Shown here: positions 1 through 64,000 of the stretch, in pieces
How the letters are laid out: each line of letters begins with the position of its first letter
Position numbering within the stretch: position 1 is the stretch's first letter
DNA from: Streptomyces sp. NBC_00239
GTDB lineage: Bacteria > Actinomycetota > Actinomycetes > Streptomycetales > Streptomycetaceae
Assembly (NCBI RefSeq): GCF_036194065.1
Contig: NZ_CP108095.1
Location: 2,976,001-3,040,000 of the forward strand
DNA length: 64,000 nucleotides
Reading direction: 5' to 3'
Notes under the pieces: model-generated
What the model was told of the DNA's origin: nothing
Database searches by the model: none
What the model saw: only the letters and a program-made list of their open reading frames with translations
Position numbers and translations under genes: made by a program

Positions 1-984
1 AACGTGGTCGCCGTCGTCACCGACGGCACGGCCGTGCTCGGACTCGGTGACATCGGGCCCGAGGCCTCCCTCCCCGTGATGGAGGGCAAGGCCATCCTCT
101 TCAAGCAGTTCGGCGGCGTCGACGCGGTCCCGATCGCGCTCGACACCAAGGACACCGACGAGATCGTCGAGACCGTGGTGCGCCTCGCGCCGTCCTTCGG
201 TGGGGTGAACCTGGAGGACATCTCCGCGCCCCGCTGCTTCGAGATCGAGCGCCGCCTCCAGGAGCGCCTCGACATCCCGATCTTCCACGACGACCAGCAC
301 GGCACGGCGATCGTGACGCTGGCCGCCCTGCGCAACGCCGCGAAGCTCACCGGGCGCACGCTCGGCGACCTGCGCGCCGTGATCTCGGGCGCGGGCGCGG
401 CGGGCATCGCCATCGCCAAGTTCCTGGTGTCGGCCGGTATCGGCGACGTGTGCGTCACGGACCGCAAGGGCGTGGTCTCCGCCGACCGTACCGACCTCAC
501 GGACGTCAAGCAGGAGATCGCGGGCCTCACGAACAAGACCGGGCAGACGGGCAGCCTGGAGGACGCGCTGGCGGGCGCGGACGTGTTCATCGGCGTCTCC
601 GGCGGCACCGTGGCGGAGGAGGCGGTGGCCACCATGGCGAAGGACTCCTTCGTCTTCGCCATGGCCAACCCGAACCCGGAGGTCCACCCGGACGTCGCGC
701 ACAAGTACGCGGCCGTCGTGGCCACGGGCCGCAGCGACTTCCCGAACCAGATCAACAACGTGCTCGCGTTCCCCGGCATCTTCGCCGGCGCGCTCAAGGT
801 CCGGGCCTCCCGGATCACCGAGGGCATGAAGATCGCCGCCGCCGACGCCATCGCCGGTGTCGTGGGTGACGAGCTCGCCGCGGACTACGTGATCCCGTCG
901 CCGTTCGACGAGCGGGTCGCCGAGGCGGTCACCGCCGCGGTCGCCGCCGCCGCGCGCGCGGAGGGTGTCGCCCGCCGCCCCTGA
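1..984 (+). CDS. NAD(P)-dependent malic enzyme, 5' end outside window
   Basis: Malic enzyme oxidatively decarboxylates L-malate to pyruvate and CO2, making NAD(P)H in the cytosol. The frame is already open at base 1, so the N-terminal part is missing and 327 residues remain. Visible family blocks are TDGTAVLGLGDIG near residues 7-19, the metal-binding IPIFHDDQHGTA near 92-103, a dinucleotide-binding GAGAAGIA near 130-137, and FPNQINNVLAFPG near 247-259. These are the bacterial malic enzyme signatures (short MaeB-like form without a phosphotransacetylase tail, since the protein ends soon after). Cofactor preference (NAD or NADP) cannot be told from what is visible. A strong hairpin follows 28 bases after the stop. 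Confidence 0.95.
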   Translation, partial: NVVAVVTDGTAVLGLGDIGPEASLPVMEGKAILFKQFGGVDAVPIALDTKDTDEIVETVVRLAPSFGGVNLEDISAPRCFEIERRLQERLDIPIFHDDQHGTAIVTLAALRNAAKLTGRTLGDLRAVISGAGAAGIAIAKFLVSAGIGDVCVTDRKGVVSADRTDLTDVKQEIAGLTNKTGQTGSLEDALAGADVFIGVSGGTVAEEAVATMAKDSFVFAMANPNPEVHPDVAHKYAAVVATGRSDFPNQINNVLAFPGIFAGALKVRASRITEGMKIAAADAIAGVVGDELAADYVIPSPFDERVAEAVTAAVAAAARAEGVARRP

Positions 985-1011
985 CGCCTGCCACGGCCGA
1001 CGGACCACCAC

Positions 1012-1050
1012 GGGCCGCGCCGCTTCCCTCCGGGGAGGCCGGCGCGGCCC
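1012..1050 (+). terminator. Intrinsic terminator after malic enzyme
   Basis: A perfect 10-bp inverted repeat, GGGCCGCGCC at 1012-1021 and GGCGCGGCCC at 1041-1050, encloses a 19-base loop that can itself fold (CCTCC/GGAGG). It lies 28 bases after the malic enzyme stop. There is no U-tract, as is usual in Streptomyces. Confidence 0.75.
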
Positions 1051-1053
1051 TTG

Positions 1054-1326
1054 GCGTTTCGCGGCCTTTGGTGCTTCGCGGCCCCCGGCGGTTGGCAGCC
1101 CTTGGTGCTTCGCGGCCTCCGGCGGTTGGCGGCCCCTGGCGCGTTGCGGCCTCCGGCGGTTGGCGGCCCCTGGCGCGTTGCGGCCCGGGCGTCTGCGGCT
1201 GGTGGCGTTTCGCGGCCCGCGCGTCCGGGGCCCGTCGCGTTCGGCTGCCGCCGGACGGCGGGTCGAGGTCCGCTCGCCGGCGGGTCGAGGTCCGCTCGCC
1301 GGCGGGTCGAGGTCCGCTCGCCGGCG
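1054..1326. repeat. Intergenic tandem repeats (34-bp and 22-bp units)
   Basis: This covers most of the 421-base gap between the malic enzyme and the next gene (985-1405). Two arrays are visible. The first, about 1054-1190, is an imperfect 34-bp period built on GCGGCCTCCGGCGGTTGGC, with units starting near 1078, 1112 and 1146. The second, 1261-1326, is three exact copies of a 22-bp unit beginning GGTCGAGGTCCGCTCGCCGG. Open frames run through the arrays only because they are stop-poor GC repeats. The remaining bases to 1405 hold the presumed promoter of the downstream oxidoreductase, but I see no clear -35/-10. Confidence 0.8.
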
Positions 1327-1405
1327 CGTCAATGCGACGAAGGACTCACCGGTGGCGGGCCGGCAGGTCTGGTCCGGTCGCGGTACCGGCCGGTAGCGTC
1401 TGGCC

Positions 1406-2368
1406 ATGTTCGCTGCATATGCCGCTCGTATCGACCGTGACCACCCCCTCGACGGCCTCGTACTGGGCGAGCGCCCGGCCCCGCAGGCCCGGCCCGGCTG
1501 GGTGACCATCAATGTCCGCGCCGCCTCCCTCAACCACCACGACCTGTGGTCGCTGCGCGGGGTGGGGCTGTCCGAGGACAAACTCCCCATGATCCTGGGC
1601 TGCGACGCGGCCGGGGTGGACCAGGACGGCAACGAGGTCGTCCTGCACTCCGTGATCGGCCAGAGCGGCCACGGCGTCGGCCCGGACGAGCCCCGCTCCA
1701 TCCTCACCGAGCGCTATCAGGGCACGTTCGCCGAACAGGTGACCGTGCCGGCGTGGAACGTGCTGCGCAAGCCGGCCGGGCTGTCCTTCGAGGAGGCCGC
1801 CTGCCTGCCCACCGCCTGGCTCACCGCGTACCGGATGCTGTTCACCAACGCCGGTGTCCGTCCCGGCGATTCCGTCCTCGTCCAGGGCGCGGGCGGCGGG
1901 GTCGCGACCGCCGCGATCGTGCTGGGCCGGGCGGCCGGCCTGCGGGTCTTCGCGACCAGCAGGGACGCGGCCAAGCGCGAGCGCGCGGTGGAACTGGGCG
2001 CCCTGGAGGCCTTCGAGCCGGGCGCCCGGCTGCCGCACCGGGTCGACGCGGTCATCGAGACGGTGGGCGCGGCCACCTGGTCGCACTCGATCAAGTCGCT
2101 GCGGCCGGGCGGCACCCTGGTGATCTCGGGCGCGACCAGCGGCGACCGCCCCGCGCACGCCGAGCTGACCCGCATCTTCTTCCTCGAACTCCGGGTGGTC
2201 GGCTCCACGATGGGGTCGAAGGACGAGCTGGAGGACCTGCTCGCCTTCTGCGCGACGACCGGGGTCCGCCCGGTCATCGACGAGGTGCTCCCCCTGGACC
2301 GGGCGCGCGAGGGCTTCGAGAAGGTGGAGTCCGGCGACCTGTTCGGCAAGATCGTCCTGACGGTCTGA
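1406..2368 (+). CDS. Zinc-binding-dehydrogenase family oxidoreductase (MDR/quinone reductase-like)
   Basis: A 320-residue medium-chain dehydrogenase/reductase: GroES-like N-terminal domain (about 1-130) followed by a Rossmann domain with the nucleotide-binding run VLVQGAGGGVATAA near 155-168. The region equivalent to the catalytic zinc site reads NHHDLWSLRG, and the structural-zinc cysteine cluster of alcohol dehydrogenases is absent, so it resembles the zinc-free quinone oxidoreductase/crotonyl-reductase-like branch that reduces enones with NADPH. The substrate is unknown. It reads away from the malic enzyme and converges on the PadR gene across a repeat cluster. Confidence 0.85.
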   Translation: MFAAYAARIDRDHPLDGLVLGERPAPQARPGWVTINVRAASLNHHDLWSLRGVGLSEDKLPMILGCDAAGVDQDGNEVVLHSVIGQSGHGVGPDEPRSILTERYQGTFAEQVTVPAWNVLRKPAGLSFEEAACLPTAWLTAYRMLFTNAGVRPGDSVLVQGAGGGVATAAIVLGRAAGLRVFATSRDAAKRERAVELGALEAFEPGARLPHRVDAVIETVGAATWSHSIKSLRPGGTLVISGATSGDRPAHAELTRIFFLELRVVGSTMGSKDELEDLLAFCATTGVRPVIDEVLPLDRAREGFEKVESGDLFGKIVLTV

Positions 2369-2399
2369 GACGCGGCCCAGGCGGAGGCGGGTCCCGGGC

Positions 2400-2815
2400 A
2401 GCCCCCGGCAACCCCGTCGCACCCTTCAACCCCTTGCGGGATAGCAGCCCCTCCGGCGTTCGAGGAGCGGATCCGGGCGGAGCCCGGCAACCCCGCCGCA
2501 CCCTCCAGCCCCTCCGGCGCTTGAGGAGCGGGCCCAGGCGGAGCCCGGCAACCCGTCGCACCCTCCAGCCCCTCCGGCGCTTGAGGAGCGGGCCCAGGCG
2601 GAGCCCGGCAACCCGTCGCACCCCTCAGCCCCTCCGGCGCTTGAGGAGCGGGTCCGGGCGGAGCCCGGTGCCCGGCGTCAGCCGGGTTGTCTTGGGGCTC
2701 CGCCCCAAACCCCGCGCCTCAAACGCCGGCGAGGCTGAAATTCGCGCCCGCAGGGTCGGCAAAGCTGGAATTTGCCGCCCAGCGGGCCGCGCCCGGAGGG
2801 TCGGCGAAGCTGGGA
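2400..2815. repeat. Palindromic extragenic repeat cluster with 60-bp tandem array
   Basis: Fills the 457-base gap (2369-2825) between two convergent genes. Units built on CCCCTCCGGCGCTTGAGGAG followed by GGGCGGAGCCCGG recur near 2448, 2509, 2569 and 2629, that is with a period of 60-61 bases. The cluster ends with a hairpin GGGGCTCCGCCCC at 2694-2706 and the arm CCGCGCCTCAAACGCCGGCG near 2711. The same vocabulary returns near 6640, 16690 and 21000 in this window. No coding content is supported. Confidence 0.85.
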
Positions 2816-2825
2816 GTCGGGCCGG

Positions 2826-3860
2826 CTACGGTCGGCCGTCCGCAGGACGCAGGGTGCGGCCGAGGGCCTCGGCGGCAGCCGCGAGGTGTCCGCGGGCGTC
2901 GCGGAGCTGGTCCGGGGAGACGCCGTGGTCCCGGGCCGCGTCCCGGACGTCGTCGCGGAAGCGGTCCAGCAGCCGGTCCAGGTCCCGCGCCGGGTCCCCG
3001 GACCGCGGCACGTCGGCCGCCCAGCCCGCCACGTCGCCCGCGTCCCGGGCGGGGTGCGGGTCCTGCGCGGAGTGCGGGTCCCGGCCGGACTGCGGGGGCG
3101 GCGCGTCGTGCGGGGGCGGGGTGTCGGGCGGGGCGGCGGTGTCGGGGTGCTGCGGGGCCTTGTCCTGGCCCAGCCAGGACGACGCCTCCCGGGCCAGCCC
3201 GCCCAGCTGCGAGGTGAACTCCGTGAAGCCCTCCCGGACCCCCATCTTCGTGAACTGGTCCTGCATCTGGCGGGCGATGCGCTGGACGTCCTCGCGCGCC
3301 TTCTCGTGCGCCTCCTGGGCCTGGCGCCGCGCGTTCTGCGCGTCCTCCCGGGCCCGGCGGCTCTCGTCCTTGGCGCGGCGGGTCTGCTCCTTCCACTCCT
3401 GCTTGGCGCGGCGCAGCTCCTCCTTCGCCGACTGCCAGGCCTCGCTGTCCAGGAACCCGTCCTCGCGCCGGTGTTCGGAGGCGGCGGCCGCGGCCCGCAT
3501 CTCACGGCGCAGGTCGCCGGCGGCGCCGCGGACGTCGTCGCGTATCTCCGCGGCGAGTTCGGCCACGGACTCGCGGATCTCCAGTTCCAGGTCGGCGAGT
3601 TCACCGCCGCGCCCGGCCAGTTCCGCACGGCCGGCGTCGGTGATCGAGTACACCTTGCGGCCGCCCTCGGTGGCGTGCGTGACGAGCCCCTCGGCCTCCA
3701 GCTTGGCGAGCCGCGGGTACACGGTGCCGGCGGAGGGCGCGTACAGGCCCTGGAAGCGCTCCTCCAGCAGGCGGATCACCTCGTACCCGTGGCGGGGTGC
3801 CTCGTCGAGCAGCTTGAGGAGGTACAGGCGCAGACGGCCGTGAGCGAAGACGGGCGGCAT
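2826..3860 (-). CDS. PadR-family transcriptional regulator with long coiled-coil C-terminus
   Basis: 344 residues. The N-terminal 90 residues are a PadR winged helix (LYLLKLLDEAPRHGYEVIRLLEERFQG, then SAGTVYPRLAKLEAEGLV), the DNA-binding and wing region. Residues about 95-215 are extremely Arg/Glu/Ala rich and predicted coiled coil, and a Pro/Asp-rich linker leads to a short C-terminal helical segment. Ordinary PadR proteins are 110-200 residues, so the tail is a lineage-specific extension. It starts two bases beyond the stop of the upstream DUF4097 gene, so the two are one transcription unit. The palindrome at 4849-4876 before the DUF4097 gene is the natural candidate for autoregulation. Confidence 0.9.
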   Translation of the reverse strand: MPPVFAHGRLRLYLLKLLDEAPRHGYEVIRLLEERFQGLYAPSAGTVYPRLAKLEAEGLVTHATEGGRKVYSITDAGRAELAGRGGELADLELEIRESVAELAAEIRDDVRGAAGDLRREMRAAAAASEHRREDGFLDSEAWQSAKEELRRAKQEWKEQTRRAKDESRRAREDAQNARRQAQEAHEKAREDVQRIARQMQDQFTKMGVREGFTEFTSQLGGLAREASSWLGQDKAPQHPDTAAPPDTPPPHDAPPPQSGRDPHSAQDPHPARDAGDVAGWAADVPRSGDPARDLDRLLDRFRDDVRDAARDHGVSPDQLRDARGHLAAAAEALGRTLRPADGRP

Positions 3861-3861
3861 G

Positions 3862-4806
3862 TCAGAGCACCTTCTTGTCGAGGTCGGAATCGAGGCCGGA
3901 GCCGAGGCCCGGGTCCGGAGCGGGGGCGGCGTCGGGCGTGGCGGGCGTGTCGCCGGGCGCCGGTTCCGGGCGGCGCAGCAGGGCGATGGAGCCGGAGAGG
4001 GTGGTGGCCTTGAGGGTGCCGGTGCCCGCGCCGAGCGTGCCGGTGATCCGCTTGGCGCCGAACTGGCCGGAGACGCGCAGGTCTTCGAAGGCCGTGGAGA
4101 CGGCGCCGCCCGCGGTGTTCGCGTCCACCCGGGCGTCCGCGGGGTGCGGCAGCCGGATCGCGACCTTGCCGGACACCGAGGTCACGTTGATCTCGGCGGG
4201 GCGGCCGGCCGGGTCCAGGTCGAGGACCATGTCCCCGCTCACCGACTCGGCCTTGACGCCGGCGCCCGGGCCGTCGACCACGGTGATCTCGCCCGAGACC
4301 GAGCGGACCCGCAGGCCGCCGCTGACGGACTGGGCCTCGATGGCGCCGGTCACGGTCTCCGCGCGGACCTGGCCGGAGAGCCCGACGAGGGTCACGTCCC
4401 CGCTGACGGCGCGGACCTCGGCGGGGCCGGAGATCCCGGAGACCACGGTGCTCGCGGCGACCGCGCCGACCTGGACGCGGGTGCCTGCGGGCACGGCGAG
4501 GGAGACCACGGCGGTGCGCTGCCATCCGTCGCGGTCGAACCAGTTCTTGAAGCTCGTCCAGGGCAGGTCCTCGTAGGCGACGGTCAGGACGCCGTCCGCC
4601 AGGGTGACGCGCAGCGGCGGGCCCGCGACCTGCGAGACCTCCAGCCGGGCGGTGCCCGGGCCGGTGCCGTCGGGCCCGCCGGGATCCGCGGGCTCGGCTC
4701 CCACCACGTTCACGGCGCCGTTCACGACCCGTACGGAGAGCTCCGCCACCGGCTCCTCGAAGGAGAGCTTCTGCGGTTCGCTGACCGACCACGTCGACTG
4801 GGTCAT
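3862..4806 (-). CDS. DUF4097 (beta-helical adhesin-like) protein
   Basis: 314 residues with no signal peptide. Residues about 120-270 are a regular succession of short beta repeats of the form VSGDV.L..LSGQVRAETVSG, the pattern of DUF4097, which is thought to form a right-handed beta-helix like bactofilins and adhesins. The N-terminus (LSVRVVNGAVNVVG) is typical, and the C-terminal 45 residues are Pro/Ala/Asp rich. Biochemical function is unknown. It is the first gene of a pair with the PadR regulator; DUF4097-regulator pairing is common in Streptomyces. The start ATG at 4806 follows a GGAGGACC ribosome-binding site. Confidence 0.85.
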   Translation of the reverse strand: MTQSTWSVSEPQKLSFEEPVAELSVRVVNGAVNVVGAEPADPGGPDGTGPGTARLEVSQVAGPPLRVTLADGVLTVAYEDLPWTSFKNWFDRDGWQRTAVVSLAVPAGTRVQVGAVAASTVVSGISGPAEVRAVSGDVTLVGLSGQVRAETVTGAIEAQSVSGGLRVRSVSGEITVVDGPGAGVKAESVSGDMVLDLDPAGRPAEINVTSVSGKVAIRLPHPADARVDANTAGGAVSTAFEDLRVSGQFGAKRITGTLGAGTGTLKATTLSGSIALLRRPEPAPGDTPATPDAAPAPDPGLGSGLDSDLDKKVL

Positions 4807-4848
4807 GGGACTGGTCCTCCTCGGGTCCGGCGGCGGCTCCGACGCAAC

Positions 4849-4876
4849 ATATCGCGTCTCACACCAGACACGATAT
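4849..4876. promoter_or_regulatory. Candidate PadR operator/promoter of the DUF4097-padR unit
   Basis: Inverted repeat ATATCGCGT (4849-4857) and ACACGATAT (4868-4876), one mismatch, 43 bases upstream of the DUF4097 start. A further overlapping ATATCG follows at 4875-4880. AT-rich palindromes standing out from a GC-rich background are usual PadR targets. The assignment is inference. Confidence 0.5.
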
Positions 4877-4990
4877 ATCGCGGTGAAGTGAAGTCAAGCG
4901 TGCCCCGGCGAGCGGACCCCCGGGATCGGAGGATTCGAGACGAGATGAGCCCTATGCCGCCAGATGAGCGATTTGGCTTAGCGTGTGGGC

Positions 4991-5821
4991 ATGCCGATCT
5001 CCATGACGACCGCCGGCGGGCTGCTCCTGTGCCGCGCCGAACCGCCCGCCGTGCGCCCCGGCGCCCACCTGCTGCGCGAACGGCTGGTGCTCGCGCCGGC
5101 CGGCACCGGCTGGAGCGTGCTCACCCCGCAGGACAAGCCCTGGCGGGCCCGGAACACCCCCGCCGGCGAGGTGCACCAGGTGGGCGACGTGCTGGAGGGC
5201 TGGGCCACGGCGCTGGCCGTCGGCACCAACTGGCCGGTGCTGGGCCTGTGGTGGGACGAAGGCCGGACCGGCTTCGCCCTCGCGGCCGGATTCCGCCGCA
5301 CGGTCGCGTACGGCTGGCAGGCCGACGGCGCCCCCGAGGGCGACCCGGACGCGCTGCGGACCTTCGCGGCCCGGCTGGGGCTGGATCCGGTCATGGACAT
5401 GGAGGACCTGGAGGCGCTCACCCGCCCGGACGCGGCCGCCGGCGGCCGGGCCAGGATGCTCGCACTGATCGCGGTGCTCGCCCGCGCGGACCTGGCGCTG
5501 CCGGCCGGGCTGGCTCCCGGGGAGCCCCCCGAGCGGCTGCGCGCGGCGGCCCTGGTGGCACCCGGCGCCGAGACCGTCGAGTGGTCGGGCTGGCGGGACG
5601 CGGTCCGGGCCGAGCTCGACGCGGTGGACGGCGGCCCGCTCGGCCCGTGGGTACGCGGGCCCCGGGCGCGGCTGCTCGGCGCGGCCCAACTCGCCGCCGG
5701 TGCACCGCTGATGCTGTGGGGCGCGCGGCGGCGCAGCCCCGGCTGGGCGGCGGCCGGGGCGGTGCTGGCGGCGCACGGAGCACTGTCCCTGGCCTACGAC
5801 CGGGCCCGCACCGCGTCCTGA
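4991..5821 (+). CDS. Conserved protein of unknown function
   Basis: I do not recognise this 276-residue protein. It opens MPISMTTAGGLLLCRAEPP and holds a central Trp-rich stretch (WDEGRTGFALAAGFRRTVAYGW) and an acidic loop DPVMDMEDLEAL. The C-terminal 50 residues are Ala/Leu rich with one likely membrane-associated helix near LLGAAQLAAGAPLMLWG. A GTG six bases upstream (4985) is the alternative start; neither has a clear ribosome-binding site, so the mRNA may be leaderless. It precedes a GPP34-family gene on the same strand (128 bases apart), so the two might work together, but nothing in the sequence proves that. Confidence 0.7.
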   Translation: MPISMTTAGGLLLCRAEPPAVRPGAHLLRERLVLAPAGTGWSVLTPQDKPWRARNTPAGEVHQVGDVLEGWATALAVGTNWPVLGLWWDEGRTGFALAAGFRRTVAYGWQADGAPEGDPDALRTFAARLGLDPVMDMEDLEALTRPDAAAGGRARMLALIAVLARADLALPAGLAPGEPPERLRAAALVAPGAETVEWSGWRDAVRAELDAVDGGPLGPWVRGPRARLLGAAQLAAGAPLMLWGARRRSPGWAAAGAVLAAHGALSLAYDRARTAS

Positions 5822-5949
5822 CCGCCGGCCCCGGAACCGCCGCCCGGCCCCGTACGTCCCCTGTATCCGTGGACGGGTGCACGCACGTGCGCACCGGCAC
5901 CCATACGAGCACGGACACGGGCACGACGGAACGGGGACGGGGAACGCGG

Positions 5950-6621
5950 ATGCGGGTCACGCTGGGCGAGGAGATCATGCTGCTGGCGCTGGACGACACG
6001 TCCGGCGCGGCGCACGAGCGGGCGGCCGCGGGCTGGGCGGTGGCGGCCGGCACGCTGCTGGAACTGACGCTGGCCGGACGGCTGTCGGTGGCGGGCGACC
6101 GGCTCGACGTCCTCGGCACCGCGCCGACCGGCACCCACCTCCTGGACGGGCGGCTGCGGCTGGTCCACGACTGGGCCGAACGGCGACGGCGGCCGGCCGC
6201 GGGCGACTGGCTCGCCCGGGACCGGGCCGCGGCGCCCGGCGCGACCGCCGACAGCCTGCGGGCGCGGGGGCTGGTGGTCGAGGTCGGGCCGCGGGCCCTG
6301 GGGCTCTTTCCGGTACGGCGGGGGCCGGGGGCGGACGGGCAGGCGGAGCGGGAGCCGCGGGCGCGGCTGGCGGGGGTGGTGCTGGCGGGCGCGGCCCCGG
6401 ACCCCCGTACCGGTGTCCTGATCTGGCTGCTGCACACGGCCCGGCTGCACCGGCTGGCGTTCCCCGATCTGGATCGCGGGCAGGTCGAGCCGCGGATGGC
6501 GGAGCTGTCGGAAGCGCACTGGGCGACCCCCGCCCTCCGCACCACCCTCCGCACCCTCCACCCCCGCCCCGGAGCCCACCCCCCACCCTGGGGCGAACCG
6601 TCCACCCTCGCCGGCGTCTGA
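5950..6621 (+). CDS. GPP34/GOLPH3-like phosphoinositide-binding-family protein
   Basis: 223 residues from an ATG at 5950. The opening, VTLGEEIMLLALDDTSG, and the later runs LLELTLAGRLSV and LIWLLHTARLHRLAF are the GPP34 (Golgi phosphoprotein 3) domain pattern that is widespread in actinobacteria. In eukaryotes the family binds PI4P; the bacterial role is unknown and may concern membrane lipids. The last six residues (STLAGV) are encoded by the first unit of the following extragenic repeat, so the repeat supplies the stop codon. A much longer open frame upstream is an artefact of the GC bias. Confidence 0.8.
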   Translation: MRVTLGEEIMLLALDDTSGAAHERAAAGWAVAAGTLLELTLAGRLSVAGDRLDVLGTAPTGTHLLDGRLRLVHDWAERRRRPAAGDWLARDRAAAPGATADSLRARGLVVEVGPRALGLFPVRRGPGADGQAEREPRARLAGVVLAGAAPDPRTGVLIWLLHTARLHRLAFPDLDRGQVEPRMAELSEAHWATPALRTTLRTLHPRPGAHPPPWGEPSTLAGV

Positions 6622-6757
6622 GGCGGACCCCAGCCAAATCCAGCCTCGCCGGCGTTTGAGGCGCGGGGTTTGGGGCGGAGCCCCAGGAGGGCAACCCGGC
6701 TGACGCCGGGCACCGGGCTCCGCCCGGACCCGCGCCTCAAACGCCGGCGGGGCTGAA
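6610..6757. repeat. Palindromic extragenic repeat element
   Basis: A large imperfect hairpin between two convergent genes. The left arm at 6641-6667 (beginning CAGCCTCGCCGGCGTTTGAG) pairs with the right arm at 6729-6755. Between the arms are three small stems (GGGGC/GCCCC near 6673, CCCGGC/GCCGGG near 6695 and CGGGC/GCCCG near 6714), giving a cruciform-like layout. It probably acts as a bidirectional terminator. Confidence 0.85.
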
Positions 6758-6804
6758 GCGGGGGGCGCGGGACGATCAGCGCGGCGGGCTGGAGGGGCGC
6801 GCGG

Positions 6805-7743
6805 TCAAGGTGCGGCCAGCAACGGGCTGCGGGTGCGGCGGAGCCAGTCACGGTAGGCCGCGGGGCGCAACGCCGCCTCCCGGTACGCCGCGCGCAGGTC
6901 CTCGTACACCTCCCCGTACCCGCCCCCGGCCCGCGTCACGAGCAGCAGCCGGACGGCGAGCGGGTCGCCGCGCAGCGGCCGGATCGCCATGTCCTCGCGG
7001 GGGCCCGAGGTCGGCTGGCAGGGGGCGACGGCCTCGCCGTTGACCACCAGCGAGGTGGCCGTGTGGTAATCGCCGTGCAGGAAGCGGGGGTTGAAACCGG
7101 CCGCGGCCAGGACCCGCCGCAGCCCGTCCCATTCGCCGTCCACGGAGGGGTCGACCATCCACCGGTCGCCGGCCAGGTCGGCCAGGTCCACCACCGGGCG
7201 GCGGGCGGCGGGATGGTCGCGCGCCATGGAGACGAACTGCGGCTCGCGTTCGACCAGGACGCGCTGCACCAGCCCGCCGGGCATCCGCAGCGGACAGCCC
7301 TCGACCTCGTGCACGAAGGCCACGTCGAGCTGCCCCGAAGCCACCATCCGCAGCAGCGCGTTGGCCGATACGTCGACCATGAGCGAGGTGTCGGCGGCGG
7401 GCAGTCGGGCGCGCAGCCGGCGCAGCCAGCCGGGCAGCGCGCGGCTGGCGGTGGAGCCGATCCGCAGGCGGGGCCCGTCGGCGGCGGCCCGCGCCTCGGC
7501 GACCAGGGCGGCCATCCCGTCGAGCAGGGGCCGGGCCCGGCCGAGCACGGCGCGGCCGAATGGCGTGGGCCGGCAGCCGGAGCGTTCGCGCAGGAACAGC
7601 TCGCCGTCCAAGGCCTGTTCTATGCGGCGCAGCTGGGTGCTCAGCGAGGGCTGGCTCACGCCGAGTTGCCGGGCGGCCTTGTGCAGGCTGCCCTCGTCCG
7701 CGATGGCGCACAGCGCGCGCAGGTGCCTCACCTCAAGCTCCAT
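6805..7743 (-). CDS. snpR: LysR-family regulator, likely activator of the divergent snapalysin gene
   Basis: 312 residues from the ATG at 7743, where the classic N-terminus MELEVRHLRALCAIADEGSL begins; an in-frame GTG 51 bases upstream would add 17 residues and lacks support. The helix-turn-helix is AARQLGVSQPSLSTQLRRIE (residues about 22-41), followed by a type-2 periplasmic-binding-like effector domain. It is transcribed divergently from the snapalysin gene. In Streptomyces, small neutral protease genes are known to be activated by exactly such a divergent LysR protein, hence the symbol. The two palindromes at 7784-7834 are candidate binding sites. Confidence 0.85.
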   Translation of the reverse strand: MELEVRHLRALCAIADEGSLHKAARQLGVSQPSLSTQLRRIEQALDGELFLRERSGCRPTPFGRAVLGRARPLLDGMAALVAEARAAADGPRLRIGSTASRALPGWLRRLRARLPAADTSLMVDVSANALLRMVASGQLDVAFVHEVEGCPLRMPGGLVQRVLVEREPQFVSMARDHPAARRPVVDLADLAGDRWMVDPSVDGEWDGLRRVLAAAGFNPRFLHGDYHTATSLVVNGEAVAPCQPTSGPREDMAIRPLRGDPLAVRLLLVTRAGGGYGEVYEDLRAAYREAALRPAAYRDWLRRTRSPLLAAP

Positions 7744-7783
7744 GACCCGAGGGTAGGTCGGCCCCCTGGACCGCACCAGCCAC

Positions 7784-7834
7784 TGGCGAACCACCGATTT
7801 CCGCCATTCTCACTGCAGTTGACGAACCGTCGAA
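7784..7834. promoter_or_regulatory. LysR operator region between snpR and snpA
   Basis: Two imperfect palindromes lie in the divergent intergenic region: TGGCGAA (7784-7790) with TTCCGCCA (7799-7806), and TTGACGAACCGTCGAA (7819-7834). Two adjacent dyads are the usual LysR recognition/activation arrangement. The binding assignment is inference. Confidence 0.45.
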
Positions 7835-7961
7835 TTCCAGCCCGGACCGTGACGATAGCCCGGTCCTATCGGTGACTGGCATCATCCGCCGGCGGCATCC
7901 GCTCCCCCAGACTCCGGTACCGAACGACCGCCCCGTTCACCGGATGAAGTTGGAGCCCCCC

Positions 7962-8624
7962 ATGCGCCAGCACCGCACCACCGCTCTCGCCTCCATACTC
8001 GGCCTCGGCCTCGCCGCGGCCCTGGGCGCGGCACCCGCCGCCAGCGCCGCCGCACCGGCCGTCCCCGCCGGCTCGGCCGCCTCGTACGCCGCCTACGAGA
8101 ACTCGAAGGAGAACGCCGCCGCGAACCGGGCCTTCTTCGCCGCCGTCATGAAGTCGGTGGCCGAGAAGCGTGCCGCGAACCCCGGCGCGGCGTCCGTCAC
8201 GGTCTACTACAGCACCCGCAACGCGCCGAGCTTCCGCAGCCAGATCTCCCGCAGCACCCAGATCTGGAACGGCTCGGTGAGCAACGTGAAGCTCCAGGAG
8301 GTCAGCTCCGGGGCGAACTTCTCGTACTACGAGGGCAACGACTCGCGCGGCTCGTACGCCAGCACCGACGGTCACGGCCGGGGGTACATCTTCCTCGACT
8401 ACCGGCAGAACCAGCAGTACGACTCGACGCGCGTCACCGCCCACGAGACGGGTCACGTCCTGGGCCTGCCGGACCACTACTCGGGCCCGTGCAGCGAGCT
8501 GATGTCGGGCGGCGGTCCGGGCACCTCCTGCACCAACGCGTACCCGAACTCCGCCGAGCGCACGCGCGTGGACTCGCTGTGGCGCAACGGCCTGACGGCC
8601 GCCGCCGCGTCGCTCAACCACTAG
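7962..8624 (+). CDS. snpA: Snapalysin, secreted M7 zinc metalloprotease
   Basis: 220 residues. A signal peptide is evident (RQHR, a hydrophobic core [16 protein letters not shown], and AxA-type sites at ASA near 27-29), then a short propeptide. The zinc motif [11 protein letters not shown] (161-171) gives ligands H161, H165 and D171 with catalytic E162, the signature of the M7 snapalysins, which cut next to aromatic residues and have Asp as third ligand. Two cysteines (C177, C190) flank the conserved SELMSGG turn and probably form a disulfide. The start at 7962 is preceded by GGAG seven bases upstream; an in-frame GTG/ATG upstream would spoil the signal peptide. Confidence 0.95.
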
Positions 8625-8654
8625 CGGCCGCGGTCGCGGCCGGTCCGTCCCCGG

Positions 8655-8873
8655 CTACCCGGGGACGTACTCGGGGCAGTCCGGATGCCGGCAGGGACCG
8701 GGCCGCCACTGCGGCACGAAGGCCCCGAGGGTCTTGTGCCGCTTGATCACCGTCTCGACGGGCCGGCCGCAGGCCGGGCAGGTGAACTCGACCCGCCCGG
8801 CCTGCGGCTCCGGCGCGTCCGCGGGCTCCGGCGTCTCGTGCGCCCCGTGGGTATGGTGCGTCTGGTCAGCCAT
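8655..8873 (-). CDS. Small zinc-ribbon protein
   Basis: 72 residues starting at ATG 8873 (MADQTHHTHGAHE). The N-terminus is His/Glu/Pro rich; the C-terminal half carries CPAC at 32-35 and CRHPDC at 61-66, a four-cysteine zinc ribbon. No signal or membrane segment. The function is unknown. It converges on snapalysin with 30 bases between stops and lies downstream of the DHFR-fold gene (26 bases), so it may be cotranscribed with it. Confidence 0.65.
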   Translation of the reverse strand: MADQTHHTHGAHETPEPADAPEPQAGRVEFTCPACGRPVETVIKRHKTLGAFVPQWRPGPCRHPDCPEYVPG

Positions 8874-8899
8874 GCCTCCACGGTAGGCCCGCGGGCCCG

Positions 8900-9481
8900 T
8901 CAGCGCTTGCGCGCGTACGTGCTCACGGTGGCGCCGTTGCCGAAGGCCTTGGTGCTCTGCAGCGTCAGCTCGCGCAGCGCGAAGCCCGTCCTGGACATCG
9001 GCATGCCGGAGCCCAGGAAGAGCGGGTAGGTCTTGATCACGAACTCGTCGATCTCGTCGGCGAGCTGCCCGGCGAGGTCCGCGCCGCCGCACAGCCAGAT
9101 GCCGAGACCCTCCTGGGCCTTGAGCTCGCGGACCCGGGCCGCCACGTCGCCGCTGACGATCTCGACCGCGGGGTCGGGCGAGACGGCCAGGGACCGGGAC
9201 GCCACGTACTGCGCCAGGTGGGCGAAGGGGCTGGTGACGCCCTCCTTGAGCCCCACTTCGTAGCTGCCGCGGCCCTGGATGACGGCGTCGAAGTGCCGTC
9301 CTTCGGGCAGCGTGAGCCCGAGGGCCGCCCGGACGTGCGTGGGGATGGTCTCCGGATATTCGGCCGCCATCCATTCCAGGTACTCGGGGTCGAGCAGGCG
9401 GGTGAAGAACTCGCCGTCGCCGGTCGGGTCACCGATGAAGCCGTCGACGGAGGTGGCGACGTAGTACGTGAGCTTGCGCAA
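8900..9481 (-). CDS. Dihydrofolate reductase/RibD C-terminal-fold oxidoreductase
   Basis: 193 residues of the RibD_C family: opening RKLTYYVATSVDGFIGDP, substrate/cofactor segment IQGRGSYEVGL, LGIWLCGGADLAGQL (NADPH binding) and an ending with LGSGMPM. Such stand-alone proteins are annotated as DHFR family but usually do not reduce dihydrofolate; the substrate is unknown. The start is a TTG at 9481 preceded by AGAGGA eight bases upstream, and the first coded residues fit the family N-terminus exactly. It lies 75 bases downstream of the GNAT gene on the same strand. Confidence 0.85.
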   Translation of the reverse strand: MRKLTYYVATSVDGFIGDPTGDGEFFTRLLDPEYLEWMAAEYPETIPTHVRAALGLTLPEGRHFDAVIQGRGSYEVGLKEGVTSPFAHLAQYVASRSLAVSPDPAVEIVSGDVAARVRELKAQEGLGIWLCGGADLAGQLADEIDEFVIKTYPLFLGSGMPMSRTGFALRELTLQSTKAFGNGATVSTYARKR

Positions 9482-9556
9482 GCGCTGTCCTCTTCCGGGA
9501 GGGTGAGGCGGCCGTCCGATGCGACCACTTCGCAGAAAGTACTACGGGTGAAGTGG

Positions 9557-10159
9557 TTAGGCAACGGTGTTCTGCGGCTTGCGCCACATCGGCCACATCA
9601 GCGGCCCGTCCGGCAGCCGCACCGCGTCCCCGGTGAACGCGAAGCCGAGCCGCTCGTAGAGCCCGCGGCTGCGCTCGCTGCTCGCCTCCAGGTACGCCGG
9701 CACTCCCTCCCGGTCGCAGCGCTCCAGCACCGGACGGATCAGCTCCGTGCCCAGCCCCTCCCCCTGCCGCCCGGGCGCCACCGCGATCATCAGCAGGTAC
9801 TCGTGCTCCTCCGCGGTCGGGTGCACCGCACCGGTGAGCCGGCCCACCAGCTCGCAGCGTTCGTTGTCGGGGTCCGCGACCGCCCGCATCCGGGCCGGCA
9901 CCTCGTCCTCGCCCTCGGGCTCGCCCGCCGGGATCCGCAGCCACAGCGCGGCCGCCGCGCCGTCCTCCGCGTAGTCGACCCGCCCCTCGGCGAGGGCCAC
10001 GTCCACGAACACCCCGAGGAACTTCCCGTGCACGGCGCTCCGGTGGACGGGGTCGGGGAACACCCAGCTGCTCACCGGATCCTCCCGGAAGGCCTCGTCC
10101 AGCAGCGCCGCCACCGCGTCGCGGTCGCTCTCCAGGGCCTGGCGTATCCGAAGTCCCAC
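9557..10159 (-). CDS. GNAT-family N-acetyltransferase
   Basis: 200 residues. The GNAT acetyl-CoA site is visible as LLMIAVAPGRQGEGLGTELI (about 123-142; the Q/RxxGxG/A loop is RQGEGLG), with the typical C-terminal SERSRGLYERLGFAFTG strand-helix. N-terminal IRQALESDRDAVAALLDEAF is the first beta-alpha unit. The acceptor substrate cannot be told. It stands alone between the prenyl synthase and the DHFR-fold gene on the same strand. Confidence 0.9.
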   Translation of the reverse strand: MGLRIRQALESDRDAVAALLDEAFREDPVSSWVFPDPVHRSAVHGKFLGVFVDVALAEGRVDYAEDGAAAALWLRIPAGEPEGEDEVPARMRAVADPDNERCELVGRLTGAVHPTAEEHEYLLMIAVAPGRQGEGLGTELIRPVLERCDREGVPAYLEASSERSRGLYERLGFAFTGDAVRLPDGPLMWPMWRKPQNTVA

Positions 10160-10313
10160 AGCGTGCCACCTGTCACTCTCGAATCGGTCAACGATGCGAG
10201 CAGATCCTAGAGTTGCGGCGGCGCCGCCATGCCGCAGGGCCCGCCCGCCTGACCGAAACGGTCCTGCGGACGGGCCCCGGGCCGCGCCTGTCCTCGATTC
10301 CCCCTCCGGCCCC

Positions 10314-11348
10314 CTACCGGGTGCGCCGGGTCACGAACTCCGCCAGTGCCAGCAGCCCGTCGGCGGCCGCCGGGTCCGGTACCGCACGGGACAGCTGCTG
10401 CACGGCCCGCCCCATCCGGTCCGCCGCGTGGGCCTGCGCCCAGTCCCGCCCGCCGGCCCGCTCCACCGCGTCCGCCGCCCGCCGTACGTCGTCCCCCGCC
10501 ATGGGGCCCGCGTACAGCCGGGCCAGCTCCTCCCCCGCCGCGGTGCCCGAGGTGAGGGCGGCCACGACCGGGAGGGACTTCTTGCGGGCGGCCAGGTCCG
10601 CGCCCGCGGGCTTGCCGGTGTGCTCCGGGTCGCCCCAGATGCCGATCAGGTCGTCGATGAGCTGGAAGGCCAGCCCCGCCTCCCGCCCGAAGCCGTCGAG
10701 CGCCTCCACCTCCTCGTCGCCGGCTCCGGCGTACAGCGCGCCCAGCGCGCAGGAACACCCCAGCAGCGCCCCGGTCTTGGCCATGGCCATCGCCAGGCAG
10801 GCGTCCAGGGACACCTCGGCCTGCCGCTCGAAGGAGCAGTCCGCCTGCTGTCCGGCGGACAGCTCGATCACGCAGGCCGCGAGCCGGGCCGAGGCCCGGG
10901 CCGAGGCCGGGTGCGGATCCTCGGCGAGGAGCCGCAGGGCGAGCGCGAGCAGGGTGTCCCCGGCGAGGAGCGCGTCCGGTATCCCGAACACCGTCCACGC
11001 CGTGGGACGGCCGCGGCGCCGCGCGTCCTCGTCGATGATGTCGTCGTGGAGGAGCGTGAAGTTGTGCGCCAGCTCCACGGCCGCCGCGGGCCGTACCGCG
11101 GCCGCGGCCGTACCGCCCAGAGCCGCGGCGGCCGCGAGCACGAGGGCCGGACGGATGGCCTTGCCCGCGTTCCCGGAGGCCGGCCGGCCGTCCGCGTGCT
11201 CCCAGCCGAAGTGGTACATGGACACCCGGCGCAGCGAGCCGGGCAGCCCCTCGACGGCCCGGCGCAGCTCCGGGTTGACCGTTTCTCTTGTCGCGTCGAG
11301 GAGGGCCGCGGCCTCCTGCCCCTCGACGACGGGCGCGCTCAGCTCCAA
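10314..11348 (-). CDS. Polyprenyl diphosphate synthase, encapsulin-linked
   Basis: 344 residues if started at the TTG at 11348, overlapping the shell-protein stop by ten bases; a CTG at 11342 is the other in-frame candidate, and there is no ATG or GTG nearby. The enzyme condenses IPP onto allylic diphosphates. The first Asp-rich motif is HDDIIDED (101-108), the second [13 protein letters not shown] (228-240), with GKAIRPAL (62-69) binding diphosphate. Phe97, five residues before the first motif, is a bulky residue of the kind that limits product length in characterised enzymes, suggesting a short-to-medium chain. Translational overlap with a family 2B encapsulin indicates it is the enclosed cargo. 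Only about 25 residues precede the catalytic fold, so a long disordered loading tail is not apparent. Confidence 0.85.
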
Positions 11349-12748
11349 CGACCGATCTGGACGTTCTCCAGTACGCCCAGCGCGTCCGGGACCAGCACGG
11401 CGGCCGAGAAGTAGGCGGTGACCAGGTACGAGATGATCGCCTGCTCGCTGATGCCCATGAAGCGGACCGACAGGCTCGGTTCCAGCTCGTCGGGGATGCC
11501 CGGCTGGTGGAGGCCGATGACGCCCTGGTTGTCCTCGCCGGCGCGCATGCACAGGATCGACGTGGTGCGGGCGTCGCTGATCGGGATCTTGCTGCACGGG
11601 AAGATCGGCACCCCGCGCCAGGCCGGGATGTGGTGCCCGTCCACCTCGGCGGGCGTCGGGTAGATCCCGCGCTTGTTCATCTCGCGGCCGAAGGCGGCGA
11701 TCGCCTTGGGGTGGGCGAGGAAGAACTTCGAGCCGCGCCGCATGCTGAGGAGCGCGTCCATGTCGTCGGGGGTGGGCGCCCCGTCGTGCGGCTGGATGCG
11801 CTGCGAGTAGTCGGCGTTGTGGAGCAGGCCGAACTCGCGGTTGTTGATCATTTCGTACTCTTGGCGCTCGCGCAGCGCCTCGACCGTGAGCCGCAACTGC
11901 TGCTCGGTCTGGTTCATCGGCTGGTTGTACAGGTCGGCGACGCGGGTGTGCACCCGCAGCACCGTCTGCGCGATGCTGAGCTCGTACTCGCGCGGCCGGG
12001 CGTCGTAGTCCACGAAGGTGCCGGGCAGGACGGCCTCGCCGACGTGGCCGGCGGAGAGGTCGATGGCGGCCTCGCCGTGCTTGTTGGTGCGCTGGGCGGG
12101 CATCGAGCGGACGTGCTCGACGTGCGCGCGCAGCGACTCGACGCGGTCGGCCAGGAGCTGGAAGTCCTGGCGGCTGAGCACCAGCGCAGTGCCGGGGGTG
12201 GTGGCGCGGGCCGTGAACTCCCAGATCGCCTCGTCGTCGACGAGGCTGTCCTCGCCGAAGTACGCGCCGTCCGCGACGGTGCCGAGCACGGCGTCCTCGC
12301 CGTAGGGGCCGGGGCCGACGTGCTCGATGCGGCCGTGGGCGACGAGGTAGACCTCGTCTGCCGGGCTGCCGAAGGACGTCAGCTCCTGGCCCGCTTCGAA
12401 GTCGATCTGCCGGCAGCGCCCGGCGAGCTCCTCGAGGGCCGCCGGGTCGTCGTACGCGCGCAGCAGCGGCAGTTCGCCGAGCTCCGCCGGAATGACCTGG
12501 ACGCGGTCGCCGGTCTTGATGAAGGTGACGCGACCGTCGCCCACCGAGTAACTCAGCCGCCGGTTCACCCGGTACGTACCGCCCTGGACCGAGACCCAGG
12601 GGAGCTGCTTGAGGAGCCACCGGGAGGTGATCTCCTGCATCTGCGGCACGGACTTGGTGGTGGTTGCCAAGTTCCGTGCGGCCGAGGTCGCGAGACTGCG
12701 CTGCGGCAGAGCTTGGGCCTCGGATTCGGAACCTGCCTGGACCGACAT
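11339..12748 (-). CDS. Family 2B encapsulin shell protein with cyclic-nucleotide-binding-like domain (EshA family)
   Basis: 469 residues. Residues about 1-75 form the shell-protein N-arm; about 80-215 are an inserted Crp-like cNMP-binding beta-roll ([16 protein letters not shown] ... [18 protein letters not shown]); the rest is the HK97-type capsid fold typical of EshA proteins ([40 protein letters not shown], the [21 protein letters not shown] loop, [22 protein letters not shown]). EshA-type proteins are the family 2B encapsulins that self-assemble into compartments; in other Streptomyces they enclose 2-methylisoborneol synthase. Here the partner is a prenyl synthase. In the nucleotide-binding loop the Arg that contacts the cAMP phosphate seems replaced (AIWEF). 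Confidence 0.9.
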
Positions 12749-12944
12749 GTGTTTCCCTTTCGATCACTCCATGGATCTGCGGGACGGAAGCCTTCCAGCA
12801 CGGTGCGCGAAGGGGCCATTACACAAACGAGTGGGACTACTTCGCACAGGCGTGGGCACGTTCTGGAGTTCAGCTACACCGCACGGCGGACCGCCAGTTC
12901 CGGCCACTTCGGGAGGGCCCCTCCCGCACCCCCGTCGGCGCTTT

Positions 12945-12967
12945 AATTTGCGTCGCAGATGCAAGTT
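12945..12967. promoter_or_regulatory. Candidate NsrR operator before nsrR
   Basis: TTGCGTC-GCA-GATGCAA (12948-12964), one mismatch, extended by AAT...GTT to 23 bases, ends 16 bases before the nsrR start. Same 7-3-7 geometry as the site before hmp. NsrR proteins repress through 23-bp palindromes and are known to autoregulate. Confidence 0.6.
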
Positions 12968-12982
12968 TTCTACGGTGGGGCC

Positions 12983-13459
12983 ATGCGCCTGACCCGATTC
13001 ACCGACCTCGCCCTGCGCGTGCTGATGCGCCTGGCGGTCGACGACGGCGACCTCCCCACCACCCGGGACGTGGCCGCGACCATGCAGGTCCCGTACACGC
13101 ACACCGCCAAGGTGGTCGCCCGGCTGCAGCACCTCGGGCTGGTCGAGGCGCGGCGCGGCCGCGGCGGCGGGCTCGCCCTCACCGCCGCCGGCCGCGCCGC
13201 GTCGGTCGGAGGTGTCGTGCGCGAGCTGGAGGGCGCGGACGACGTGGTGGACTGCGAGGGCTCCACCCCCTGTCCGCTGCGCTCGGCCTGCGTGCTGCGC
13301 GGGGCGCTGCGCAGGGCCCAGGAGGCCTTCTTCGCCGCCCTGGACCCGCTGACCGTGGACTCCCTGGTGGCGGCACCCACCGGCCCGCTCCTGCTCGGCA
13401 TCACGGGCGGCCCCGCGGGCGCCTCCGGGGCGCGGTCGGCGGAACGGCCCGGCGCCTAA
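12983..13459 (+). CDS. nsrR: Nitric-oxide-sensing Rrf2-family repressor NsrR
   Basis: 158 residues from ATG 12983 (MRLTRFTDLALRVLM); an ATG 24 bases upstream lies inside the operator palindrome and is unlikely. An Rrf2 winged helix is followed by the cluster-binding loop with Cys91, Cys97 and Cys103 spaced C-x5-C-x5-C, and Asp8 is present; in characterised Streptomyces NsrR these three cysteines plus Asp8 hold a [4Fe-4S] cluster that NO destroys. It sits immediately upstream of the flavohaemoglobin gene, its expected target. The C-terminus is a short Gly/Ala-rich tail. Confidence 0.93.
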   Translation: MRLTRFTDLALRVLMRLAVDDGDLPTTRDVAATMQVPYTHTAKVVARLQHLGLVEARRGRGGGLALTAAGRAASVGGVVRELEGADDVVDCEGSTPCPLRSACVLRGALRRAQEAFFAALDPLTVDSLVAAPTGPLLLGITGGPAGASGARSAERPGA

Positions 13460-13562
13460 GGCCTTTTGGCCGATACCGGTCGGATCCCCCGGCGGCCGCG
13501 CCGACCCCGGCCGCCCAATCGAACGAAAAGTCGATTCACGAGACACCCCCTTCGCGGCTTTA

Positions 13563-13579
13563 AATGCGAACCTCACATA
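13563..13579. promoter_or_regulatory. Candidate NsrR operator before hmp
   Basis: AATGCGA-ACC-TCACATA (13563-13579), five of seven positions symmetrical, about 20 bases before the hmp start. It has the same half-site spacing as the palindrome before nsrR and contains the same ATGC(R)A core. Confidence 0.5.
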
Positions 13580-13599
13580 CCAATTCTTGAGGAGCCCCG

Positions 13600-14790
13600 A
13601 TGCTGTCCGAGAAGTCCGCCGAGACCGTCCGCGCCACCCTGCCCGCCGTCGGCGCGGCCATCGGCGACATCACCGAGCTGTTCTACGCGAAGCTGTTCGC
13701 CGCCCACCCCGCGCTGCTGCGCGACCTGTTCAACCGCGGCAACCAGGCCGCCGGCCTCCAGAAGCAGGCCCTGGCCGGCTCCATCGCCGCCTTCGCGACC
13801 CACCTGGTCGCCCACCCGGACAGCCGCCCGGACGTGATGCTCGGCCGCATCGCCCACAAGCACGCCTCCCTCGGGGTCACCCGCGAGCAGTACCCGGTGG
13901 TCCACCGGCACCTCTTCGAGGCCATCGCGGAGGTCCTCGGCGACGCGGTCACCCCCGAGGTGGCCGCGGCCTGGGACGAGGTCTACTGGCTGATGGCCAA
14001 CGCCCTGATCGCCATCGAGGAGCGCCTGTACGCGGCGCGGCAGGTGGCGGCCGGCGACGTGTGGCGCGACTGGCGGGTGGCCGCCCGCACCGAGGAGACC
14101 GCCGACTGCGCCACCTTCCGGCTGGTCCCCGCCGACGGCGCGCCCGCCCCGGCGTTCCGGCCCGGCCAGTACGTCTCCGTCCAGGTGGAGCTCCCCGACG
14201 GCGCCCGCCAGATCCGCCAGTACAGCCTCACCTGCGCGCCCGGCGCGTCGGACCGCTCGCTCACCGTCAAACGGGTGCACGGCGGCCCCGGCCCGGACGG
14301 CGAGGTCTCCCGCCACCTGCACGCGCACGTCCGCCCCGGCGACACCCTGCGGGTCTCCGCCCCGTACGGCGACCTGGTCCTGGCGGGCGGCGACGCGCCC
14401 GTGCTGCTCGCCTCCGCCGGCATCGGCTGCACGCCGATGGTCTCGATGCTGGAGCACCTGGCCGACACCGGCTTCGGCGCGTCGGTCACGGTCGTGCACG
14501 CCGACCGCTCGCCCGCCGACCACGCGCTCGCCACCGACCACCGCGGCCTGGCCGGCAAGCTGGCCGACGGCCGGACGTACTTCTGGTACGAGGACGGGGC
14601 CGCGGACCCGGACCTCGCCGGGCGGGTGGACCTGACGGCCGTCCCGGTGCCCGCCGGCACCCGCGCCTACCTCTGCGGCCCGCTCCCCTTCATGCGCGCC
14701 GTACGCGGGCAGCTCCTCGCCAAGGGCGTCCCGGCGGCCGACATCCACTACGAGGTCTTCGGCCCGGACCTCTGGCTCGCGAGCGCCTGA
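13600..14790 (+). CDS. hmp: Flavohaemoglobin, nitric oxide dioxygenase
   Basis: 396 residues, the standard Hmp length. Globin domain (1-145) with Tyr29 at the distal B10 position and the proximal haem His88 in IAHKHASLG; FAD domain with RQYS at 206-209; NAD domain with LLASAGIGCTPMVSML and the C-terminal YLCGPLPFMRAV and EVFGPDLW. It converts NO to nitrate with O2 and NAD(P)H in the cytosol. A TTGAGGAG ribosome-binding site precedes the ATG. It lies 140 bases downstream of nsrR with its own NsrR-like palindrome, so it is probably induced by NO. Confidence 0.96.
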   Translation: MLSEKSAETVRATLPAVGAAIGDITELFYAKLFAAHPALLRDLFNRGNQAAGLQKQALAGSIAAFATHLVAHPDSRPDVMLGRIAHKHASLGVTREQYPVVHRHLFEAIAEVLGDAVTPEVAAAWDEVYWLMANALIAIEERLYAARQVAAGDVWRDWRVAARTEETADCATFRLVPADGAPAPAFRPGQYVSVQVELPDGARQIRQYSLTCAPGASDRSLTVKRVHGGPGPDGEVSRHLHAHVRPGDTLRVSAPYGDLVLAGGDAPVLLASAGIGCTPMVSMLEHLADTGFGASVTVVHADRSPADHALATDHRGLAGKLADGRTYFWYEDGAADPDLAGRVDLTAVPVPAGTRAYLCGPLPFMRAVRGQLLAKGVPAADIHYEVFGPDLWLASA

Positions 14791-14968
14791 GCCCGTCGCC
14801 ACCGCCGACCCGGCACGCGGCACCCGGCCCCTCGCGACCGTCACGGCGGGTGACCGGATCGGCTCGCACGGTGTACGAAAGGGGTAGCCCCGGAAGGGGT
14901 TGCTCCGGTACACCCGCGGTACGGGAGGCCGCGACCGGCGGCCGTCACGTCCGCAAAGGAGGCCACCG

Positions 14969-15559
14969 GTGGCCGAACCCATGTCCGCGGGAGAGTTCAA
15001 GCAAGCCCTGGTCAACGAAGGACTCACGGTCGTCGAGGTCGGCGACTGGCGCAGCCACAACCGCAATCACAAGGGCCCCTGGGGGCCGGTGCACGGCGTG
15101 ATGATCCACCACACCGTCACCCGCGGCACGGCGGACACCGTCCGTATCTGCCGGGACGGCCATTCCCGCCTCCCCGGACCGCTGTGCCACGGCGTCATCA
15201 CCAAGGACGGCCGGGTCCACCTGGTCGGCTACGGCCGCGCCAACCACGCCGGCTCCGGCGACCACGACGTCCTGCGGGCGGTGGTGGCGGAGAAGGCGCT
15301 GCCGCCGGACGACCGGGCGGACACCGACGGCAACAGCCACTTCTACGGCTTCGAGTGCGAGAACCTCGGCGACGGCGAGGACCCGTGGCCGGCCGTCCAG
15401 CTCGACGCGATCGCCCGGGCGGCCGCGGCCCTGTGCCGCCGGCACGGCTGGACCGCCCGCTCGGTCATCGGCCATCTGGAATGGCAGCCGGGCAAGGTGG
15501 ACCCGCGGGGCTTCACCATGCAGTCGATGCGGGACCGGGTGCACGCGCACCTGAAGTGA
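14969..15559 (+). CDS. N-acetylmuramoyl-L-alanine amidase (amidase_2/PGRP fold)
   Basis: 196 residues starting at GTG 14969, eight bases after a perfect AAAGGAGG. The amidase_2 zinc site is visible as MIHHTVT (first His) and GHLEWQPGKVDPRG (second His, catalytic Lys, and Asp in place of the cysteine of T7 lysozyme). NHAGSG and HFYGFECENLGDGEDPWP are the usual intermediate blocks. There is no signal peptide or cell-wall-binding domain, so export is unexplained. The domain is the phage-endolysin type, but no other phage genes surround it. It cuts the bond between MurNAc and the stem peptide, or acts in recycling. Confidence 0.85.
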   Translation: MAEPMSAGEFKQALVNEGLTVVEVGDWRSHNRNHKGPWGPVHGVMIHHTVTRGTADTVRICRDGHSRLPGPLCHGVITKDGRVHLVGYGRANHAGSGDHDVLRAVVAEKALPPDDRADTDGNSHFYGFECENLGDGEDPWPAVQLDAIARAAAALCRRHGWTARSVIGHLEWQPGKVDPRGFTMQSMRDRVHAHLK

Positions 15560-15590
15560 GCCGGCCCGTCCGGTTCGCGACAATGAGGGG

Positions 15591-16556
15591 GTGACCACCG
15601 CTCCCCCCGCCGGCCCGGGCCGCCCCGGCCCCGGCCGTCCGGGTCCCGATCCGCTCGCCGCGCTCGGGGCCCGCCTCCCCTCGCCCGTGGCCGAGGTGCA
15701 CGACGACCGGTTCGCCCGGCACGGCGTACGGCTGCTGCTCAAGCGGGACGACCTCGTGCACCCGGAGCTCCCGGGCAACAAGTGGCGCAAGCTCGGCCCG
15801 AACCTGCGGGCGGCCGCGGCGGCCGGGCGGCGGGAGCTGGTGACCTTCGGCGGGGCGTACTCCAACCACCTGCGGGCCACCGCGGCGGCCGGCCGGCTGC
15901 TCGGACTGTCGACCGTGGGCATCGTCCGCGGCGACGAGCTGGCCGCGGTCCCGCTCAACCCGTCCCTGGCCCGGTGCGCGGCCGACGGCATGCGGCTGCA
16001 CTTCGCGGCGCGTTCCGCTTACCGGCGCAAGGCCGAGCCGGCCGGGCTGGCCGAGTTGCTGCGGGCGGCCGGGGCCGCGGACGCGTACGTGGTCCCGGAG
16101 GGCGGCAGCAACGCCCTGGCGGTACGCGGCTGCGCCGAGCTGGGCCGGGAGCTGCGGGGGCTGGCCGACGTGGTGGCGCTGGCCTGCGGCACCGGCGGCA
16201 CCCTGGCGGGGCTGGCCGCGGGCCTGGGCCCGGGCGCCCGGACCCTCGGCGTGCCGGTGCTCAAAGGCGGCTTCCTGGCGGCGGAGATACGTTCCCTCCA
16301 ACAGGCGGCCTTCGGCGGCCCGGCCGGCGACTGGGCCCTGGAGGAACGGTTCCACTTCGGCGGCTTCGCCCGGGTCCCGGACGAACTGGATGCCTTCGCC
16401 GCGGACTTCGAGGACCGCCACGGACTCCCGGTGGAACGGCTGTACGTCGCGAAGCTCCTGTACGCGCTGAGCGCGTGCGCGGCCGAGGGCGCGTTCCCCT
16501 CCGGCACCACGATCGCCGCAGTGATCACCGGCCCCCCACTCGCCCCCACCCCCTGA
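15591..16556 (+). CDS. ACC deaminase/D-cysteine desulfhydrase-family PLP enzyme
   Basis: 321 residues starting at GTG 15591. The tryptophan-synthase-beta fold type II PLP site is clear: KRDDLVHPELPGNKWRKL around 50-67 with the Schiff-base Lys, then TFGGAYSNHLRATAAAG and VALACGTGGTLAGLAAGL, the phosphate-binding loop. Members either open 1-aminocyclopropane-1-carboxylate to 2-oxobutyrate and ammonia or remove H2S from D-cysteine; the sequence does not decide which. It lies 31 bases after the amidase on the same strand, perhaps cotranscribed, and converges on the antiporter gene across a repeat cluster. Confidence 0.85.
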   Translation: MTTAPPAGPGRPGPGRPGPDPLAALGARLPSPVAEVHDDRFARHGVRLLLKRDDLVHPELPGNKWRKLGPNLRAAAAAGRRELVTFGGAYSNHLRATAAAGRLLGLSTVGIVRGDELAAVPLNPSLARCAADGMRLHFAARSAYRRKAEPAGLAELLRAAGAADAYVVPEGGSNALAVRGCAELGRELRGLADVVALACGTGGTLAGLAAGLGPGARTLGVPVLKGGFLAAEIRSLQQAAFGGPAGDWALEERFHFGGFARVPDELDAFAADFEDRHGLPVERLYVAKLLYALSACAAEGAFPSGTTIAAVITGPPLAPTP

Positions 16557-16589
16557 CCCCGCACCACGTCGACCCGCCACACCCGGGGT

Positions 16590-17105
16590 CGCAACCCCTG
16601 CCCCGCCTACGCCTTGAGCGGCAACCCATGCCCCGCCGGTGCCCGGTGGGCACCGTCCAGCCTCGCCGACGCCCTGTGGGCACCGTCCAGCCTCGCCGGC
16701 GTTTGAGGCGCGGGTCCGGGCGGAGCCCGGCAAACCCCCCGCACCCTTAAGCCCCTCCGGCGCTAGACCCTTAAGCCCCTCCGGCGCTTGAGGAGCGGGT
16801 CCGGGCGGAGCCCGGTGCCCGGCGGAGCCGGGTTGCTTGGGGCTCCGCCCCAAACCCCGCGCCTCAAACGCCGGCGAGGCTGGGATTCGCGCACGCAGCA
16901 CCGGCAAGCCCGGAAGTTGCACCTCAAGGCACCGGCGAGGCGGTGAGTTGCCCCAAGGCACCGACGAGGCGGGGAGTTGCCCCGGGGCGCCGGCGAGGCT
17001 GGGAGTTGCCCCGGGGCGCCGGCGAGGCTGGGAGTTGCCCCAGGGCGTCGGCGGGGCTGGGGTTGCGGCCCGGGGCGGCGCAGGAGCCGGGTTGCAGCTC
17101 GGGCG
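16590..17105. repeat. Palindromic and tandem extragenic repeat cluster
   Basis: Fills the 559-base gap (16557-17115) between two convergent genes. It contains CAGCCTCGCCGGCGTTTGAG near 16690 with its inverted partner near 16858-16880, the CCCCTCCGGCGCTTGAGGAG unit near 16775, the GGGGCTCCGCCCC hairpin near 16840, and then direct repeats. The direct repeats include GGCGAGGCTGGGAGTTGCCC at 16992 and 17021, a 29-bp period, with degenerate copies on both sides. No gene is supported here. Confidence 0.85.
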
Positions 17106-17115
17106 CCGGTGCCGT

Positions 17116-18714
17116 CTAGGTCTCGGATTCCCGGTAGGCCGCCGCCTCCTCCAGGTCCAGGCGGCGCAGCAGCGTGCGCAGCATCTCGTCCTCGATGCGC
17201 CGCTGGTCCCGCAGGGTCACGAAGACCTCCCGCTCGGCGGAGATCATCTCCCGCGACAGCCGCCGGTAGGTGTCGTCGGCCGACTCCCCGGTCTCCGGGT
17301 TGACCGCGCCCAGCCGCTCCCACACCGCGTTGCGGCGCCGCTCCAGGACCGTGCGCAGCCGTTCCGCGAGCGGCGGCGGCAGGGCGTTGCGCGGGTCCTC
17401 CAGGAGCTCCGTCAGGCGGGCGTCGGCGGCCTGTGAGGCCTGGCTCTGGGCCTGCGCCTCGGCCAGCGTCTCGGCCTGCAGGTCCCGCGGCGGCAGCCGC
17501 AGCCACCGGATCAGCGGCGGCAGCGTCAGCCCCTGCACCACCAGCGTGGCGATGACCGTGGTGAAGGTCAGGAAGAGGATCAGGTTGCGGTACGGGAAGC
17601 CCGCGCCGTCGTCGACGGTCATCGGGATGGAGAAGGCGATGGCCAGCGAGACCACCCCGCGCATCCCGGCCCAGCCGACGATCACCGGGGCCTTCCAGGT
17701 GGTGTCGGGCTCCCGCTCCCGGATCCGGGCGGAGAGCGCCCGCGGCAGGAACGTCGCCGGGAACACCCAGACGAACCGGGCCGCGACCACCGCGCCGAAC
17801 ACCGCCAGCGCGTACCAGGCGGCGTGCAGGCCCTCGTACTCCCCCAGGTCCTCCAGGACCACGGGCAGTTGAAGGCCGATCAGCGCGAAGACCAGCGACT
17901 CCAGCACGAAGGCGACCATCTTCCACACGGCCTCCTCCTGGAGGCGGGTGGCGAAGTCCACCTGCCAGGCCCGGTGGCCGAGGTAGAGGGCCACCACTAC
18001 GACGGCCAGCACCCCGGAGGCGTGCACCTGCTCCGCGGCCGCGTACGCCACGAAGGGGATGAGCAGCGACAGGGTGTTCTGCAGCAGCGGCTCCCGCAGC
18101 CGGGTGCGCAGGTGGTGGATCGGGACCATCAGCACCAGGCCCACCCCCACCCCGCCGATCGAGGCGATCAGGAACTCGGAGATGCCGCCCGCCCAGCCGG
18201 CGCTCTCCCCGACCACCGCCGCCAGCGCCACCTTGTAGGCGGTGATCGCGGTGGCGTCGTTGACGAGGGATTCGCCCTGGAGGATGGTCGTGATCCGCGG
18301 CGGCAGGCCCAGTTTGCGGGCGATGGCGGTGGCCGCGACGGCGTCCGGCGGGGCGACGACCGCGCCGAGCACCAGCGCCGCGGTCAGCGGCAGCCCCGGC
18401 ACCACCAGGTACGCCGCGTAGCCGACGACGAGCGTCGCGAAGAGCACGTAGCCGACCGACAGCAGCGCCACCGGCCGCATGTTCGCCCGCAGGTCGAGGT
18501 ACGAGCTGTCGACCGCCGCCGTGTACAGCAGGGGCGGCAGCATCAGCGGCAGCACGATGTGCGGGTCGAGCCCGTAGTCGGGCACGCCCGGCAGGTACGC
18601 GGCGACGAGTCCGGCCGCGACGAGCAGCAGCGGTGCCGGCACCGGGGTGCGCCGGGCCGCCCCCGCCACGGCGGCGCTGCCCGCCACCAGTGCCACCAGT
18701 GGCCATACCTCCAT
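17116..18714 (-). CDS. Na+/H+ antiporter, CPA1 family
   Basis: 532 residues with about 12 membrane helices followed by a cytoplasmic tail of about 130 residues. The cation-site motifs of CPA1 exchangers are present: VVAPPDAVAATAIARKLGLP (PDA) and GESLVNDATAITAYK (the ND pair in helix 5). GMRGVVSLAIAFSIP is the conserved late helix. The tail (LQAETLAEAQAQSQASQAADARLTELL... cut into Ala/Arg/Glu-rich helices) is likely regulatory. It exchanges Na+ or K+ for H+ for pH and salt homeostasis. It is transcribed away from the UBP-zinc-finger gene, 46 bases between starts. Confidence 0.92.
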   Translation of the reverse strand: MEVWPLVALVAGSAAVAGAARRTPVPAPLLLVAAGLVAAYLPGVPDYGLDPHIVLPLMLPPLLYTAAVDSSYLDLRANMRPVALLSVGYVLFATLVVGYAAYLVVPGLPLTAALVLGAVVAPPDAVAATAIARKLGLPPRITTILQGESLVNDATAITAYKVALAAVVGESAGWAGGISEFLIASIGGVGVGLVLMVPIHHLRTRLREPLLQNTLSLLIPFVAYAAAEQVHASGVLAVVVVALYLGHRAWQVDFATRLQEEAVWKMVAFVLESLVFALIGLQLPVVLEDLGEYEGLHAAWYALAVFGAVVAARFVWVFPATFLPRALSARIREREPDTTWKAPVIVGWAGMRGVVSLAIAFSIPMTVDDGAGFPYRNLILFLTFTTVIATLVVQGLTLPPLIRWLRLPPRDLQAETLAEAQAQSQASQAADARLTELLEDPRNALPPPLAERLRTVLERRRNAVWERLGAVNPETGESADDTYRRLSREMISAEREVFVTLRDQRRIEDEMLRTLLRRLDLEEAAAYRESET

Positions 18715-18760
18715 CGCGCGGACCCGCCCTCACCTCGTGCGCCGTCGTAACCTGGCCATC

Positions 18761-19021
18761 ATGAGCGAGTGCACGCACCTTCCCGAACTGCCGCGCCCCG
18801 AACCGGCACCCGCGGCGCTGACCTGCCCGGAATGTCTGGCGGTGGGGAGCCATCCGGTGAGCTTGCGGATGTGTCTGTGGTGCGGCCACGTGGGATGCTG
18901 CGACTCCTCGCCGTACCGGCACGCCACCGCCCACTACCAGGAGACGGGGCATCCCGTGATGCGCAGCCACGAGCCCGGTGAGACCTGGCGCTGGTGTTTC
19001 GTGGACGCTTCGCTCGTCTGA
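18761..19021 (+). CDS. Small UBP-type zinc-finger protein
   Basis: 86 residues. Cysteines and histidines follow the zf-UBP pattern: C4 and H6 (ECTHLPE), CPEC, then CLWCGHVGCCDSS, HATAHYQETGHP and W-R-WCFVD at the end. In eukaryotes this fold binds the C-terminus of ubiquitin; bacterial stand-alone versions are common in actinobacteria and their ligand is unknown. It shares a 46-base divergent promoter region with the antiporter. Confidence 0.85.
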   Translation: MSECTHLPELPRPEPAPAALTCPECLAVGSHPVSLRMCLWCGHVGCCDSSPYRHATAHYQETGHPVMRSHEPGETWRWCFVDASLV

Positions 19022-19215
19022 GGTTCGATCGCCGGCAGGGGGGTAGGTCAACCCTCCGCCGGTTCCCTTTAATTGGGCCCGCAGACCCCTAGCCACTGTG
19101 CGTACCCGCGGGCTTACCATCAGTCACTGTCGCCGGACGGGGGTGCCGCGACACGATCGCCCGTATCGCGGTAGCGTCACCGGCGAACAGAGCTCGTACC
19201 ACCTTGGAGGTGAGG

Positions 19216-19629
19216 GTGTCCCAGATCGCAGGCGAGCCCGGGACCCAGGACTTCGTGGAAGTCCGGCTGCCGGCCGCGGGTGCCTATCTGTCGGTGTTGC
19301 GCACGGCCACGGCCGGTCTCGCAGCACGCTTGGACTTCACCCTCGACGAGATCGAGGACCTGCGCATCGCGGTCGACGAGGCGTGCGCGATCCTGCTCCA
19401 GCAGGCCGTGCCAGGCTCCGTCCTCAGCTGCGTGTTCCGGCTCGTGGACGATTCGCTGGAGGTGACCGTCTCGGCCCCGACGACCGACGGACGGGCGCCC
19501 GAGCGCGACACGTTCGCGTGGACGGTGCTGTCGGCCCTGGCCGGCAAGGTCGAGTCCACGGTCGCGGACGACCGGACGGTCAGCATCAGTCTCTACAAAC
19601 AGCGCGGCGCGGGACCAGGGCCGGCGTGA
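19216..19629 (+). CDS. Anti-sigma factor of the RsbW/SpoIIAB family (SigH partner)
   Basis: 137 residues from GTG 19216, five bases after GGAGG; an in-frame TTG at 19204 overlaps that ribosome-binding site. The fold is the HATPase-like anti-sigma type (LDFTLDEIEDLRIAVDEACA). The N-box, which in SpoIIAB reads EAVTN, here reads EACAI: the Mg-binding Asn appears to be Ile, and no clear G1 box follows, so ATP-dependent kinase activity is doubtful by eye. It overlaps the sigma gene by GTGA, so the two are translationally coupled, as in the S. coelicolor sigH locus, where the equivalent protein inhibits SigH. Confidence 0.88.
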   Translation: MSQIAGEPGTQDFVEVRLPAAGAYLSVLRTATAGLAARLDFTLDEIEDLRIAVDEACAILLQQAVPGSVLSCVFRLVDDSLEVTVSAPTTDGRAPERDTFAWTVLSALAGKVESTVADDRTVSISLYKQRGAGPGPA

Positions 19630-20852
19630 GCGGCGGGGACATCCCGGTGCGGGACGAGGGGCGGCCCCGGGTGGGGCACAGTTCCGGCAGAGGAATCCCG
19701 GAACAGCAGCAGGCGCGGCCGCACCCAGCGGAAGACGGCTTTTTGGACTCGGCGGAGCGACGGGCGGGCCCTATGAGCGAGAACGAGCACGAGGAACTGC
19801 AGCCACCGGTGGCCGGCCCGCCGGGGGCGCCCGCCGCGTCCGGGGCGGCCGGCGGTTCCGGTGACCCGGTCGGCCCCGACTCCGGGGCGGGCTCAGGGGC
19901 GGCCGGCGCGGCGTCCGGTCCGGCCGGGGCCGCGGAGGGCCCGGCGGCCGCGGAGGCCTCGGAGTCCGCAGAGGCCTCGGAGGCCGCAGAGGCCTCGGAG
20001 GCCGCAGAGGCCTCGGAGGCCGGCGACTCCCCGGAGGTCGCGGGCTCTCCCGAGCCGGCGGCGGCACCGGCGGCCGGTCCTGCCGGTACGCACGACCCCC
20101 GGGACCGCAGCGGCGCCCGGCTGCTGTTCGTACAGCTTCGGGAGCTGCCCGAGGGCTCGCCCGAGCGGGCCGAGCTCCGCAACCGGCTGGTGCGGATGCA
20201 CCTGCCGCTGGTCGAGCACCTGGCCCGCCGGTTCCGCAACCGCGGGGAGCCGCTGGACGACCTCACGCAGGTCGCCACGATCGGCCTGATCAAGTCGGTG
20301 GACCGGTTCGACCCGGACCGCGGGGTGGAGTTCTCCACGTACGCGACCCCGACCGTCGTCGGCGAGATCAAGCGCCACTTCCGTGACAAGGGCTGGGCGG
20401 TACGCGTCCCCCGGCGGCTCCAGGAGCTGCGGCTCTCCCTCACCACGGCCACCGCCGAGCTGTCCCAGCAGCACGGCCGCTCGCCCACGGTGCACGAGCT
20501 GGCGGAGCGCCTGGGGATCTCCGAGGAGGAGGTGCTGGAGGGGCTGGAATCGGCCAATGCCTACAGCACCCTGTCGCTGGACGTACCGGACACGGACGAC
20601 GAGTCCCCGGCCGTCGCGGACACGCTGGGTGCGGAGGACGAGGCGCTGGAGGGGGTCGAGTACCGGGAGTCCCTCAAGCCGCTGCTGGAAGGGCTGCCGC
20701 CGCGGGAGAAGCGGATCCTGTTGCTTCGGTTCTTCGGCAACATGACGCAGTCGCAGATCGCGCAGGAGGTCGGCATCTCGCAGATGCACGTCTCCCGGCT
20801 GCTGGCCCGCACCCTGGCCCAACTCCGCGAAAAGCTCCTGGTCGAGGAGTAA
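19626..20852 (+). CDS. sigH: Stress/development RNA polymerase sigma factor, SigF/SigB class
   Basis: 408 residues from the GTG at 19626 that overlaps the anti-sigma stop; an ATG at 19773 would give a 359-residue form, and multiple SigH products are known in S. coelicolor. Region 2 (HLPLVEHLARRFRNRGEPLDDLTQVATIGLIKS read in part, then FSTYATPTVVGEIKRHFRD) and region 4 (LPPREKRILLLRFFGNMTQSQIAQ..ISQMHVSRLL) are diagnostic of the SigB/SigF class. The N-terminal 180 residues are low complexity, including three AAEASE-type repeats from 18-bp DNA units near 19965-20025. Role: general, osmotic or developmental stress transcription, held by the upstream anti-sigma factor. Confidence 0.92.
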   Translation: MSGGDIPVRDEGRPRVGHSSGRGIPEQQQARPHPAEDGFLDSAERRAGPMSENEHEELQPPVAGPPGAPAASGAAGGSGDPVGPDSGAGSGAAGAASGPAGAAEGPAAAEASESAEASEAAEASEAAEASEAGDSPEVAGSPEPAAAPAAGPAGTHDPRDRSGARLLFVQLRELPEGSPERAELRNRLVRMHLPLVEHLARRFRNRGEPLDDLTQVATIGLIKSVDRFDPDRGVEFSTYATPTVVGEIKRHFRDKGWAVRVPRRLQELRLSLTTATAELSQQHGRSPTVHELAERLGISEEEVLEGLESANAYSTLSLDVPDTDDESPAVADTLGAEDEALEGVEYRESLKPLLEGLPPREKRILLLRFFGNMTQSQIAQEVGISQMHVSRLLARTLAQLREKLLVEE

Positions 20853-20934
20853 CCCCCGACGACCGCCGCCGGTCCCCCCGGCGGCACCCGCCCCCCCTCC
20901 CGACGCCCGGGGGCAACCCCCGGGCCACTCCCGG

Positions 20935-21250
20935 CCTTGCCGGTGCCCTGGGGCATATCCAGCCTCGCCAGGTGCACCTGGGGCGCAACTTCCAGCCTCG
21001 CCGGCGTTTGAGGCGCGGCGTTTGAGGCGCGGCGTTTGAGGCGGAGCCCCAAGACTGCAACCCGGCTCCGCCGGGCACCGGGCTCCGCCCGGACCCGCGC
21101 CTCAAACGCCGGCGAGGCTGGATTTTGCCCCTCGGGCAGCTGGCGAGGCTGGAAGTTGGCCCTCGGGCGCCGGCGAAGCTGGAAGCTGCCCCTCGGGTAG
21201 TCGGCGAGGCTGGAAATTGGCCCTCGGGCGCCGCCGAGGCCGGCGGGGGC
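20935..21250. repeat. Palindromic and tandem extragenic repeat cluster
   Basis: Occupies most of the 426-base gap (20853-21278) between two convergent genes. The arm CAGCCTCGCCGGCGTTTGAG (20994) is followed by three direct GCGGCGTTTGAGGC copies near 21014-21040, then the inverted arm near 21096-21120. A series of TGGCGAGGCTGGAAGTTGGC-type units follows with a period of about 34 bases to 21250. Same sequence family as the clusters near 2400, 6640 and 16690. Confidence 0.85.
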
Positions 21251-21278
21251 CACGGGTAGCGCCAAGGTCGGCGGGCTG

Positions 21279-21713
21279 TCAGGGCTGCGGCGTGCCGATG
21301 GCGAGGGCTTCGGTGGTGGCCGGGTGGAGGAGGAGGGTGAGGACGGTCAGGGCGGACACGGCCAGGGCCACCGCCCCGGCGATCAACGCCCCGCCCGCGC
21401 TGTACAGCGTCCACGCCACCGGCAACGCCATCAGCTGAGTGATCATGGCCGGCCCCCGGCTCCACCGGCGCCGCATCCACAGGCCCCGCGCCGCGACCAG
21501 CGGCAGCGCCGCGAGGACCAGCATGGTGACCCCGCCGGTCTCGGCCTGCTGCGGGGAGTCCGGGTCGCCGAGCAGACCCATAACCAGCATCGAGATGCCC
21601 AGGCCCGCGAGCGCGAGGCCTTCCAGCGCGGTCAGCGCGGCGGCGGCGGTCAGCCGGACCGGGGCGGGCCCGGAGGGGACGGCGGGGGTGGCGGGGGGCT
21701 GCTTCGTACTCAC
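21279..21713 (-). CDS. Small integral membrane protein of unknown function
   Basis: 144 residues starting at GTG 21713 (VSTKQPPATPAVP). After a Pro-rich cytoplasmic N-terminus there are about four hydrophobic segments (AAAALTALEGLALAGLGISML, VTMLVLAALPLVAARGLWM, MITQLMALPVAWTLYS, ALIAGAVALAVSALTVLTLL). It resembles the many uncharacterised four-helix membrane proteins of Streptomyces. It is divergent from the diacylglycerol-kinase-like gene, 73 bases apart. Confidence 0.75.
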   Translation of the reverse strand: MSTKQPPATPAVPSGPAPVRLTAAAALTALEGLALAGLGISMLVMGLLGDPDSPQQAETGGVTMLVLAALPLVAARGLWMRRRWSRGPAMITQLMALPVAWTLYSAGGALIAGAVALAVSALTVLTLLLHPATTEALAIGTPQP

Positions 21714-21786
21714 ACGGGCAGCGTAACCGTGCCCCGGTCGGCAGCCGGTATGGGCGGCGTCAGTACGGGTGGGTAGGCTGCTGCTC

Positions 21787-22755
21787 ATGCGTGCACTCCT
21801 CGTGGCGAACCCGGCGGCAACGACCACCAGTGCGCGCACGCGCGATGTCCTGATCCATGCGCTGGCCAGCGAGATGAAGCTGGAGGCCGTGACCACCGAG
21901 TACCGCGGCCACGCCCGGGACCTCGGGCGGCGCGCGGCCGAGAGCGAGGACATCGATCTGGTGGTCGCCCTCGGCGGCGACGGCACCGTCAACGAGGTCG
22001 TCAACGGCCTCCTGCACGACGGGCCGGACCCGGACCGGCGCCCCCGGCTCGCGGTGGTGCCCGGCGGCTCCACGAACGTCTTCGCGCGGGCGCTGGGTCT
22101 GCCCAACGACGCGGTGGAGGCGACCGGCGCCCTGCTGGACGCGCTGCGGGAGCGGCGGGAGCGGACGGTCGGGCTGGGCCTGGCCGCGGGCGCCCCGGGC
22201 ACCGTGGACGAATCGGTGCCGGCCCGCTGGTTCACCTTCTGCGCGGGATTCGGATTCGACGCGGGAGTGGTCGGCCGGGTCGAACAGCAGCGGGAGCGCG
22301 GAAAGCGTTCGACGCATTCCCTCTACGTACGGCAGCTGGTGCGCCAGTTCCTGGAAGAGCCGAACCGCCGGCACGGCATGGTCACGCTGGAGCGTCCGGG
22401 CGCGGATCCGGTGACGGATCTGGTGCTGTCGATAGTGTGCAACACGTCACCTTGGACGTATCTCGGAAACAAACCGCTGTACGCCTCCCCGGAGGCCTCC
22501 TTCGACACCGCACTTGACGTGCTGGGTCTCAGCCGTTTGTCAACTCCGGCCATCGCGCGGTACGCGACACAGCTCCTGACCTCGACTCCTGAGCGCGGTC
22601 CGCACGGCAAGCATGCGGTCTCTCTGCACGATCTGACCGACTTCACCTTGCATTCGAAGGTGCCGCTCCCATTCCAGATGGACGGCGATCACCTCGGACT
22701 GCGTACGAGCGTGCGGTTCACAGGCGTACGCCGTGCACTGCGTGTGATTGTGTGA
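21787..22755 (+). CDS. Diacylglycerol/lipid kinase (DAGK catalytic domain)
   Basis: 322 residues from ATG 21787. The lipid-kinase nucleotide motif GGDGTVNEVVNGLL and the partner VVPGGSTNVFARALGLP are both intact, with the second-domain segment CAGFGFDAGVVGRVE. DgkB/YegS-type enzymes phosphorylate diacylglycerol or related lipids at the inner membrane face. A start six residues earlier (21769) is possible. It lies 319 bases upstream of wblE on the same strand. Confidence 0.9.
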   Translation: MRALLVANPAATTTSARTRDVLIHALASEMKLEAVTTEYRGHARDLGRRAAESEDIDLVVALGGDGTVNEVVNGLLHDGPDPDRRPRLAVVPGGSTNVFARALGLPNDAVEATGALLDALRERRERTVGLGLAAGAPGTVDESVPARWFTFCAGFGFDAGVVGRVEQQRERGKRSTHSLYVRQLVRQFLEEPNRRHGMVTLERPGADPVTDLVLSIVCNTSPWTYLGNKPLYASPEASFDTALDVLGLSRLSTPAIARYATQLLTSTPERGPHGKHAVSLHDLTDFTLHSKVPLPFQMDGDHLGLRTSVRFTGVRRALRVIV

Positions 22756-23074
22756 GTGGAAGGGCCTTTAGTCCTTTCAGTCGAACGTTTAGACGCCGGT
22801 CCACCCCATAGAAGTACGGCTGTGACCTAGTCGACACCGACGAATCAAAAAAAACTTTCCGGAAGGGGTTGTATCCCCGTCCGAGGTTTGCGAATCTCTA
22901 CATGGCGATCGGGACAGCCCGCAGCACCGGCACCCACGAAGACCGCCAGAACCCCTCCACGAACCAAAGGCCAACCCGGGCAACTGGGCGTCGCCCCTTC
23001 CTCCGCGAAGGGATTCGTGAAAGCGTTCACATTCACAAGCAACTTGCCCGCAATACCAAGGAGATGGAGCAGCC
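22756..23074 (+). promoter_or_regulatory. 319-base gene-free region: wblE promoter and leader
   Basis: No gene is supported here. It contains an A8 tract at 22848-22855 and the hexanucleotide-rich stretch TTTCCGGAAGGGG. A CRP-like palindrome at 23016-23031 is followed by an AAGGAGATGGAG ribosome-binding site just before the wblE ATG. The AT content is well above that of neighbouring coding DNA, as expected for a strongly expressed promoter. Confidence 0.6.
23016..23031. promoter_or_regulatory. Candidate CRP (cAMP receptor protein) site upstream of wblE
   Basis: CGTGAAAGCGTTCACA fits the CRP core TGTGA-N6-TCACA at every position except the first base. Its centre is about 51 bases upstream of the wblE ATG. 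In Mycobacterium the orthologous whiB1 promoter is known to be controlled by CRP and cAMP. Binding here is inference. Confidence 0.55.
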
Positions 23075-23332
23075 ATGGACTGGCGTCACAACGCCGTTTG
23101 TCGTGAGGAAGACCCGGAACTCTTCTTCCCCATCGGCAACACCGGTCCTGCGCTGCTGCAGATCGAGGAAGCCAAGGCCGTCTGCCGCCGCTGCCCCGTC
23201 ATGGAGCAGTGCCTGCAGTGGGCGCTCGAGTCCGGTCAGGACTCCGGCGTCTGGGGCGGTCTCAGCGAAGACGAGCGCCGCGCCATGAAGCGCCGCGCCG
23301 CTCGCAACCGGGCGCGCAACGCCAGCGCCTGA
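23075..23332 (+). CDS. wblE: WhiB-family iron-sulfur regulator WblE (WhiB1 orthologue)
   Basis: 85 residues. Four cysteines at 9, 37, 40 and 46 (C..., CRRC, C) bind a [4Fe-4S] cluster, followed by the GVWGG turn (58-62) and a basic tail KRRAARNRARN for DNA contact. The cysteine numbering is identical to mycobacterial WhiB1, an essential NO-sensitive regulator that binds the housekeeping sigma factor. It is followed directly by a strong terminator and then, on the other strand, by a PdtaS-like kinase, the same neighbour as whiB1 has in Mycobacterium. Confidence 0.95.
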   Translation: MDWRHNAVCREEDPELFFPIGNTGPALLQIEEAKAVCRRCPVMEQCLQWALESGQDSGVWGGLSEDERRAMKRRAARNRARNASA

Positions 23333-23396
23333 TATCGACTTTCGAGCCTCGAGCCGCAGCGCGTAGTACCCAAACAGCGCTCAGCAACGTGCTCTT

Positions 23397-23431
23397 GAGC
23401 CCCGCACCGGGAACCATCCGGTGCGGGGCTC
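23397..23431 (+). terminator. Bidirectional intrinsic terminator after wblE
   Basis: A perfect 14-bp stem GAGCCCCGCACCGG (23397-23410) and CCGGTGCGGGGCTC (23418-23431) with a 7-base loop, 64 bases after the wblE stop. It lies between convergent genes and could serve both. Confidence 0.85.
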
Positions 23432-23518
23432 AGTGCTGTGCCCGGGAGTTTTCCGCAGAGCCGTCACCCTGAGTGACGACCCCGCCGCCGTGATCCGCGG
23501 GCGCCGGCCGGGTCCGGG

Positions 23519-24997
23519 CTACTTCTGGGGGCTGGCCGGCACGTCGAGGACGACCTTGGTGCCGCGCTCGGCCCCCGGCTGCATGTCGAAGCTGCCGCCG
23601 AGTTCGCCTTCGACGAGGGTCCGCACGATCTGGAGGCCGAGGTTCCCGGCGCGCTGCGGGTCGAATCCCTCGGGCAGTCCGCAGCCGTCGTCCACCACGG
23701 TGATCAGCAGGCGCGCATCGGCGCGGCCGGAACCGCTGCGGGCCGCGGACACCTCCACGGTGCCCTGCTCCCCCTGGGTGAAGGCGTGTTCCAGGGCGTT
23801 CTGCAGCACCTCGGTCAGCACCATCGACAGCGGAGTGGCCACCTCCGCGTCGAGGATCCCGAAGCGGCCGGTGCGCCGGCAGGCCACCTTGCCCGGCGAG
23901 ATCTCCGCGACCATCGCGATCACGCGGTCGGCGATCTCGTCGAACTCCACGCGCTCGTCCAGGTTCTGAGACAGCGTCTCATGGACGATCGCGATCGAAC
24001 CGACCCGGCGGACCGCCTCGTTCAGTGCCTCGCGCCCCTGGTCGGAGTCCATCCGGCGGGCCTGGAGCCGCAGCAGGGCCGCGACCGTCTGCAGGTTGTT
24101 CTTGACCCGGTGGTGGATCTCCCTGATCGTCGCGTCCTTGGTGATCAGTTCGCGTTCGCGACGCCGGAGTTCGGTCACGTCGCGGCAGAGCACGAGCGAG
24201 CCGATCCGGGTGCCCTTGGGCTTCAGCGGAATCGCGCGCAGCTGGATCACCCCGCCGTTGCCGTCGACCTCGGTCTCCCGGGGGGCCCAGCCGCTGGCCA
24301 GTTTGACCAGCGCTTCGTCCACCGGGCCCCGGGACGGGGCGAGTTCGGCGGTCGTGGTGCCCAGGTGCTGGCCGACCAGGTCGGAGGCGAGGCCGAGCCG
24401 GTGGTAGGCGGAGAGGGCGTTGGGGCTCGCGTACGTGACCACGCCGTCGGCGTCGAGCCTGATCAGGCCGTCGCCGACGCGCGGGGAGGCGTCCATGTCG
24501 ACCTGCTGGCCGGGGAACGGAAAGGTTCCGGCAGCAATCATCTGGGCCAGGTCGGAGGCGGACTGGAGGTAGGTGAGCTCCAGCCGGCTCGGCGTGCGGA
24601 CCGTGAGCAGATTGGTGTTGCGGGCGATCACTCCGAGCACCCGGCCCTCGCGGCGGACCGGGATGGACTCGACGCGGACCGGGACCTCCTCGCGCCACTC
24701 CGGGTCGCCCTCGCGCACGATCCGGCCCTCGTCGAGGGCGGCGTCGAGCAGCGGGCGGCGGCCGCGCGGCACCAGGTGGCCGACCATGTCGTCCTGGTAC
24801 GAGGTGGGGCCGGTGTTCGGGCGCATCTGGGCGACCGAGACGTAGCGGGTGCCGTCCAGGGTGGGGACCCACAGCACGAGGTCCGCGAAGGACAGGTCGG
24901 AGAGCAGCTGCCACTCCGAGACCAGCATGTGGAGCCACTCCAGGTCGGTTTCACTGAGAGCGGTGTGCTGGCGTACGAGGTCGTTCATGGAGGGCAC
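23519..24997 (-). CDS. Sensor histidine kinase, PdtaS-like (GAF-PAS-HisKA_2-HATPase)
   Basis: 492 residues from GTG 24997; the first eight residues line up with the start of mycobacterial PdtaS, so I prefer it to the ATG nine bases downstream. Order: GAF-like domain (about 10-150), PAS (about 175-285), HisKA_2 dimerisation domain with EIHHRVKNNLQTVAALLRLQ holding the phosphorylated His, and HATPase with MVLTEVLQNALEHAF and VVDDGCGLPEGF. No membrane segment, so it senses a cytosolic signal. PdtaS phosphorylates PdtaR, an RNA-binding ANTAR response regulator; no such regulator is in this window. It converges on wblE. Confidence 0.9.
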   Translation of the reverse strand: MPSMNDLVRQHTALSETDLEWLHMLVSEWQLLSDLSFADLVLWVPTLDGTRYVSVAQMRPNTGPTSYQDDMVGHLVPRGRRPLLDAALDEGRIVREGDPEWREEVPVRVESIPVRREGRVLGVIARNTNLLTVRTPSRLELTYLQSASDLAQMIAAGTFPFPGQQVDMDASPRVGDGLIRLDADGVVTYASPNALSAYHRLGLASDLVGQHLGTTTAELAPSRGPVDEALVKLASGWAPRETEVDGNGGVIQLRAIPLKPKGTRIGSLVLCRDVTELRRRERELITKDATIREIHHRVKNNLQTVAALLRLQARRMDSDQGREALNEAVRRVGSIAIVHETLSQNLDERVEFDEIADRVIAMVAEISPGKVACRRTGRFGILDAEVATPLSMVLTEVLQNALEHAFTQGEQGTVEVSAARSGSGRADARLLITVVDDGCGLPEGFDPQRAGNLGLQIVRTLVEGELGGSFDMQPGAERGTKVVLDVPASPQK

Positions 24998-25121
24998 GTG
25001 TGCGAGCGTACCCGGGGTAGGACCGTGTCTTTGGCCATGGGAATACCCAGGACGGGTCGGTTCCGCGTATGTTGGAGGAAGTGACGGTTATCAGGGGCCC
25101 GTCATTGGATGGACAGAACAG

Positions 25122-25137
25122 ATTGGTCTAGTCCACA
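25122..25137. promoter_or_regulatory. DasR operator (dre) without an obvious target gene
   Basis: ATTGGTCTAGTCCACA closely follows the dre consensus ACTGGTCTAGACCACT, three mismatches in sixteen. It lies 125 bases upstream of the kinase start and 348 bases upstream of the MerR ATG, with neither being a known sugar gene. Confidence 0.7.
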
Positions 25138-25144
25138 ATGAGGT

Positions 25145-25186
25145 ATGACTTCCGCCCTCCCCGCACAGGAGGACGGAGCGAGGTAA
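25145..25186 (+). other. Possible 13-codon leader ORF downstream of the dre
   Basis: ATG at 25145 to TAA at 25184-25186 would encode MTSALPAQEDGAR. It starts eight bases after the dre. No good ribosome-binding site precedes it, so it may be chance; it is recorded because of its position. Confidence 0.15.
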
Positions 25187-25443
25187 GCCGCGCGTTCTGC
25201 CCTGACCGCGCCGGCTCCTCCTGCCGGCCGCCGGGACCGCACACCTGACGGCCGAAGCACTCCGGGCTGCGGTGCCGGACGGGTTGAGGGTCCCGTCCCG
25301 GCACCGTGGCCCTGAGGGTGAAGCGCCATCTGCGCAGGTCAGAGGCTCAGCCCGACCGCAGCGCCGCACTCCCCCACCGCCGCCGGCACCTGCCGCGACG
25401 CGCCTTCGCGCGCCTGCCGGGCCGCGCCCCCCGGCGGCGGCCC

Positions 25444-25474
25444 TTGACCCTCACACCGTGTCAGGCGCTGAACT
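25444..25474 (+). promoter_or_regulatory. MerR-type promoter/operator, probably leaderless
   Basis: TTGACC (25444-25449) as -35, dyad CCTCACAC-C-GTGTCAGG (25449-25465, one mismatch) and a possible -10 TGAACT at 25469-25474, giving the stretched 19-base spacer typical of MerR promoters. Transcription would begin at about the ATG at 25485, so the mRNA would be leaderless. Confidence 0.5.
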
Positions 25475-25484
25475 CGGAGACATC

Positions 25485-26306
25485 ATGTTCACCATCGGAG
25501 ACTTCGCCCGGCACGGCCGCGTATCGGTCCGGATGCTGCGTCACTACGACGCCACCGGCCTGCTGCTCCCGGCCCATGTCGATCCCGCCACCGGCTACCG
25601 GTACTACACGGGGGCCCAGCTGGCCCGGCTCAACCGCGTCATCGCGCTGAAGGACCTCGGCTTCACCCTCCAGCAGGTCGGGGAGATCCTCGACGAGCGG
25701 GTGGGCGCCGAGGAGCTGCGCGGCATGCTGCGGCTGCGCCGGGCCGAGCTGGAGGACGCCGTGAGCGCGGCGGCGGCGCGGCTGGTCCAGGTCGAGGCGC
25801 GGCTCCGGTCGATCGAGAGCGAGGGGCGCATGCCCGAGAACGACGTCGTACTGAAGGACGTCCCGGCGGTACGGGTGGCCGAGCTGACCGCCACGGCGGC
25901 GAGCTTCGAGCCGCAGGACATCGGCCCGGTCATCGGGCCGCTGTACGAGGAGCTGTTCCGGCGCCTGGCGGCGGCGGGCATCGCCCCGTCCGGCCCGGGA
26001 GTGGCGTACTACGAGGACGCGCCGGAGGGCGGCGGCGCGATCACCGTGCACGCGGCGGTCGAGGTCGCGGCCCCGCTCCAGGACGGCGCGGTGCGGGTCC
26101 TGGACCTGCCGGGCCTCGCGCAGGCGGCGACCATCGTGCACCGCGGGTCGATGGACGCCGTGCTGCCGACCGCACAGGCCCTGGCCCGGTGGATCGACGG
26201 CCACGGCTACCGCGAGGCCGGCTACCCGCGGGAGATCAGCCTGGAGTGCCCGGCCGACCGCGACCAGTGGGTGACCGAGCTCCAGGCGCCGGTCACGGCG
26301 GCCTGA
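25485..26306 (+). CDS. MerR-family regulator with GyrI-like effector domain
   Basis: 273 residues from ATG 25485 (MFTIGDFARHGRVSVRMLRHY). The MerR winged helix (1-75) is followed by a coiled-coil dimerisation helix (about 80-125). A GyrI/BmrR-like drug-binding domain runs from VVLKDVPAVRVAELT to the end, with a conserved EEL...YYEDAPEGGG region. BmrR/TipA-type proteins respond to bulky hydrophobic compounds. Longer in-frame starts upstream are not supported; the dyad promoter at 25444-25474 fixes the start. It converges on the SIS-domain gene, sharing a bidirectional terminator. Confidence 0.88.
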   Translation: MFTIGDFARHGRVSVRMLRHYDATGLLLPAHVDPATGYRYYTGAQLARLNRVIALKDLGFTLQQVGEILDERVGAEELRGMLRLRRAELEDAVSAAAARLVQVEARLRSIESEGRMPENDVVLKDVPAVRVAELTATAASFEPQDIGPVIGPLYEELFRRLAAAGIAPSGPGVAYYEDAPEGGGAITVHAAVEVAAPLQDGAVRVLDLPGLAQAATIVHRGSMDAVLPTAQALARWIDGHGYREAGYPREISLECPADRDQWVTELQAPVTAA

Positions 26307-26319
26307 CGGCTCGGCTTTC

Positions 26320-26356
26320 GGGCCCCGCTTCCCGGATCCTCCGGGAAGCGGGGCCC
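26320..26356. terminator. Bidirectional terminator between merR and SIS-domain genes
   Basis: A perfect 17-bp stem: 26320-26336 (GGGCCCCGCTTCCCGGA) and 26340-26356 with a 3-base loop. Its right end overlaps the stop codon of the SIS-domain gene (26356-26358), and it starts 14 bases after the merR stop. Confidence 0.85.
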
Positions 26357-27402
26357 TACCGCGTTTCGGTCACCTTGGCGAGGGCGCGCGGGGCGTCCGG
26401 GTCCTGGCCGCGGGCGATCGTGATCTCGTACGCGAGGAGCTGGAGCGGGATGATCTCCAGCAGCGGCTGGAGTTCCTCGGGCACCCCCCGGGAGGGCAGG
26501 ACGAACCCGGCCGAGGCCGCGTCCACCTCGGCCTGGGGGCCGACCACGAAGAGGTCGGCGCCACGGCCGCGCAGCCGGTCCAGGACGGGGCGCAGGGCCT
26601 CGCCGCCGTGGCCCTCGGTGACCACGGCGATCACCGGGGAGATGTTGTCGACCATGGCGAGCGGGCCGTGCAGCAGGTCCGCGCCGGAGTAGGCGAGCGC
26701 CGGGATGTAGCTGGTCTCCATGAGCTTGAGGGCGGCCTCGCGGGCGGTCGGGTAGCCGAAGCCGCGCGAGGTGATGACCATCCGCTCGGCGAAGCGGTAG
26801 CGGGCGGCGAGTGCGCGCACCTCGTCGCCGCGGGCCAGGACCTCCTCGGCGAGCGCGGGCAGGGCGGCCGCCGGTCCGGCGCCGTCGGCGCCGCGCAGGG
26901 CCTCGGTGAAGAGGTACAGGGCCAGCAGCGAGGCGGTGTACGTCTTGGTGGCGGGCAGCGCCTTCTCCGGGCCGGCCAGGATGTCGATGTGGTGCTCGGA
27001 GACCGCGGCGAGGGCCGAGTCCGGGTTGTTGGTGACGGCGAGGGTGATCGCGCCGGCCGCGCGGGCGGCCTGGGTGGAGGCGACCAGGTCGGGCGAGCCG
27101 CCGGACTGGCTCACGGTGACGACCAGGACGTCGTCGAGGCGCGGCCGGGCGCCGTACGCGGTGATCGTGGACATCGAGCTGAGTCCGCAGGGCAGTCCGT
27201 GGCGGACCTCCAGCAGGTACTTCGCGTAGAGCGCGGCGTGGTCGGAGCTGCCGCGGGCCGCGAGGAGCACGAAGCGCGGGGAGCGGGCCGCGATGGCCTC
27301 GGCGGTGGCGCGGACCGGGTCCGCGCCGTCCTGGAGGAGCCGTCGCCAGCCGGCCGGCTGCTGGCGGATCTCGGCGGCCATGATGCTGCCGGGCTGTTCC
27401 AT
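26356..27402 (-). CDS. SIS-domain sugar-phosphate isomerase/deaminase (GlmS isomerase-like)
   Basis: 348 residues with two SIS domains. The first has LLAARGSSDHAALYAKYLLE and VSQSGGSPD; the second has ITSRGFGYPTAREAALKLM, ETSYIPALAYSGADLLHGPL, and the C-terminal DAPRALAKVTETR like GlmS. The glutaminase domain of GlmS is absent, so it cannot use glutamine. It fits either a type-II (SIS) glucosamine-6-phosphate deaminase or a related isomerase that turns amino-sugar phosphate into fructose-6-phosphate. It is divergent from nagB, with the nagB DasR site between them, so it probably belongs to the GlcNAc regulon. RBS GGAGGA precedes ATG 27402. Confidence 0.85.
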   Translation of the reverse strand: MEQPGSIMAAEIRQQPAGWRRLLQDGADPVRATAEAIAARSPRFVLLAARGSSDHAALYAKYLLEVRHGLPCGLSSMSTITAYGARPRLDDVLVVTVSQSGGSPDLVASTQAARAAGAITLAVTNNPDSALAAVSEHHIDILAGPEKALPATKTYTASLLALYLFTEALRGADGAGPAAALPALAEEVLARGDEVRALAARYRFAERMVITSRGFGYPTAREAALKLMETSYIPALAYSGADLLHGPLAMVDNISPVIAVVTEGHGGEALRPVLDRLRGRGADLFVVGPQAEVDAASAGFVLPSRGVPEELQPLLEIIPLQLLAYEITIARGQDPDAPRALAKVTETR

Positions 27403-27561
27403 GCGCCGTCCTCCGGTGGTCCGGGACCGGGCCGCGTTCCCGCGGTGCCGGGAGGCCGGCGGGGCGGGATCGGCCGACCATGGAGACAGTCGAGCACGGG
27501 GGCCGGTCCGGCCGCCAGCGGAGCCGGTGCGAAGGGCCCTTCTCTGCTAGATTGGACCCAG

Positions 27562-27577
27562 ATTGGTCTATACCATA
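27562..27577. promoter_or_regulatory. DasR operator (dre) between the SIS-domain gene and nagB
   Basis: ATTGGTCTATACCATA, a near-palindrome matching the dre consensus, 34 bases upstream of the nagB GTG and 160 bases upstream of the divergent SIS gene. In S. coelicolor nagB is a known DasR target. Confidence 0.85.
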
Positions 27578-27610
27578 GCGCCCACTTCTTCTCAGATCGG
27601 CAGGAACAGC

Positions 27611-28396
27611 GTGGAAGTTGTCATCGTTCCGGACGCCAAGGCAGGCGGCGAGCTCATCGCGGAGGCCATGGCGGCCCTGGTCCGACGCAAGCCCGACGCA
27701 CTGCTCGGCGTGGCCACCGGCTCGACCCCGCTGCCCATCTACCAGGCCCTCGCGGCGAAGGTCCGCGCCGGCGAGGTCGATGCCTCCCGCGCCCGGATCT
27801 GCCAGCTCGACGAGTACGTCGGCCTGCCCGCCGGGCACCCCGAGTCCTACCGCTCCGTCGTGCTGCGCGAGGTCGTCGAACCGCTCGGACTGACGGAGAG
27901 CTCGTTCATGGGCCCGGACGGGTCCGCCGCGGACGTCGTGGCGGCCTGCGACGACTACGACCAGGCGCTCGCCGACGCCGGCGGCGTCGACTTCCAACTG
28001 CTGGGCATCGGCACGGACGGCCACATCGGCTTCAACGAGCCCTGCTCCTCGCTGGCCTCCCGCACCCGGATCAAGACGCTCACCGAGCAGACCCGCGTCG
28101 ACAACGCGCGCTTCTTCGACGACGACATCGACCAGGTGCCGCACCACGTCATCACCCAGGGCATCGGCACCATCCTGGACGCCCGCCACCTGGTGCTGCT
28201 GGCCACCGGCGAGGGCAAGGCCGAGGCGGTCGCGCAGACCGTCGAGGGCCCGGTCTCCTCGCTCGTACCGGCGTCCGCGCTCCAGTTGCACCGGCACGCC
28301 ACCGTGATCGTGGACGAGGCGGCCGCGTCCAAGCTGAAGCTCGCCGACTACTTCCGTCACGCCTTCGCCAACAAGCCGGACTGGCAGGGCCTGTAG
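27611..28396 (+). CDS. nagB: Glucosamine-6-phosphate deaminase
   Basis: 261 residues from GTG 27611 (VEVVIVPDAKAG). Converts GlcN-6-P to fructose-6-P and ammonia in the cytosol, the last step of GlcNAc use. Active-site residues correspond to Asp67/Glu68 in CQLDEYVGL and to Asp136, His138 and Glu143 in LLGIGTDGHIGFNEP; ATGSTPLPIY binds phosphate. A GTG 48 bases upstream (27563) would put the start inside the dre site and is not preferred. GlcN-6-P, its substrate, is the ligand that releases DasR, so the gene closes the feedback loop. Confidence 0.96.
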   Translation: MEVVIVPDAKAGGELIAEAMAALVRRKPDALLGVATGSTPLPIYQALAAKVRAGEVDASRARICQLDEYVGLPAGHPESYRSVVLREVVEPLGLTESSFMGPDGSAADVVAACDDYDQALADAGGVDFQLLGIGTDGHIGFNEPCSSLASRTRIKTLTEQTRVDNARFFDDDIDQVPHHVITQGIGTILDARHLVLLATGEGKAEAVAQTVEGPVSSLVPASALQLHRHATVIVDEAAASKLKLADYFRHAFANKPDWQGL

Positions 28397-28447
28397 ACCG
28401 CCCGGGCGGCGCGGTCTTGGCGGCCCGCGCCGTCCGCGGCAACGCGT

Positions 28448-28483
28448 AAGGGCCGGGCGACCCCTCGGGGTCGCCCGGCCCTT
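28448..28483. terminator. Terminator after nagB
   Basis: A perfect 17-bp stem: 28448-28464 (AAGGGCCGGGCGACCCC), 2-base gap, 28467-28483. It lies between convergent nagB and the GH3 gene. Confidence 0.85.
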
Positions 28484-28536
28484 CGTGTGCGAGGCGCGGG
28501 ATCCGGTGCGGAGCCCCTGCTGCGGGCCCGGGGCTG

Positions 28537-30036
28537 CTACGCCCCCGCGACGATCTCCGCGGCCGCCCGGCCGCAGACCCGCGAGGCGCCGTGCGTGGCG
28601 ATGTACAGCGCGCCGCGCGGCTCGGCCCGCGGCAGGCCCATCTCGATCACGACGGTGTCCGGGCGGGCCGCGACCAGCGCGTCCAGGGCCGCGGTCATCC
28701 ACGGGTGCCGGTGGGCGTCCCGTACGACCGCGACGATGGTGCGCGGGCCCGCGGCGGCGAGCACCGCAGCCGGGTCCACGGACTCGTCGAAGCGGGCGGA
28801 CTCGGTGTCCGGGACCAGCTCGGCCAGCTCGGCGGCGGGGCCCCACGGGGTCTCGTCGCCGACCGCGATGTTCGCGACGGGGGCGAACGTGGCGACGTAC
28901 GCCGAGGTGACGGGCTTGCGGTCGCCGGAGACCAGGACGGCGCGGCGGGCCGCGGTCAGGCCGATGCCGGCCGTGCCGGGCGCGCTCCCCTCCTGCGGCG
29001 CACCCGGCGCGGCGGCCACCCGTGCCTGCCGGGTCCACTCGGCGAGGGACCGCACCCGGGCGGCGGCGTCGGCGAGCCGCTCCTCCGGGAGGTGTCCCTC
29101 GCGCACGGCGGCCACCAGGGCGTCGCGCAGCCGCAGGACGGTGCCCTCGTCGGCGAGGCCGCCGCCGACACAGATGGCGTCGGCACCGGCGGCGATGGCG
29201 AGCACGGAGCCGCGCTCGATGCCGTACGTGCCGGCGATGGCGTTCATCTCCATGCCGTCGGTGACGATCAGGCCCTGGTAGCCCAGCTCCTCGCGCAGCA
29301 GTCCGGTGAGGATCTGCGGGCTGAGGGTGGCGGGCCGGGTCGGGTCGAGCGACGGGAGCAGGATGTGCGCGCTCATGATCGACTTGGTGCCGGCGTCCAT
29401 GGCGGCCTTGAAGGGCACGAGCTCACGGGCGTACAGGGTCTCCAGGTCCGCGTCGATCCGCGGCAGCGCGTGGTGCGAGTCCACGTTGGTGTCGCCGTGG
29501 CCGGGGAAGTGCTTGGTGCACGCGGCGACGCCGGCGGCCTGCAGGCCCTCGACGTACGCGGCGGTGTGCCGGGCCGTCAGGTGGGTGTCGGCGCCGAAGG
29601 AGCGCACTCCGATGACCGGGTTGTCCGGGTTGGAGTTGACGTCCGCGGAGGGCGCCCAGTTGAGGTTGACTCCGCACTCGGCGAGCCGGCGGCCGAGCTC
29701 GCGGGCCACGTCGCGGGTGAGTGCGGTGTCGTCGACGGCGCCGAGGGCGAGGTTGCCGGGGAAGGACGAGCCGCCCCGGACCTCCAGGCGGGTGACGTCG
29801 CCGCCCTCCTCGTCGATCGCGACGAGGACGTCGTCCCGTTCGGCGCGCAGCTGCGCGGTGAGCGCGGCGAGCTGGCCGGGCGAGGTGATGTTGCGGCCGA
29901 AGAGGCCGACGGCGGTGAGGCCTTCGGCGACCTGGCGCAGCAGCCAGTCGGGGGCGGTGGTCCCCAGGAAGCCGGGCTGGAGGACGGCGAGGGCGTCCCG
30001 GGTCACGGTGTCGGGGCGGTGCGCGAGGATCGTCAT
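28537..30036 (-). CDS. dasD: Glycoside hydrolase family 3 beta-N-acetylglucosaminidase
   Basis: 499 residues. The NagZ signature KHFPGHGDTNVDSHHALP (175-192) supplies the acid/base His-Asp pair on a mobile loop, and Asp260 in IVTDGMEMNAI is the nucleophile; LVAIDEEGGDVTRLE is the start of the barrel site. After the TIM barrel (to about 350) comes a second GH3 C-terminal domain. No signal peptide is present, so it probably acts on imported chitobiose or muropeptide in the cytosol. It is the last gene of the dasABC-dasD unit, 10 bases after dasC. The symbol rests on position in the das cluster. Confidence 0.88.
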   Translation of the reverse strand: MTILAHRPDTVTRDALAVLQPGFLGTTAPDWLLRQVAEGLTAVGLFGRNITSPGQLAALTAQLRAERDDVLVAIDEEGGDVTRLEVRGGSSFPGNLALGAVDDTALTRDVARELGRRLAECGVNLNWAPSADVNSNPDNPVIGVRSFGADTHLTARHTAAYVEGLQAAGVAACTKHFPGHGDTNVDSHHALPRIDADLETLYARELVPFKAAMDAGTKSIMSAHILLPSLDPTRPATLSPQILTGLLREELGYQGLIVTDGMEMNAIAGTYGIERGSVLAIAAGADAICVGGGLADEGTVLRLRDALVAAVREGHLPEERLADAAARVRSLAEWTRQARVAAAPGAPQEGSAPGTAGIGLTAARRAVLVSGDRKPVTSAYVATFAPVANIAVGDETPWGPAAELAELVPDTESARFDESVDPAAVLAAAGPRTIVAVVRDAHRHPWMTAALDALVAARPDTVVIEMGLPRAEPRGALYIATHGASRVCGRAAAEIVAGA

Positions 30037-30046
30037 CGGGAGAGGG

Positions 30047-30919
30047 TCATCCCTTCACTGCGCCGGCGGTAAGACCCGCGGCCATCTTTCGCTGGACCAC
30101 GAGGAAGAGCGCGACGATCGGCACGGCCATCATGGTGGAGCCGGCCATCATCGGGGCGAACTCGGTGCCGTTCTTGGTGATGAAGTTGCTGAGCCAGACG
30201 GTGGCGGTCTGGTTCTGCTGGCTCATCAGCATCAGGGCGTAGAGGTACTCGTTCCACGCCTGGATGAAGCCGTAGACGGAGGTCGCGACCATGCCGGGGG
30301 CGAGCAGCGGGAAGACCACCCGCATGAAGGCGCCGGTCGGGGTGCAGCCGTCGACCATGGCCGCTTCTTCGAGCTCCTTCGGGATGTTCACGATGAAGCC
30401 GCGCAGCGTCCACACCGTGAAGGGAAGGATGAAGGTCAGGTACGTGATGATCAGGCCGGTGAGCTTGTCGTACTGACCGAGGTCGTTCAGCAGCAGGAAG
30501 ACCGGGATGATCATGGCGACGAGCGGGATCATCTGGACGGCGAGGATGCCGACGATGACGACCTTGCGGCCGCGGAAGGCGAACCGCGAGATGGCCAGGG
30601 CCGCCAGCATGCCGACGAGGATGCCGATGACGACCACGACGAGCGAGACGATCAGCGAGCGGCCGACCGGGCCCCAGAAGTCGTTGATCTCCAGGGCGCG
30701 ACGGAAGTTGTCGAACGTCGCGCTCGTCGGGAAGAACTTGGGGTTGGGGTCGATCGCGTCCTTGGCGGGCTTGAACGCGGTGTTCAGCATCCAGTAGACG
30801 GGGAAGCCGGCCGTGACGAAGACGAACAGGCCGAGGAGGTTCCAGCCGAGCTTCGACTTCCTGAAGCCCTTGCCCTTGCTGCGGCGTGCGACGCGCGGGG
30901 TCGCGGTGGTCGAGGTCAC
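30047..30919 (-). CDS. dasC: ABC sugar transporter permease DasC
   Basis: 290 residues from GTG 30919, overlapping the dasB stop by GTGA. Six membrane helices; the ATPase-contact loop EEAAMVDGCTPTGAF (EAA motif) is intact, followed by the typical QAWNEYLYALMLM helix of MalG-type permeases. With DasA and DasB it imports chitobiose (N,N'-diacetylchitobiose). No ATPase gene is present; in Streptomyces the shared ATPase MsiK, encoded elsewhere, serves such systems. Confidence 0.93.
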   Translation of the reverse strand: MTSTTATPRVARRSKGKGFRKSKLGWNLLGLFVFVTAGFPVYWMLNTAFKPAKDAIDPNPKFFPTSATFDNFRRALEINDFWGPVGRSLIVSLVVVVIGILVGMLAALAISRFAFRGRKVVIVGILAVQMIPLVAMIIPVFLLLNDLGQYDKLTGLIITYLTFILPFTVWTLRGFIVNIPKELEEAAMVDGCTPTGAFMRVVFPLLAPGMVATSVYGFIQAWNEYLYALMLMSQQNQTATVWLSNFITKNGTEFAPMMAGSTMMAVPIVALFLVVQRKMAAGLTAGAVKG

Positions 30920-31911
30920 TCCACCTCTCCGATCTTGAGCATCTGGCGCATGTAGACCGCGACCACACCGAGCAGCAGCAGGACGGTCACCAGGGCGATC
31001 GCGGAACCGCCCGAGTAGTCGTTGACCACGAAGGCCTGCTGGTACGAGTAGGTGGTCAGCAGCTGGAACTCGGCTTCGGGGTTGCCGTTGCGCATCACGA
31101 AGACCTGCGGGAAGACGCCCATGTCCCAGATGACCGAGAGGGTGGTCAGCATGACGATGATCGGCTTCATGATGGGCAGCGTGACGTGGCGGAAGACGCC
31201 CCAGGCGCCGGCGCCGTCGAGGCGGGCGGCCTCTTCGAGCTCCTTGGGCACCTGGGTGAGGCCGGCGCTGAGGGTGATGACGACGAAGGGCACCGCGCCC
31301 CAGACGACCAGGAGCATGATCACGATCAGGCCCTGGGTGCTGCTGGCGAACCAGTTGTGGCCGATCATGTCGACGCCCGGGAGCTTGCTCATCAGGTAAT
31401 TGAGCACGCCGTAGTTGGTGTCGAAGATCCACTTGAAGATGGCGGTGGAGACCAGGATCGGCATGCCCCAGCTCGCCACGAGAGCGATGTTGATGAGGGC
31501 CTTGACCCAGCCGGAGACCCGCTGGAGCAGCAGGGCTATCGCCATGCCGAGCACCATGGTCAGGACGACCGCGCCGACCGCGAAGACCACGGTGCGCACG
31601 ACGACGGACCAGAACTCGCCGTCGCCGAGGATCTCGGTGAAGTTCTCGAAGCCGACCCACTCGGCTTCCTTGAAGCCCCAGAGTTCGGACTTGCCGAAGC
31701 TCTGGAAGGAGAGGGACACCAGTCTGTAGAGCGGGTATCCCATGACGAGCACGATGACCAGCAGGCACGGGGCCAGCAGCAGCCAGGGAGTCGCGGCGGA
31801 GCCCTTGCGCTCCGGCCTTCCCGGCTTGCCCGTGCTCCCTGTCCCGGCTCCGGTGGAACTCTGCTGCTTCGCCGGTGGCAGCTCGGCGGTGGTTGTCTGT
31901 GCGGCACTCAT
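30916..31911 (-). CDS. dasB: ABC sugar transporter permease DasB
   Basis: 331 residues from ATG 31911 (MSAAQTTTAELPP), preceded by TGAGGAGC. Earlier in-frame starts run through the dasA-dasB terminator and are unlikely. After a Ser/Gly/Pro-rich cytoplasmic tail of about 45 residues come six membrane helices, with the EAA loop EEAARLDGAGAWGVF. MalF-type partner of DasC. It lies behind a strong hairpin that should lower its expression relative to dasA. Confidence 0.93.
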   Translation of the reverse strand: MSAAQTTTAELPPAKQQSSTGAGTGSTGKPGRPERKGSAATPWLLLAPCLLVIVLVMGYPLYRLVSLSFQSFGKSELWGFKEAEWVGFENFTEILGDGEFWSVVVRTVVFAVGAVVLTMVLGMAIALLLQRVSGWVKALINIALVASWGMPILVSTAIFKWIFDTNYGVLNYLMSKLPGVDMIGHNWFASSTQGLIVIMLLVVWGAVPFVVITLSAGLTQVPKELEEAARLDGAGAWGVFRHVTLPIMKPIIVMLTTLSVIWDMGVFPQVFVMRNGNPEAEFQLLTTYSYQQAFVVNDYSGGSAIALVTVLLLLGVVAVYMRQMLKIGEVE

Positions 31912-31947
31912 CGCGCGCTCCTCAGGGGTCCCTCTCTTGCTACGGGC

Positions 31948-31986
31948 AGCAGGGCCCCGCCCCGTGTGGCCGGGCGGGGCCCTGCT
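31948..31986 (-). terminator. Attenuator hairpin between dasA and dasB
   Basis: A perfect 15-bp stem: AGCAGGGCCCCGCCC (31948-31962) and its complement at 31972-31986, loop of 9 bases, starting just after the dasA stop. Such partial terminators let the binding protein be made in excess over the permeases. Confidence 0.8.
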
Positions 31987-31994
31987 CACTCAGG

Positions 31995-33284
31995 TCACTT
32001 GGTGTTGATGACCTTGTCGATCTCGGCGTCGGCGGCCTTGGCCGCGTCCTCGACCGACTTCTTGCCGGTGCCGATCTGGACGAGCATGGTCTGGAGGACC
32101 TTGGCCTTCTCGATCTGGCCCCAGCCCGGCGCGGTGGGAACGAACCACGAGGACTCGGCGGCGGTGGCCGCGACCTGGGTCTTCGGGTCGGCCTTCAGCG
32201 GCGCGAGGTCCGTCTTGTTGTTCGGGAGGTTGCCCTTGGCGATCAGGCCGGCCTGGCCCTTGGCGCCGGTGAAGGCGTTGATCCACTCCGCGGCCACGTC
32301 CTTGGCCTCGGACTTGGACGGGATCGCCAGGTCGGAGCCGCCGAGGAAGACGGGGAGGTTCTTGCCGTTCGGGCCGGGCATCACGAAGTTCTCGAGCTTC
32401 TCGGCGAGCTTGCCGACCTTGTCGCTCTCGGGGGCGGCCGCGGTGGCGCCCTCCCAGCCGGCGGCGAAGAGCGTCGCGGCGTTGCCCTGGCCGAACACGA
32501 CCGGACGGTCGGACTCGTCCTTGGTCTTGTCGCCGTGCATGTACTTGTCGAGGATCTCCTTGTACTGCTTGAGACCCTTCAGCGACTCGGCGGAGGACAG
32601 GGAGCCCTTCCACTGGCCGCCCTCGTTCTTCGCGATGGCGCCGCCGGCGTCGTAGACGAAGGACATCGCCGCGTACCAGTCCGGCGAGGGCTGGTACCAG
32701 GCGCTGAACTTGTCGCCCTTCTTCTGCTGGATGGCGTCGAGGGCCTTGGTCAGCTCGGCCCAGGTCTTCGGGGCGGTCTTGACGCCCGCCTCGGCGGCGA
32801 TGTCCTTGCGCCAGGTGCCCACGCGGCCACCGGCGTAGTAGGGGACGCCGTACGTCTTGCCCTCGTAGGTCACGGACTCCTTGAGGGCGTCCAGCCAGGA
32901 GGCGGAGTTGTCGAACTTCGAGGCGTCGACCTCGGAGAAGGCGCCGGTCGACATGTAGCCGATCATCTCGGAGTTGCCCATTTCGACAACGTCCGGGGCC
33001 TTGTCCGTGGCGAGCACGGCGTCGAGCTTGGCGTTCTTGTCCGGCCAGCCGTAGTACTCGTGCTTGATCTTGATGCCGGGGTGCTTCGCGACAATCGCGT
33101 CGTCGGCAGCCTTGACCAGGTCAGGCCAGTTGTTCTGGGCGTCGACCGTGAGCCATACGGTGAGCTCCTTGGCGGCGGAGGGCTTGTCGCCGCCGTCCTT
33201 CTTGCCTTCGTCCGAACCGCCACACGCCGCCAGGCCGATTACCATGCCCGCGACACCAACCGCCGCGATGAGCTTGCGCTTCAC
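31995..33284 (-). CDS. dasA: Chitobiose-binding lipoprotein DasA
   Basis: 429 residues from GTG 33284, preceded by GGAGAG. Lipoprotein signal VKRKLIAAVGVAGMVIGLAA with lipobox LAAC, Cys21 being the lipidated residue, followed by a charged linker (GGSDEGKKDGG). The rest is an extracellular solute-binding family 1 fold (MGNSEMIGYMSTGAF, WYQPSPDWYAAM, FVMPGPNGKNLPVFLGGSDLAIP). It captures chitobiose at the cell surface. Its promoter region has two dre sites, so it should be repressed by DasR and induced when GlcN-6-P accumulates. Confidence 0.95.
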   Translation of the reverse strand: MKRKLIAAVGVAGMVIGLAACGGSDEGKKDGGDKPSAAKELTVWLTVDAQNNWPDLVKAADDAIVAKHPGIKIKHEYYGWPDKNAKLDAVLATDKAPDVVEMGNSEMIGYMSTGAFSEVDASKFDNSASWLDALKESVTYEGKTYGVPYYAGGRVGTWRKDIAAEAGVKTAPKTWAELTKALDAIQQKKGDKFSAWYQPSPDWYAAMSFVYDAGGAIAKNEGGQWKGSLSSAESLKGLKQYKEILDKYMHGDKTKDESDRPVVFGQGNAATLFAAGWEGATAAAPESDKVGKLAEKLENFVMPGPNGKNLPVFLGGSDLAIPSKSEAKDVAAEWINAFTGAKGQAGLIAKGNLPNNKTDLAPLKADPKTQVAATAAESSWFVPTAPGWGQIEKAKVLQTMLVQIGTGKKSVEDAAKAADAEIDKVINTK

Positions 33285-33373
33285 GCCACTCTCCTCAGGG
33301 ATGCCTGCACTCCCCCTGCCCGCCGACGGTGACAATCGCCAAGTACTGCCCGTGGGGCCGGGATCTGATCCAT

Positions 33374-33389
33374 ATTGGTTTAGACCAGT
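33374..33389. promoter_or_regulatory. DasR operator dre1 upstream of dasA
   Basis: ATTGGTTTAGACCAGT, 90 bases upstream of the dasA GTG; matches ACTGGTCTAGACCACT at 13 of 16 bases. Confidence 0.85.
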
Positions 33390-33398
33390 AGCCTGGAG

Positions 33399-33414
33399 CT
33401 TGGCCTAGACCTTT
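33399..33414. promoter_or_regulatory. Weaker DasR operator dre2 upstream of dasA
   Basis: CTTGGCCTAGACCTTT, 25 bases (about 2.5 turns) beyond dre1 centre to centre. The central TTGG-CTAGACC core is kept. Two tandem sites suggest cooperative or looped repression. Confidence 0.65.
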
Positions 33415-33438
33415 GGGGGTGTCAAGGGTGTAATAAAC

Positions 33439-33470
33439 GAGGTGTCAGTCCGTTACCGGACCGACACCTC
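33439..33470. other. Strong hairpin between divergent dasA and dasR
   Basis: GAGGTGTC (33439-33446) with GACACCTC (33463-33470) and an inner GTCCG/CGGAC stem (33448-33452 with 33457-33461), one A-C mismatch and a TTAC loop. It lies 154 bases upstream of dasA and about 64 bases upstream of dasR, so it may be a terminator for antisense transcripts or a leader structure. Confidence 0.5.
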
Positions 33471-33534
33471 AGGGAGGGGCGAGGTCCGTGCTCCGGCCCG
33501 TGTCACGATGTGACCGCACACAACGGAGGAGCCG

Positions 33535-34338
33535 GTGACGGCAACGAGACTGGAGTCGGGAAGGCGGGCGGCGATGGCCACCGAAGGGGCGCTCACGGAG
33601 CCGGAGAGCGGGGCAGTCACTCGTACCGCGCGCGTGCCCAAGTACTACCGACTCAAGCGCCATTTGCTCGACATGACCGAAACCCTGCCCCCCGGCACCC
33701 CGGTACCCCCGGAGCGCACCCTGGCGGCGGAGTTCGACACCTCGCGCACCACTGTCCGGCAGGCCCTGCAGGAGCTCGTCGTGGAGGGCCGCCTGGAGCG
33801 CATCCAGGGCAAGGGCACCTTCGTCGCCAAGCCCAAGGTGTCCCAGCCGCTCCAACTCTCCTCGTACACCGAGGACATGAGGGCACAGGGCCTGGAGCCG
33901 ACCTCGCAGCTGCTGGACATCGGCTACGTGACGGCGGACGACACCCTGGCCGGTCTGCTCAAGATCGCCACCGGCGGCCGGGTGCTGCGCATCGAGCGCC
34001 TGCGACTGGCCAGCGGCGAGCCGATGGCCATCGAGACCACCCACCTTTCGGCCAAGCGCTTCCCGGCCCTGCGCCGCTCGCTCGTCAAGTACACCTCGCT
34101 CTACACCGCCCTCGCGGAGGTGTACGACGTCCGCCTCGCGGAGGCCGAGGAGACCATCGAGACCTCGCTGGCCACCCCCCGCGAGGCCGGGCTGCTGGGC
34201 ACCGACGTCGGCCTTCCGATGCTGATGCTCTCGCGGCACTCCCTGGACGCCGAGGGCGAACCCGTGGAGTGGGTGCGCTCGGTCTACCGCGGCGACCGCT
34301 ACAAGTTCGTCGCCAGGCTCCAGCGCCCCGCCGTCTGA
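33535..34338 (+). CDS. dasR: GntR/HutC-family global regulator DasR
   Basis: 267 residues from GTG 33535, which has GGAGGA seven bases upstream; the ATG at 33574 would give 254 residues, the length I recall for S. coelicolor DasR. Winged helix: [39 protein letters not shown] and [16 protein letters not shown]. The UTRA effector domain (about 100-260) binds GlcN-6-P, which releases DNA. DasR represses chitin and GlcNAc uptake and use and links nutrient state to development and antibiotics. Divergent from dasA across two dre sites. Confidence 0.96.
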
Positions 34339-34443
34339 TCCGTCGGCCACCCCGCCACCGGATCACGGCCGGGGGCTTTCGTCGGCGGCCGGCTCCCCGT
34401 AGATTCCTGCGATCACGCAGATGATCAACGAGGGGACGAGGCC

Positions 34444-36711
34444 ATGCCGGAACCTGGATCAACGGGAACAGAACGGAACACGGCGGGTTCGGCCGGAACG
34501 CCGGACTCGCCGTCTCCTGCGGAACGCATGACACCCAAGTCGATCGCCGTCTGGTCGCTCGTCGCCCTGGTGGGCGCCGCCGGCTGGGCGGTGCTCGCGC
34601 TCTCCCGCGGCGAGGAGATCTCCGCCGCGTGGATGCTGGCCGCGGCCCTGGGCTCGTACGCCATCGCCTACCGCTTCTACTCGCGCTTCCTGGCCCGCCG
34701 GGTCCTCAAGGTCGACAAGACCCGCGCCACCCCCGCCGAACGCCTTGACAACGGTGTCGACTTCCACCCGACCGACCGGCGCGTGCTGTTCGGCCACCAC
34801 TTCGCGGCCGTGGCCGGGGCCGGCCCGCTGGTCGGCCCGGTGCTCGCCGCGCAGATGGGCTACCTGCCCGGAACGATCTGGATCGTGGCGGGCGTGATCT
34901 TCGCCGGCGCCGTCCAGGACATGGTCACGCTCTTCTTCTCGACCCGGCGCGACGGCCGTTCGCTCGGCCAGATGGCCCGGGAGGAGATCGGGCCGTTCGG
35001 CGGCGCGGCCGCGCTCATCGCGGTCTTCGCCATCATGATCATCCTGCTGGCGGTGCTGGCACTGATCATCGTCAACGCGCTCTCGCACTCGCCGTGGGGC
35101 GTCTTCTCCATCGGCATGACCATCCCGATCGCCCTGTTCATGGGCGTCTACCTGCGCATCCTGCGCCCGGGCCGGGTCACCGAGGTCTCCCTCATCGGGG
35201 TCGCCCTGCTGCTGCTCGCCATCGTCGCGGGCGGCTGGGTCGCCGAGTCCTCGCTCGCGGACTTCTTCACGCTGGAGAAGGAGACCCTGGTCATCTGGAT
35301 GGTCGCGTACGGCTTCCTGGCCTCGGTGCTGCCGGTGTGGCTGCTGCTCGCGCCGCGCGACTACCTCTCCACCTTCATGAAGGTGGGCACCATCGCGCTG
35401 CTCGCCATCGGCGTGGTCGTCGCCATGCCCACCCTGAAGATGCCCGCCGTCACGGACTTCGCGAGCCGCGGCGACGGCCCGGTCTTCGCCGGCTCGATGT
35501 TCCCGTTCGTCTTCATCACGATCGCCTGCGGCGCGCTCTCCGGCTTCCACTCCCTGGTCTCCTCGGGCACCACCCCGAAGATGATCCAGAAGGAGACCCA
35601 GGTCCGGATGATCGGCTACGGCGCGATGCTGACCGAGTCGTTCGTCGCGATCATGGCGATGATCGCCGCCTGCATCATCGAGCCCGGCCTGTTCTTCGCG
35701 GTGAACTCCCCGCCCGGCGTGGTCGGCACCACCGTCGAGAGCGCCTCGCAGGCGGTCGGCGCGTTCGGCTTCAGCATCTCCCCCGCCGATCTGGCGCAGG
35801 CCGCCAAGGACGTGGAGGAGTCGACGCTGCTCTCCCGGACCGGCGGCGCGCCGACGTTCGCACTCGGAATGTCCCAGATCTTCTCATCGATCTTCGGCGG
35901 CGCCTCCATGAAGGCGTTCTGGTACCACTTCGCGATCATGTTCGAGGCGCTGTTCATCCTCACCACGCTCGACGCGGGCACCCGCGTCGGCCGCTTCATG
36001 CTCCAGGACACCCTGGGCAACGTGGCCAAGCCCTTCAAGCAGATCAGCTGGAAGCCGGGCGTGTGGATCACCAGCGCGCTGGTCGTCGGCGCCTGGGGCT
36101 ACTTCCTGTGGGTGGGCGTGAAGGACCCGCTGGGCGGCATCAACCAGCTCTTCCCGCTGTTCGGGATCGCGAACCAGCTGCTCGCCGCGGTGGCCCTGGC
36201 GGTCTGCACGACGCTGCTCGTCAAGTCCGGCCGCCTCAAGTGGGCCTGGGTGACGGCGGTCCCGCTGGCCTGGGACGCGACCGTCACCCTCACCGCCAGT
36301 TGGCAGAAGGTCTTCTCGGAGGACCCGCGGGTGGGCTTCTTCGCCCAGCGCGACAAGTTCCAGGCCGGCATCGACGCCGACAAGGTGCTGCCGCCCGCCA
36401 AGACCATGGGCGAGATGCACACGGTCGTCACCAACGCCACCGTGGACGGGGTGCTGTCGGCCCTGTTCGCGCTGCTCATCGTCGTCGTCCTGGTGGACGC
36501 GGCCCGGGTCTGCGTCAGGGCCGTCCGCCGCCCCGCGACGGTCACCCTCCACGAGACGCCGTACGTGCGCTCCGCGATCGTCGCCCCGGCCGGGCTCTTC
36601 CCCACCAAGGAGGAGAAGGCCGAACTGGCCCAGGCCGCCCTGGTCGGCGGCGTGCCGGACGGCGACGGCAGGGGCGACGGCGGCCGGTCCCGGGAATCCG
36701 TCTCGTCATGA
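34444..36711 (+). CDS. cstA: CstA-family carbon-starvation/pyruvate transporter
   Basis: 755 residues with about 16-18 membrane helices. CstA signatures: FHPTDRRVLFGHHFAAVAGAGPLVGPVLAAQMGYLPGTIW (read in two parts near residues 100-140), SGTTPKMIQKETQVRMIGYGAMLTE, and TTLDAGTRVGRFMLQDTLGN. In E. coli CstA and its paralogue BtsT carry pyruvate or peptides. It starts at ATG 34444 after GAGGGGACGAG. It overlaps the small ybdD-like gene by ATGA. It lies 105 bases after dasR on the same strand, so read-through control is possible. Confidence 0.95.
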   Translation: MPEPGSTGTERNTAGSAGTPDSPSPAERMTPKSIAVWSLVALVGAAGWAVLALSRGEEISAAWMLAAALGSYAIAYRFYSRFLARRVLKVDKTRATPAERLDNGVDFHPTDRRVLFGHHFAAVAGAGPLVGPVLAAQMGYLPGTIWIVAGVIFAGAVQDMVTLFFSTRRDGRSLGQMAREEIGPFGGAAALIAVFAIMIILLAVLALIIVNALSHSPWGVFSIGMTIPIALFMGVYLRILRPGRVTEVSLIGVALLLLAIVAGGWVAESSLADFFTLEKETLVIWMVAYGFLASVLPVWLLLAPRDYLSTFMKVGTIALLAIGVVVAMPTLKMPAVTDFASRGDGPVFAGSMFPFVFITIACGALSGFHSLVSSGTTPKMIQKETQVRMIGYGAMLTESFVAIMAMIAACIIEPGLFFAVNSPPGVVGTTVESASQAVGAFGFSISPADLAQAAKDVEESTLLSRTGGAPTFALGMSQIFSSIFGGASMKAFWYHFAIMFEALFILTTLDAGTRVGRFMLQDTLGNVAKPFKQISWKPGVWITSALVVGAWGYFLWVGVKDPLGGINQLFPLFGIANQLLAAVALAVCTTLLVKSGRLKWAWVTAVPLAWDATVTLTASWQKVFSEDPRVGFFAQRDKFQAGIDADKVLPPAKTMGEMHTVVTNATVDGVLSALFALLIVVVLVDAARVCVRAVRRPATVTLHETPYVRSAIVAPAGLFPTKEEKAELAQAALVGGVPDGDGRGDGGRSRESVSS

Positions 36712-36902
36712 CCGCCCGCGAGGTGCTCGCCCGGATCCGCTTCCACGTCCGCGAGTTCACCGGCGAGGCGGCGTACGACCGGTACGTCGCCCACGCCCGC
36801 GGCCACGACCCGGACGCCGAGGTCATGACCCGCCGCGCCTTCGAGCGGGCCCGCACGGACGCCCGCGAGGCGGACCCGCGGGAGGGCTTCCGCTGCTGCT
36901 GA
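36708..36902 (+). CDS. YbdD/YjiX-family small protein (CstA partner)
   Basis: 64 residues, overlapping the cstA stop by ATGA and so translationally coupled. MTAREVLARIRFHVREFTG, AAYDRYVAHARGHDPDAEV and the ending EGFRCC are the DUF466 pattern, whose members always follow cstA-type genes. It has no membrane segment; it may help or regulate the transporter. A terminator follows 16 bases after the stop. Confidence 0.92.
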   Translation: MTAREVLARIRFHVREFTGEAAYDRYVAHARGHDPDAEVMTRRAFERARTDAREADPREGFRCC

Positions 36903-36917
36903 GGTACGTACGTACGC

Positions 36918-36950
36918 AGGGCCCCGCCGGACCTGGTCCGGTGGGGCCCT
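36918..36950 (+). terminator. Terminator after cstA-ybdD
   Basis: Stem AGGGCCCCGCCGGA (36918-36931) and TCCGGTGGGGCCCT (36937-36950), one G-U pair, with a 5-base loop, followed by CTTG. A TACGTACGTACG repeat precedes it. Confidence 0.8.
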
Positions 36951-36959
36951 CTTGCGTGC

Positions 36960-37543
36960 TCAGCGCACCCAGTCCTTGAGAGGCTCGGTGTGGAGGGTGA
37001 TGCCGACCGGGTCTGGCAGCTCGACGTCCTTCCCGAAGGGGACAATGTGGACGTCCTCGTAGCGCCCCCCGTCCGGCTCACTGAAGACGGTCACCTCGCG
37101 GACCTCCCGGTCGACAAGCAGATAGACAGGGATTCCGGCCCGCGCATAGGCGAGGGGCTTCTCCCTCCGATCACGCCCGTCAGTGTCGGAGTCGTACGAC
37201 GTGACCTCGACCACCATCAGGACCGGAGCAGGGTCGGCCCATTCCCCCTGACCGACGAAGGAGTCATCCGGCGCGAGGCACCCGCCCGGTCGCGCACGAC
37301 CCGACCGGTAATCGCCGACCGCCAGTCCCCGTTCGGCGTGGAGCCACAGCTCGGGCCGGTGCTGCATACAGATACGGGCGAGCCACAGAACGATTCGGTC
37401 GTGATCCCGTCCTGCATTGCCTTGACCCCCAGCTTCCCGCCGATCAACTCCAGTCTCAGCCCCTCGATCTCTCGAGCGGCTATACGGGCGAGAATCTCGA
37501 ACTCTTCAGTCAGGATCTGGGGACGTTCAACCATGACGGTCAT
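36960..37543 (-). pseudogene. Frameshifted Uma2-family (DUF820) nuclease-like gene
   Basis: The N-terminal part starts at 37543 (MTVMVERPQILTEEFEI) and reads to MQDGI, where it loses the family sequence. A different frame then resumes with RIVLWLARICMQHRPELWL and runs to the stop at 36960 with the usual VVEVTSYDSDTDGRDRREKP, DREVREVTVFSEPDGG and TEPLKDWVR. The break is at about 37405, where deleting one base explains it (GGGATCACG where GGGAATCACG would keep frame). Uma2 proteins are Cas4/RecB-like PD-(D/E)XK-fold proteins, very numerous in Streptomyces. Either a recent inactivation or a sequencing error; the downstream part alone (ATG 37367) would make a 135-residue fragment. Confidence 0.85.
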
Positions 37544-37740
37544 GCCTCGCTCGCCTTCCGCGACGGTGCTGCTTCGACGATAGCGCCGCCCGCCGACACC
37601 CGTCCCCCGCGCGCGGGTGCGCACGCCCGACCTGCGGCGGACCGGCCTTCGCGCGCGCCCGGAAGGGTGAACTGAGGCCCGCCAAAGGCCCCGGACACCC
37701 ACCCGCCGTCTCGATCCGTAGCCGCGCGGATACACGGCCG

Positions 37741-37788
37741 ACACAACATCTAGGGGGTCGCACGCGAGGCTGCCCCCACATGTATGCT
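37741..37788 (+). promoter_or_regulatory. nrdA: Candidate nrdAB promoter with a possible NrdR box
   Basis: TGTATGCT at 37781-37788 gives an extended -10 (TATGCT), placing the start of transcription at the first base of the riboswitch. ACACAACATCTAGGGG (37741-37756) shares about 11 of 16 positions with the NrdR-box pattern. I could not find the usual second box about 31 bases away. Confidence 0.3.
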
Positions 37789-37794
37789 CATCCT

Positions 37795-37896
37795 CGCTGT
37801 CGTCGTAGGGGAATCCGGTGCGAATCCGGAACTGTCCCGCAACGGTATGAGATGCACTGATCTGTGCAATGCGAGTCCGAAGACCTGCCGACAGCG
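37795..37896 (+). ncRNA. Cobalamin (adenosylcobalamin) riboswitch
   Basis: The B12 box AGTCCGAAGACCTGCCGA lies at 37874-37891. The conserved upstream core is GGGGAATCCGGTGCGAATCC (37808-37827), followed by GGAACTGTCCCGCAACGG. The closing P1 helix is explicit: CGCTGTCG (37795-37802) pairs with CGACAGCG (37889-37896). It controls nrdAB; in S. coelicolor the same riboswitch shuts off the oxygen-dependent class Ia enzyme when B12 is present to support the class II (NrdJ) enzyme. Confidence 0.95.
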
Positions 37897-38073
37897 CACC
37901 CGGGTCGACCGAACCGGGTCCAGACACGTCCGGGTCTCGCGGGTTGGGCCGGCGGACGCCATGCGGGGACGCACTGCCCGCCCTGCCACGGGCGGTTGCT
38001 CTCGTCATCTCCGCATGCGCGCTCGCGCCCCGCTTCCGCAGCGACACGGGCCGAGCGAGGGAGAGCCCCCACC

Positions 38074-40464
38074 GTGACCATCGCGCCCGCCGCACCGCGC
38101 GCCGAGTCCGACCAGCCCGAGGCCGAAGGCCCCGGCGCCGCGCTGCTGCGCACCCTCACCGACCTCACCGCCGACCTCCCGGACACCGACCCCGGCCGGG
38201 TCGCCGCCGCCGCCCTGCGCGGCCGCAGCGCCGCCGCGGACGAGGCCGAGCTGCGCGGCCTGGCGACCGAGGCGGCGGCGGGGCTCATCTCCGAGGACCC
38301 GGCGTACTCCCGGCTCGCCGCCCGTCTGCTCACCCTCGCCATCGCGGACGAGGCCGCCGGCCAGGGCGCGACCTCCTTCTCGGCCTCCGTCGAGGTGGGC
38401 CACCGCGAGGGCCTCATCGCGGACCGCACCGCGGAGTTCGTCCGCACCCACGCCACCCGGCTGGACGCGCTGGTCGAACTCTCCCTCTCCGACGGCGCCG
38501 ACGACCGCTTCGGCTTCTTCGGCCTGCGCACCCTGCACAGCCGCTACCTGCTGCGCCACCCGATCACCCGCCAGGTCGTCGAGACCCCGCAGCACTTCAT
38601 GCTCCGCGTGGCGTGCGGCCTCGCGGAGGACGACAGCCTGCGCGCGGTGGAGGAAGTGGCCTCGCTGTACCGGCTGATGAGCCGCCTGGACTACCTGCCG
38701 TCCTCCCCCACCCTGTTCAACTCGGGCACCCGGCACCCGCAGATGTCCTCCTGCTACCTGCTGGACTCCCCGCTCGACGAGCTCGACTCGATCTACGACC
38801 GCTACCACCAGGTCGCGCGCCTGTCGAAGCACGCCGGCGGCATCGGCCTGTCGTACTCCCGCATCCGCGCCCGCGGCTCGCTGATCCGCGGCACCAACGG
38901 TCACTCCAACGGCATCGTCCCGTTCCTGAAGACCCTCGACGCCTCCGTCGCGGCGGTCAACCAGGGCGGCCGGCGCAAGGGCGCGGCCGCGGTCTACCTG
39001 GAGACCTGGCACGCGGACATCGAGGAGTTCCTGGAGCTGCGCGACAACACCGGTGAGGACGCCCGGCGCACGCACAACCTGAACCTCGCGCACTGGATCC
39101 CGGACGAGTTCATGCGCCGCGTGAACTCCGACGGCCAGTGGTCGCTGTTCTCCCCGGCCGACGTGCCGGAGCTGGTCGACCTGTACGGCGACGAGTTCGA
39201 CGAGGCCTACCGCAAGGCCGAGGCCTCGGGCCTGGCGAAGAAGAGCATGCCGGCGCGCGACCTGTACGGCCGCATGATGCGCACCCTCGCGCAGACCGGC
39301 CAGGGCTGGATGACGTTCAAGGACGCCTCCAACCGGACCGCGAACCAGACCGCCCTGCCCGGCAGCGTGGTCCACTCCTCGAACCTCTGCACCGAGATCA
39401 TCGAGGTGACCAACGACGGCGAGACCGCGGTCTGCAACCTGGGCTCGGTCAACCTGGGCGCGTTCGTGCTCGCCGAGACCGGCGAGATGGACTGGGAGCG
39501 GCTGGACGAGACCGTCCGCACCGCCGTGACCTTCCTCGACCGGGTCGTGGACATCAACTTCTACCCGACCGAGCAGGCCGGCCGCTCGAACGCCCGCTGG
39601 CGTCCGGTGGGCCTGGGCGCGATGGGACTCCAGGACGTCTTCTTCAAGCTGCGCCTGCCCTTCGACTCGGCCGAGGCCAAGGCCCTGTCGACGAAGATCT
39701 CCGAGCGGATCATGCTGGCCGCGTACGAGGCGTCCACCGACCTCGCCGAGCGCAATGGACCGCTCCCGGCGTGGGCCGAGACCCGTACCGCGCAGGGCGT
39801 GCTGCACCCGGACCACTACGAGGTCGAGCGCCACTGGCCGGAGCGCTGGGACGCACTGCGCGCCCGGATGGCGACGACCGGCCTGCGCAACTCGCTGCTG
39901 CTGGCCATCGCGCCGACCGCCACGATCGCCTCGATCGCGGGCGTGTACGAGTGCATCGAGCCGCAGGTCTCCAACCTCTTCAAGCGCGAGACGCTCAGCG
40001 GCGAGTTCCTCCAGGTCAACGGCTACCTGGTCGAGGAGCTCAAGGCGCTCGGCGTGTGGGACGCGCAGACCCGCGAGGCGCTGCGCGAGTCCAGCGGCTC
40101 GGTGCAGGGCTTCGGCTGGATCCCCGCGGAGGTCCGCGAGCTGTACCGCACCGCGTGGGAGATCCCGCAGCGCGGCCTGATCGACATGGCGGCGGCCCGT
40201 ACGCCGTTCCTCGACCAGAGCCAGTCGCTGAACCTGTTCCTGGAGACGCCCACCATCGGCAAGCTCAGCTCGATGTACGCGTACGCCTGGAAGCAGGGTC
40301 TGAAGACCACCTACTACCTGCGCTCGCGTCCGGCGACGAAGATCGCCCGCGCCGCGTCCGGGTCCGCCGTCCCGGCGGCCGTGACCGAACTCCCGCAGGC
40401 CGTCGACGCCGATGCGCTGGCCTGCTCCCTTGAGAACCCCGAGTCCTGCGAGGCCTGCCAGTAA
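38074..40464 (+). CDS. nrdA: Class Ia ribonucleoside-diphosphate reductase, large subunit
   Basis: 796 residues from GTG 38074, preceded by GCGAGGGAGAG. Reduces ribonucleoside diphosphates to deoxy forms. Active-site residues match E. coli NrdA: MSSCYLLD (cysteine of the redox pair), SSNLCTEIIEV (radical Cys with Asn and Glu), AVCNLGSVNLG (partner Cys) and the C-terminal redox pair in ESCEACQ. The first 100 residues have an ATP-cone-like length but low conservation. It overlaps nrdB by TAATG. Behind a B12 riboswitch, so probably expressed only when coenzyme B12 is scarce. Confidence 0.97.
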   Translation: MTIAPAAPRAESDQPEAEGPGAALLRTLTDLTADLPDTDPGRVAAAALRGRSAAADEAELRGLATEAAAGLISEDPAYSRLAARLLTLAIADEAAGQGATSFSASVEVGHREGLIADRTAEFVRTHATRLDALVELSLSDGADDRFGFFGLRTLHSRYLLRHPITRQVVETPQHFMLRVACGLAEDDSLRAVEEVASLYRLMSRLDYLPSSPTLFNSGTRHPQMSSCYLLDSPLDELDSIYDRYHQVARLSKHAGGIGLSYSRIRARGSLIRGTNGHSNGIVPFLKTLDASVAAVNQGGRRKGAAAVYLETWHADIEEFLELRDNTGEDARRTHNLNLAHWIPDEFMRRVNSDGQWSLFSPADVPELVDLYGDEFDEAYRKAEASGLAKKSMPARDLYGRMMRTLAQTGQGWMTFKDASNRTANQTALPGSVVHSSNLCTEIIEVTNDGETAVCNLGSVNLGAFVLAETGEMDWERLDETVRTAVTFLDRVVDINFYPTEQAGRSNARWRPVGLGAMGLQDVFFKLRLPFDSAEAKALSTKISERIMLAAYEASTDLAERNGPLPAWAETRTAQGVLHPDHYEVERHWPERWDALRARMATTGLRNSLLLAIAPTATIASIAGVYECIEPQVSNLFKRETLSGEFLQVNGYLVEELKALGVWDAQTREALRESSGSVQGFGWIPAEVRELYRTAWEIPQRGLIDMAAARTPFLDQSQSLNLFLETPTIGKLSSMYAYAWKQGLKTTYYLRSRPATKIARAASGSAVPAAVTELPQAVDADALACSLENPESCEACQ

Positions 40465-41483
40465 TGAGCACCACCCAGTCCGACAAGAACCTCCTGGACC
40501 CGGGCTTCGAGCTCACCCTCCGCCCGATGCGCTACCCGGACTTCTACGAGCGCTACCGGGACGCGATCAAGAACACGTGGACGGTGGAGGAGGTCGACCT
40601 CCACTCCGACGTCGCCGACCTCGCCAAGCTCACGCCGGCCGAGCAGCACATGATCGGCCGCCTGGTCGCGTTCTTCGCGACGGGCGACTCGATCGTCTCG
40701 AACAACCTGGTGCTGACGCTCTACAAGCACATCAACTCCCCGGAGGCGCGGCTGTACCTGAGCCGCCAGCTCTTCGAGGAGGCCGTGCACGTCCAGTTCT
40801 ACCTGACGCTGCTCGACACCTACCTGCCCGACCCGGACGACCGCGCGGCCGCCTTCGACGCCGTCGAGGAGATCCCCTCGATCCGCGAGAAGGCGCAGTT
40901 CTGCTTCAAGTGGATGGACTCGGTCGAGAAGATCGACCGGCTGGAGACGCAGGCCGACCGCCGTCGCTTCCTGCTGAACCTGATCTGCTTCGCGGCGTGC
41001 ATCGAGGGCCTGTTCTTCTACGGCGCCTTCGCGTACGTGTACTGGTTCCGCAGCCGCGGCCTGCTGCACGGTCTGGCCACCGGCACCAACTGGGTGTTCC
41101 GCGACGAGACCATGCACATGAACTTCGCGTTCGAGGTCGTGGACACGGTCCGCAAGGAGGAGCCGGAGCTCTTCGACGACGCGCTCCAGCAGCAGGTCAC
41201 GGACATGCTGAAGGAGGCCGTCGAGGCGGAGCTCCAGTTCGGCCGCGACCTGTGCGGTGACGGCCTGCCCGGCATGAACACCGAGTCGATGCGCGAGTAC
41301 CTGGAGTGCGTCGCGGACCAGCGCCTGGTCCGCCTCGGCTTCCCGGCGGTCTACGGCTCGCAGAACCCGTTCTCCTTCATGGAGCTCCAGGGCGTCCAGG
41401 AGCTGACGAACTTCTTCGAGCGCCGCCCGTCGGCGTACCAGGTCGCCGTGGAGGGCACCGTGGACCTGGACGAGGACTTCTAG
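40464..41483 (+). CDS. nrdB: Class Ia ribonucleotide reductase, radical-harbouring small subunit
   Basis: 339 residues, first base overlapping the nrdA stop. The di-iron/tyrosyl-radical site is complete: Asp in ATGDSIVSNN, Glu and His in FEEAVHVQFY with the radical Tyr four residues after the His, Glu in ACIEGLFFYGAF, and Glu/His in FRDETMHMNFAF. The C-terminus (VDLDEDF) is the acidic peptide that docks in NrdA. It generates the stable tyrosyl radical with O2. A terminator hairpin follows 42 bases after the stop. Confidence 0.97.
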   Translation: MSTTQSDKNLLDPGFELTLRPMRYPDFYERYRDAIKNTWTVEEVDLHSDVADLAKLTPAEQHMIGRLVAFFATGDSIVSNNLVLTLYKHINSPEARLYLSRQLFEEAVHVQFYLTLLDTYLPDPDDRAAAFDAVEEIPSIREKAQFCFKWMDSVEKIDRLETQADRRRFLLNLICFAACIEGLFFYGAFAYVYWFRSRGLLHGLATGTNWVFRDETMHMNFAFEVVDTVRKEEPELFDDALQQQVTDMLKEAVEAELQFGRDLCGDGLPGMNTESMREYLECVADQRLVRLGFPAVYGSQNPFSFMELQGVQELTNFFERRPSAYQVAVEGTVDLDEDF

Positions 41484-41525
41484 GAACGGTCCGGCACGAC
41501 CGACCCGGTCCCGGAAGCACGACGG

Positions 41526-41553
41526 AGCGCCCCCGCACCCGCGCGGGGGCGCT
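41526..41553. terminator. Terminator after nrdAB
   Basis: A perfect 11-bp stem AGCGCCCCCGC (41526-41536) and GCGGGGGCGCT (41543-41553), followed by TCGTCGTG. It also ends the small convergent gene at 41574. Confidence 0.85.
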
Positions 41554-41573
41554 TCGTCGTGTCCGGGGCCGGT

Positions 41574-41783
41574 TCAGTGCCCGGCCGCGTGCCGTACGCC
41601 GGCCCGGGGCGCACGGCCGCGGGCCGGAGTCCGCGGGCGCCCGTCCCGGACGAGCTGCTCGCGCTGCCGGGCCGCGCGCAGCTGCCGGTCGATGCGGTGG
41701 TCGCGGAGGGCGCCCCAGAGGGACGGGGCGAGCAGCAGCGCGGCGACGAGGAAGACGGCGAGGAAGCTCAGGAACGTGTTCAT
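41574..41783 (-). CDS. Small single-span membrane protein
   Basis: 69 residues from ATG 41783. One N-terminal membrane helix (FLSFLAVFLVAALLLAPSLWG) is followed by a strongly basic cytoplasmic tail (RDHRIDRQLRAARQREQLVRDGRP). The function is unknown. It lies between nrdB and the AraC-type gene on the opposite strand and shares the divergent promoter region with the latter (81 bases). It could be a chance ORF, but the helix, codon bias and start position look genuine. Confidence 0.6.
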   Translation of the reverse strand: MNTFLSFLAVFLVAALLLAPSLWGALRDHRIDRQLRAARQREQLVRDGRPRTPARGRAPRAGVRHAAGH

Positions 41784-41818
41784 GACTCCACTGTCGCTCT
41801 CCCCGGAAAGATCAAACA

Positions 41819-41855
41819 GTGGCAGGACTGTCATCCGGCATCGAATTACTGCCAC
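41819..41855. promoter_or_regulatory. Inverted repeat before the AraC-type regulator
   Basis: GTGGCAG (41819-41825) and CTGCCAC (41849-41855), perfect 7-bp arms with a 23-base spacer, just before the regulator's ATG at 41865 and in the divergent region with the small membrane gene. A candidate autoregulatory site. Confidence 0.45.
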
Positions 41856-41864
41856 ACTGGGGGC

Positions 41865-42887
41865 ATGACGACCCAGCCTGATCCGAAGACCGCGCCCCCG
41901 CTGAAGGCCGCGCCCACGCTGACGAACGTGGCGGTGGCCGTCACGCGCGGCGTGGCGCCCTTCGAGCTCGGGGTGTTCTGCGAGGTCTTCGGCCTGGACC
42001 GCAGCGATGTGGGACTGCCGTCGTACGACTTCGCGGTGTGCGCGGTGGAAGAGGGGCCCGGGCCGGTACCGACCGGCGACGGGGCGTTCGACATCGTCAC
42101 GCGGCACGGGCTGGAACGGCTGGAGGGCGCCGACCTGATCTGCGTGCCGGCGGACCGGCGGGCGGCCGTCCGGGAGTACCCCGAGCCCTTCCTCGCGGCC
42201 CTGCGCCGGGCGGTGGACCGGGGGGCGATCGTGCTGAGCGTGTGCTCCGGGGCCTACGTGCTGGGCGCTGCCGGGCTCCTCGACGGGCGCCGCTGCACGA
42301 CCCACTGGATGCACGCCCCGGAGCTGTCCCGCCGCTACCCGCGGGCCGACGTGGACCCGGACGTGCTGTACGTGGACGACGGCCCGGTGATCACGGCGGC
42401 GGGCACCGCGTCCGGGATCGACGCCTGCCTCCACGTGGTCCGTCAGGCGCACGGGGCCGCGGTGGCCAACGCCATCGCGCGCCGGATGGTCGTCCCGCCG
42501 CACCGGGACGGCGGCCAGGCCCAGTTCATCCAGCGGCCGCTCCCGGCCGCCGCCTGCGACACGGTGGGCGAGGTGCTCGGCTGGATGGCCCGGCACCTGG
42601 CGGAGGAGATCACCGTGGAGCAGCTGGCGGACCGGGCGCACATGTCACCGCGCACCTTCGCCCGCCGCTTCCTCCAGGAGACCGGCACGACGCCGTACCG
42701 CTGGCTGCTGCGCCACCGGGTGCTGCTGGCGCAGGAGTTGCTGGAGTCGACGGACGCGACCGTCGACACGATCGCCGGGCGCAGCGGCTTCGGCAACGCG
42801 GCGGCGCTGCGCCACCACTTCCTGCGGACGCTCGGCACCACGCCGAACGCCTTCCGCAGGACCTTCCGGGGGCCGGCGGCCGCCTGA
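41865..42887 (+). CDS. nrdS: AraC-family regulator with DJ-1/GATase1-like domain (NrdS-like)
   Basis: 340 residues from ATG 41865. The N-terminal class-I glutamine amidotransferase-like domain (about 20-215) keeps the nucleophile-elbow motif SVCSGAYVLGAAGLLDGR, and the C-terminal AraC domain has two helix-turn-helix units (EEITVEQLADRAHMSPRTFA and VDTIAGRSGFGNAAALRHH). Position directly after nrdAB matches nrdS of the S. coelicolor nrdABS operon, so the symbol is by context. Here, however, a terminator and an opposite-strand gene separate it from nrdB, suggesting its own promoter. Confidence 0.85.
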   Translation: MTTQPDPKTAPPLKAAPTLTNVAVAVTRGVAPFELGVFCEVFGLDRSDVGLPSYDFAVCAVEEGPGPVPTGDGAFDIVTRHGLERLEGADLICVPADRRAAVREYPEPFLAALRRAVDRGAIVLSVCSGAYVLGAAGLLDGRRCTTHWMHAPELSRRYPRADVDPDVLYVDDGPVITAAGTASGIDACLHVVRQAHGAAVANAIARRMVVPPHRDGGQAQFIQRPLPAAACDTVGEVLGWMARHLAEEITVEQLADRAHMSPRTFARRFLQETGTTPYRWLLRHRVLLAQELLESTDATVDTIAGRSGFGNAAALRHHFLRTLGTTPNAFRRTFRGPAAA

Positions 42888-42906
42888 ACCCCCGGACGGG
42901 CGGGGA

Positions 42907-43548
42907 CTACGCGTTGGGGACGGTCTCGTAGCGCGGGGTGCCCTCGGCCATCTGGGCCAGGGCGTCCTTGCGCTCGCGCTTGGAGAGCCGGTCGATGTAC
43001 AGGTAGCCGTACAGGTGGTCGGTCTCGTGCTGGAGGCAGCGGGCGAAGTAGCCGGTGCCGCGGACCTTGATCGGGTTGCCCTGGGCGTCCTGCCCGTGCA
43101 CCACGGCGTAGTCGGGGCGGGCCAGCGCCGCGTACGCGGTGGGCACCGAGAGGCAGCCCTCGTTCGAGTCGTCGAGGACCCGGCGGTCGGCGGGCAGCTC
43201 CTGGAGGACCGGGTTGACGACGACACCGGTGTGCCGGACGCCGTCGTCGTCGGGGCAGTCGTAGACGAAGACCTTCAGGTCCACACCGATCTGGTTGGCG
43301 GCCAGGCCCACGCCCTCGGCGGCCTTCTGGCTCGCGAACATGTCGTCGATCAGCGCGGCGAGCTCGTCGCCGAACTCGGTGACGTCCTTGCACTCGCGGT
43401 GCAGCACCGGATTGCCGACGACCGTGATCGGGCGGGCGGTGCCGCGCTCCCGGTGGGCGAGCTCACGTGCCTCGCAGTCCTCGGTGTCCACGACGTAGCC
43501 GTCGTTCACCTCGGCAGCCTCGTTGACCGTGTTCTCCTGCTGCGACAT
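42907..43548 (-). CDS. def: Peptide deformylase
   Basis: 213 residues. Removes the N-formyl group from new proteins. All three motifs are present: [10 protein letters not shown] (79-88), EGCLSVP (130-136, metal ligand Cys132) and QHETDH (173-178, ligands His174 and His178 with Glu175). The N-terminal 40 residues are an acidic extension compared with E. coli Def. It converges on the AraC-type gene with 19 bases between stops. Confidence 0.96.
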
Positions 43549-43582
43549 GTCCGCCGTACGCCTTCCGTAAGTCTGCCGGTGT

Positions 43583-43601
43583 GCCCGTACAGAGTACGGG
43601 C
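43583..43601 (-). terminator. Hairpin between the TPR gene and def
   Basis: A perfect 8-bp stem GCCCGTAC (43583-43590) and GTACGGGC (43594-43601) with a 3-base loop, just after the stop of the TPR gene on the minus strand and 35 bases upstream of def. Confidence 0.6.
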
Positions 43602-43606
43602 AGCGC

Positions 43607-44602
43607 TCAGCAGACTTCTTCGAGATCCCGCCACTCGCGGCTGTCCGGACTGTCGGCCACCCAGCCGTCGAGGAGTCCGCGGACCAGCCCGGCGGGGGCG
43701 GCGAGGCCGCACTCCCGCTCGGGCACCCAGAGCGAGCCGGAACCGGCCGTCCGGTGGCCCAGCGGACCGGGATGGCCGGGCTCGCTGTGGTCGTGCGGGT
43801 CGAGGTGCTCGCCGTCGCCCTCGCCGCTGGGCATGGCGCTCTCCGAGCAGGTCCGACACAGCAGCCGCACCGACGAGGACCAGTCCTCGGCGGCGAAGCC
43901 GGCGTCCGAGGCCAGCTGCTCCAGCGCGTCGCGGTCCGCCTCGGTGGCCGCCTCCAGCAGCACCACCCATGTCGGCACGGGCGAGGGCGCCCACAGCTCG
44001 ATCTCGTCGAAGACGGGGTAGGAGGGGCCGGCCGCGGTGACCCGCTCGCCGTGCGGGACCCCGTCGTGCAGGACCACCTCGCCCCAGCGCCGGCCGGAAG
44101 ACGGCAGCGGGATCGAGAGGACCTCCATCCGGGCCGGATCGAGCCTGCGGCCCCACACGACCTCGGCCTCGCCCTCGGGCGACAGCCGGACGGCCGCGCT
44201 GCCCAGCTCCATGCCCACCGGTTCGCCGGCCGCGCCCGCGCCCCGGGGGTCGCCGGGCACCTTCAGTCCGTACGCCTGCCAGGCCCGCCGGGCCAGCGGC
44301 CAGTCCTGGAGGGCGGTGGCGGCGATGCCCACGTTCCACCAGTCCGGCGCGCCGGTCTCGCGGTCGAGGAGGGCCACGGCGCGCAGCCCGGCGGCCCGCG
44401 CCTGTTCCCAGTCGTGCCGGAACTTGTGGAGCAGCGCCAGGTTGAACCAGGACTCGGAGAGCCATGGCTCCATGTCGGCGGCGCGCGTCAGCAGCGCTCC
44501 CGCGTCTTCGTACCGGCCGTCGCCGATCAGCGTGAACGCGCGGTCGGTGGCCTGCCGCCACGAGGCGGAGGGCCGATGCCGTACCTTCCCGAAGATCCTC
44601 AC
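43607..44602 (-). CDS. Tetratricopeptide-repeat-like cytosolic protein
   Basis: 331 residues from GTG 44602 ([15 protein letters not shown]). Earlier in-frame ATGs at 44680 or 44710 would add poorly conserved sequence. Two or three TPR-type helical repeats lie at about 20-110 ([65 protein letters not shown]). A beta-rich domain follows with several conserved Cys near the end ([19 protein letters not shown]) that could bind zinc. The function is unknown. It is the next gene downstream of the HD-domain pair on the same strand. Confidence 0.8.
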
Positions 44603-44720
44603 GATTCCCGCCTGCCTGGGGGCACCTCCCAGCGGTGGCTGGGACTGCGGTGCAGCCTTGCGGACACTCTCTCTTCGCATCCAACCATGCCCACTCGGAC
44701 GGCCGCTCATTACCCGCGGG

Positions 44721-46079
44721 TTACCCCGGTGCAGAAGGGGCCACTCCGGCACGTCCGGGAGGGTACTCGCGCCCGTCCCGCGGGCCGTCCGGTCCACTCG
44801 CGGCCGGGCCGTCCGCGCTGGGGCCGCCGCCGTCGCCGCCCCGCTGGAGCACCCGGGCGAGGGCTTCGACGACCGCCGGCTGGTAGGCGTGGGCGGTGCC
44901 CAGCCGCAGCTGTTCGAGGGCGGCCAGCGAGCCGCCCGGATGCCGGTCCCCGCCCGCCAGGTCGTCGTACGCGTTCACGGTCCGCACGATCCGGGCGGAC
45001 AGCGGCTGGTCCCGGTACGGGTCCGCCTGCCGCTCGACCACGACGGCCACCGCCGGCGGCACGCCGGTCTGGCGGGCCACCTCCCCGCCCAGCTCGGCGA
45101 TCCGGCGCCGCTCGGCGTCCGGCAGCAGCGCGGTGGCGCCGTCCGGCACGGGGTCGACGAGGGCGAGCTGGCCGATGTCGTGCATCAGGGCCGCGTACTC
45201 CAGCACGGTCAGTTCGCGCGCGGACAGGCCCAGGTCCCGGCCCACCTCGCAGCTGAGGGCGGCGACCCGGCGGGCGTGCCCCGGCCGGGTGTAGCCGGCG
45301 ATCTCGGTGGCCCGGGCCAGCGAGGTGATCGTCTGCCGGTAGGTGGTGCGGATCGCCGTGATCCGCCGGAAGGACATCTGGGTGAGCACGAGCGGCACGC
45401 TGAACACGGGCAGCGCCCACAGCCCGGCGCCGGCCACCCCGAGGGCCATCACCACGCCGGTCGCGCAGATGGCCGAGCCGATCCCGGCCAGCGCGCGCAG
45501 CTCGTCGCGCAGCAGCGGCCCGTACGGCCATCCGGTGCGGGCGGCGGCCAGCGCGGCGGCCAGCACCGCGTCGCACAGGGCGGTCAGCCCGAGCAGGACC
45601 AGCAGGAACAGCACCAGGTAGGGGCCTTGGCCCAGCCGGTCGGTGAGCCTGCCGGAGTTGTAGAGCGGCTGGAAGCAGGCGGCGGCGAAGGCCACCGTGA
45701 GGACCCGGCGGGCCACGTGGTCCAGGGCGGGGCCGCGGCCCATCGCGACGTGCGGGACCACCCCGACCAGGGCGGCCGCGACCACCACGGCGACGGTCTG
45801 GAGCACGCCGTGGTGGGTGGGGTGGCCGGCGTTCTGGCCGAGCAGTGCGTAGGCGAGGGCCCCGGCGGAGCCCAGCGGCGCGGGCTGGCGGTCGTCGACG
45901 GGCAGCCGCCCGGCCCAGTCCCGGGTGTCCCGGCGGGCCAGCTCGCCGATGGTGATCAGGATGCCGAAGACGAGGGCGATCCGCGGTTCCACGACCCCGT
46001 TCCACAGGGTGTGCCCGAGCCCCGCCGCGGTGAGCACGCCGGCCGCGCCGCGCACGGCCCACACGATGGCGGTCCTCAC
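44721..46079 (-). CDS. Membrane HD-domain protein, degenerate HD-GYP relative
   Basis: 452 residues from GTG 46079, overlapping the upstream HD-GYP gene by GTGA. About six or seven N-terminal membrane helices (to about 230) precede a cytosolic HD domain: GHARRVAALSCEVGRDL and YAALMHDIGQLALV keep the first His and the HD pair. The later HD-GYP motifs HHERxDGxGYP and ADxFDAM are replaced by VVERQADPYRD and VNAYDDLAG. It therefore probably lacks the second metal site and c-di-GMP hydrolysis, and may act as a sensor or partner of the intact enzyme encoded upstream. Confidence 0.85.
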   Translation of the reverse strand: MRTAIVWAVRGAAGVLTAAGLGHTLWNGVVEPRIALVFGILITIGELARRDTRDWAGRLPVDDRQPAPLGSAGALAYALLGQNAGHPTHHGVLQTVAVVVAAALVGVVPHVAMGRGPALDHVARRVLTVAFAAACFQPLYNSGRLTDRLGQGPYLVLFLLVLLGLTALCDAVLAAALAAARTGWPYGPLLRDELRALAGIGSAICATGVVMALGVAGAGLWALPVFSVPLVLTQMSFRRITAIRTTYRQTITSLARATEIAGYTRPGHARRVAALSCEVGRDLGLSARELTVLEYAALMHDIGQLALVDPVPDGATALLPDAERRRIAELGGEVARQTGVPPAVAVVVERQADPYRDQPLSARIVRTVNAYDDLAGGDRHPGGSLAALEQLRLGTAHAYQPAVVEALARVLQRGGDGGGPSADGPAASGPDGPRDGREYPPGRAGVAPSAPG

Positions 46080-47704
46080 CGGCCGCCCCCGGCGCCCCGG
46101 CCGGCCGCCCCCGCCCCGCCCGGCCGGCCGGCCCGGCTCGGCTTGCCCGGCCGGCGGGCCGGGGCCCCCTGGCCGGCCTGGGCGGGCAGTCCGGGGAGCC
46201 CCGCTTCCTCCACTCCGCCGTGAGGCGCGTCGTCTTCCCCGACCTCGTCCCCGACCTCGTCCCCGACCTCGGCCCCGTCGTCGTCCCCGCCCGGCCCGCG
46301 GCCCGGTGGGGAAGCCGAAGCGGAATCCGATCCGGACGCCGCACCGGAGGCGGCCGGGGCATCGGGCGCGACCGCGGCCGCCGGCCCGGCCGGGATCACC
46401 TGGAGGTCCGCGCCCGCGGTCACCACCGGGTGCCAGCCGTGCCGGTCCACCGCCCGGACCAGCGCCCCGACCATCGCCGGGTCGAACTGCGCCCCGGCGC
46501 ACCGCTCCAGCTCGGCCATCGCCACCGGCACCGGGCGGGCCCGGCTGTAGGACCGGGTGGAGGTCATCGCGTCGAAGGCGTCGGCCACGGCCACCACCCG
46601 GGCCAGCACCGGGATCTGGTCCCCGGTCAGCCCGTACGGGTAGCCGGAGCCGTCGACCCGCTCGTGGTGGTGCAGGATCGCCGCCCGCGCCTCCCCGAGG
46701 AACCCGATCCCGCGCACCATCTCGTGCCCGTACTCGGGGTGCAGCTCGATGATCCCGCGCTCTTCCGGGGTCAGCGGCCCGTCCTTGCGCAGCAGCCGGG
46801 TGGGCACGCCCAGCTTCCCGACGTCGTGGAGGATCCCGGCGATCCGGACCACCTCCAGCCGCTCCTCCGGCATCCCCAGCTCGCGGGCGATCATCGCGGA
46901 GGCCTGGCCGACCCGTTCGCTGTGGCCGCGCGTGTAGCGGTCCTTGATGTCGACGGCCTGGACGAGCGCGCGGATCGTGGCCCGGTGGGCGGCGCGCTCG
47001 CGGTGGTACTGGGCGAAGACCCAGCAGGAGATGTACATGGGGAGCAGCACCAGCAGCGCGGCCGGCGGGCCGTACGGGCTGCGCCACATCACGGCCATCA
47101 TCAGGCCGGCCAGTCCGTGCACGGCGTGCGGTCCGAGCGAGCGCAGCAGCAGGCCCCGCCAGGCGGTGCGGGCGGGCAGCCGTTCGGCGGTGGCCAGCAC
47201 TCCCCCGTCGAGGGCGGTCAGCACCAGGGTGAAGGCGGCGGACGCGGCGGCGGCCGGGAGCAGCGCGTAGGGCAGGTCCGGGCGCACCCAGCCGGGCCCC
47301 GCGCCGCCGAGCGCGGCCGGGCCGCCGAGCAGCGCGTACGTCTGCCCCGCGGCCCAGGCGGCTATGGACTGCTGTGCGGCGTGCCAGACCCGGCGTACCG
47401 CGACGGGCCGTCCGGTGACCTTGCCGGCCAGCGCGCCGGGCACCGCGGCGAGCGCGGCGGCGGCCGGGGGAAGCAGGAACACGGCCGCCAACAGCACCGG
47501 GAAGAAGGCGCCCATGCCCTCGGGCACTCTGCTGCCGAAGACCCGGCGCACCTTGACGAGTTCGAGGGCCGGGTAGAGCCCGGCGAGCAGGACGACGGCG
47601 CCCCAGGGGGTGCCGTCGGCGGTCAGTGCGGGAGCGGCGCAGAGAATTGCGCCGAGAAGGGCGCAGGCGATATAGACACGCGCCCCCGGCGGAAGCACCC
47701 GCAT
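46076..47704 (-). CDS. Membrane HD-GYP phosphodiesterase (c-di-GMP)
   Basis: 542 residues from ATG 47704 (MRVLPPGARV). About seven membrane helices to residue 230, then a complete HD-GYP domain: RGHSERVGQASAMIA, GILHDVGKLGVP, ELHPEYGHEMV, HHHERVDGSGYPYGL and VVAVADAFDAM. These hold the metal-binding His/Asp set and the GYP loop, so hydrolysis of cyclic di-GMP is expected. The C-terminal 110 residues are Gly/Ala/Pro/Asp-rich and disordered, with a repeated GDEV run. It leads a two-gene unit with the degenerate HD protein and lies downstream of rsrA. Confidence 0.9.
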   Translation of the reverse strand: MRVLPPGARVYIACALLGAILCAAPALTADGTPWGAVVLLAGLYPALELVKVRRVFGSRVPEGMGAFFPVLLAAVFLLPPAAAALAAVPGALAGKVTGRPVAVRRVWHAAQQSIAAWAAGQTYALLGGPAALGGAGPGWVRPDLPYALLPAAAASAAFTLVLTALDGGVLATAERLPARTAWRGLLLRSLGPHAVHGLAGLMMAVMWRSPYGPPAALLVLLPMYISCWVFAQYHRERAAHRATIRALVQAVDIKDRYTRGHSERVGQASAMIARELGMPEERLEVVRIAGILHDVGKLGVPTRLLRKDGPLTPEERGIIELHPEYGHEMVRGIGFLGEARAAILHHHERVDGSGYPYGLTGDQIPVLARVVAVADAFDAMTSTRSYSRARPVPVAMAELERCAGAQFDPAMVGALVRAVDRHGWHPVVTAGADLQVIPAGPAAAVAPDAPAASGAASGSDSASASPPGRGPGGDDDGAEVGDEVGDEVGEDDAPHGGVEEAGLPGLPAQAGQGAPARRPGKPSRAGRPGGAGAAGRGAGGGR

Positions 47705-47777
47705 GGCGCTCTCCTCCCCCGTGTGCCCGAGCAAGTCAGGTACCGAATCGAAGCAGTACCGACTGGGGAGAATATGG

Positions 47778-47800
47778 GGGGCCCGCTGCCGGCGGGCCCC
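47778..47800 (-). terminator. Hairpin between rsrA and the HD-GYP gene
   Basis: A 9-bp stem GGGGCCCGC (47778-47786) and GCGGGCCCC (47792-47800), loop of 5 bases. It lies after the sigR-rsrA unit on the minus strand and 74 bases upstream of the HD-GYP start. Confidence 0.65.
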
Positions 47801-47899
47801 ATTTTCGTATTGCGCCGTCCGGGCGGCCTCGGATTAGCACCTTCGGGTGAACGAAGGGTGGCTGCCCCGAGGCGGGTCGGAGTGGCTGCGGCCGTCCGC

Positions 47900-48202
47900 T
47901 CAGGTGGTGGCGGGACCGGCCGTGATGTCCTGGTCGGGCACGGCCTGCCCGGAGCGGATCAGCTCGATCCGCCCCATCACCTTGGAGCGCAGGTCGGTCG
48001 GCACGTCGTCCGATCCGCAGCAGCGCTTCACCAGCTTCTTCACGGCCTGTTCGAGGCCGTACTTCTCCAGGCAGGGATTGCACTCGCCGAAGTGCGTCTC
48101 GAACTTCGTGCAGTCACTGTCCGGCATCTCGTGGTCAAGGAACTCATAAAGGTGGTCCAGGACCTCAGAGCAGTCCGTCTCGTGCGGCTCTCCGCAGCTC
48201 AT
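47900..48202 (-). CDS. rsrA: Zinc-binding redox-sensing anti-sigma factor RsrA
   Basis: 100 residues. The ZAS motif H-x3-C-x2-C is His37-Cys41-Cys44 (HFGECNPC), and Cys11 completes the zinc site; Cys3, Cys31, Cys61 and Cys62 are also present. In S. coelicolor RsrA, oxidation forms a Cys11-Cys44 disulfide that expels zinc and frees SigR; numbering here is identical. The ATG overlaps the sigR stop by ATGA, so the two are translated together. Confidence 0.97.
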
Positions 48203-49008
48203 GAGCCCGAGCCTTTCCGGTCGTTCGACTCTCCCGCGCCGGCGGGGACCAGCCCGCGGTCACGGGCGTAGTCCTCCAGCATTCCGCGGAGTTGACGGCG
48301 GCCACGGTGCAGTCGCGACATGACCGTACCGATGGGTGTACCCATGATGTCCGCGATCTCCTTGTACGCAAAGCCCTCGACGTCCGCGAGATAGACGGCG
48401 ATGCGGAACTCTTCCGGAATGGCCTGAAGGGCTTCCTTCACGTCGGAATCCGGAAGGTGGTCGAGCGCCTGCGACTCGGCCGAGCGCAGACCGGTCGACA
48501 TGTGCGACTCGGCGCGCGCGAGCTGCCAGTCCTCGATCTCCTCGGCCGCACTGCGCTGGGGCTCGCGCTGCTTCTTGCGGTACGAGTTGATGAACGTGTT
48601 GGTCAGAATGCGGTACAGCCAGGCCTTGAGGTTGGTCCCCTCGCGGAACTGGTGGAAGGACGCGTACGCCTTGGCGTACGTCTCCTGCACCAGGTCCTCC
48701 GCGTCGGCCGGATTGCGCGTCATGCGCAGGGCGGCGGAGTACATCTGGTCGAGGTAGCCGAGGGCGTCCCGCTCGAAGCGCAGGTTGCGCTCCTCGGTCG
48801 TCTCCTCCGCGCGGACGTCGTCGGTCCCGGTAACAGGACCCACCTCCTCCAACACCGTGGCGGACCCGAATGCGGACCCGCTCGAATCGGAGAATACGCG
48901 ACCAACCCGCCCGTCCGCCGCTCGAATAGGGGCCTTCTTGGGCGCCGCGAGGACCGTCCACTCCAGGTCAGCGGCCTGCGGACGGTTGGGGCAGATGGTC
49001 GAGCCCAT
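48199..49008 (-). CDS. sigR: Thiol-oxidative-stress ECF sigma factor SigR, long isoform (SigR')
   Basis: 269 residues from ATG 49008 ([17 protein letters not shown]). A second start, GTG 48843 with a GGAGGAGG just before it, gives a 214-residue protein; the difference is exactly 55 residues, as known for the unstable, induced SigR' isoform of actinomycetes. ECF regions: sigma2 ([29 protein letters not shown] read in part, then [17 protein letters not shown]) and sigma4 ([38 protein letters not shown]). It drives thioredoxin, mycothiol and protease genes on disulfide stress. Only the long form lies downstream of the SigR-type promoter at 49058-49083. Confidence 0.96.
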
Positions 49009-49057
49009 GCGGCGCCTCTTCTCCTCTGGCTGTGCTGTACGTACCGACGTCCCGTAC

Positions 49058-49083
49058 AACCCGGGCACCCCGCAGCACATTCC
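49058..49083 (-). promoter_or_regulatory. sigR: SigR-dependent promoter of sigR
   Basis: On the minus strand GGAAT (49083-49079), an 18-base spacer, then GTT (49060-49058): the exact SigR consensus GGAAT-N18-GTT. Transcripts from it would start at about 49050 and include the long-isoform ATG at 49008, giving the positive autoregulatory loop. Confidence 0.9.
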
Positions 49084-49133
49084 CGTGACGGCCGCCACTC
49101 GTGCGGCGTGCGTCACCGTGCGGTTCCGCAGGG

Positions 49134-49778
49134 TCAGCCGACGAGGCGCTCCAGCCAGTCGCCGACGGCGTCCGCGATCAGCTCCAGGGCGGCCTCCTGG
49201 GTGAGGTCGGCCTTCTTGGGCACGGCGAAGCCGTGGTCGCCGAAGGGCACCTCCACCAGCTCGTGCGCGCCGGCCGGGAACTCCTCGGGGCGCCCGAACG
49301 GGTCCCGCCCGCCCTGCACCACCAGGGTGGGGAGCCCGGCGCCGGTCAGCTCCTCGGCCCGCGAGCGCTCCGGCCGGCCGGGCGGGTGCAGCGGGAAGGC
49401 CAGCGCGAGCACCCCGGCGGCGCGCAGCTCGCGACCGGTGCGGCAGGCCACCCGGGCGCCCGCGCTGCGGCCGCCCGCGATCACCGGCAGGCCGGGCTCC
49501 GCCAGCGCCGGCCACAGCCCGCGCCAGCCCTCGTCCAGCACCTTGGGCGCGGCGGCGACCTTCTTCCCGGCGACCCGCCAGGGCTGTTCGACCAGGGCCA
49601 CGGTGAATCCGCGGGCGGGCAGCGCGGCGGCGAGCGCCTGCAGGTCGCGGGCCTCGATGCCGCCGCCCGCTCCGTGGCTCACCGCGAGCACGGCCCGGGC
49701 CTTCGTGGCCCGGGGCGCGGCGACCCAGGTGATGCGGGCCTCGCCGGCCGGGGTGTCCACCGTCTGGATGCGCGTCAT
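49134..49778 (-). CDS. Alpha/beta-hydrolase (dienelactone-hydrolase-like)
   Basis: 214 residues from ATG 49778 (an ATG nine bases upstream is possible). The fold is small alpha/beta hydrolase: [10 protein letters not shown] is the oxyanion-hole strand, [17 protein letters not shown] the nucleophile elbow with Ser, [13 protein letters not shown] the acid Asp, and FGDHGFAVP the catalytic His. This is the TEX30/KANL3-type family; substrates are unknown. It is 31 bases upstream of the SRAP gene's end on the same strand. Confidence 0.88.
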
Positions 49779-49809
49779 GGGCCTCATCCTGCCCGGTGGT
49801 CCGGCCGGC

Positions 49810-50625
49810 TCAGAAGAGGGTTCCGAACTCCGGCGCGGCGAGCTCGGTCAGCAGCTCCGGCCCGTTGTTCCGTACGTTGCTGACCGCGGTGGCGACCGGG
49901 TAGGCGCGCATCAGGCCGGCCGGCGGCGGGGCGAGGAGGCCCTGGAGGGCGTCCGGGTCGGTGCGGGCGGGGTCCAGCCAGGCGTCCCAGCGGTCCGGGG
50001 TGAGCATGAGCGGCATCCGCGGGTGGATCTCGGCGAGCGACCCCGGGCCCTCGGCGGGCGGCACGGCGAGGGGGGCGGTCTCCGCCTCGGTGGTGATCAC
50101 CGAGCAGGTCACCCACCAGGCGTTCGGGTGGTCGTCGGGCAGCGTCCGGTCGCGCCAGAACTCGTAGATCCCGGCCATCGCGAAGACCGAGCCGTCGGCG
50201 GGGAGCACGAAGTAGGGCTGCTTGCGGGCCCGCTTCCGCTTCCCCTCGACCTCCAGCTGCCGCTCGTCACGGTCGGTGACCCACTCGTAGTAGCCGTCGG
50301 CGGGGACGATGCAGCGGCGCTGCGCGAAGGGGCGGCGGAACGACGGCTTCTCGGCGAGCGTCTCGGACCGGGCGTTGATCATCCGGGCGGCGCCGTCGGG
50401 GTCGGAGGCCCAGGAGGGCACGAGCCCCCAGCGCAGGGTGCGCAGCTGGCGAACCGGACGGCGGTCGGCGGCGTCCTTCACAGGACGGTCGAGTACGACG
50501 TGGACCTCTTTGGTGGGGGCCACGTTCCAGTCGGGGGCGAGGGTCTCCTCGGGCTCCCACTTCTCGACGCCGAAGAGCCGCACCAGTTCCTCGGGCCCTC
50601 GGCTCGCTGCATACCGTCCGCACAT
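49810..50625 (-). CDS. SRAP-domain protein (HMCES/YedK): abasic-site DNA-protein crosslinker
   Basis: 271 residues from ATG 50625, so that Cys2 (MCGRYA) becomes the N-terminal catalytic cysteine after Met removal; the longer frame would destroy the activity. Other active-site blocks: PDWNVAPTKE, MINARSET, CIVPADGYYEW (Glu) and EIHPRMPLML (His). SRAP proteins form a stable thiazolidine crosslink with abasic sites in single-stranded DNA, shielding them. No lexA box was recognised. Overlapping divergent starts with the M50 gene, 53 bases apart. Confidence 0.95.
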   Translation of the reverse strand: MCGRYAASRGPEELVRLFGVEKWEPEETLAPDWNVAPTKEVHVVLDRPVKDAADRRPVRQLRTLRWGLVPSWASDPDGAARMINARSETLAEKPSFRRPFAQRRCIVPADGYYEWVTDRDERQLEVEGKRKRARKQPYFVLPADGSVFAMAGIYEFWRDRTLPDDHPNAWWVTCSVITTEAETAPLAVPPAEGPGSLAEIHPRMPLMLTPDRWDAWLDPARTDPDALQGLLAPPPAGLMRAYPVATAVSNVRNNGPELLTELAAPEFGTLF

Positions 50626-50678
50626 GGCTGACACACTGCCACGGCGCCCACCCCCCACCGCAAGGAGTCCGCCACCTG

Positions 50679-51392
50679 ATGGACAGCACCTTCCCGGCCG
50701 GCCTGTGGGACCGGCTCACCGGCATACAGGCGGCGCCCGAACTGTGGCTCGTCGTCGCGACCGCGGCGGCCGCGCTGGCCCTCGTGGCGCCGCGCCCGCT
50801 CTGGCTGCTCTCGCGCAACGCGATCACCATCGCCCACGAGGGCGGCCACGGGCTGCTCGCCGTGCTCACCAGGCGGAAGCTGGCCGGCATCCGGCTGCAC
50901 TCGGACACCAGCGGGCTGACGCTGAGCTACGGCCGCCCGACCGGCCCCGGCATGATCCTGACGGCGGCCGCCGGGTACACCGCGCCCCCGCTGCTGGGCC
51001 TGGGCGGGGCCTGGCTGCTGGCCGCGCACCACGTCACCCTGCTGCTGTGGCTGGCGACGGCGCTGCTGCTGGCGCTGCTGGTGCGGATCCGCAACGCGTA
51101 CGGGGTGCTCACCGTCGTGCTGACCGGCGGCACCTTCCTGCTGGTGTCGTGGCTGGCCGCGGAGCCCGTACAGGCGGCGTTCGCCTATACGGCGGTGTGG
51201 TTCCTGCTGCTGGGCGGCGTACGGCCGGCCTTCGAGCTCCAGGCGCAGCGGCGGCACGGCCGGGCCCCCGACTCGGACGCCGACCAGCTCGGCCGGCTCA
51301 CCCACCTGCCGGCCGTGGTGTGGGTGCTCTTCTTCCACCTGGTGTCGCTGACCTCGCTGACCGGCGGCGGCCGGTGGCTGCTCGGACTCTGA
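50679..51392 (+). CDS. M50-family membrane metalloprotease-like protein
   Basis: 237 residues, about six membrane helices. The zinc motif HEGGH (His53, Glu54, His57) lies in a helix after IAH; the third ligand is likely the Asp/Asn-containing run in RPAFELQ or nearby. It resembles the M50B-like (site-2-protease) proteins common in actinobacteria, but lacks a clear NPDG motif, so activity is uncertain. Position: 54 bases upstream of aroA on the same strand. Confidence 0.82.
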   Translation: MDSTFPAGLWDRLTGIQAAPELWLVVATAAAALALVAPRPLWLLSRNAITIAHEGGHGLLAVLTRRKLAGIRLHSDTSGLTLSYGRPTGPGMILTAAAGYTAPPLLGLGGAWLLAAHHVTLLLWLATALLLALLVRIRNAYGVLTVVLTGGTFLLVSWLAAEPVQAAFAYTAVWFLLLGGVRPAFELQAQRRHGRAPDSDADQLGRLTHLPAVVWVLFFHLVSLTSLTGGGRWLLGL

Positions 51393-51446
51393 GACCGGCC
51401 GGGCGACCACGTTCGGGCGGACCCGGCAGGGCCTAAAGTAAAGGCC

Positions 51447-52787
51447 ATGACCGACACCTCAGCGCCCCACGCCCTCTGGCCAGCCCCGACCGCGGACGGG
51501 GCCGTCCGCGCCACCGTCACCGTGCCGGGCTCCAAGTCGGTCACCAACCGGGCGCTGGTGCTGGCCGCGCTGGCCGCCGAGCCGGGCTGGGTCCGCCGGC
51601 CGCTGCGCTCACGCGACTCCCAGCTGATGTCGGACGCACTGCGCGCGATGGGCGTGGGCATCGAGGAGACGGTGTCCTCCAGCTCCGGCGGCGCCGGCGA
51701 GAGCGGCGAGGCCTGGCGGGTCATCCCGGCCGGCCTGCACGGCCCGGCCACCGTGGACGTCGGCAACGCGGGCACGGTCATGCGCTTCCTGCCGCCGGTC
51801 GCGGCCCTGGCCGCCGGCCCGATCCGCTTCGACGGCGACCCCCGTTCCTACGAGCGGCCGCTGGGCCAGGTCATCTCCGCGCTGCGCACCCTCGGCGCCC
51901 GTATCGACGACGACGGCCGCGGCGCGCTGCCGCTGACCGTGCACGGCGGCGGGGCCCTGGACGGCGGGGTCGTCGAGATCGACGCCTCGAACTCCTCGCA
52001 GTTCGTCTCCGCGCTGCTGCTGTCCGCGCCGCGCTTCAACCAGGGCGTCGAGGTCCGCCACACCGGCGCCACCCTGCCGTCGATGCCGCACATCCGGATG
52101 ACGGTCGAGATGCTGCGCGCGGCCGGCGCCCAGGTCGACACCCCGGAGGCCGGCGGCGAGAAGAACGTCTGGCGGGTCGCCCCCGGCGCCCTGCTGGGCC
52201 GTGACCTGGTGGTCGAGCCCGACCTGTCGAACGCGCAGCCGTTCCTGGCGGCCGCGATGATCACCGGCGGTTCGGTGACCATCCCCGACTGGCCGCGCCG
52301 CACCACCCAGCCCGGCGACGCGCTGCGCTCGATCTTCACGGAGATGGGCGGCTCCTGCGAGCTGACCGACACCGGCCTGGTCTTCACCGGGACCGGCAAG
52401 GTCCACGGCATCGACGTGGACCTGAGCGAGGTCGGCGAGCTCACCCCGGGCATCGCCGCGGTGGCCGCGCTGGCCGACTCGGAGTCCGTCCTGCGCGGGG
52501 TCGCGCACCTGCGGCTGCACGAGACGGACCGGCTGGCGGCCCTCACGAAGGAGATCAACGGGCTCGGCGGCGATGTCACCGAGACCGCCGACGGGCTGCG
52601 GATCCGCCCGCGCCGCCTGCACGGCGGGACCTTCCACACGTACGACGACCACCGGATGGCCACCGCGGGCGCGGTGATCGGCCTGGCGGTCGAGGGAGTC
52701 GGGATCGAGAACGTGGGCACGACCGCGAAGACCCTGCCGGACTTCCCGCAGATGTGGGCGGACATGCTCGCGGGAGCGGGAGCGTAG
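51447..52787 (+). CDS. aroA: 3-phosphoshikimate 1-carboxyvinyltransferase (EPSP synthase)
   Basis: 446 residues. Joins PEP and shikimate-3-phosphate in the chorismate pathway. The substrate-binding [18 protein letters not shown] (Lys30 in PGSKS), [16 protein letters not shown], and the C-terminal [18 protein letters not shown] are conserved. The G-NAGT region reads G-N-A-G-T as in sensitive type I enzymes. It is followed four bases later by rsgA, so probably cotranscribed. Confidence 0.97.
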
Positions 52788-52791
52788 CGCC

Positions 52792-53802
52792 ATGCGCCGG
52801 TACGACAAGCACACGGACGACGACGACATCCGGTCCCGCCCCAACCCCAAGGGCAACCGGCCCCGGACCACGATCCGGCCCAAGCACGAGGACGCGGCCG
52901 AGGGCTTCGTCCTCACCGTCGACCGCGGACGGCTGACCTGCCTGATCGGGGGCCGTTCCGTGCACGCGATGAAGGCCCGCGAGCTGGGCCGCAAGGCCGC
53001 GGTGGTCGGCGACCGGGTCTGGATCGTAGGAGACCTGTCCGGCAAGAAGGACACCCTGGCCCGCATCGTGCGGATCGAGGAGCGCAAGTCCGTCCTGCGG
53101 CGCACCGCCGACGACGACGACCCGTACGAGCGGGTGGTCGTCGCGAACGCCGACCAGCTGGCCATCGTCACCGCGCTGGCAGACCCGGAGCCGCGGCCCC
53201 GGATGATCGACCGCTGCCTGGTGGCGGCGTACGACGCCGGGCTGGAGCCGCTGCTGGTGCTCACCAAGTCCGATCTGACCTCCGCGGACAAGATCCTGGA
53301 GATCTACTCGACCTTCGGGCTGAAGTACGTGGTGACCAACCGCGAGGAGCTCGCGGCGGGCGACGCGGCCGACCGGGTGCGCGAGCACCTCAACGGCCGG
53401 ATCACCGCCTTCGTCGGCCACTCGGGCGTCGGCAAGACCACGCTGGTGAACTCGCTGGTCGCCGAGGGCCGCCAGCGCGCCACCGGAGTGGTCAACGCGG
53501 TGACCGGCCGCGGTCGGCACACCACCACCTCGGCGCTCGCGCTGCCGCTGCCGGGCGGCGACGGCTGGGTCATCGACACCCCGGGCGTCCGCTCGTTCGG
53601 CCTGCACCACATCGAGCCCTCGCGGGTCATCCTCGCCTTCCCGGACCTGGAGCCGGGCACCGAGGGCTGTCCGCGGGCCTGCAGCCACGACGAGCCGGAC
53701 TGCGCGCTGGACCAGTGGGTGGCCGACGGCCACGCCGACCCGGCCCGGCTCTACTCGCTGCGCCGGCTGCTCGCCACCCGCGAACGGCGCGAGGGCGACT
53801 GA
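52792..53802 (+). CDS. rsgA: Ribosome-small-subunit-dependent GTPase RsgA
   Basis: 336 residues. OB-fold (about 35-100), then a circularly permuted GTPase: G4 (LTKSD) precedes G1 (GHSGVGKTT) and G3 (DTPGVRSFG). A C-terminal zinc knuckle is visible as CPRACSHDEPDC. It binds late 30S subunits and assists maturation of the decoding site. It starts four bases after aroA; the order aroA-rsgA is usual in Streptomyces. Confidence 0.96.
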   Translation: MRRYDKHTDDDDIRSRPNPKGNRPRTTIRPKHEDAAEGFVLTVDRGRLTCLIGGRSVHAMKARELGRKAAVVGDRVWIVGDLSGKKDTLARIVRIEERKSVLRRTADDDDPYERVVVANADQLAIVTALADPEPRPRMIDRCLVAAYDAGLEPLLVLTKSDLTSADKILEIYSTFGLKYVVTNREELAAGDAADRVREHLNGRITAFVGHSGVGKTTLVNSLVAEGRQRATGVVNAVTGRGRHTTTSALALPLPGGDGWVIDTPGVRSFGLHHIEPSRVILAFPDLEPGTEGCPRACSHDEPDCALDQWVADGHADPARLYSLRRLLATRERREGD

Positions 53803-53918
53803 CCGTCGGCCCGGCGCGCGCGTGCGGCCCGGGTTTGCCGGGGTGCCGTGTCTGGTAAATGCATAATCGCACCGAGTGGCGCGAGGCCCGTGTCACACGA
53901 CGCGGGGAGGCATTCGAC

Positions 53919-54242
53919 ATGGCGTGGCTGCTGGTGGTCGTCGCGGGAATCCTGGAGACCGGTTTCGCGGTCTGCCTCAAGCTGTCCCACGGCTTCACCC
54001 GGCTGTGGCCCACCATCGCCTTCGCCGCCTTCGCGCTGGGCAGCTTCGGTCTGCTGACGCTGGCCCTGCGCAAGCTCGACGTGGGGCCGGCGTACGCGGT
54101 GTGGACCGGCATCGGCGCGGCGGGCACCGCGATCTACGGGATGATCTTCCTGGGCGACCTCGTGTCGACCCTGAAGATCGTCTCGATTTCGCTGGTCATC
54201 GTCGGGGTCATCGGACTCCAGCTGTCCGGCTCCTCGCACTGA
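53919..54242 (+). CDS. Small multidrug-resistance-family exporter (SugE/Gdx-like)
   Basis: 107 residues with four membrane helices. The membrane Glu of SMR proteins is in AGILETGFAVCLKLSHGFTR; LKLSHGFTR and VGPAYAVWTGIGAAGTA fit the SugE/Gdx branch, which exports guanidinium, better than EmrE. ATG at 53919 follows GGGGAGG. A -10-like CATAAT lies at 53862-53867. No guanidine riboswitch was recognised upstream. It converges on the TetR gene. Confidence 0.9.
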   Translation: MAWLLVVVAGILETGFAVCLKLSHGFTRLWPTIAFAAFALGSFGLLTLALRKLDVGPAYAVWTGIGAAGTAIYGMIFLGDLVSTLKIVSISLVIVGVIGLQLSGSSH

Positions 54243-54284
54243 CCGCCCCGGCCCGGTTCCGCCCTCCAGGCGCGCGCCGGACCC

Positions 54285-54911
54285 TCACCGCGCGCGCGGG
54301 TCCACCAGCCCCAGCAGTTCCGCCAGCACCGCGCCGTCCGGCCCCTCCCCCGGCGCGATCACGTACGAGAGCGCCAGCCGCACCGCGAGTTCGCAGCGGT
54401 GCGCGTCGGCCTCGTCGCCCGCCAGCGCGGCGGCCGCCCGGTCCCGTACGGCCCGGGCGAGTTCCGCGGGCTCCGGCACCGCGTCGGCCCGCCGCGGCGC
54501 GGGCAGCCGGGCGGCCGGCGCGACGGTCCGCGGGGCGGGCAACCGCTCGTCCCAGCACCCGGTGAGCAGCGCACGCACCAGTGGATGGGCCCGGGCGGCC
54601 CGTACGGTCCACTCGGCGAGCGCGACCAGCCGTTCGCGGGGTCCGGCCGGGCCGCCCAGCGCCCGGTCCACGCCGGCCAGGAACCAGTCGGTCTCCCGTC
54701 GTACCAGCGCCCGCGCCAGGCCGTCCTTGCCGCCGAACTCGTTGTAGAGGGTCTGCCGCGAGACGCCCGCGGCGGCGGCGACGTCCACCATCCGCACGGC
54801 GGGCCAGGGCCGGCCCGACAGCGCCACCTGGGCGGCTTCGAGCAAGGATTCCCGCGCTGCCGGCATCGTCGCCTCCCGCCGCCCCCGGGCCCGGCCGGGA
54901 GAACCTGCCAT
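54285..54911 (-). CDS. TetR-family repressor
   Basis: 208 residues. The N-terminal helix-turn-helix reads VRMVDVAAAAGVSRQTLYNEF (about 39-59), followed by GGKDGLARALVRRETDWFLAG and a mostly helical effector domain. The ligand is unknown. It is divergent from hisN over 102 bases with a TTGAC-N15-GTCAA palindrome between; it converges on the SMR gene, so that gene may or may not be its target. Confidence 0.88.
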   Translation of the reverse strand: MAGSPGRARGRREATMPAARESLLEAAQVALSGRPWPAVRMVDVAAAAGVSRQTLYNEFGGKDGLARALVRRETDWFLAGVDRALGGPAGPRERLVALAEWTVRAARAHPLVRALLTGCWDERLPAPRTVAPAARLPAPRRADAVPEPAELARAVRDRAAAALAGDEADAHRCELAVRLALSYVIAPGEGPDGAVLAELLGLVDPRAR

Positions 54912-54922
54912 CCCGGTCAGCG

Positions 54923-54947
54923 TTGACGCGCCGCGGCACGCTGTCAA
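54923..54947. promoter_or_regulatory. Candidate TetR operator
   Basis: TTGAC (54923-54927) and GTCAA (54943-54947) with 15 bases between, 12 bases upstream of the TetR start. The left arm could also be a -35 reading toward hisN. Assignment is inference. Confidence 0.4.
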
Positions 54948-55013
54948 GGGGGCCCGCGGCCATGTCGTGGACACCGTGTGGTCCGGCCGTTTGCGTGCCG
55001 ATACTGTTCGGCC

Positions 55014-55811
55014 ATGCCCGAGTATGACGATGATCTGCGCCTTGCCCACGAGCTCGCCGACGCGGCCGACGCGGCCACGATGGACCGCTTCCAGGCCCTG
55101 GACCTCAAGGTCGAGACCAAGCCCGACATGACCCCGGTGAGCGAAGCCGACAAGGCCGCCGAGGAGCTCATCCGGGCCCGGCTGCAGATCGCCCGGCCGG
55201 GCGACGCGATCCTCGGCGAGGAGTACGGGGTCGAGGGCTCGGGCCCGCGCCGCTGGGTCGTGGACCCGATCGACGGTACGAAGAACTACGTCCGCGGCGT
55301 CCCGGTCTGGGCCACCCTGATCTCCCTGATGGCCGAGGGCGAGAACGGCTGGCGGCCGGTGGTGGGCGTGGTGTCCGCGCCGGCGCTGGGCCGCCGCTGG
55401 TGGGCCTCGGAGGGCGGCGGCGCCTTCACCGGCGCCGGCCCGGGGCAGGGCCGCCGCATCGGCGTCTCGAAGGTGGGCTCCCTCGCCGACTCCTCGTTCG
55501 CGTACTCGTCGATCAGCGGATGGGAGGAGCTGGGCCGGCTCGACGGCTTCCTGGACCTGACCCGGGAGGTCTGGCGCACCCGTGCGTACGGCGACTTCTG
55601 GCCGTACATGATGGTCGCCGAGGGCTCGGTGGACATCTGCGCCGAGCCGGAGCTCTCGCTGTGGGACATGGCGGCCAACGCGATCGTGGTGCAGGAGGCC
55701 GGCGGCCGGTTCACGGCCCTGGACGGCACGGACGGCGTGCACGGCGGCAACGCGGCGGCTTCGAACGGGCTGTTGCACGACGAGATGCTCGGTTACCTCA
55801 ACCGGCGCTGA
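55014..55811 (+). CDS. hisN: Histidinol-phosphatase / inositol-monophosphatase-family phosphatase
   Basis: 265 residues from ATG 55014. The metal motifs are GEEYG (68-72), [10 protein letters not shown] (84-93) and [17 protein letters not shown]. Actinobacterial HisN proteins of this superfamily remove phosphate from L-histidinol phosphate; the position matches the known Streptomyces gene from memory. An ATG/GTG 36 bases upstream is possible but less conserved. The product acts in the cytosol. Confidence 0.88.
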
Positions 55812-55964
55812 GGGGTCGCACGGCGGGACGGGCGGATGCGCGCCGTGCCCCCTTGTTCGCTCTCCGTACCCGTGCCACTCTGAGAATCCCCTCGCTTGTG
55901 CGTTTGTGAATTCCTTCTCGAATGCGGCCCGGTCGGGGGGAACGCCTAGGAGGTGGCTCTCTTC

Positions 55965-56357
55965 ATGCTCGTCCGTGACGCCATGAGCACTCTGATCCTC
56001 ACCCTCGGACCCGCCCACACCCTCCGGCAGGCCGCCTGCCTCATGTCCGGCCGGCGCGTCGGCGCGGCCGTCGTCCTCGATCCCGACACCAGCGGGGTCG
56101 GAATCCTGACCGAACGCGACATCCTCAACTCGCTGGGCGCGGGACACGACCCCGACCGCGAGACCGTGGGCGCGCACACCACCAACAACGTGGTGTTCTG
56201 CACCCCGGACGCGACCTTGCAGGAAGCAGCCGAGGCGATGGCGCACGGCGGCTTCCGGCACCTGGTCGTCCTGGCGGACGGCGGCCCGGTCGGCATCGTC
56301 TCGGTCCGCGACGTGATCCGCTGCTGGGTTCCGGCCCGGCGCACGGTCCCGGCGTAG
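55965..56357 (+). CDS. Stand-alone two-CBS-domain protein
   Basis: 130 residues made almost wholly of a CBS pair: VRDAMSTLILTLGPAHTL to GVGILTERDILNSLGAG, then HTTNNVVFCTPDATLQEA to GIVSVRDVIRCWV. CBS pairs bind adenosyl nucleotides (AMP, ATP, SAM) as energy sensors. ATG 55965 has AGGAGG 11 bases upstream; a GTG at 55953 overlaps that site. Partner proteins are unknown. A terminator follows nine bases after the stop. Confidence 0.9.
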   Translation: MLVRDAMSTLILTLGPAHTLRQAACLMSGRRVGAAVVLDPDTSGVGILTERDILNSLGAGHDPDRETVGAHTTNNVVFCTPDATLQEAAEAMAHGGFRHLVVLADGGPVGIVSVRDVIRCWVPARRTVPA

Positions 56358-56365
56358 AACGCCGG

Positions 56366-56395
56366 AGGGCCGGACCCACGACCGGGTCCGGCCCT
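56366..56395. terminator. Terminator between the CBS gene and catalase
   Basis: A perfect 12-bp stem AGGGCCGGACCC (56366-56377) and GGGTCCGGCCCT (56384-56395), loop ACGACC. It lies between convergent genes. Confidence 0.85.
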
Positions 56396-56469
56396 CAAGC
56401 CCTCGGCGGGCAACCGTCAATGGGGCGACCCCAACGGCGGACGACCACCCCCGCGGGAGCGGCGGCGGT

Positions 56470-57930
56470 TCAGCCGCGAAGGGGGCGCAGGGCCTGGACG
56501 GCGGCTTCCAGTCGCTTGCCGAAGTCGCCGTCCGCCTGACGGAAGTTGCCGATGGCCCGCTCGGCGATGTCGTCGCGGGAGACCTTGGCGATGAAGCCGG
56601 CCAGGTTCTCGACCAGGCGGCCCTTCTCGTCCTCGGACATCAGGCGGTAGAGGTCGCCCGCCTGCGTGAAGTCGCTGTCCTCGGCGTGGACGGCGGCCGC
56701 GTGGTTGCCGGTGGCGCCGGTGACCGGGGCGGACTGCCACAGCGGGCGGTCCGTCTGGACCGGGCCGCCGAAGCTGTTCGGCTCGTAGTTCTTCGCACCC
56801 TTGTGGCGGCCGTCGTAGAGGGAGCCGTCGCGGGAGTTGGTGCGCGCCTCGGTGGCGTGCGGGCGGTTCACCGGCAGGTGGTCGGCGTTGATGCCGACGC
56901 GGTAGCGGTGGGCGTCGCCGTACGCGAAGAGCCGGCCCTGGAGCATCTTGTCCGGGGAGGGGCCGATGCCCGGCACGAAGTGCGCGGGGCTGAAGATCGA
57001 CTGCTCGACCTCGGCGAACACGTTCTCCGGGTTGCGGTTGAGCTCCAGCTTGCCTATCTCGATCGGCGGGTAGTCCTCGTGCGGCCACACCTTGGTGAGG
57101 TCGAACGGGTTGAAGCGGTACCCGGCGGCGTCGGCGGCGGGCATGATCTGGACCTGCACGGTCCAGGTCGGGAAGTCGCCGCGCTCGATGGACTCGCGCA
57201 GGTCGCGCTGGTGCGAGTCGGGGTCCTCGCCGGCGAGGCGGTTGGCCTCGGCCTGGGTGAGGTTCTTGATGCCCTGGTCGGTCTTGAAGTGGTACTTGAC
57301 CCAGAAGACCTCGCCGGCCTCGTTGTTCCACTGGAACGTGTGCGAGCCGTAGCCGTTCATGTGACGGTAGGACGCCGGGATGCCGCGGTCGCCGAACAGC
57401 CAGGTCACCTGGTGGGTGGACTCGGGCGACAGACCCCAGAAGTCCCAGACGTTGTCCGCCTCCTGCGAGCCGGTGTACGGGTCGCGCTTCTGGGTGTGGA
57501 TGAAGTCCGGGAACTTGATGGCGTCCTTGATGAAGAACACCGGGGTGTTGTTGCCGACGAGGTCGTAGTTGCCCTCTTCGGTGTAGAACTTCAGCGCCCA
57601 GCCGCGGGGGTCGCGCACCGCGTCGGCCGCACCGAGGTTGCCCGCGACGGTCGAGAAGCGCAGGAACGTTTCCGTCTGCTTGCCGACCTCGGAGAGGAAG
57701 GCGGCCCGGGTGTACCGCGTGACGTCGGCGGTCACCGTGAAGGTGCCGTAGGCGCCGGCGCCGCGGGCGTGCACGACGCGCTCCGGGATGCGCTCGCGGT
57801 TGAAGTGGGCCAGCTTCTCCAGGAGCAGCTGGTCCTGGACGAGGACCGGACCGCCGACGCCCGCGGTCTCGCTGTTCTGGTTGTCGGCGACCGGTGCACC
57901 GGCCTCCGTGGTGAGCGGTCCCTGCGTCAC
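56470..57930 (-). CDS. catA: Monofunctional haem catalase
   Basis: 486 residues from GTG 57930, which has AGGAGG five bases upstream and gives the start [18 protein letters not shown]; an ATG 18 bases upstream (57948) lacks such a site. Distal His54 in [13 protein letters not shown], the Asn in [11 protein letters not shown], and the proximal haem Tyr in [13 protein letters not shown] are all in place: clade 3 small-subunit catalase. It destroys H2O2 in the cytosol. Divergent from furA/catR with the regulator's palindrome between, so likely H2O2-induced. Confidence 0.95.
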
Positions 57931-57992
57931 GTGCGCCTCCTGCGTCATTCCTGCGTGTCCTGTCCTCGGCGTTACTGGATTCGATCCTACGA

Positions 57993-58005
57993 TAGACAAT
58001 GTCTA
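57993..58005. promoter_or_regulatory. CatR/FurA operator between catA and furA
   Basis: TAGACA-A-TGTCTA (57993-58005), a perfect 6-1-6 palindrome, 63 bases upstream of catA and 74 bases upstream of the regulator. Fits Fur/PerR-family boxes and a shared operator for both genes. Confidence 0.8.
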
Positions 58006-58078
58006 AGTCAAATAAGGATCCAAGTCCGCACCGGTTCGGGATCTACACAAGGTCCCCCTCGCTGTTAGGCTGGCGTGT

Positions 58079-58495
58079 ATGAGTGACCTGCTGGAACGAC
58101 TTCGCGGACGCGGATGGCGCATGACCGCACAGCGGCGCGTCGTGGCCGAGGTGCTCGACGGTGACCACGTGCACCTGACGGCCGACGAGGTCCACGCGCT
58201 CGCCGTGTCGAAACTGCCCGAGATCTCCCGGGCGACCGTCTACAACACCCTGGGCGAACTGGTCTCCCTCGGCGAGGTGCTGGAGGTCTCGACCGACCGC
58301 CGCGCCAAGCGCTACGACCCGAACGCCCACCGGCCCCACCAGCACCTGGTCTGCGCCCAGTGCGGCGCGATCCGCGACGTGCACCCCGAGGGCAACCCGC
58401 TGTCCGACCTGCCCGACTCGGAGCGCTTCGGCTTCGTCGTGTCGAACGTCGAGGTCACCTACCGCGGGATCTGCCCGCACTGCGCGGCAGCCTGA
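58079..58495 (+). CDS. catR: Fur/PerR-family peroxide-sensing repressor (CatR/FurA)
   Basis: 138 residues. Winged helix with TADEVHALAVSKLPEISRATVYNTLGEL; metal sites HRPHQHLVCAQC with Cys92-x2-Cys95 and Cys132-x2-Cys135 at the end form the structural zinc site, and the His cluster around 84-89 the regulatory metal. Divergent from catA, as in the S. coelicolor catR-catA pair, where oxidation by H2O2 lifts repression. The ATG at 58079 has no ribosome-binding site and the mRNA may be leaderless. Confidence 0.93.
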   Translation: MSDLLERLRGRGWRMTAQRRVVAEVLDGDHVHLTADEVHALAVSKLPEISRATVYNTLGELVSLGEVLEVSTDRRAKRYDPNAHRPHQHLVCAQCGAIRDVHPEGNPLSDLPDSERFGFVVSNVEVTYRGICPHCAAA

Positions 58496-58636
58496 CCCCC
58501 GGCCCCCGCCGGGCCCACCCGGCGCACGGCCTCCTGGCGGACCAGGGGGCCGTCCCCTTTTTCCGCTTCGCGGGCTTCATGAGCCTCACACGATTCGCGG
58601 GCTTCGTTCCCGTTGTTCTCTTTGCCGGAGAACGAA

Positions 58637-58674
58637 AGAAGGCCCGGATCCAGTTCCCTGGATCCGGGCCTTCT
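58637..58674 (-). terminator. Terminator of the first initiator tRNA gene
   Basis: A perfect 17-bp stem (58637-58653 with 58658-58674, AGAAGGCCCGGATCCAG and its complement), loop TTCC. It lies 7 bases beyond the 3' end of the tRNA on the minus strand. The core GGCCCGGATCCA is shared with the hairpin after the second tRNA copy. Confidence 0.85.
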
Positions 58675-58681
58675 TCTTCAG

Positions 58682-58755
58682 TAGCGGGGACAGGATTTGA
58701 ACCTGCGACCTCTGGGTTATGAGCCCAGCGAGCTACCGAGCTGCTCCACCCCGCG
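58682..58755 (-). tRNA. Initiator tRNA-fMet (CAT), copy 1
   Basis: 74 bases, no encoded CCA. Anticodon CAT is in the loop CTCATAA between stems CTGGG/CCCAG, giving the three G-C pairs that mark initiator tRNAs. The acceptor begins CGCGGGG, so base 1 (C) faces U72 and does not pair, the other initiator feature. The T loop is GTTCAAATC. Identical to the copy at 60851. Confidence 0.95.
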
Positions 58756-58839
58756 TCGGTAAACCTCACGTTACGCGATGCCCCCGAGCAGGTGCAAATC
58801 CATTGGCCGGGGCCGGGAGGCGAGCTCGCCGCCCGCGGG

Positions 58840-60657
58840 CTACGCGGTGAGCTCCTCCTCCAGCGCCTCGCGCAGCCGTGCCGCCCGCTGCGCGACCTCC
58901 GCGGGACCCAGCTCCACGGCCCGCGCGCACCACTTGCGCGCCTCGTTGAGGTCGCCGTGCCGGGCGGCCAGCAGGCCCAGGCGCAGGGCGGCCCGGCCGT
59001 GGCCGGCCACCGCCGCGCGAGTCCACCACAGCGCCGCCTCCGGCTCACTGCCCTCGCGGGCCAGCAGCAGGCCGAGGTTGAAGGCCCCGTTGCGGCTGCC
59101 CGCCTCGGCGGCCTCGCGGTACCAGCGGGCCGCCGCCCCCAGCTCGCCGCGGCCGGCCGCGAGCATGCCGACGCGCACCTGGGCCCGCCGGTGACCCTGC
59201 TCGGCCGCCCGCTCGTACCACTCCTCGCTCTCGGTCTTCTCCGCGGCCGGCTCGCCGAGGGCCGGCGGCTCTGCGGGCGGCGCGAGCGACTCCAGCAGCG
59301 CGGCCAGCCGGAAGGCCGCCTCCGCGCTGCCGCCGCCCGCGGCGCACCGAAGGTGCCGCTCGGCCGCCCGGTCCTCGCCGTCGCGCACCAGCGCGATGCC
59401 GACCTGGAGCGCCGCATCGGTGTGACCGGCCGAGGCCGCCCGCTCGTACCACTTCAGGGCCGTACGGTCCTCGTCCCGGCCGGCGAAGAGGATGCCCAGG
59501 TTGAAGGCGGCGTCGACGCTGCCCGCCTCCGCCGCCTTGGAGAACCAGGGCTCGGCGCCGGCCGCGTCGCCGACCTGGAGCAGCAGGATGGCGAGCGCGT
59601 TGGCCGCCTCGCGGTGGCCCGCGTAGGCCGCGCGCCGGTACCACTGCTCGGCCTGGGGCATCCGCTCCTGGGCGGCGCACAGCAGCCCGAGGTTGTACGC
59701 CCCGTTGTCGTCGCCGGCGTCCATCGCCGTGCGGTACCACTTCTCCGCGGTCTGGGTCTCGCCGCGGGCCGCGTGCAGGGCGCCGAGCGCGTTGGCCGCG
59801 TTCCCGTCGCCGTCCTCGGCGGCGCGCAGCCACCAGGTCGCCGCGCCCTCCTCGTCGCCCGCGTCGCGCAGCAGGAAGCCGAGGGCGCAGGCGGCCCGCG
59901 CCTCGCCCTGCTTGGCCGAGGTCAGGTACCAGCGGCCGGCGTCCTTCAGTTCGCCGCGGGCCTCCAGGAGCGTGCCCAGATGCAGGGCGGCACGCCGGTG
60001 CCCGCGGGCGGCGGCCTGCCGGTACCACTGCTCGGACTCGCTCTTGCGGTCGCGCCGCAACAGCCGGGCGAGCCGGTACGCGGCCTCCCGGTGGCCCTGC
60101 TCGGCGGCGGTGCGCAGCCAGCGCTCGGCGCCCGCGTCCCCGCGGTGTTCCAGCAGGTCGGCGAGGGCGTACGCGCCCAGCGCGTGGCCGGATTCCGCGG
60201 CCTGGCGCAGCCAGTACTCGGCGGCGGGCTCGTCGCCGCGCTCGCGGTAGAAGCGGCCCAGCGCGTGGGCGGCGGCCGCGGAGCCGGCGACGGCGGCGAT
60301 CCGCCACCAGTCGGCCGCTTCCTCGGTGCAGCCGCGCTGGTGCAGCAGGACGCCCAGGTTGTTGGCGGCGGCCCGGTCGCCGACGGCGGTGGCTCCGCGG
60401 AGGTAGGGCTCCGCGCCGTCGAGGTCGCCGCGGCGCAGCAGGGAGGCGCCGAGCACGCTCATGGAAGCCGTGTCGCCGGCGTCGGCGGCAGCGCGGTGCC
60501 GCGCCTCCAGCTCGGCGTCGGCCACCGCTTCGGTCAGCGCGGTGTCAACAGCCTCGGCCAGGAGCGCCTCGGTACCCGTGGTCTTGTTCTCGTCGGATTC
60601 CGCCCGCACAAACCGCCCTGTCTCCAGCAGAGTTGACCTGTCCCCCATAAATCCCAT
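58840..60657 (-). CDS. Sel1/TPR-repeat protein
   Basis: 605 residues, built almost entirely of about 13-14 Sel1-like repeats of roughly 36 residues. Each has the form GDxxGAxxLGxLLxxRGDxxxAExWYRxAAExGH (shown here as a pattern, not a run). No signal or membrane segment; the N-terminal 45 residues are non-repeat. A Pro/Glu-rich insert (SLAPPAEPPALGEPAAEKTE) breaks the array near 450. Sel1 arrays are protein-interaction scaffolds; the partner is unknown. The ATG at 60657 is preceded by AGGTGATG; a second ATG nine bases on is possible. Confidence 0.88.
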   Translation of the reverse strand: MGFMGDRSTLLETGRFVRAESDENKTTGTEALLAEAVDTALTEAVADAELEARHRAAADAGDTASMSVLGASLLRRGDLDGAEPYLRGATAVGDRAAANNLGVLLHQRGCTEEAADWWRIAAVAGSAAAAHALGRFYRERGDEPAAEYWLRQAAESGHALGAYALADLLEHRGDAGAERWLRTAAEQGHREAAYRLARLLRRDRKSESEQWYRQAAARGHRRAALHLGTLLEARGELKDAGRWYLTSAKQGEARAACALGFLLRDAGDEEGAATWWLRAAEDGDGNAANALGALHAARGETQTAEKWYRTAMDAGDDNGAYNLGLLCAAQERMPQAEQWYRRAAYAGHREAANALAILLLQVGDAAGAEPWFSKAAEAGSVDAAFNLGILFAGRDEDRTALKWYERAASAGHTDAALQVGIALVRDGEDRAAERHLRCAAGGGSAEAAFRLAALLESLAPPAEPPALGEPAAEKTESEEWYERAAEQGHRRAQVRVGMLAAGRGELGAAARWYREAAEAGSRNGAFNLGLLLAREGSEPEAALWWTRAAVAGHGRAALRLGLLAARHGDLNEARKWCARAVELGPAEVAQRAARLREALEEELTA

Positions 60658-60810
60658 CGTCGCATCACCTGCAACCCGCGTACACCTGGTATGTCACAGC
60701 CGGAGAGGTCTCTACAGCGTTTTGTCGACATGCCCACAGGGTGACAAGTCAAACACGCTACTGCCCCAACTGACCCCTACCGGGTGACAGATCAACGAAC
60801 CGGCATATGA

Positions 60811-60843
60811 CGAAGGCCCGGATCCAATGGATCCGGGCCTTCG
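60811..60843 (-). terminator. Terminator of the second initiator tRNA gene
   Basis: A 16-bp stem CGAAGGCCCGGATCCA (60811-60826) and its complement at 60828-60843, following the tRNA 3' end by 7 bases on the minus strand. Confidence 0.85.
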
Positions 60844-60850
60844 TTCGGAG

Positions 60851-60924
60851 TAGCGGGGACAGGATTTGAACCTGCGACCTCTGGGTTATGAGCCCAGCGA
60901 GCTACCGAGCTGCTCCACCCCGCG
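60851..60924 (-). tRNA. Initiator tRNA-fMet (CAT), copy 2
   Basis: Same 74 bases as the copy at 58682-58755, including the CTGGG/CCCAG anticodon stem and the unpaired first base. It lies 45 bases downstream of the UPF0182 gene on the minus strand and upstream of the Sel1-repeat gene. Confidence 0.95.
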
Positions 60925-60969
60925 TCGGTGAAACCACAGTATCACGACGCGGGCCGAACCTTTTCATCG

Positions 60970-63891
60970 TTAACTCTCGGCCGGTGGCTCCGCCGAGCCC
61001 GTGGGCTTGGGCTTCGTCGGTGTGGTGGCGCCCGGCGCGGGCGCTACGGCCTTCGCCTCGGCGTCCTGGGCCCGCTTGAGGGCGGCCTCCAGGTCGTCCT
61101 GCGCCTTGCCGTACGCGGCCCAGTCGCCGGCCTTCATCGCCGTGTCGGCCGCTTCCAGGGCCTTCGCCGCATCGGCGAGCGCCTGCTTGACCGTCGGGTT
61201 GCCCGGGGTGGTCGTGGGCGGCTTGGTGGTGCCGTCGCCCGGCGGCGTGGTCGGCGCCTCGACCCCGAAGACCACGTTGAGCGCCTTCTCCAGGGTGTCC
61301 TCGAAGGCGGTCTGGCCGCCGTACGTCACCAGGACCTTGCGCAGCAGCGGGTACTTGAGCCCGCCGCCGCGCACGTAGACCGGCTCGACGTAGAGCATCC
61401 CGCCGTGGAGCGGCACCGTGAGCAGGTTGCCGTACTCGACTTCGGAGTCGCCGCCCCTGAGCAGCCTGATCGACTCGGCGATCTTCTGCTCGGAGTTGAA
61501 CTGGCTCTGCACCTGCTTGGGGCCGTCGACCGTGCGGCTGGTCGGCAGTTTCAGGATTCTGATCTTGCCGTAGTCGGACGTCGCCGGGTCCGCGTTGACC
61601 GCCATGAAGGCGCTCAGGTTGTCGCGGCCGTTCGGTGTGAACGTCGTCGTCAGCGAGAAGACCTGGTCCGGCTCGGGCTGGCCCGGCATCTTCATCGACA
61701 GGTAGTACGGCGGCACCGCGTTCTCGGCCTTGGTGGTCGGGTCGTTCGGGACGGCCCAGACCTCCGAACCGCTGAGGAAGGTCTGCGGGTCGGTGACGTG
61801 GTAGCGGGTGAGCAGCTCGCGCTGGACCTTGAACAGGTCCTGCGGGTAGCGCATGTGCTCCATGAGCGCCTTGGGGATCTCGCTCTTCGCCTTGACCGTG
61901 TCGGGGAACGCCTTCATCCAGGTCTTGAGGACCGGGTCCTGGGTGTCCCACTGGTACAGCCGCACGGTGCCGTCGTACGCGTCGACGGTGGCCTTGACCG
62001 AGTTGCGGATGTAGTTGACCTGGTTCTCCTGCGCGACCACCGCGCGCTGCTGGTTGGTCAGCGAGTCGGCCGTGGTGTCCCCGAGCGTGGTGCGCGAGGC
62101 GTACGGGTAGCCGTTCGTCGTCGTGTACGCGTCGACGATCCACTGGACCCGGCCGTCGATCACGGCCGGGTAGGCCGCGCCGTCGATGGTCAGCCAGGGG
62201 GCGACGGACTCGACGCGCTCCTTCGGCGTGCGGTTGTACAGGATGCGCGAGCCCTCGCCGATGGCCCCGGAGTACAGGATCTGCGGCTCGCTGAAGGCGA
62301 GCGCGTACGCGGCGCGGTTGATCGGGTTGTCGAGGCTGACCCCGCTCTTGCCCTGGTAGCTCGTCTCCTTCTCGCCGCTGTCGTCCGAGTAGTCGAGCTC
62401 CTTCTGCGGGCCGCCGACGATCGAGTACTGCTTCGTCATCTCGCCGTAGTAGATGCGCTGCTCGAAGTCGGTGCCGAACTCGCCCTTCGAGGGCAGGTCG
62501 GACTGGGTGAACACCGGGCGGCCCTCACGGTCGGCCTCGGTGCCCTTGGCGGCGACCACGCCGTACCCGTGGGTGTACTTGAAGTGGTCGTTGATCCAGT
62601 TGTTCTTCGGGATGCCCGCGAGGTTCAGCTCGCGCAGGCCGATCACCGTGTCCTGGCCCTTGTACCGGTCCACGGCCAGCGTGGACGGGAAGCCGTAGTA
62701 GCCCTTGATCTGCTGGAGCTGCTGGAAGGTCGGGGAGACGATGTTCGGGTCGAGGAGGCGGATGCTCGCCGTGGTGTCGGCGTCCTTGCGCAGCACCGTG
62801 TTGTCCTTGGTGGTGCTGACGCCCGGGTACTCCTTGACCTCCGAGTCGCCGATCCCGTACGCGTCGCGCGTCGCCTTGATGTTCTTCTCGACGTACGCCG
62901 CTTCCTTGGCCTGCTCGTTCGGCTGGACCTGGAACTTCTGCACGATCGCCGGGTACAGCCCGCCGATGAGGATCGCGGAGAGCACCATCAGGCCGAAGCC
63001 GATGACCGGCAGCTGCCAGGTGCGGCGCCACAGCGTCGCGAAGAACAGCACGGCGCAGATCGCGGCGATGCAGAACAGGATGGTCTTGGCCGGCAGGTAG
63101 GCGTTCGCGTCGACGTACCGCAGGCCCGTCCAGTTGTCCGCCGCCTTGAAGTCGCTGGACTTCACGGCCAGCCCGTACCGGTCGAGCCAGTACGCGACGG
63201 CCTTCAGGGCGACGAAGATGCCGAGCAGCACCGACAGGTGGCCGGTGGCCGCCTGGGTGGCGCGGGCGCCCGGGCTGGTCACGCGGAGGCCGCCGTACAG
63301 GTAGTGCACGACGGCCGCGGCGATCAGGGAGAGCACGACGGCGGCGAAGCCGAAGCCGAGAAGGAAGCGGTACCAGGGCAGGTCGAACGCGTAGAACGAC
63401 ACGTCCAGCCCGAACTGGGGGTCCTTCTTGTCGAACGACACCCCGTTCACGTACATCAGCCAGGTCCGCCACTGGCCGGCCGCGGAGGCGCCCGCGATCA
63501 GGCCGACGAGCGCGGCGATGCCCATGAGCAGCCACTTCTTGAACGGCGCGATGCCCATGCGGTAGCGGTCGAGGCTCTGCTGCTCCATCGACATGGCGCT
63601 GAGCGGCGGCCGCAGCCGGTGGGCCAGCCAGATGTTGAACCCGACGGCTCCGGCCATGAGCAGGCCGAACACCGAGAAGAGCCCGATCTTGGTCCACAGG
63701 GTGGTGGTGAAAACGGACGAGTAGTGGACGGAGCGGTACCAAAGCCAGTCGGTCCAGAAGCCCGCGAACATGATGAACGCCATGGCCAGCACGGCCAGGA
63801 CGCCCAAGGTCATCAGCAGGGTCCGGGCACGCCGGGACGGGCGGCCGACTCTGATCCGTGGCCCGGAGGGGCCTCCGCCGCGGTCCGGCAT
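60970..63891 (-). CDS. UPF0182-family large membrane protein
   Basis: 973 residues from ATG 63891 ([17 protein letters not shown]); a GTG at 63912 and an ATG at 63972 are alternative starts. About seven membrane helices lie in the first 330 residues ([35 protein letters not shown] and so on). A large extracytoplasmic domain follows ([35 protein letters not shown] blocks). A Pro/Thr/Lys-rich C-terminal stretch of about 90 residues includes a helical [19 protein letters not shown] segment. The family is universal in actinobacteria (Rv0064/Rv3193c-like), of unknown function, probably in the cell envelope. Confidence 0.9.
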
Positions 63892-64000
63892 CTGGAAAGC
63901 CAAGGTGCGCACCTCGAAAGTCGCTGTGTCTTCTATTGAGCGGGCCCCCGATCGTAGAGCCCACTCCTGCAACTTACTGAGGCTTTAGTCAGTTCCCGTT

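Follow-up and report, generated by a model that had tools for sequence, protein, structure and literature searches.

At this locus of Streptomyces sp. NBC_00239 two genes, one for an encapsulin shell protein and one for a prenyl diphosphate synthase, lie one behind the other on the minus strand and overlap by 4 or 10 nt, depending on the start codon chosen for the synthase (Table 1). The sequence-only reading of the analysed stretch of DNA (the window, 64,000 nucleotides) had placed both genes in this way, and their positions, strand and overlap were confirmed from the sequence.

Table 1. Coordinates of the genes, domains, motifs and putative signals at the locus.
Feature	Position in the window	Strand	Remarks
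Prenyl diphosphate synthase, probable cargo	10314-11348	-	344 aa from TTG 11348; 343 codons from CTG 11342
Second aspartate-rich motif, DDLIG	10641-10655	-	residues 232-236
First aspartate-rich motif, DDIID	11031-11045	-	residues 102-106 of 344; F at -5, T at -4
Shell 3′ / synthase 5′ overlap	11339-11348	-	TTG at -10 (10 nt) or CTG at -4 (CTGA, 4 nt)
Family 2B encapsulin shell protein	11339-12748	-	469 aa; ATG start, TGA stop at 11341-11339; NF041163
HK97/SrpI-like shell domain	11348-12100	-	shell residues 217-467; PF19307, 462 bits
Inserted cNMP-binding-like domain	12149-12403	-	shell residues 116-200; PF00027, 54.5 bits
Conserved promoter-like element TCCCACTCGTTTGTGTAAT	12818-12836	-	putative; 69 nt upstream of shell start

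The shell protein had been described as an EshA-type family 2B encapsulin with an inserted cNMP-binding-like domain, and the profile searches agree with this description: the protein scores 766.8 bits against NCBIfam encap_f2b (NF041163, cut-off 400), and both the insert and the shell fold are matched by their Pfam models (Table 1). Comparison with characterised family 2B shells, which had been proposed as a check, gave 9bhu as the nearest solved sequence (phmmer, 660 bits, with an alignment spanning residues 1-468); in the accessible text of PMC12407261 this entry, 9BHU, is the family 2B encapsulin of S. griseus. By analogy with this solved relative, the window shell would form a closed icosahedral cage. 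It was the only SrpI-like match in a genome-wide search with PF19307.

Control of the compartment by a nucleotide-like ligand had also been suggested. We take the canonical phosphate-binding cassette motif to carry an Arg, and when the inserted domain was aligned by eye with this motif, the corresponding position was occupied by Trp in the window shell. Because of this replacement, and because the accessible part of PMC12407261, citing other work, states that the inserted cNMP-like domain of family 2B shells binds no cyclic nucleotide, control by cyclic nucleotides appears unlikely. On the plus strand, antisense to the shell gene, positions 12213-12706 match Rfam RF02735 (the Saccharopolyspora antisense sRNA Sernc350) with 126 bits. 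The match points to an antisense transcript over the shell gene in another genus, and it is probably an echo of the coding conservation of the shell gene.

The second gene product scores 191.6 bits against Pfam polyprenyl_synt and 485.4 bits against NCBIfam NF041169 (cut-off 450), whose name reads "family 2 encapsulin nanocompartment cargo protein polyprenyl transferase". In a 32-row alignment D102, D103 and D106 of the first aspartate-rich motif and D232, D233 and G236 of the second were invariant, and the AlphaFold2 model from the same alignment had a confident fold, with a mean pLDDT of 93.1. Phenylalanine at -5 of the first motif presumably specifies a GGPP product, by a rule we assume here, and from this residue the window synthase is predicted to be probably of the GGPP type (C20). 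A protein search with the synthase scored 8000 candidates, 4519 of which passed E 1e-60; among the best 120 of these 4519, all named proteins bear the NF041169 cargo name, partly beside an older one.

The genome holds three further PF00348 genes, and a free paralogue in it (L112) is 44% identical to the window synthase. Free GGPP-synthase-like enzymes of this kind (IdsB-like; PDB 3nf2, to which the window synthase scores 251 bits) belong to the same family and differ in having no adjoining shell. The two groups are also separated by 45 listed positions that are fixed in shell-linked synthases (at least 85% of 76) and rare in free ones (at most 25% of 19). In two of the 76 compared shell-linked synthases, L018 and L058, the first aspartate motif is damaged (DGVLD and DEVTD), so that catalysis has possibly been lost there.

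The eight neighbouring genes scanned with Pfam encode a LysR regulator, an M7 protease, RibD-like and GNAT proteins, an Rrf2 regulator, a flavohaemoprotein-like protein, an amidase and a Na/H exchanger. No terpene or precursor-pathway gene was found among these eight, as had been noted earlier for terpene cyclases, methyltransferases and other pathway genes. Upstream of the shell and divergent from it lie the Rrf2-family regulator (12983-13459), NsrR-like but under the NsrR cut-off, and the flavohaemoprotein-like gene (13600-14790), also under the cut-off of its model. A functional link of the locus to this pair was rejected, as the pair stands near the shell in only 15 of 80 loci. The pattern TT[TC][GA]NGTAAT, drawn up post hoc, lies in the 220 nt preceding 82 of the 91 shell genes with a rule-placed start, and a search of the minus strand between 10100 and 13100 found neither a sigma-70-type promoter nor a terminator.

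How firmly are the two genes associated along the genus? Among the matches listed, NF041169 was above its cut-off in 114 of 150 Streptomyces genomes, with one match in each. In 97 of them the synthase was downstream of a listed shell on the same strand, the two model matches being 39-690 nt apart, and the window has the smallest gap of these 97 listed pairs. When the remaining 17 genomes were rechecked with PF19307, 15 more were paired; one match (G112) was at a contig end, and in G076 the shell was on another contig. A family 2B shell thus lies directly upstream, on the same strand, in 112 of 114 enzyme-positive genomes, and this pairing is far beyond chance. Homologues below the NF041169 cut-off were near a shell in none of 36 cases, among the matches listed for both genes.

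Seen from the shell side, the synthase was present in 76 of the 80 closest shell loci of named genomes and missing from L021, L023, L037 (on a short contig) and L081. The last of these is a shell of the same clade whose surroundings are conserved and behind which no synthase stands. The upstream neighbour at 15591-16556, which we take to encode an ACC-deaminase-like protein, was kept in 75 of these 80 loci. Since both the pairing and this neighbour are retained across the closest shell loci, the locus is old and has a fixed chromosomal place across Streptomyces.

By its sequence the window locus is a known type of encapsulin, the family 2B operon with a prenyl synthase. Polyprenyl diphosphate synthase is the most frequent neighbour of family 2b shells in the accessible text of an eLife 2021 paper (PMC8049743), and the corresponding text of a Nat Commun 2021 paper (Andreas & Giessen 2021, PMC8346489) counts 900 prenyl-transferase operons, 888 of them in Actinobacteria, beside 904 terpene-cyclase operons. 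The idea that a prenyl synthase partner would be a distinct use of the compartment was consequently given up: NF041169 models such cargo and both papers, as far as their accessible text goes, report it as common. The window shares with the published prenyl-transferase systems the shell family, the cNMP-like insert, the enzyme family and the gene adjacency (PMC8346489, accessible part); these systems are mostly actinobacterial, and the two window genes pass both curated cut-offs (NF041163 and NF041169). It differs from that description in a tail of about 8 residues where 50-100 are given, in the loss of the spacer, in the missing ATG or GTG start and in scanned neighbours that hold no precursor-pathway genes.

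Two other family 2B systems can be set beside it. The shell of the EshA/2-MIB encapsulin (eshA-mibA-mibB; 9BHU) aligns over its full length with the window shell, and the 2-MIB-type shells form the sister clade, but that system pairs its shell with a methyltransferase and with a terpene cyclase that carries GPSGxGT and has a long N-terminal region; neither enzyme accompanies the window shell. A Nat Commun 2024 paper is said to treat this 2-MIB encapsulin. The two-component shells of S. lydicus (9BIX, 9BJE; accessible text of PMC12407261) belong to the same shell family and use two shell proteins, whereas the window genome has one.

The earlier proposal of a tightly coupled prenyl diphosphate synthase as the likely cargo therefore stands, and we find it rather probable that the locus is a single-shell family 2B operon whose synthase is enclosed in the cage, enclosure being what we infer from the curated models for both genes, the 112/114 linkage, the invariant aspartates and the confident fold. 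Several observations speak against it: the published domain of 50-100 residues is missing, four of 80 clade shells stand without the enzyme and two of these have a terpene cyclase instead, one enzyme (G076) lacks an adjoining shell, and two of 76 synthases carry the damaged first motif. Our literature search, mostly of papers outside subscription, found no report of a prenyl synthase shown inside a family 2B shell and, in the same scope, none of a cargo-loading mechanism or product for prenyl-synthase encapsulins.

The loading of the enzyme is the weak point of this reading, as the sequence-only reading had seen. It had allowed about 25 residues before the catalytic fold; in the AlphaFold2 model there are about 8, with residues 1-8 below pLDDT 50 and the first helix beginning at residue 8, and the window enzyme is without a disordered loading domain. 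In the accessible text of PMC8346489, where the cargo search relied on HMMs, a disordered N-terminal domain of 50-100 residues with no shared motif is described as a consistent trait of the prenyl synthase cargo. We scored tail length in 92 of 96 Streptomyces loci, a non-random set which includes 20 picked loci (the 8 smallest gaps and 12 initially unpaired), with start codons assigned by rule as in all locus comparisons and with L031, L046, L060 and L115 dropped for a misassigned start or frame. Tails had at most 15 residues in 37 loci, 16-30 in 8, 31-49 in 23 and at least 50 in 24. Therefore a long domain cannot be the general basis of loading and, with a 50-residue tail in only 24 of 92 loci, the disordered domain does not define the prenyl-transferase group. 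A further set of 30 loci, read with flanks of about 1.5 kb, included 15 from outside the genus. Four of these 15, from other families of the class (L160, L172, L173, L174), have a shell next to the synthase, and their synthases carry at most 15-20 residues ahead of the same anchor; short tails on shell-linked synthases, which would also fit the cargo reading, are thus seen beyond Streptomyces too. The other 11 showed no shell in these flanks and were not used.

The search for a short signal gave no general candidate. With a looser pattern, a [DE]G[QH]EA-like box was found ahead of the first helix in 80 of the 92 Streptomyces loci, and in fixed alignment columns it occurred in 65 of 76 shell-linked synthases against 1 of 19 free ones. 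As a general docking signal it was rejected, being absent from all four shell-linked loci outside Streptomyces, and it is at most lineage-specific. The terpene-cyclase-like targeting motif G[PL][TIVS][GA] was likewise discarded: it is present in 6 of 96 tails, where shuffled tails average 2.7 and 22 of 500 shuffles reach 6. An ER..IGTQ-like motif, drawn up after reading the tails, occurs in 11 of 96. Neither of these two motifs is general over the 96 tails or present in the window synthase. On the shell side, 96 prenyl-synthase shells differ from 28 other shells at 13 scattered positions; a luminal loop as the cargo-specific contact was rejected, as the two sets showed no clear difference there by eye.

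The missing loading domain, the short tails inside and outside Streptomyces and the failure to find a targeting motif common to all 96 tails speak for a synthase that is not cargo at all. Such an enzyme would be co-expressed with the shell and would remain unenclosed, either in the cytosol or at the outer surface of the cage, passing prenyl diphosphate to or from the shell contents. Against this stand the gene overlap and the pairing seen in 112 of 114 genomes, and also the published cargo annotation, which in the accessible text of PMC8346489 is itself inferred from linkage; we regard this arrangement as unlikely, if worth keeping in mind.

The junction of the two genes bears on how the synthase is made. 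Beyond the overlap, its next in-frame ATG, GTG or TTG codon is a GTG at 11225, inside the fold, and the CTG, read as Met, is the first codon of the database proteins from the window genome (P0002, 342 aa) and from S. bambusae (P0003, 343 aa). The spacer has shrunk until the synthase frame meets the shell stop in 12 of 96 Streptomyces loci, the window included; these loci are close kin and therefore represent few independent events. Although their spacers have several lengths, all 12 carry the synthase in frame -1 to the shell with no stop in between, whereas longer-gap relatives have it in all three frames. In three of the 12 (L002, L010, L015) CTG is the only start, as ATG, GTG and TTG are all missing around the junction. 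The fixed -1 frame is no more than suggestive of a synthase start at or before the shell stop; the synthase would then be translated by termination and restart at the overlap.

Could the enzyme instead be carried into the cage as part of the shell protein? A rare fusion of shell and synthase, made by -1 ribosomal frameshifting at the overlap, would load the enzyme without a tail, and both the uninterrupted -1 frame in 12 of 12 short-gap loci and the three loci without a usual start codon fit with it. However, the CTG at -4 suffices for a restart and is chosen by the database gene calls, GC-rich frames stay open by chance, the longer-gap relatives occupy all three frames, and no slippery heptamer was found at the junction by eye. 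We consider such a fusion very improbable.

A longer N-terminus of the synthase, overprinted in the other frame of the shell gene, might also have served as the loading domain. Read upstream, the frame continues open within the shell gene, where 11 of the 12 short-gap loci carry a GTG at -214 or -259. In the stretch 100-50 codons before the end of the shell gene, the overlap group shows less synonymous variation than the control (0.166 against 0.215). In the last 50 codons, however, through which the extension would run as well, it is not lowered (0.116, 0.271 and 0.199 against 0.103, 0.247 and 0.114, with 13 ATG-start close relatives compared). A Shine-Dalgarno match at the upstream GTGs was found in 0 of 12 loci and, beyond this group, in L115; relatives that start with ATG carry the same GTG as well. 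The extension was rejected on the variation in the last 50 codons, which the dip at 100-50 codons does not rescue, and its probability is close to nil.

A strong GC-rich hairpin was seen directly after the shell stop in five of the eight longer-gap loci that were folded (L029, L031, L040, L041, L060); it was not found after the shell stop in the window. The ratio of synthase to shell in the window clade may therefore differ from that of its hairpin-bearing relatives.

The same genome holds a second candidate for the shell. A 2-methylisoborneol-synthase-like cyclase is encoded at C1:7915738-7917057, about 4.9 Mb from the window shell. With its methyltransferase it forms the block G000:C1:7914823-7917057 (L153:6824-9058), in which both frames are open. 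The cyclase and the methyltransferase are 75% and 88% identical to the shell-linked pair of G042, and no shell gene was found near the cyclase within the 16 kb read. Its N-terminal part retains RGPSGPGT, a targeting-like motif. In 32 of 101 genomes searched there is a close 2-MIB synthase, with 74% identity or more: 27 are shell-adjacent (in G041 as a fragment only), 3 are shell-less, and 2 stand at or near contig ends (G072, G099). The shell-less ones (the window genome, G086 and G096, with L185 and L186 as the loci of the two further genomes) all keep GPSGxGT, and G086 and G096 retain other family 2B shells.

In a midpoint-rooted tree of 69 of the 128 shells, the prenyl-synthase shells and L021, L023, L037 and L081 fell with full support into a single clade, next to that of the 2-MIB-type shells; L021 and L023 are nested inside the former. 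Upstream of these two shells (L021:5325-9413 and L023:1291-5190) lies a two-domain geosmin-synthase-like cyclase with GPTGLGTSAAR (that of L023 being 95% identical), and the prenyl synthase is missing. Because shells nested in the prenyl-synthase clade adjoin a cyclase instead, cargo switching on this type of shell seems to have happened.

With one shell in the genome and a shell-less 2-MIB synthase that bears a targeting-like motif, the shell might therefore serve in trans, taking up the distant cyclase besides the prenyl synthase or in its place. The open cyclase and methyltransferase genes, the motif kept in all three shell-less cases, the other family 2B shells of G086 and G096 and the nested L021 and L023 shells would agree with this. 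On the other side, the motif of the window genome shows P at a position where L or V stands in the other legible motifs, perhaps through decay; shell-less synthases make up only 3 of 30 decidable cases and may be recent losses; and 2-MIB synthesis does not require EshA according to the accessible text of PMC6428758, which speaks against the need for a shell there. We hold such sharing to be quite unlikely. A fuller version of it, to which we give as little weight, would have prenyl-type shells load without an N-terminal domain, the single shell recognise the GPSGxGT region of the distant cyclase in trans, and the synthase supply the precursor either inside, held by body contacts, or outside.

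For the enclosed synthase, which we prefer, the sequence of events may be pictured as follows. The shell would assemble into a closed cage like 9BHU, and ribosomes finishing the shell gene would restart at the overlap and produce the synthase. During assembly the enzyme would be trapped, held by its very short tail or by contacts of its folded body. The substrates IPP and an allylic diphosphate could pass in through the pores, and the prenyl product, formed inside, would go to a user whose gene lies elsewhere.

Prenyl-synthase encapsulins rank among the commonest family 2B systems. The window locus is a useful test case for them, since one genome combines a near-tail-less synthase with a lone shell gene and with a 2-MIB synthase that bears a targeting-like motif but has no shell beside it. 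Worth following are the nearly absent tail, the collapsed junction and the possibility that the shell is shared.
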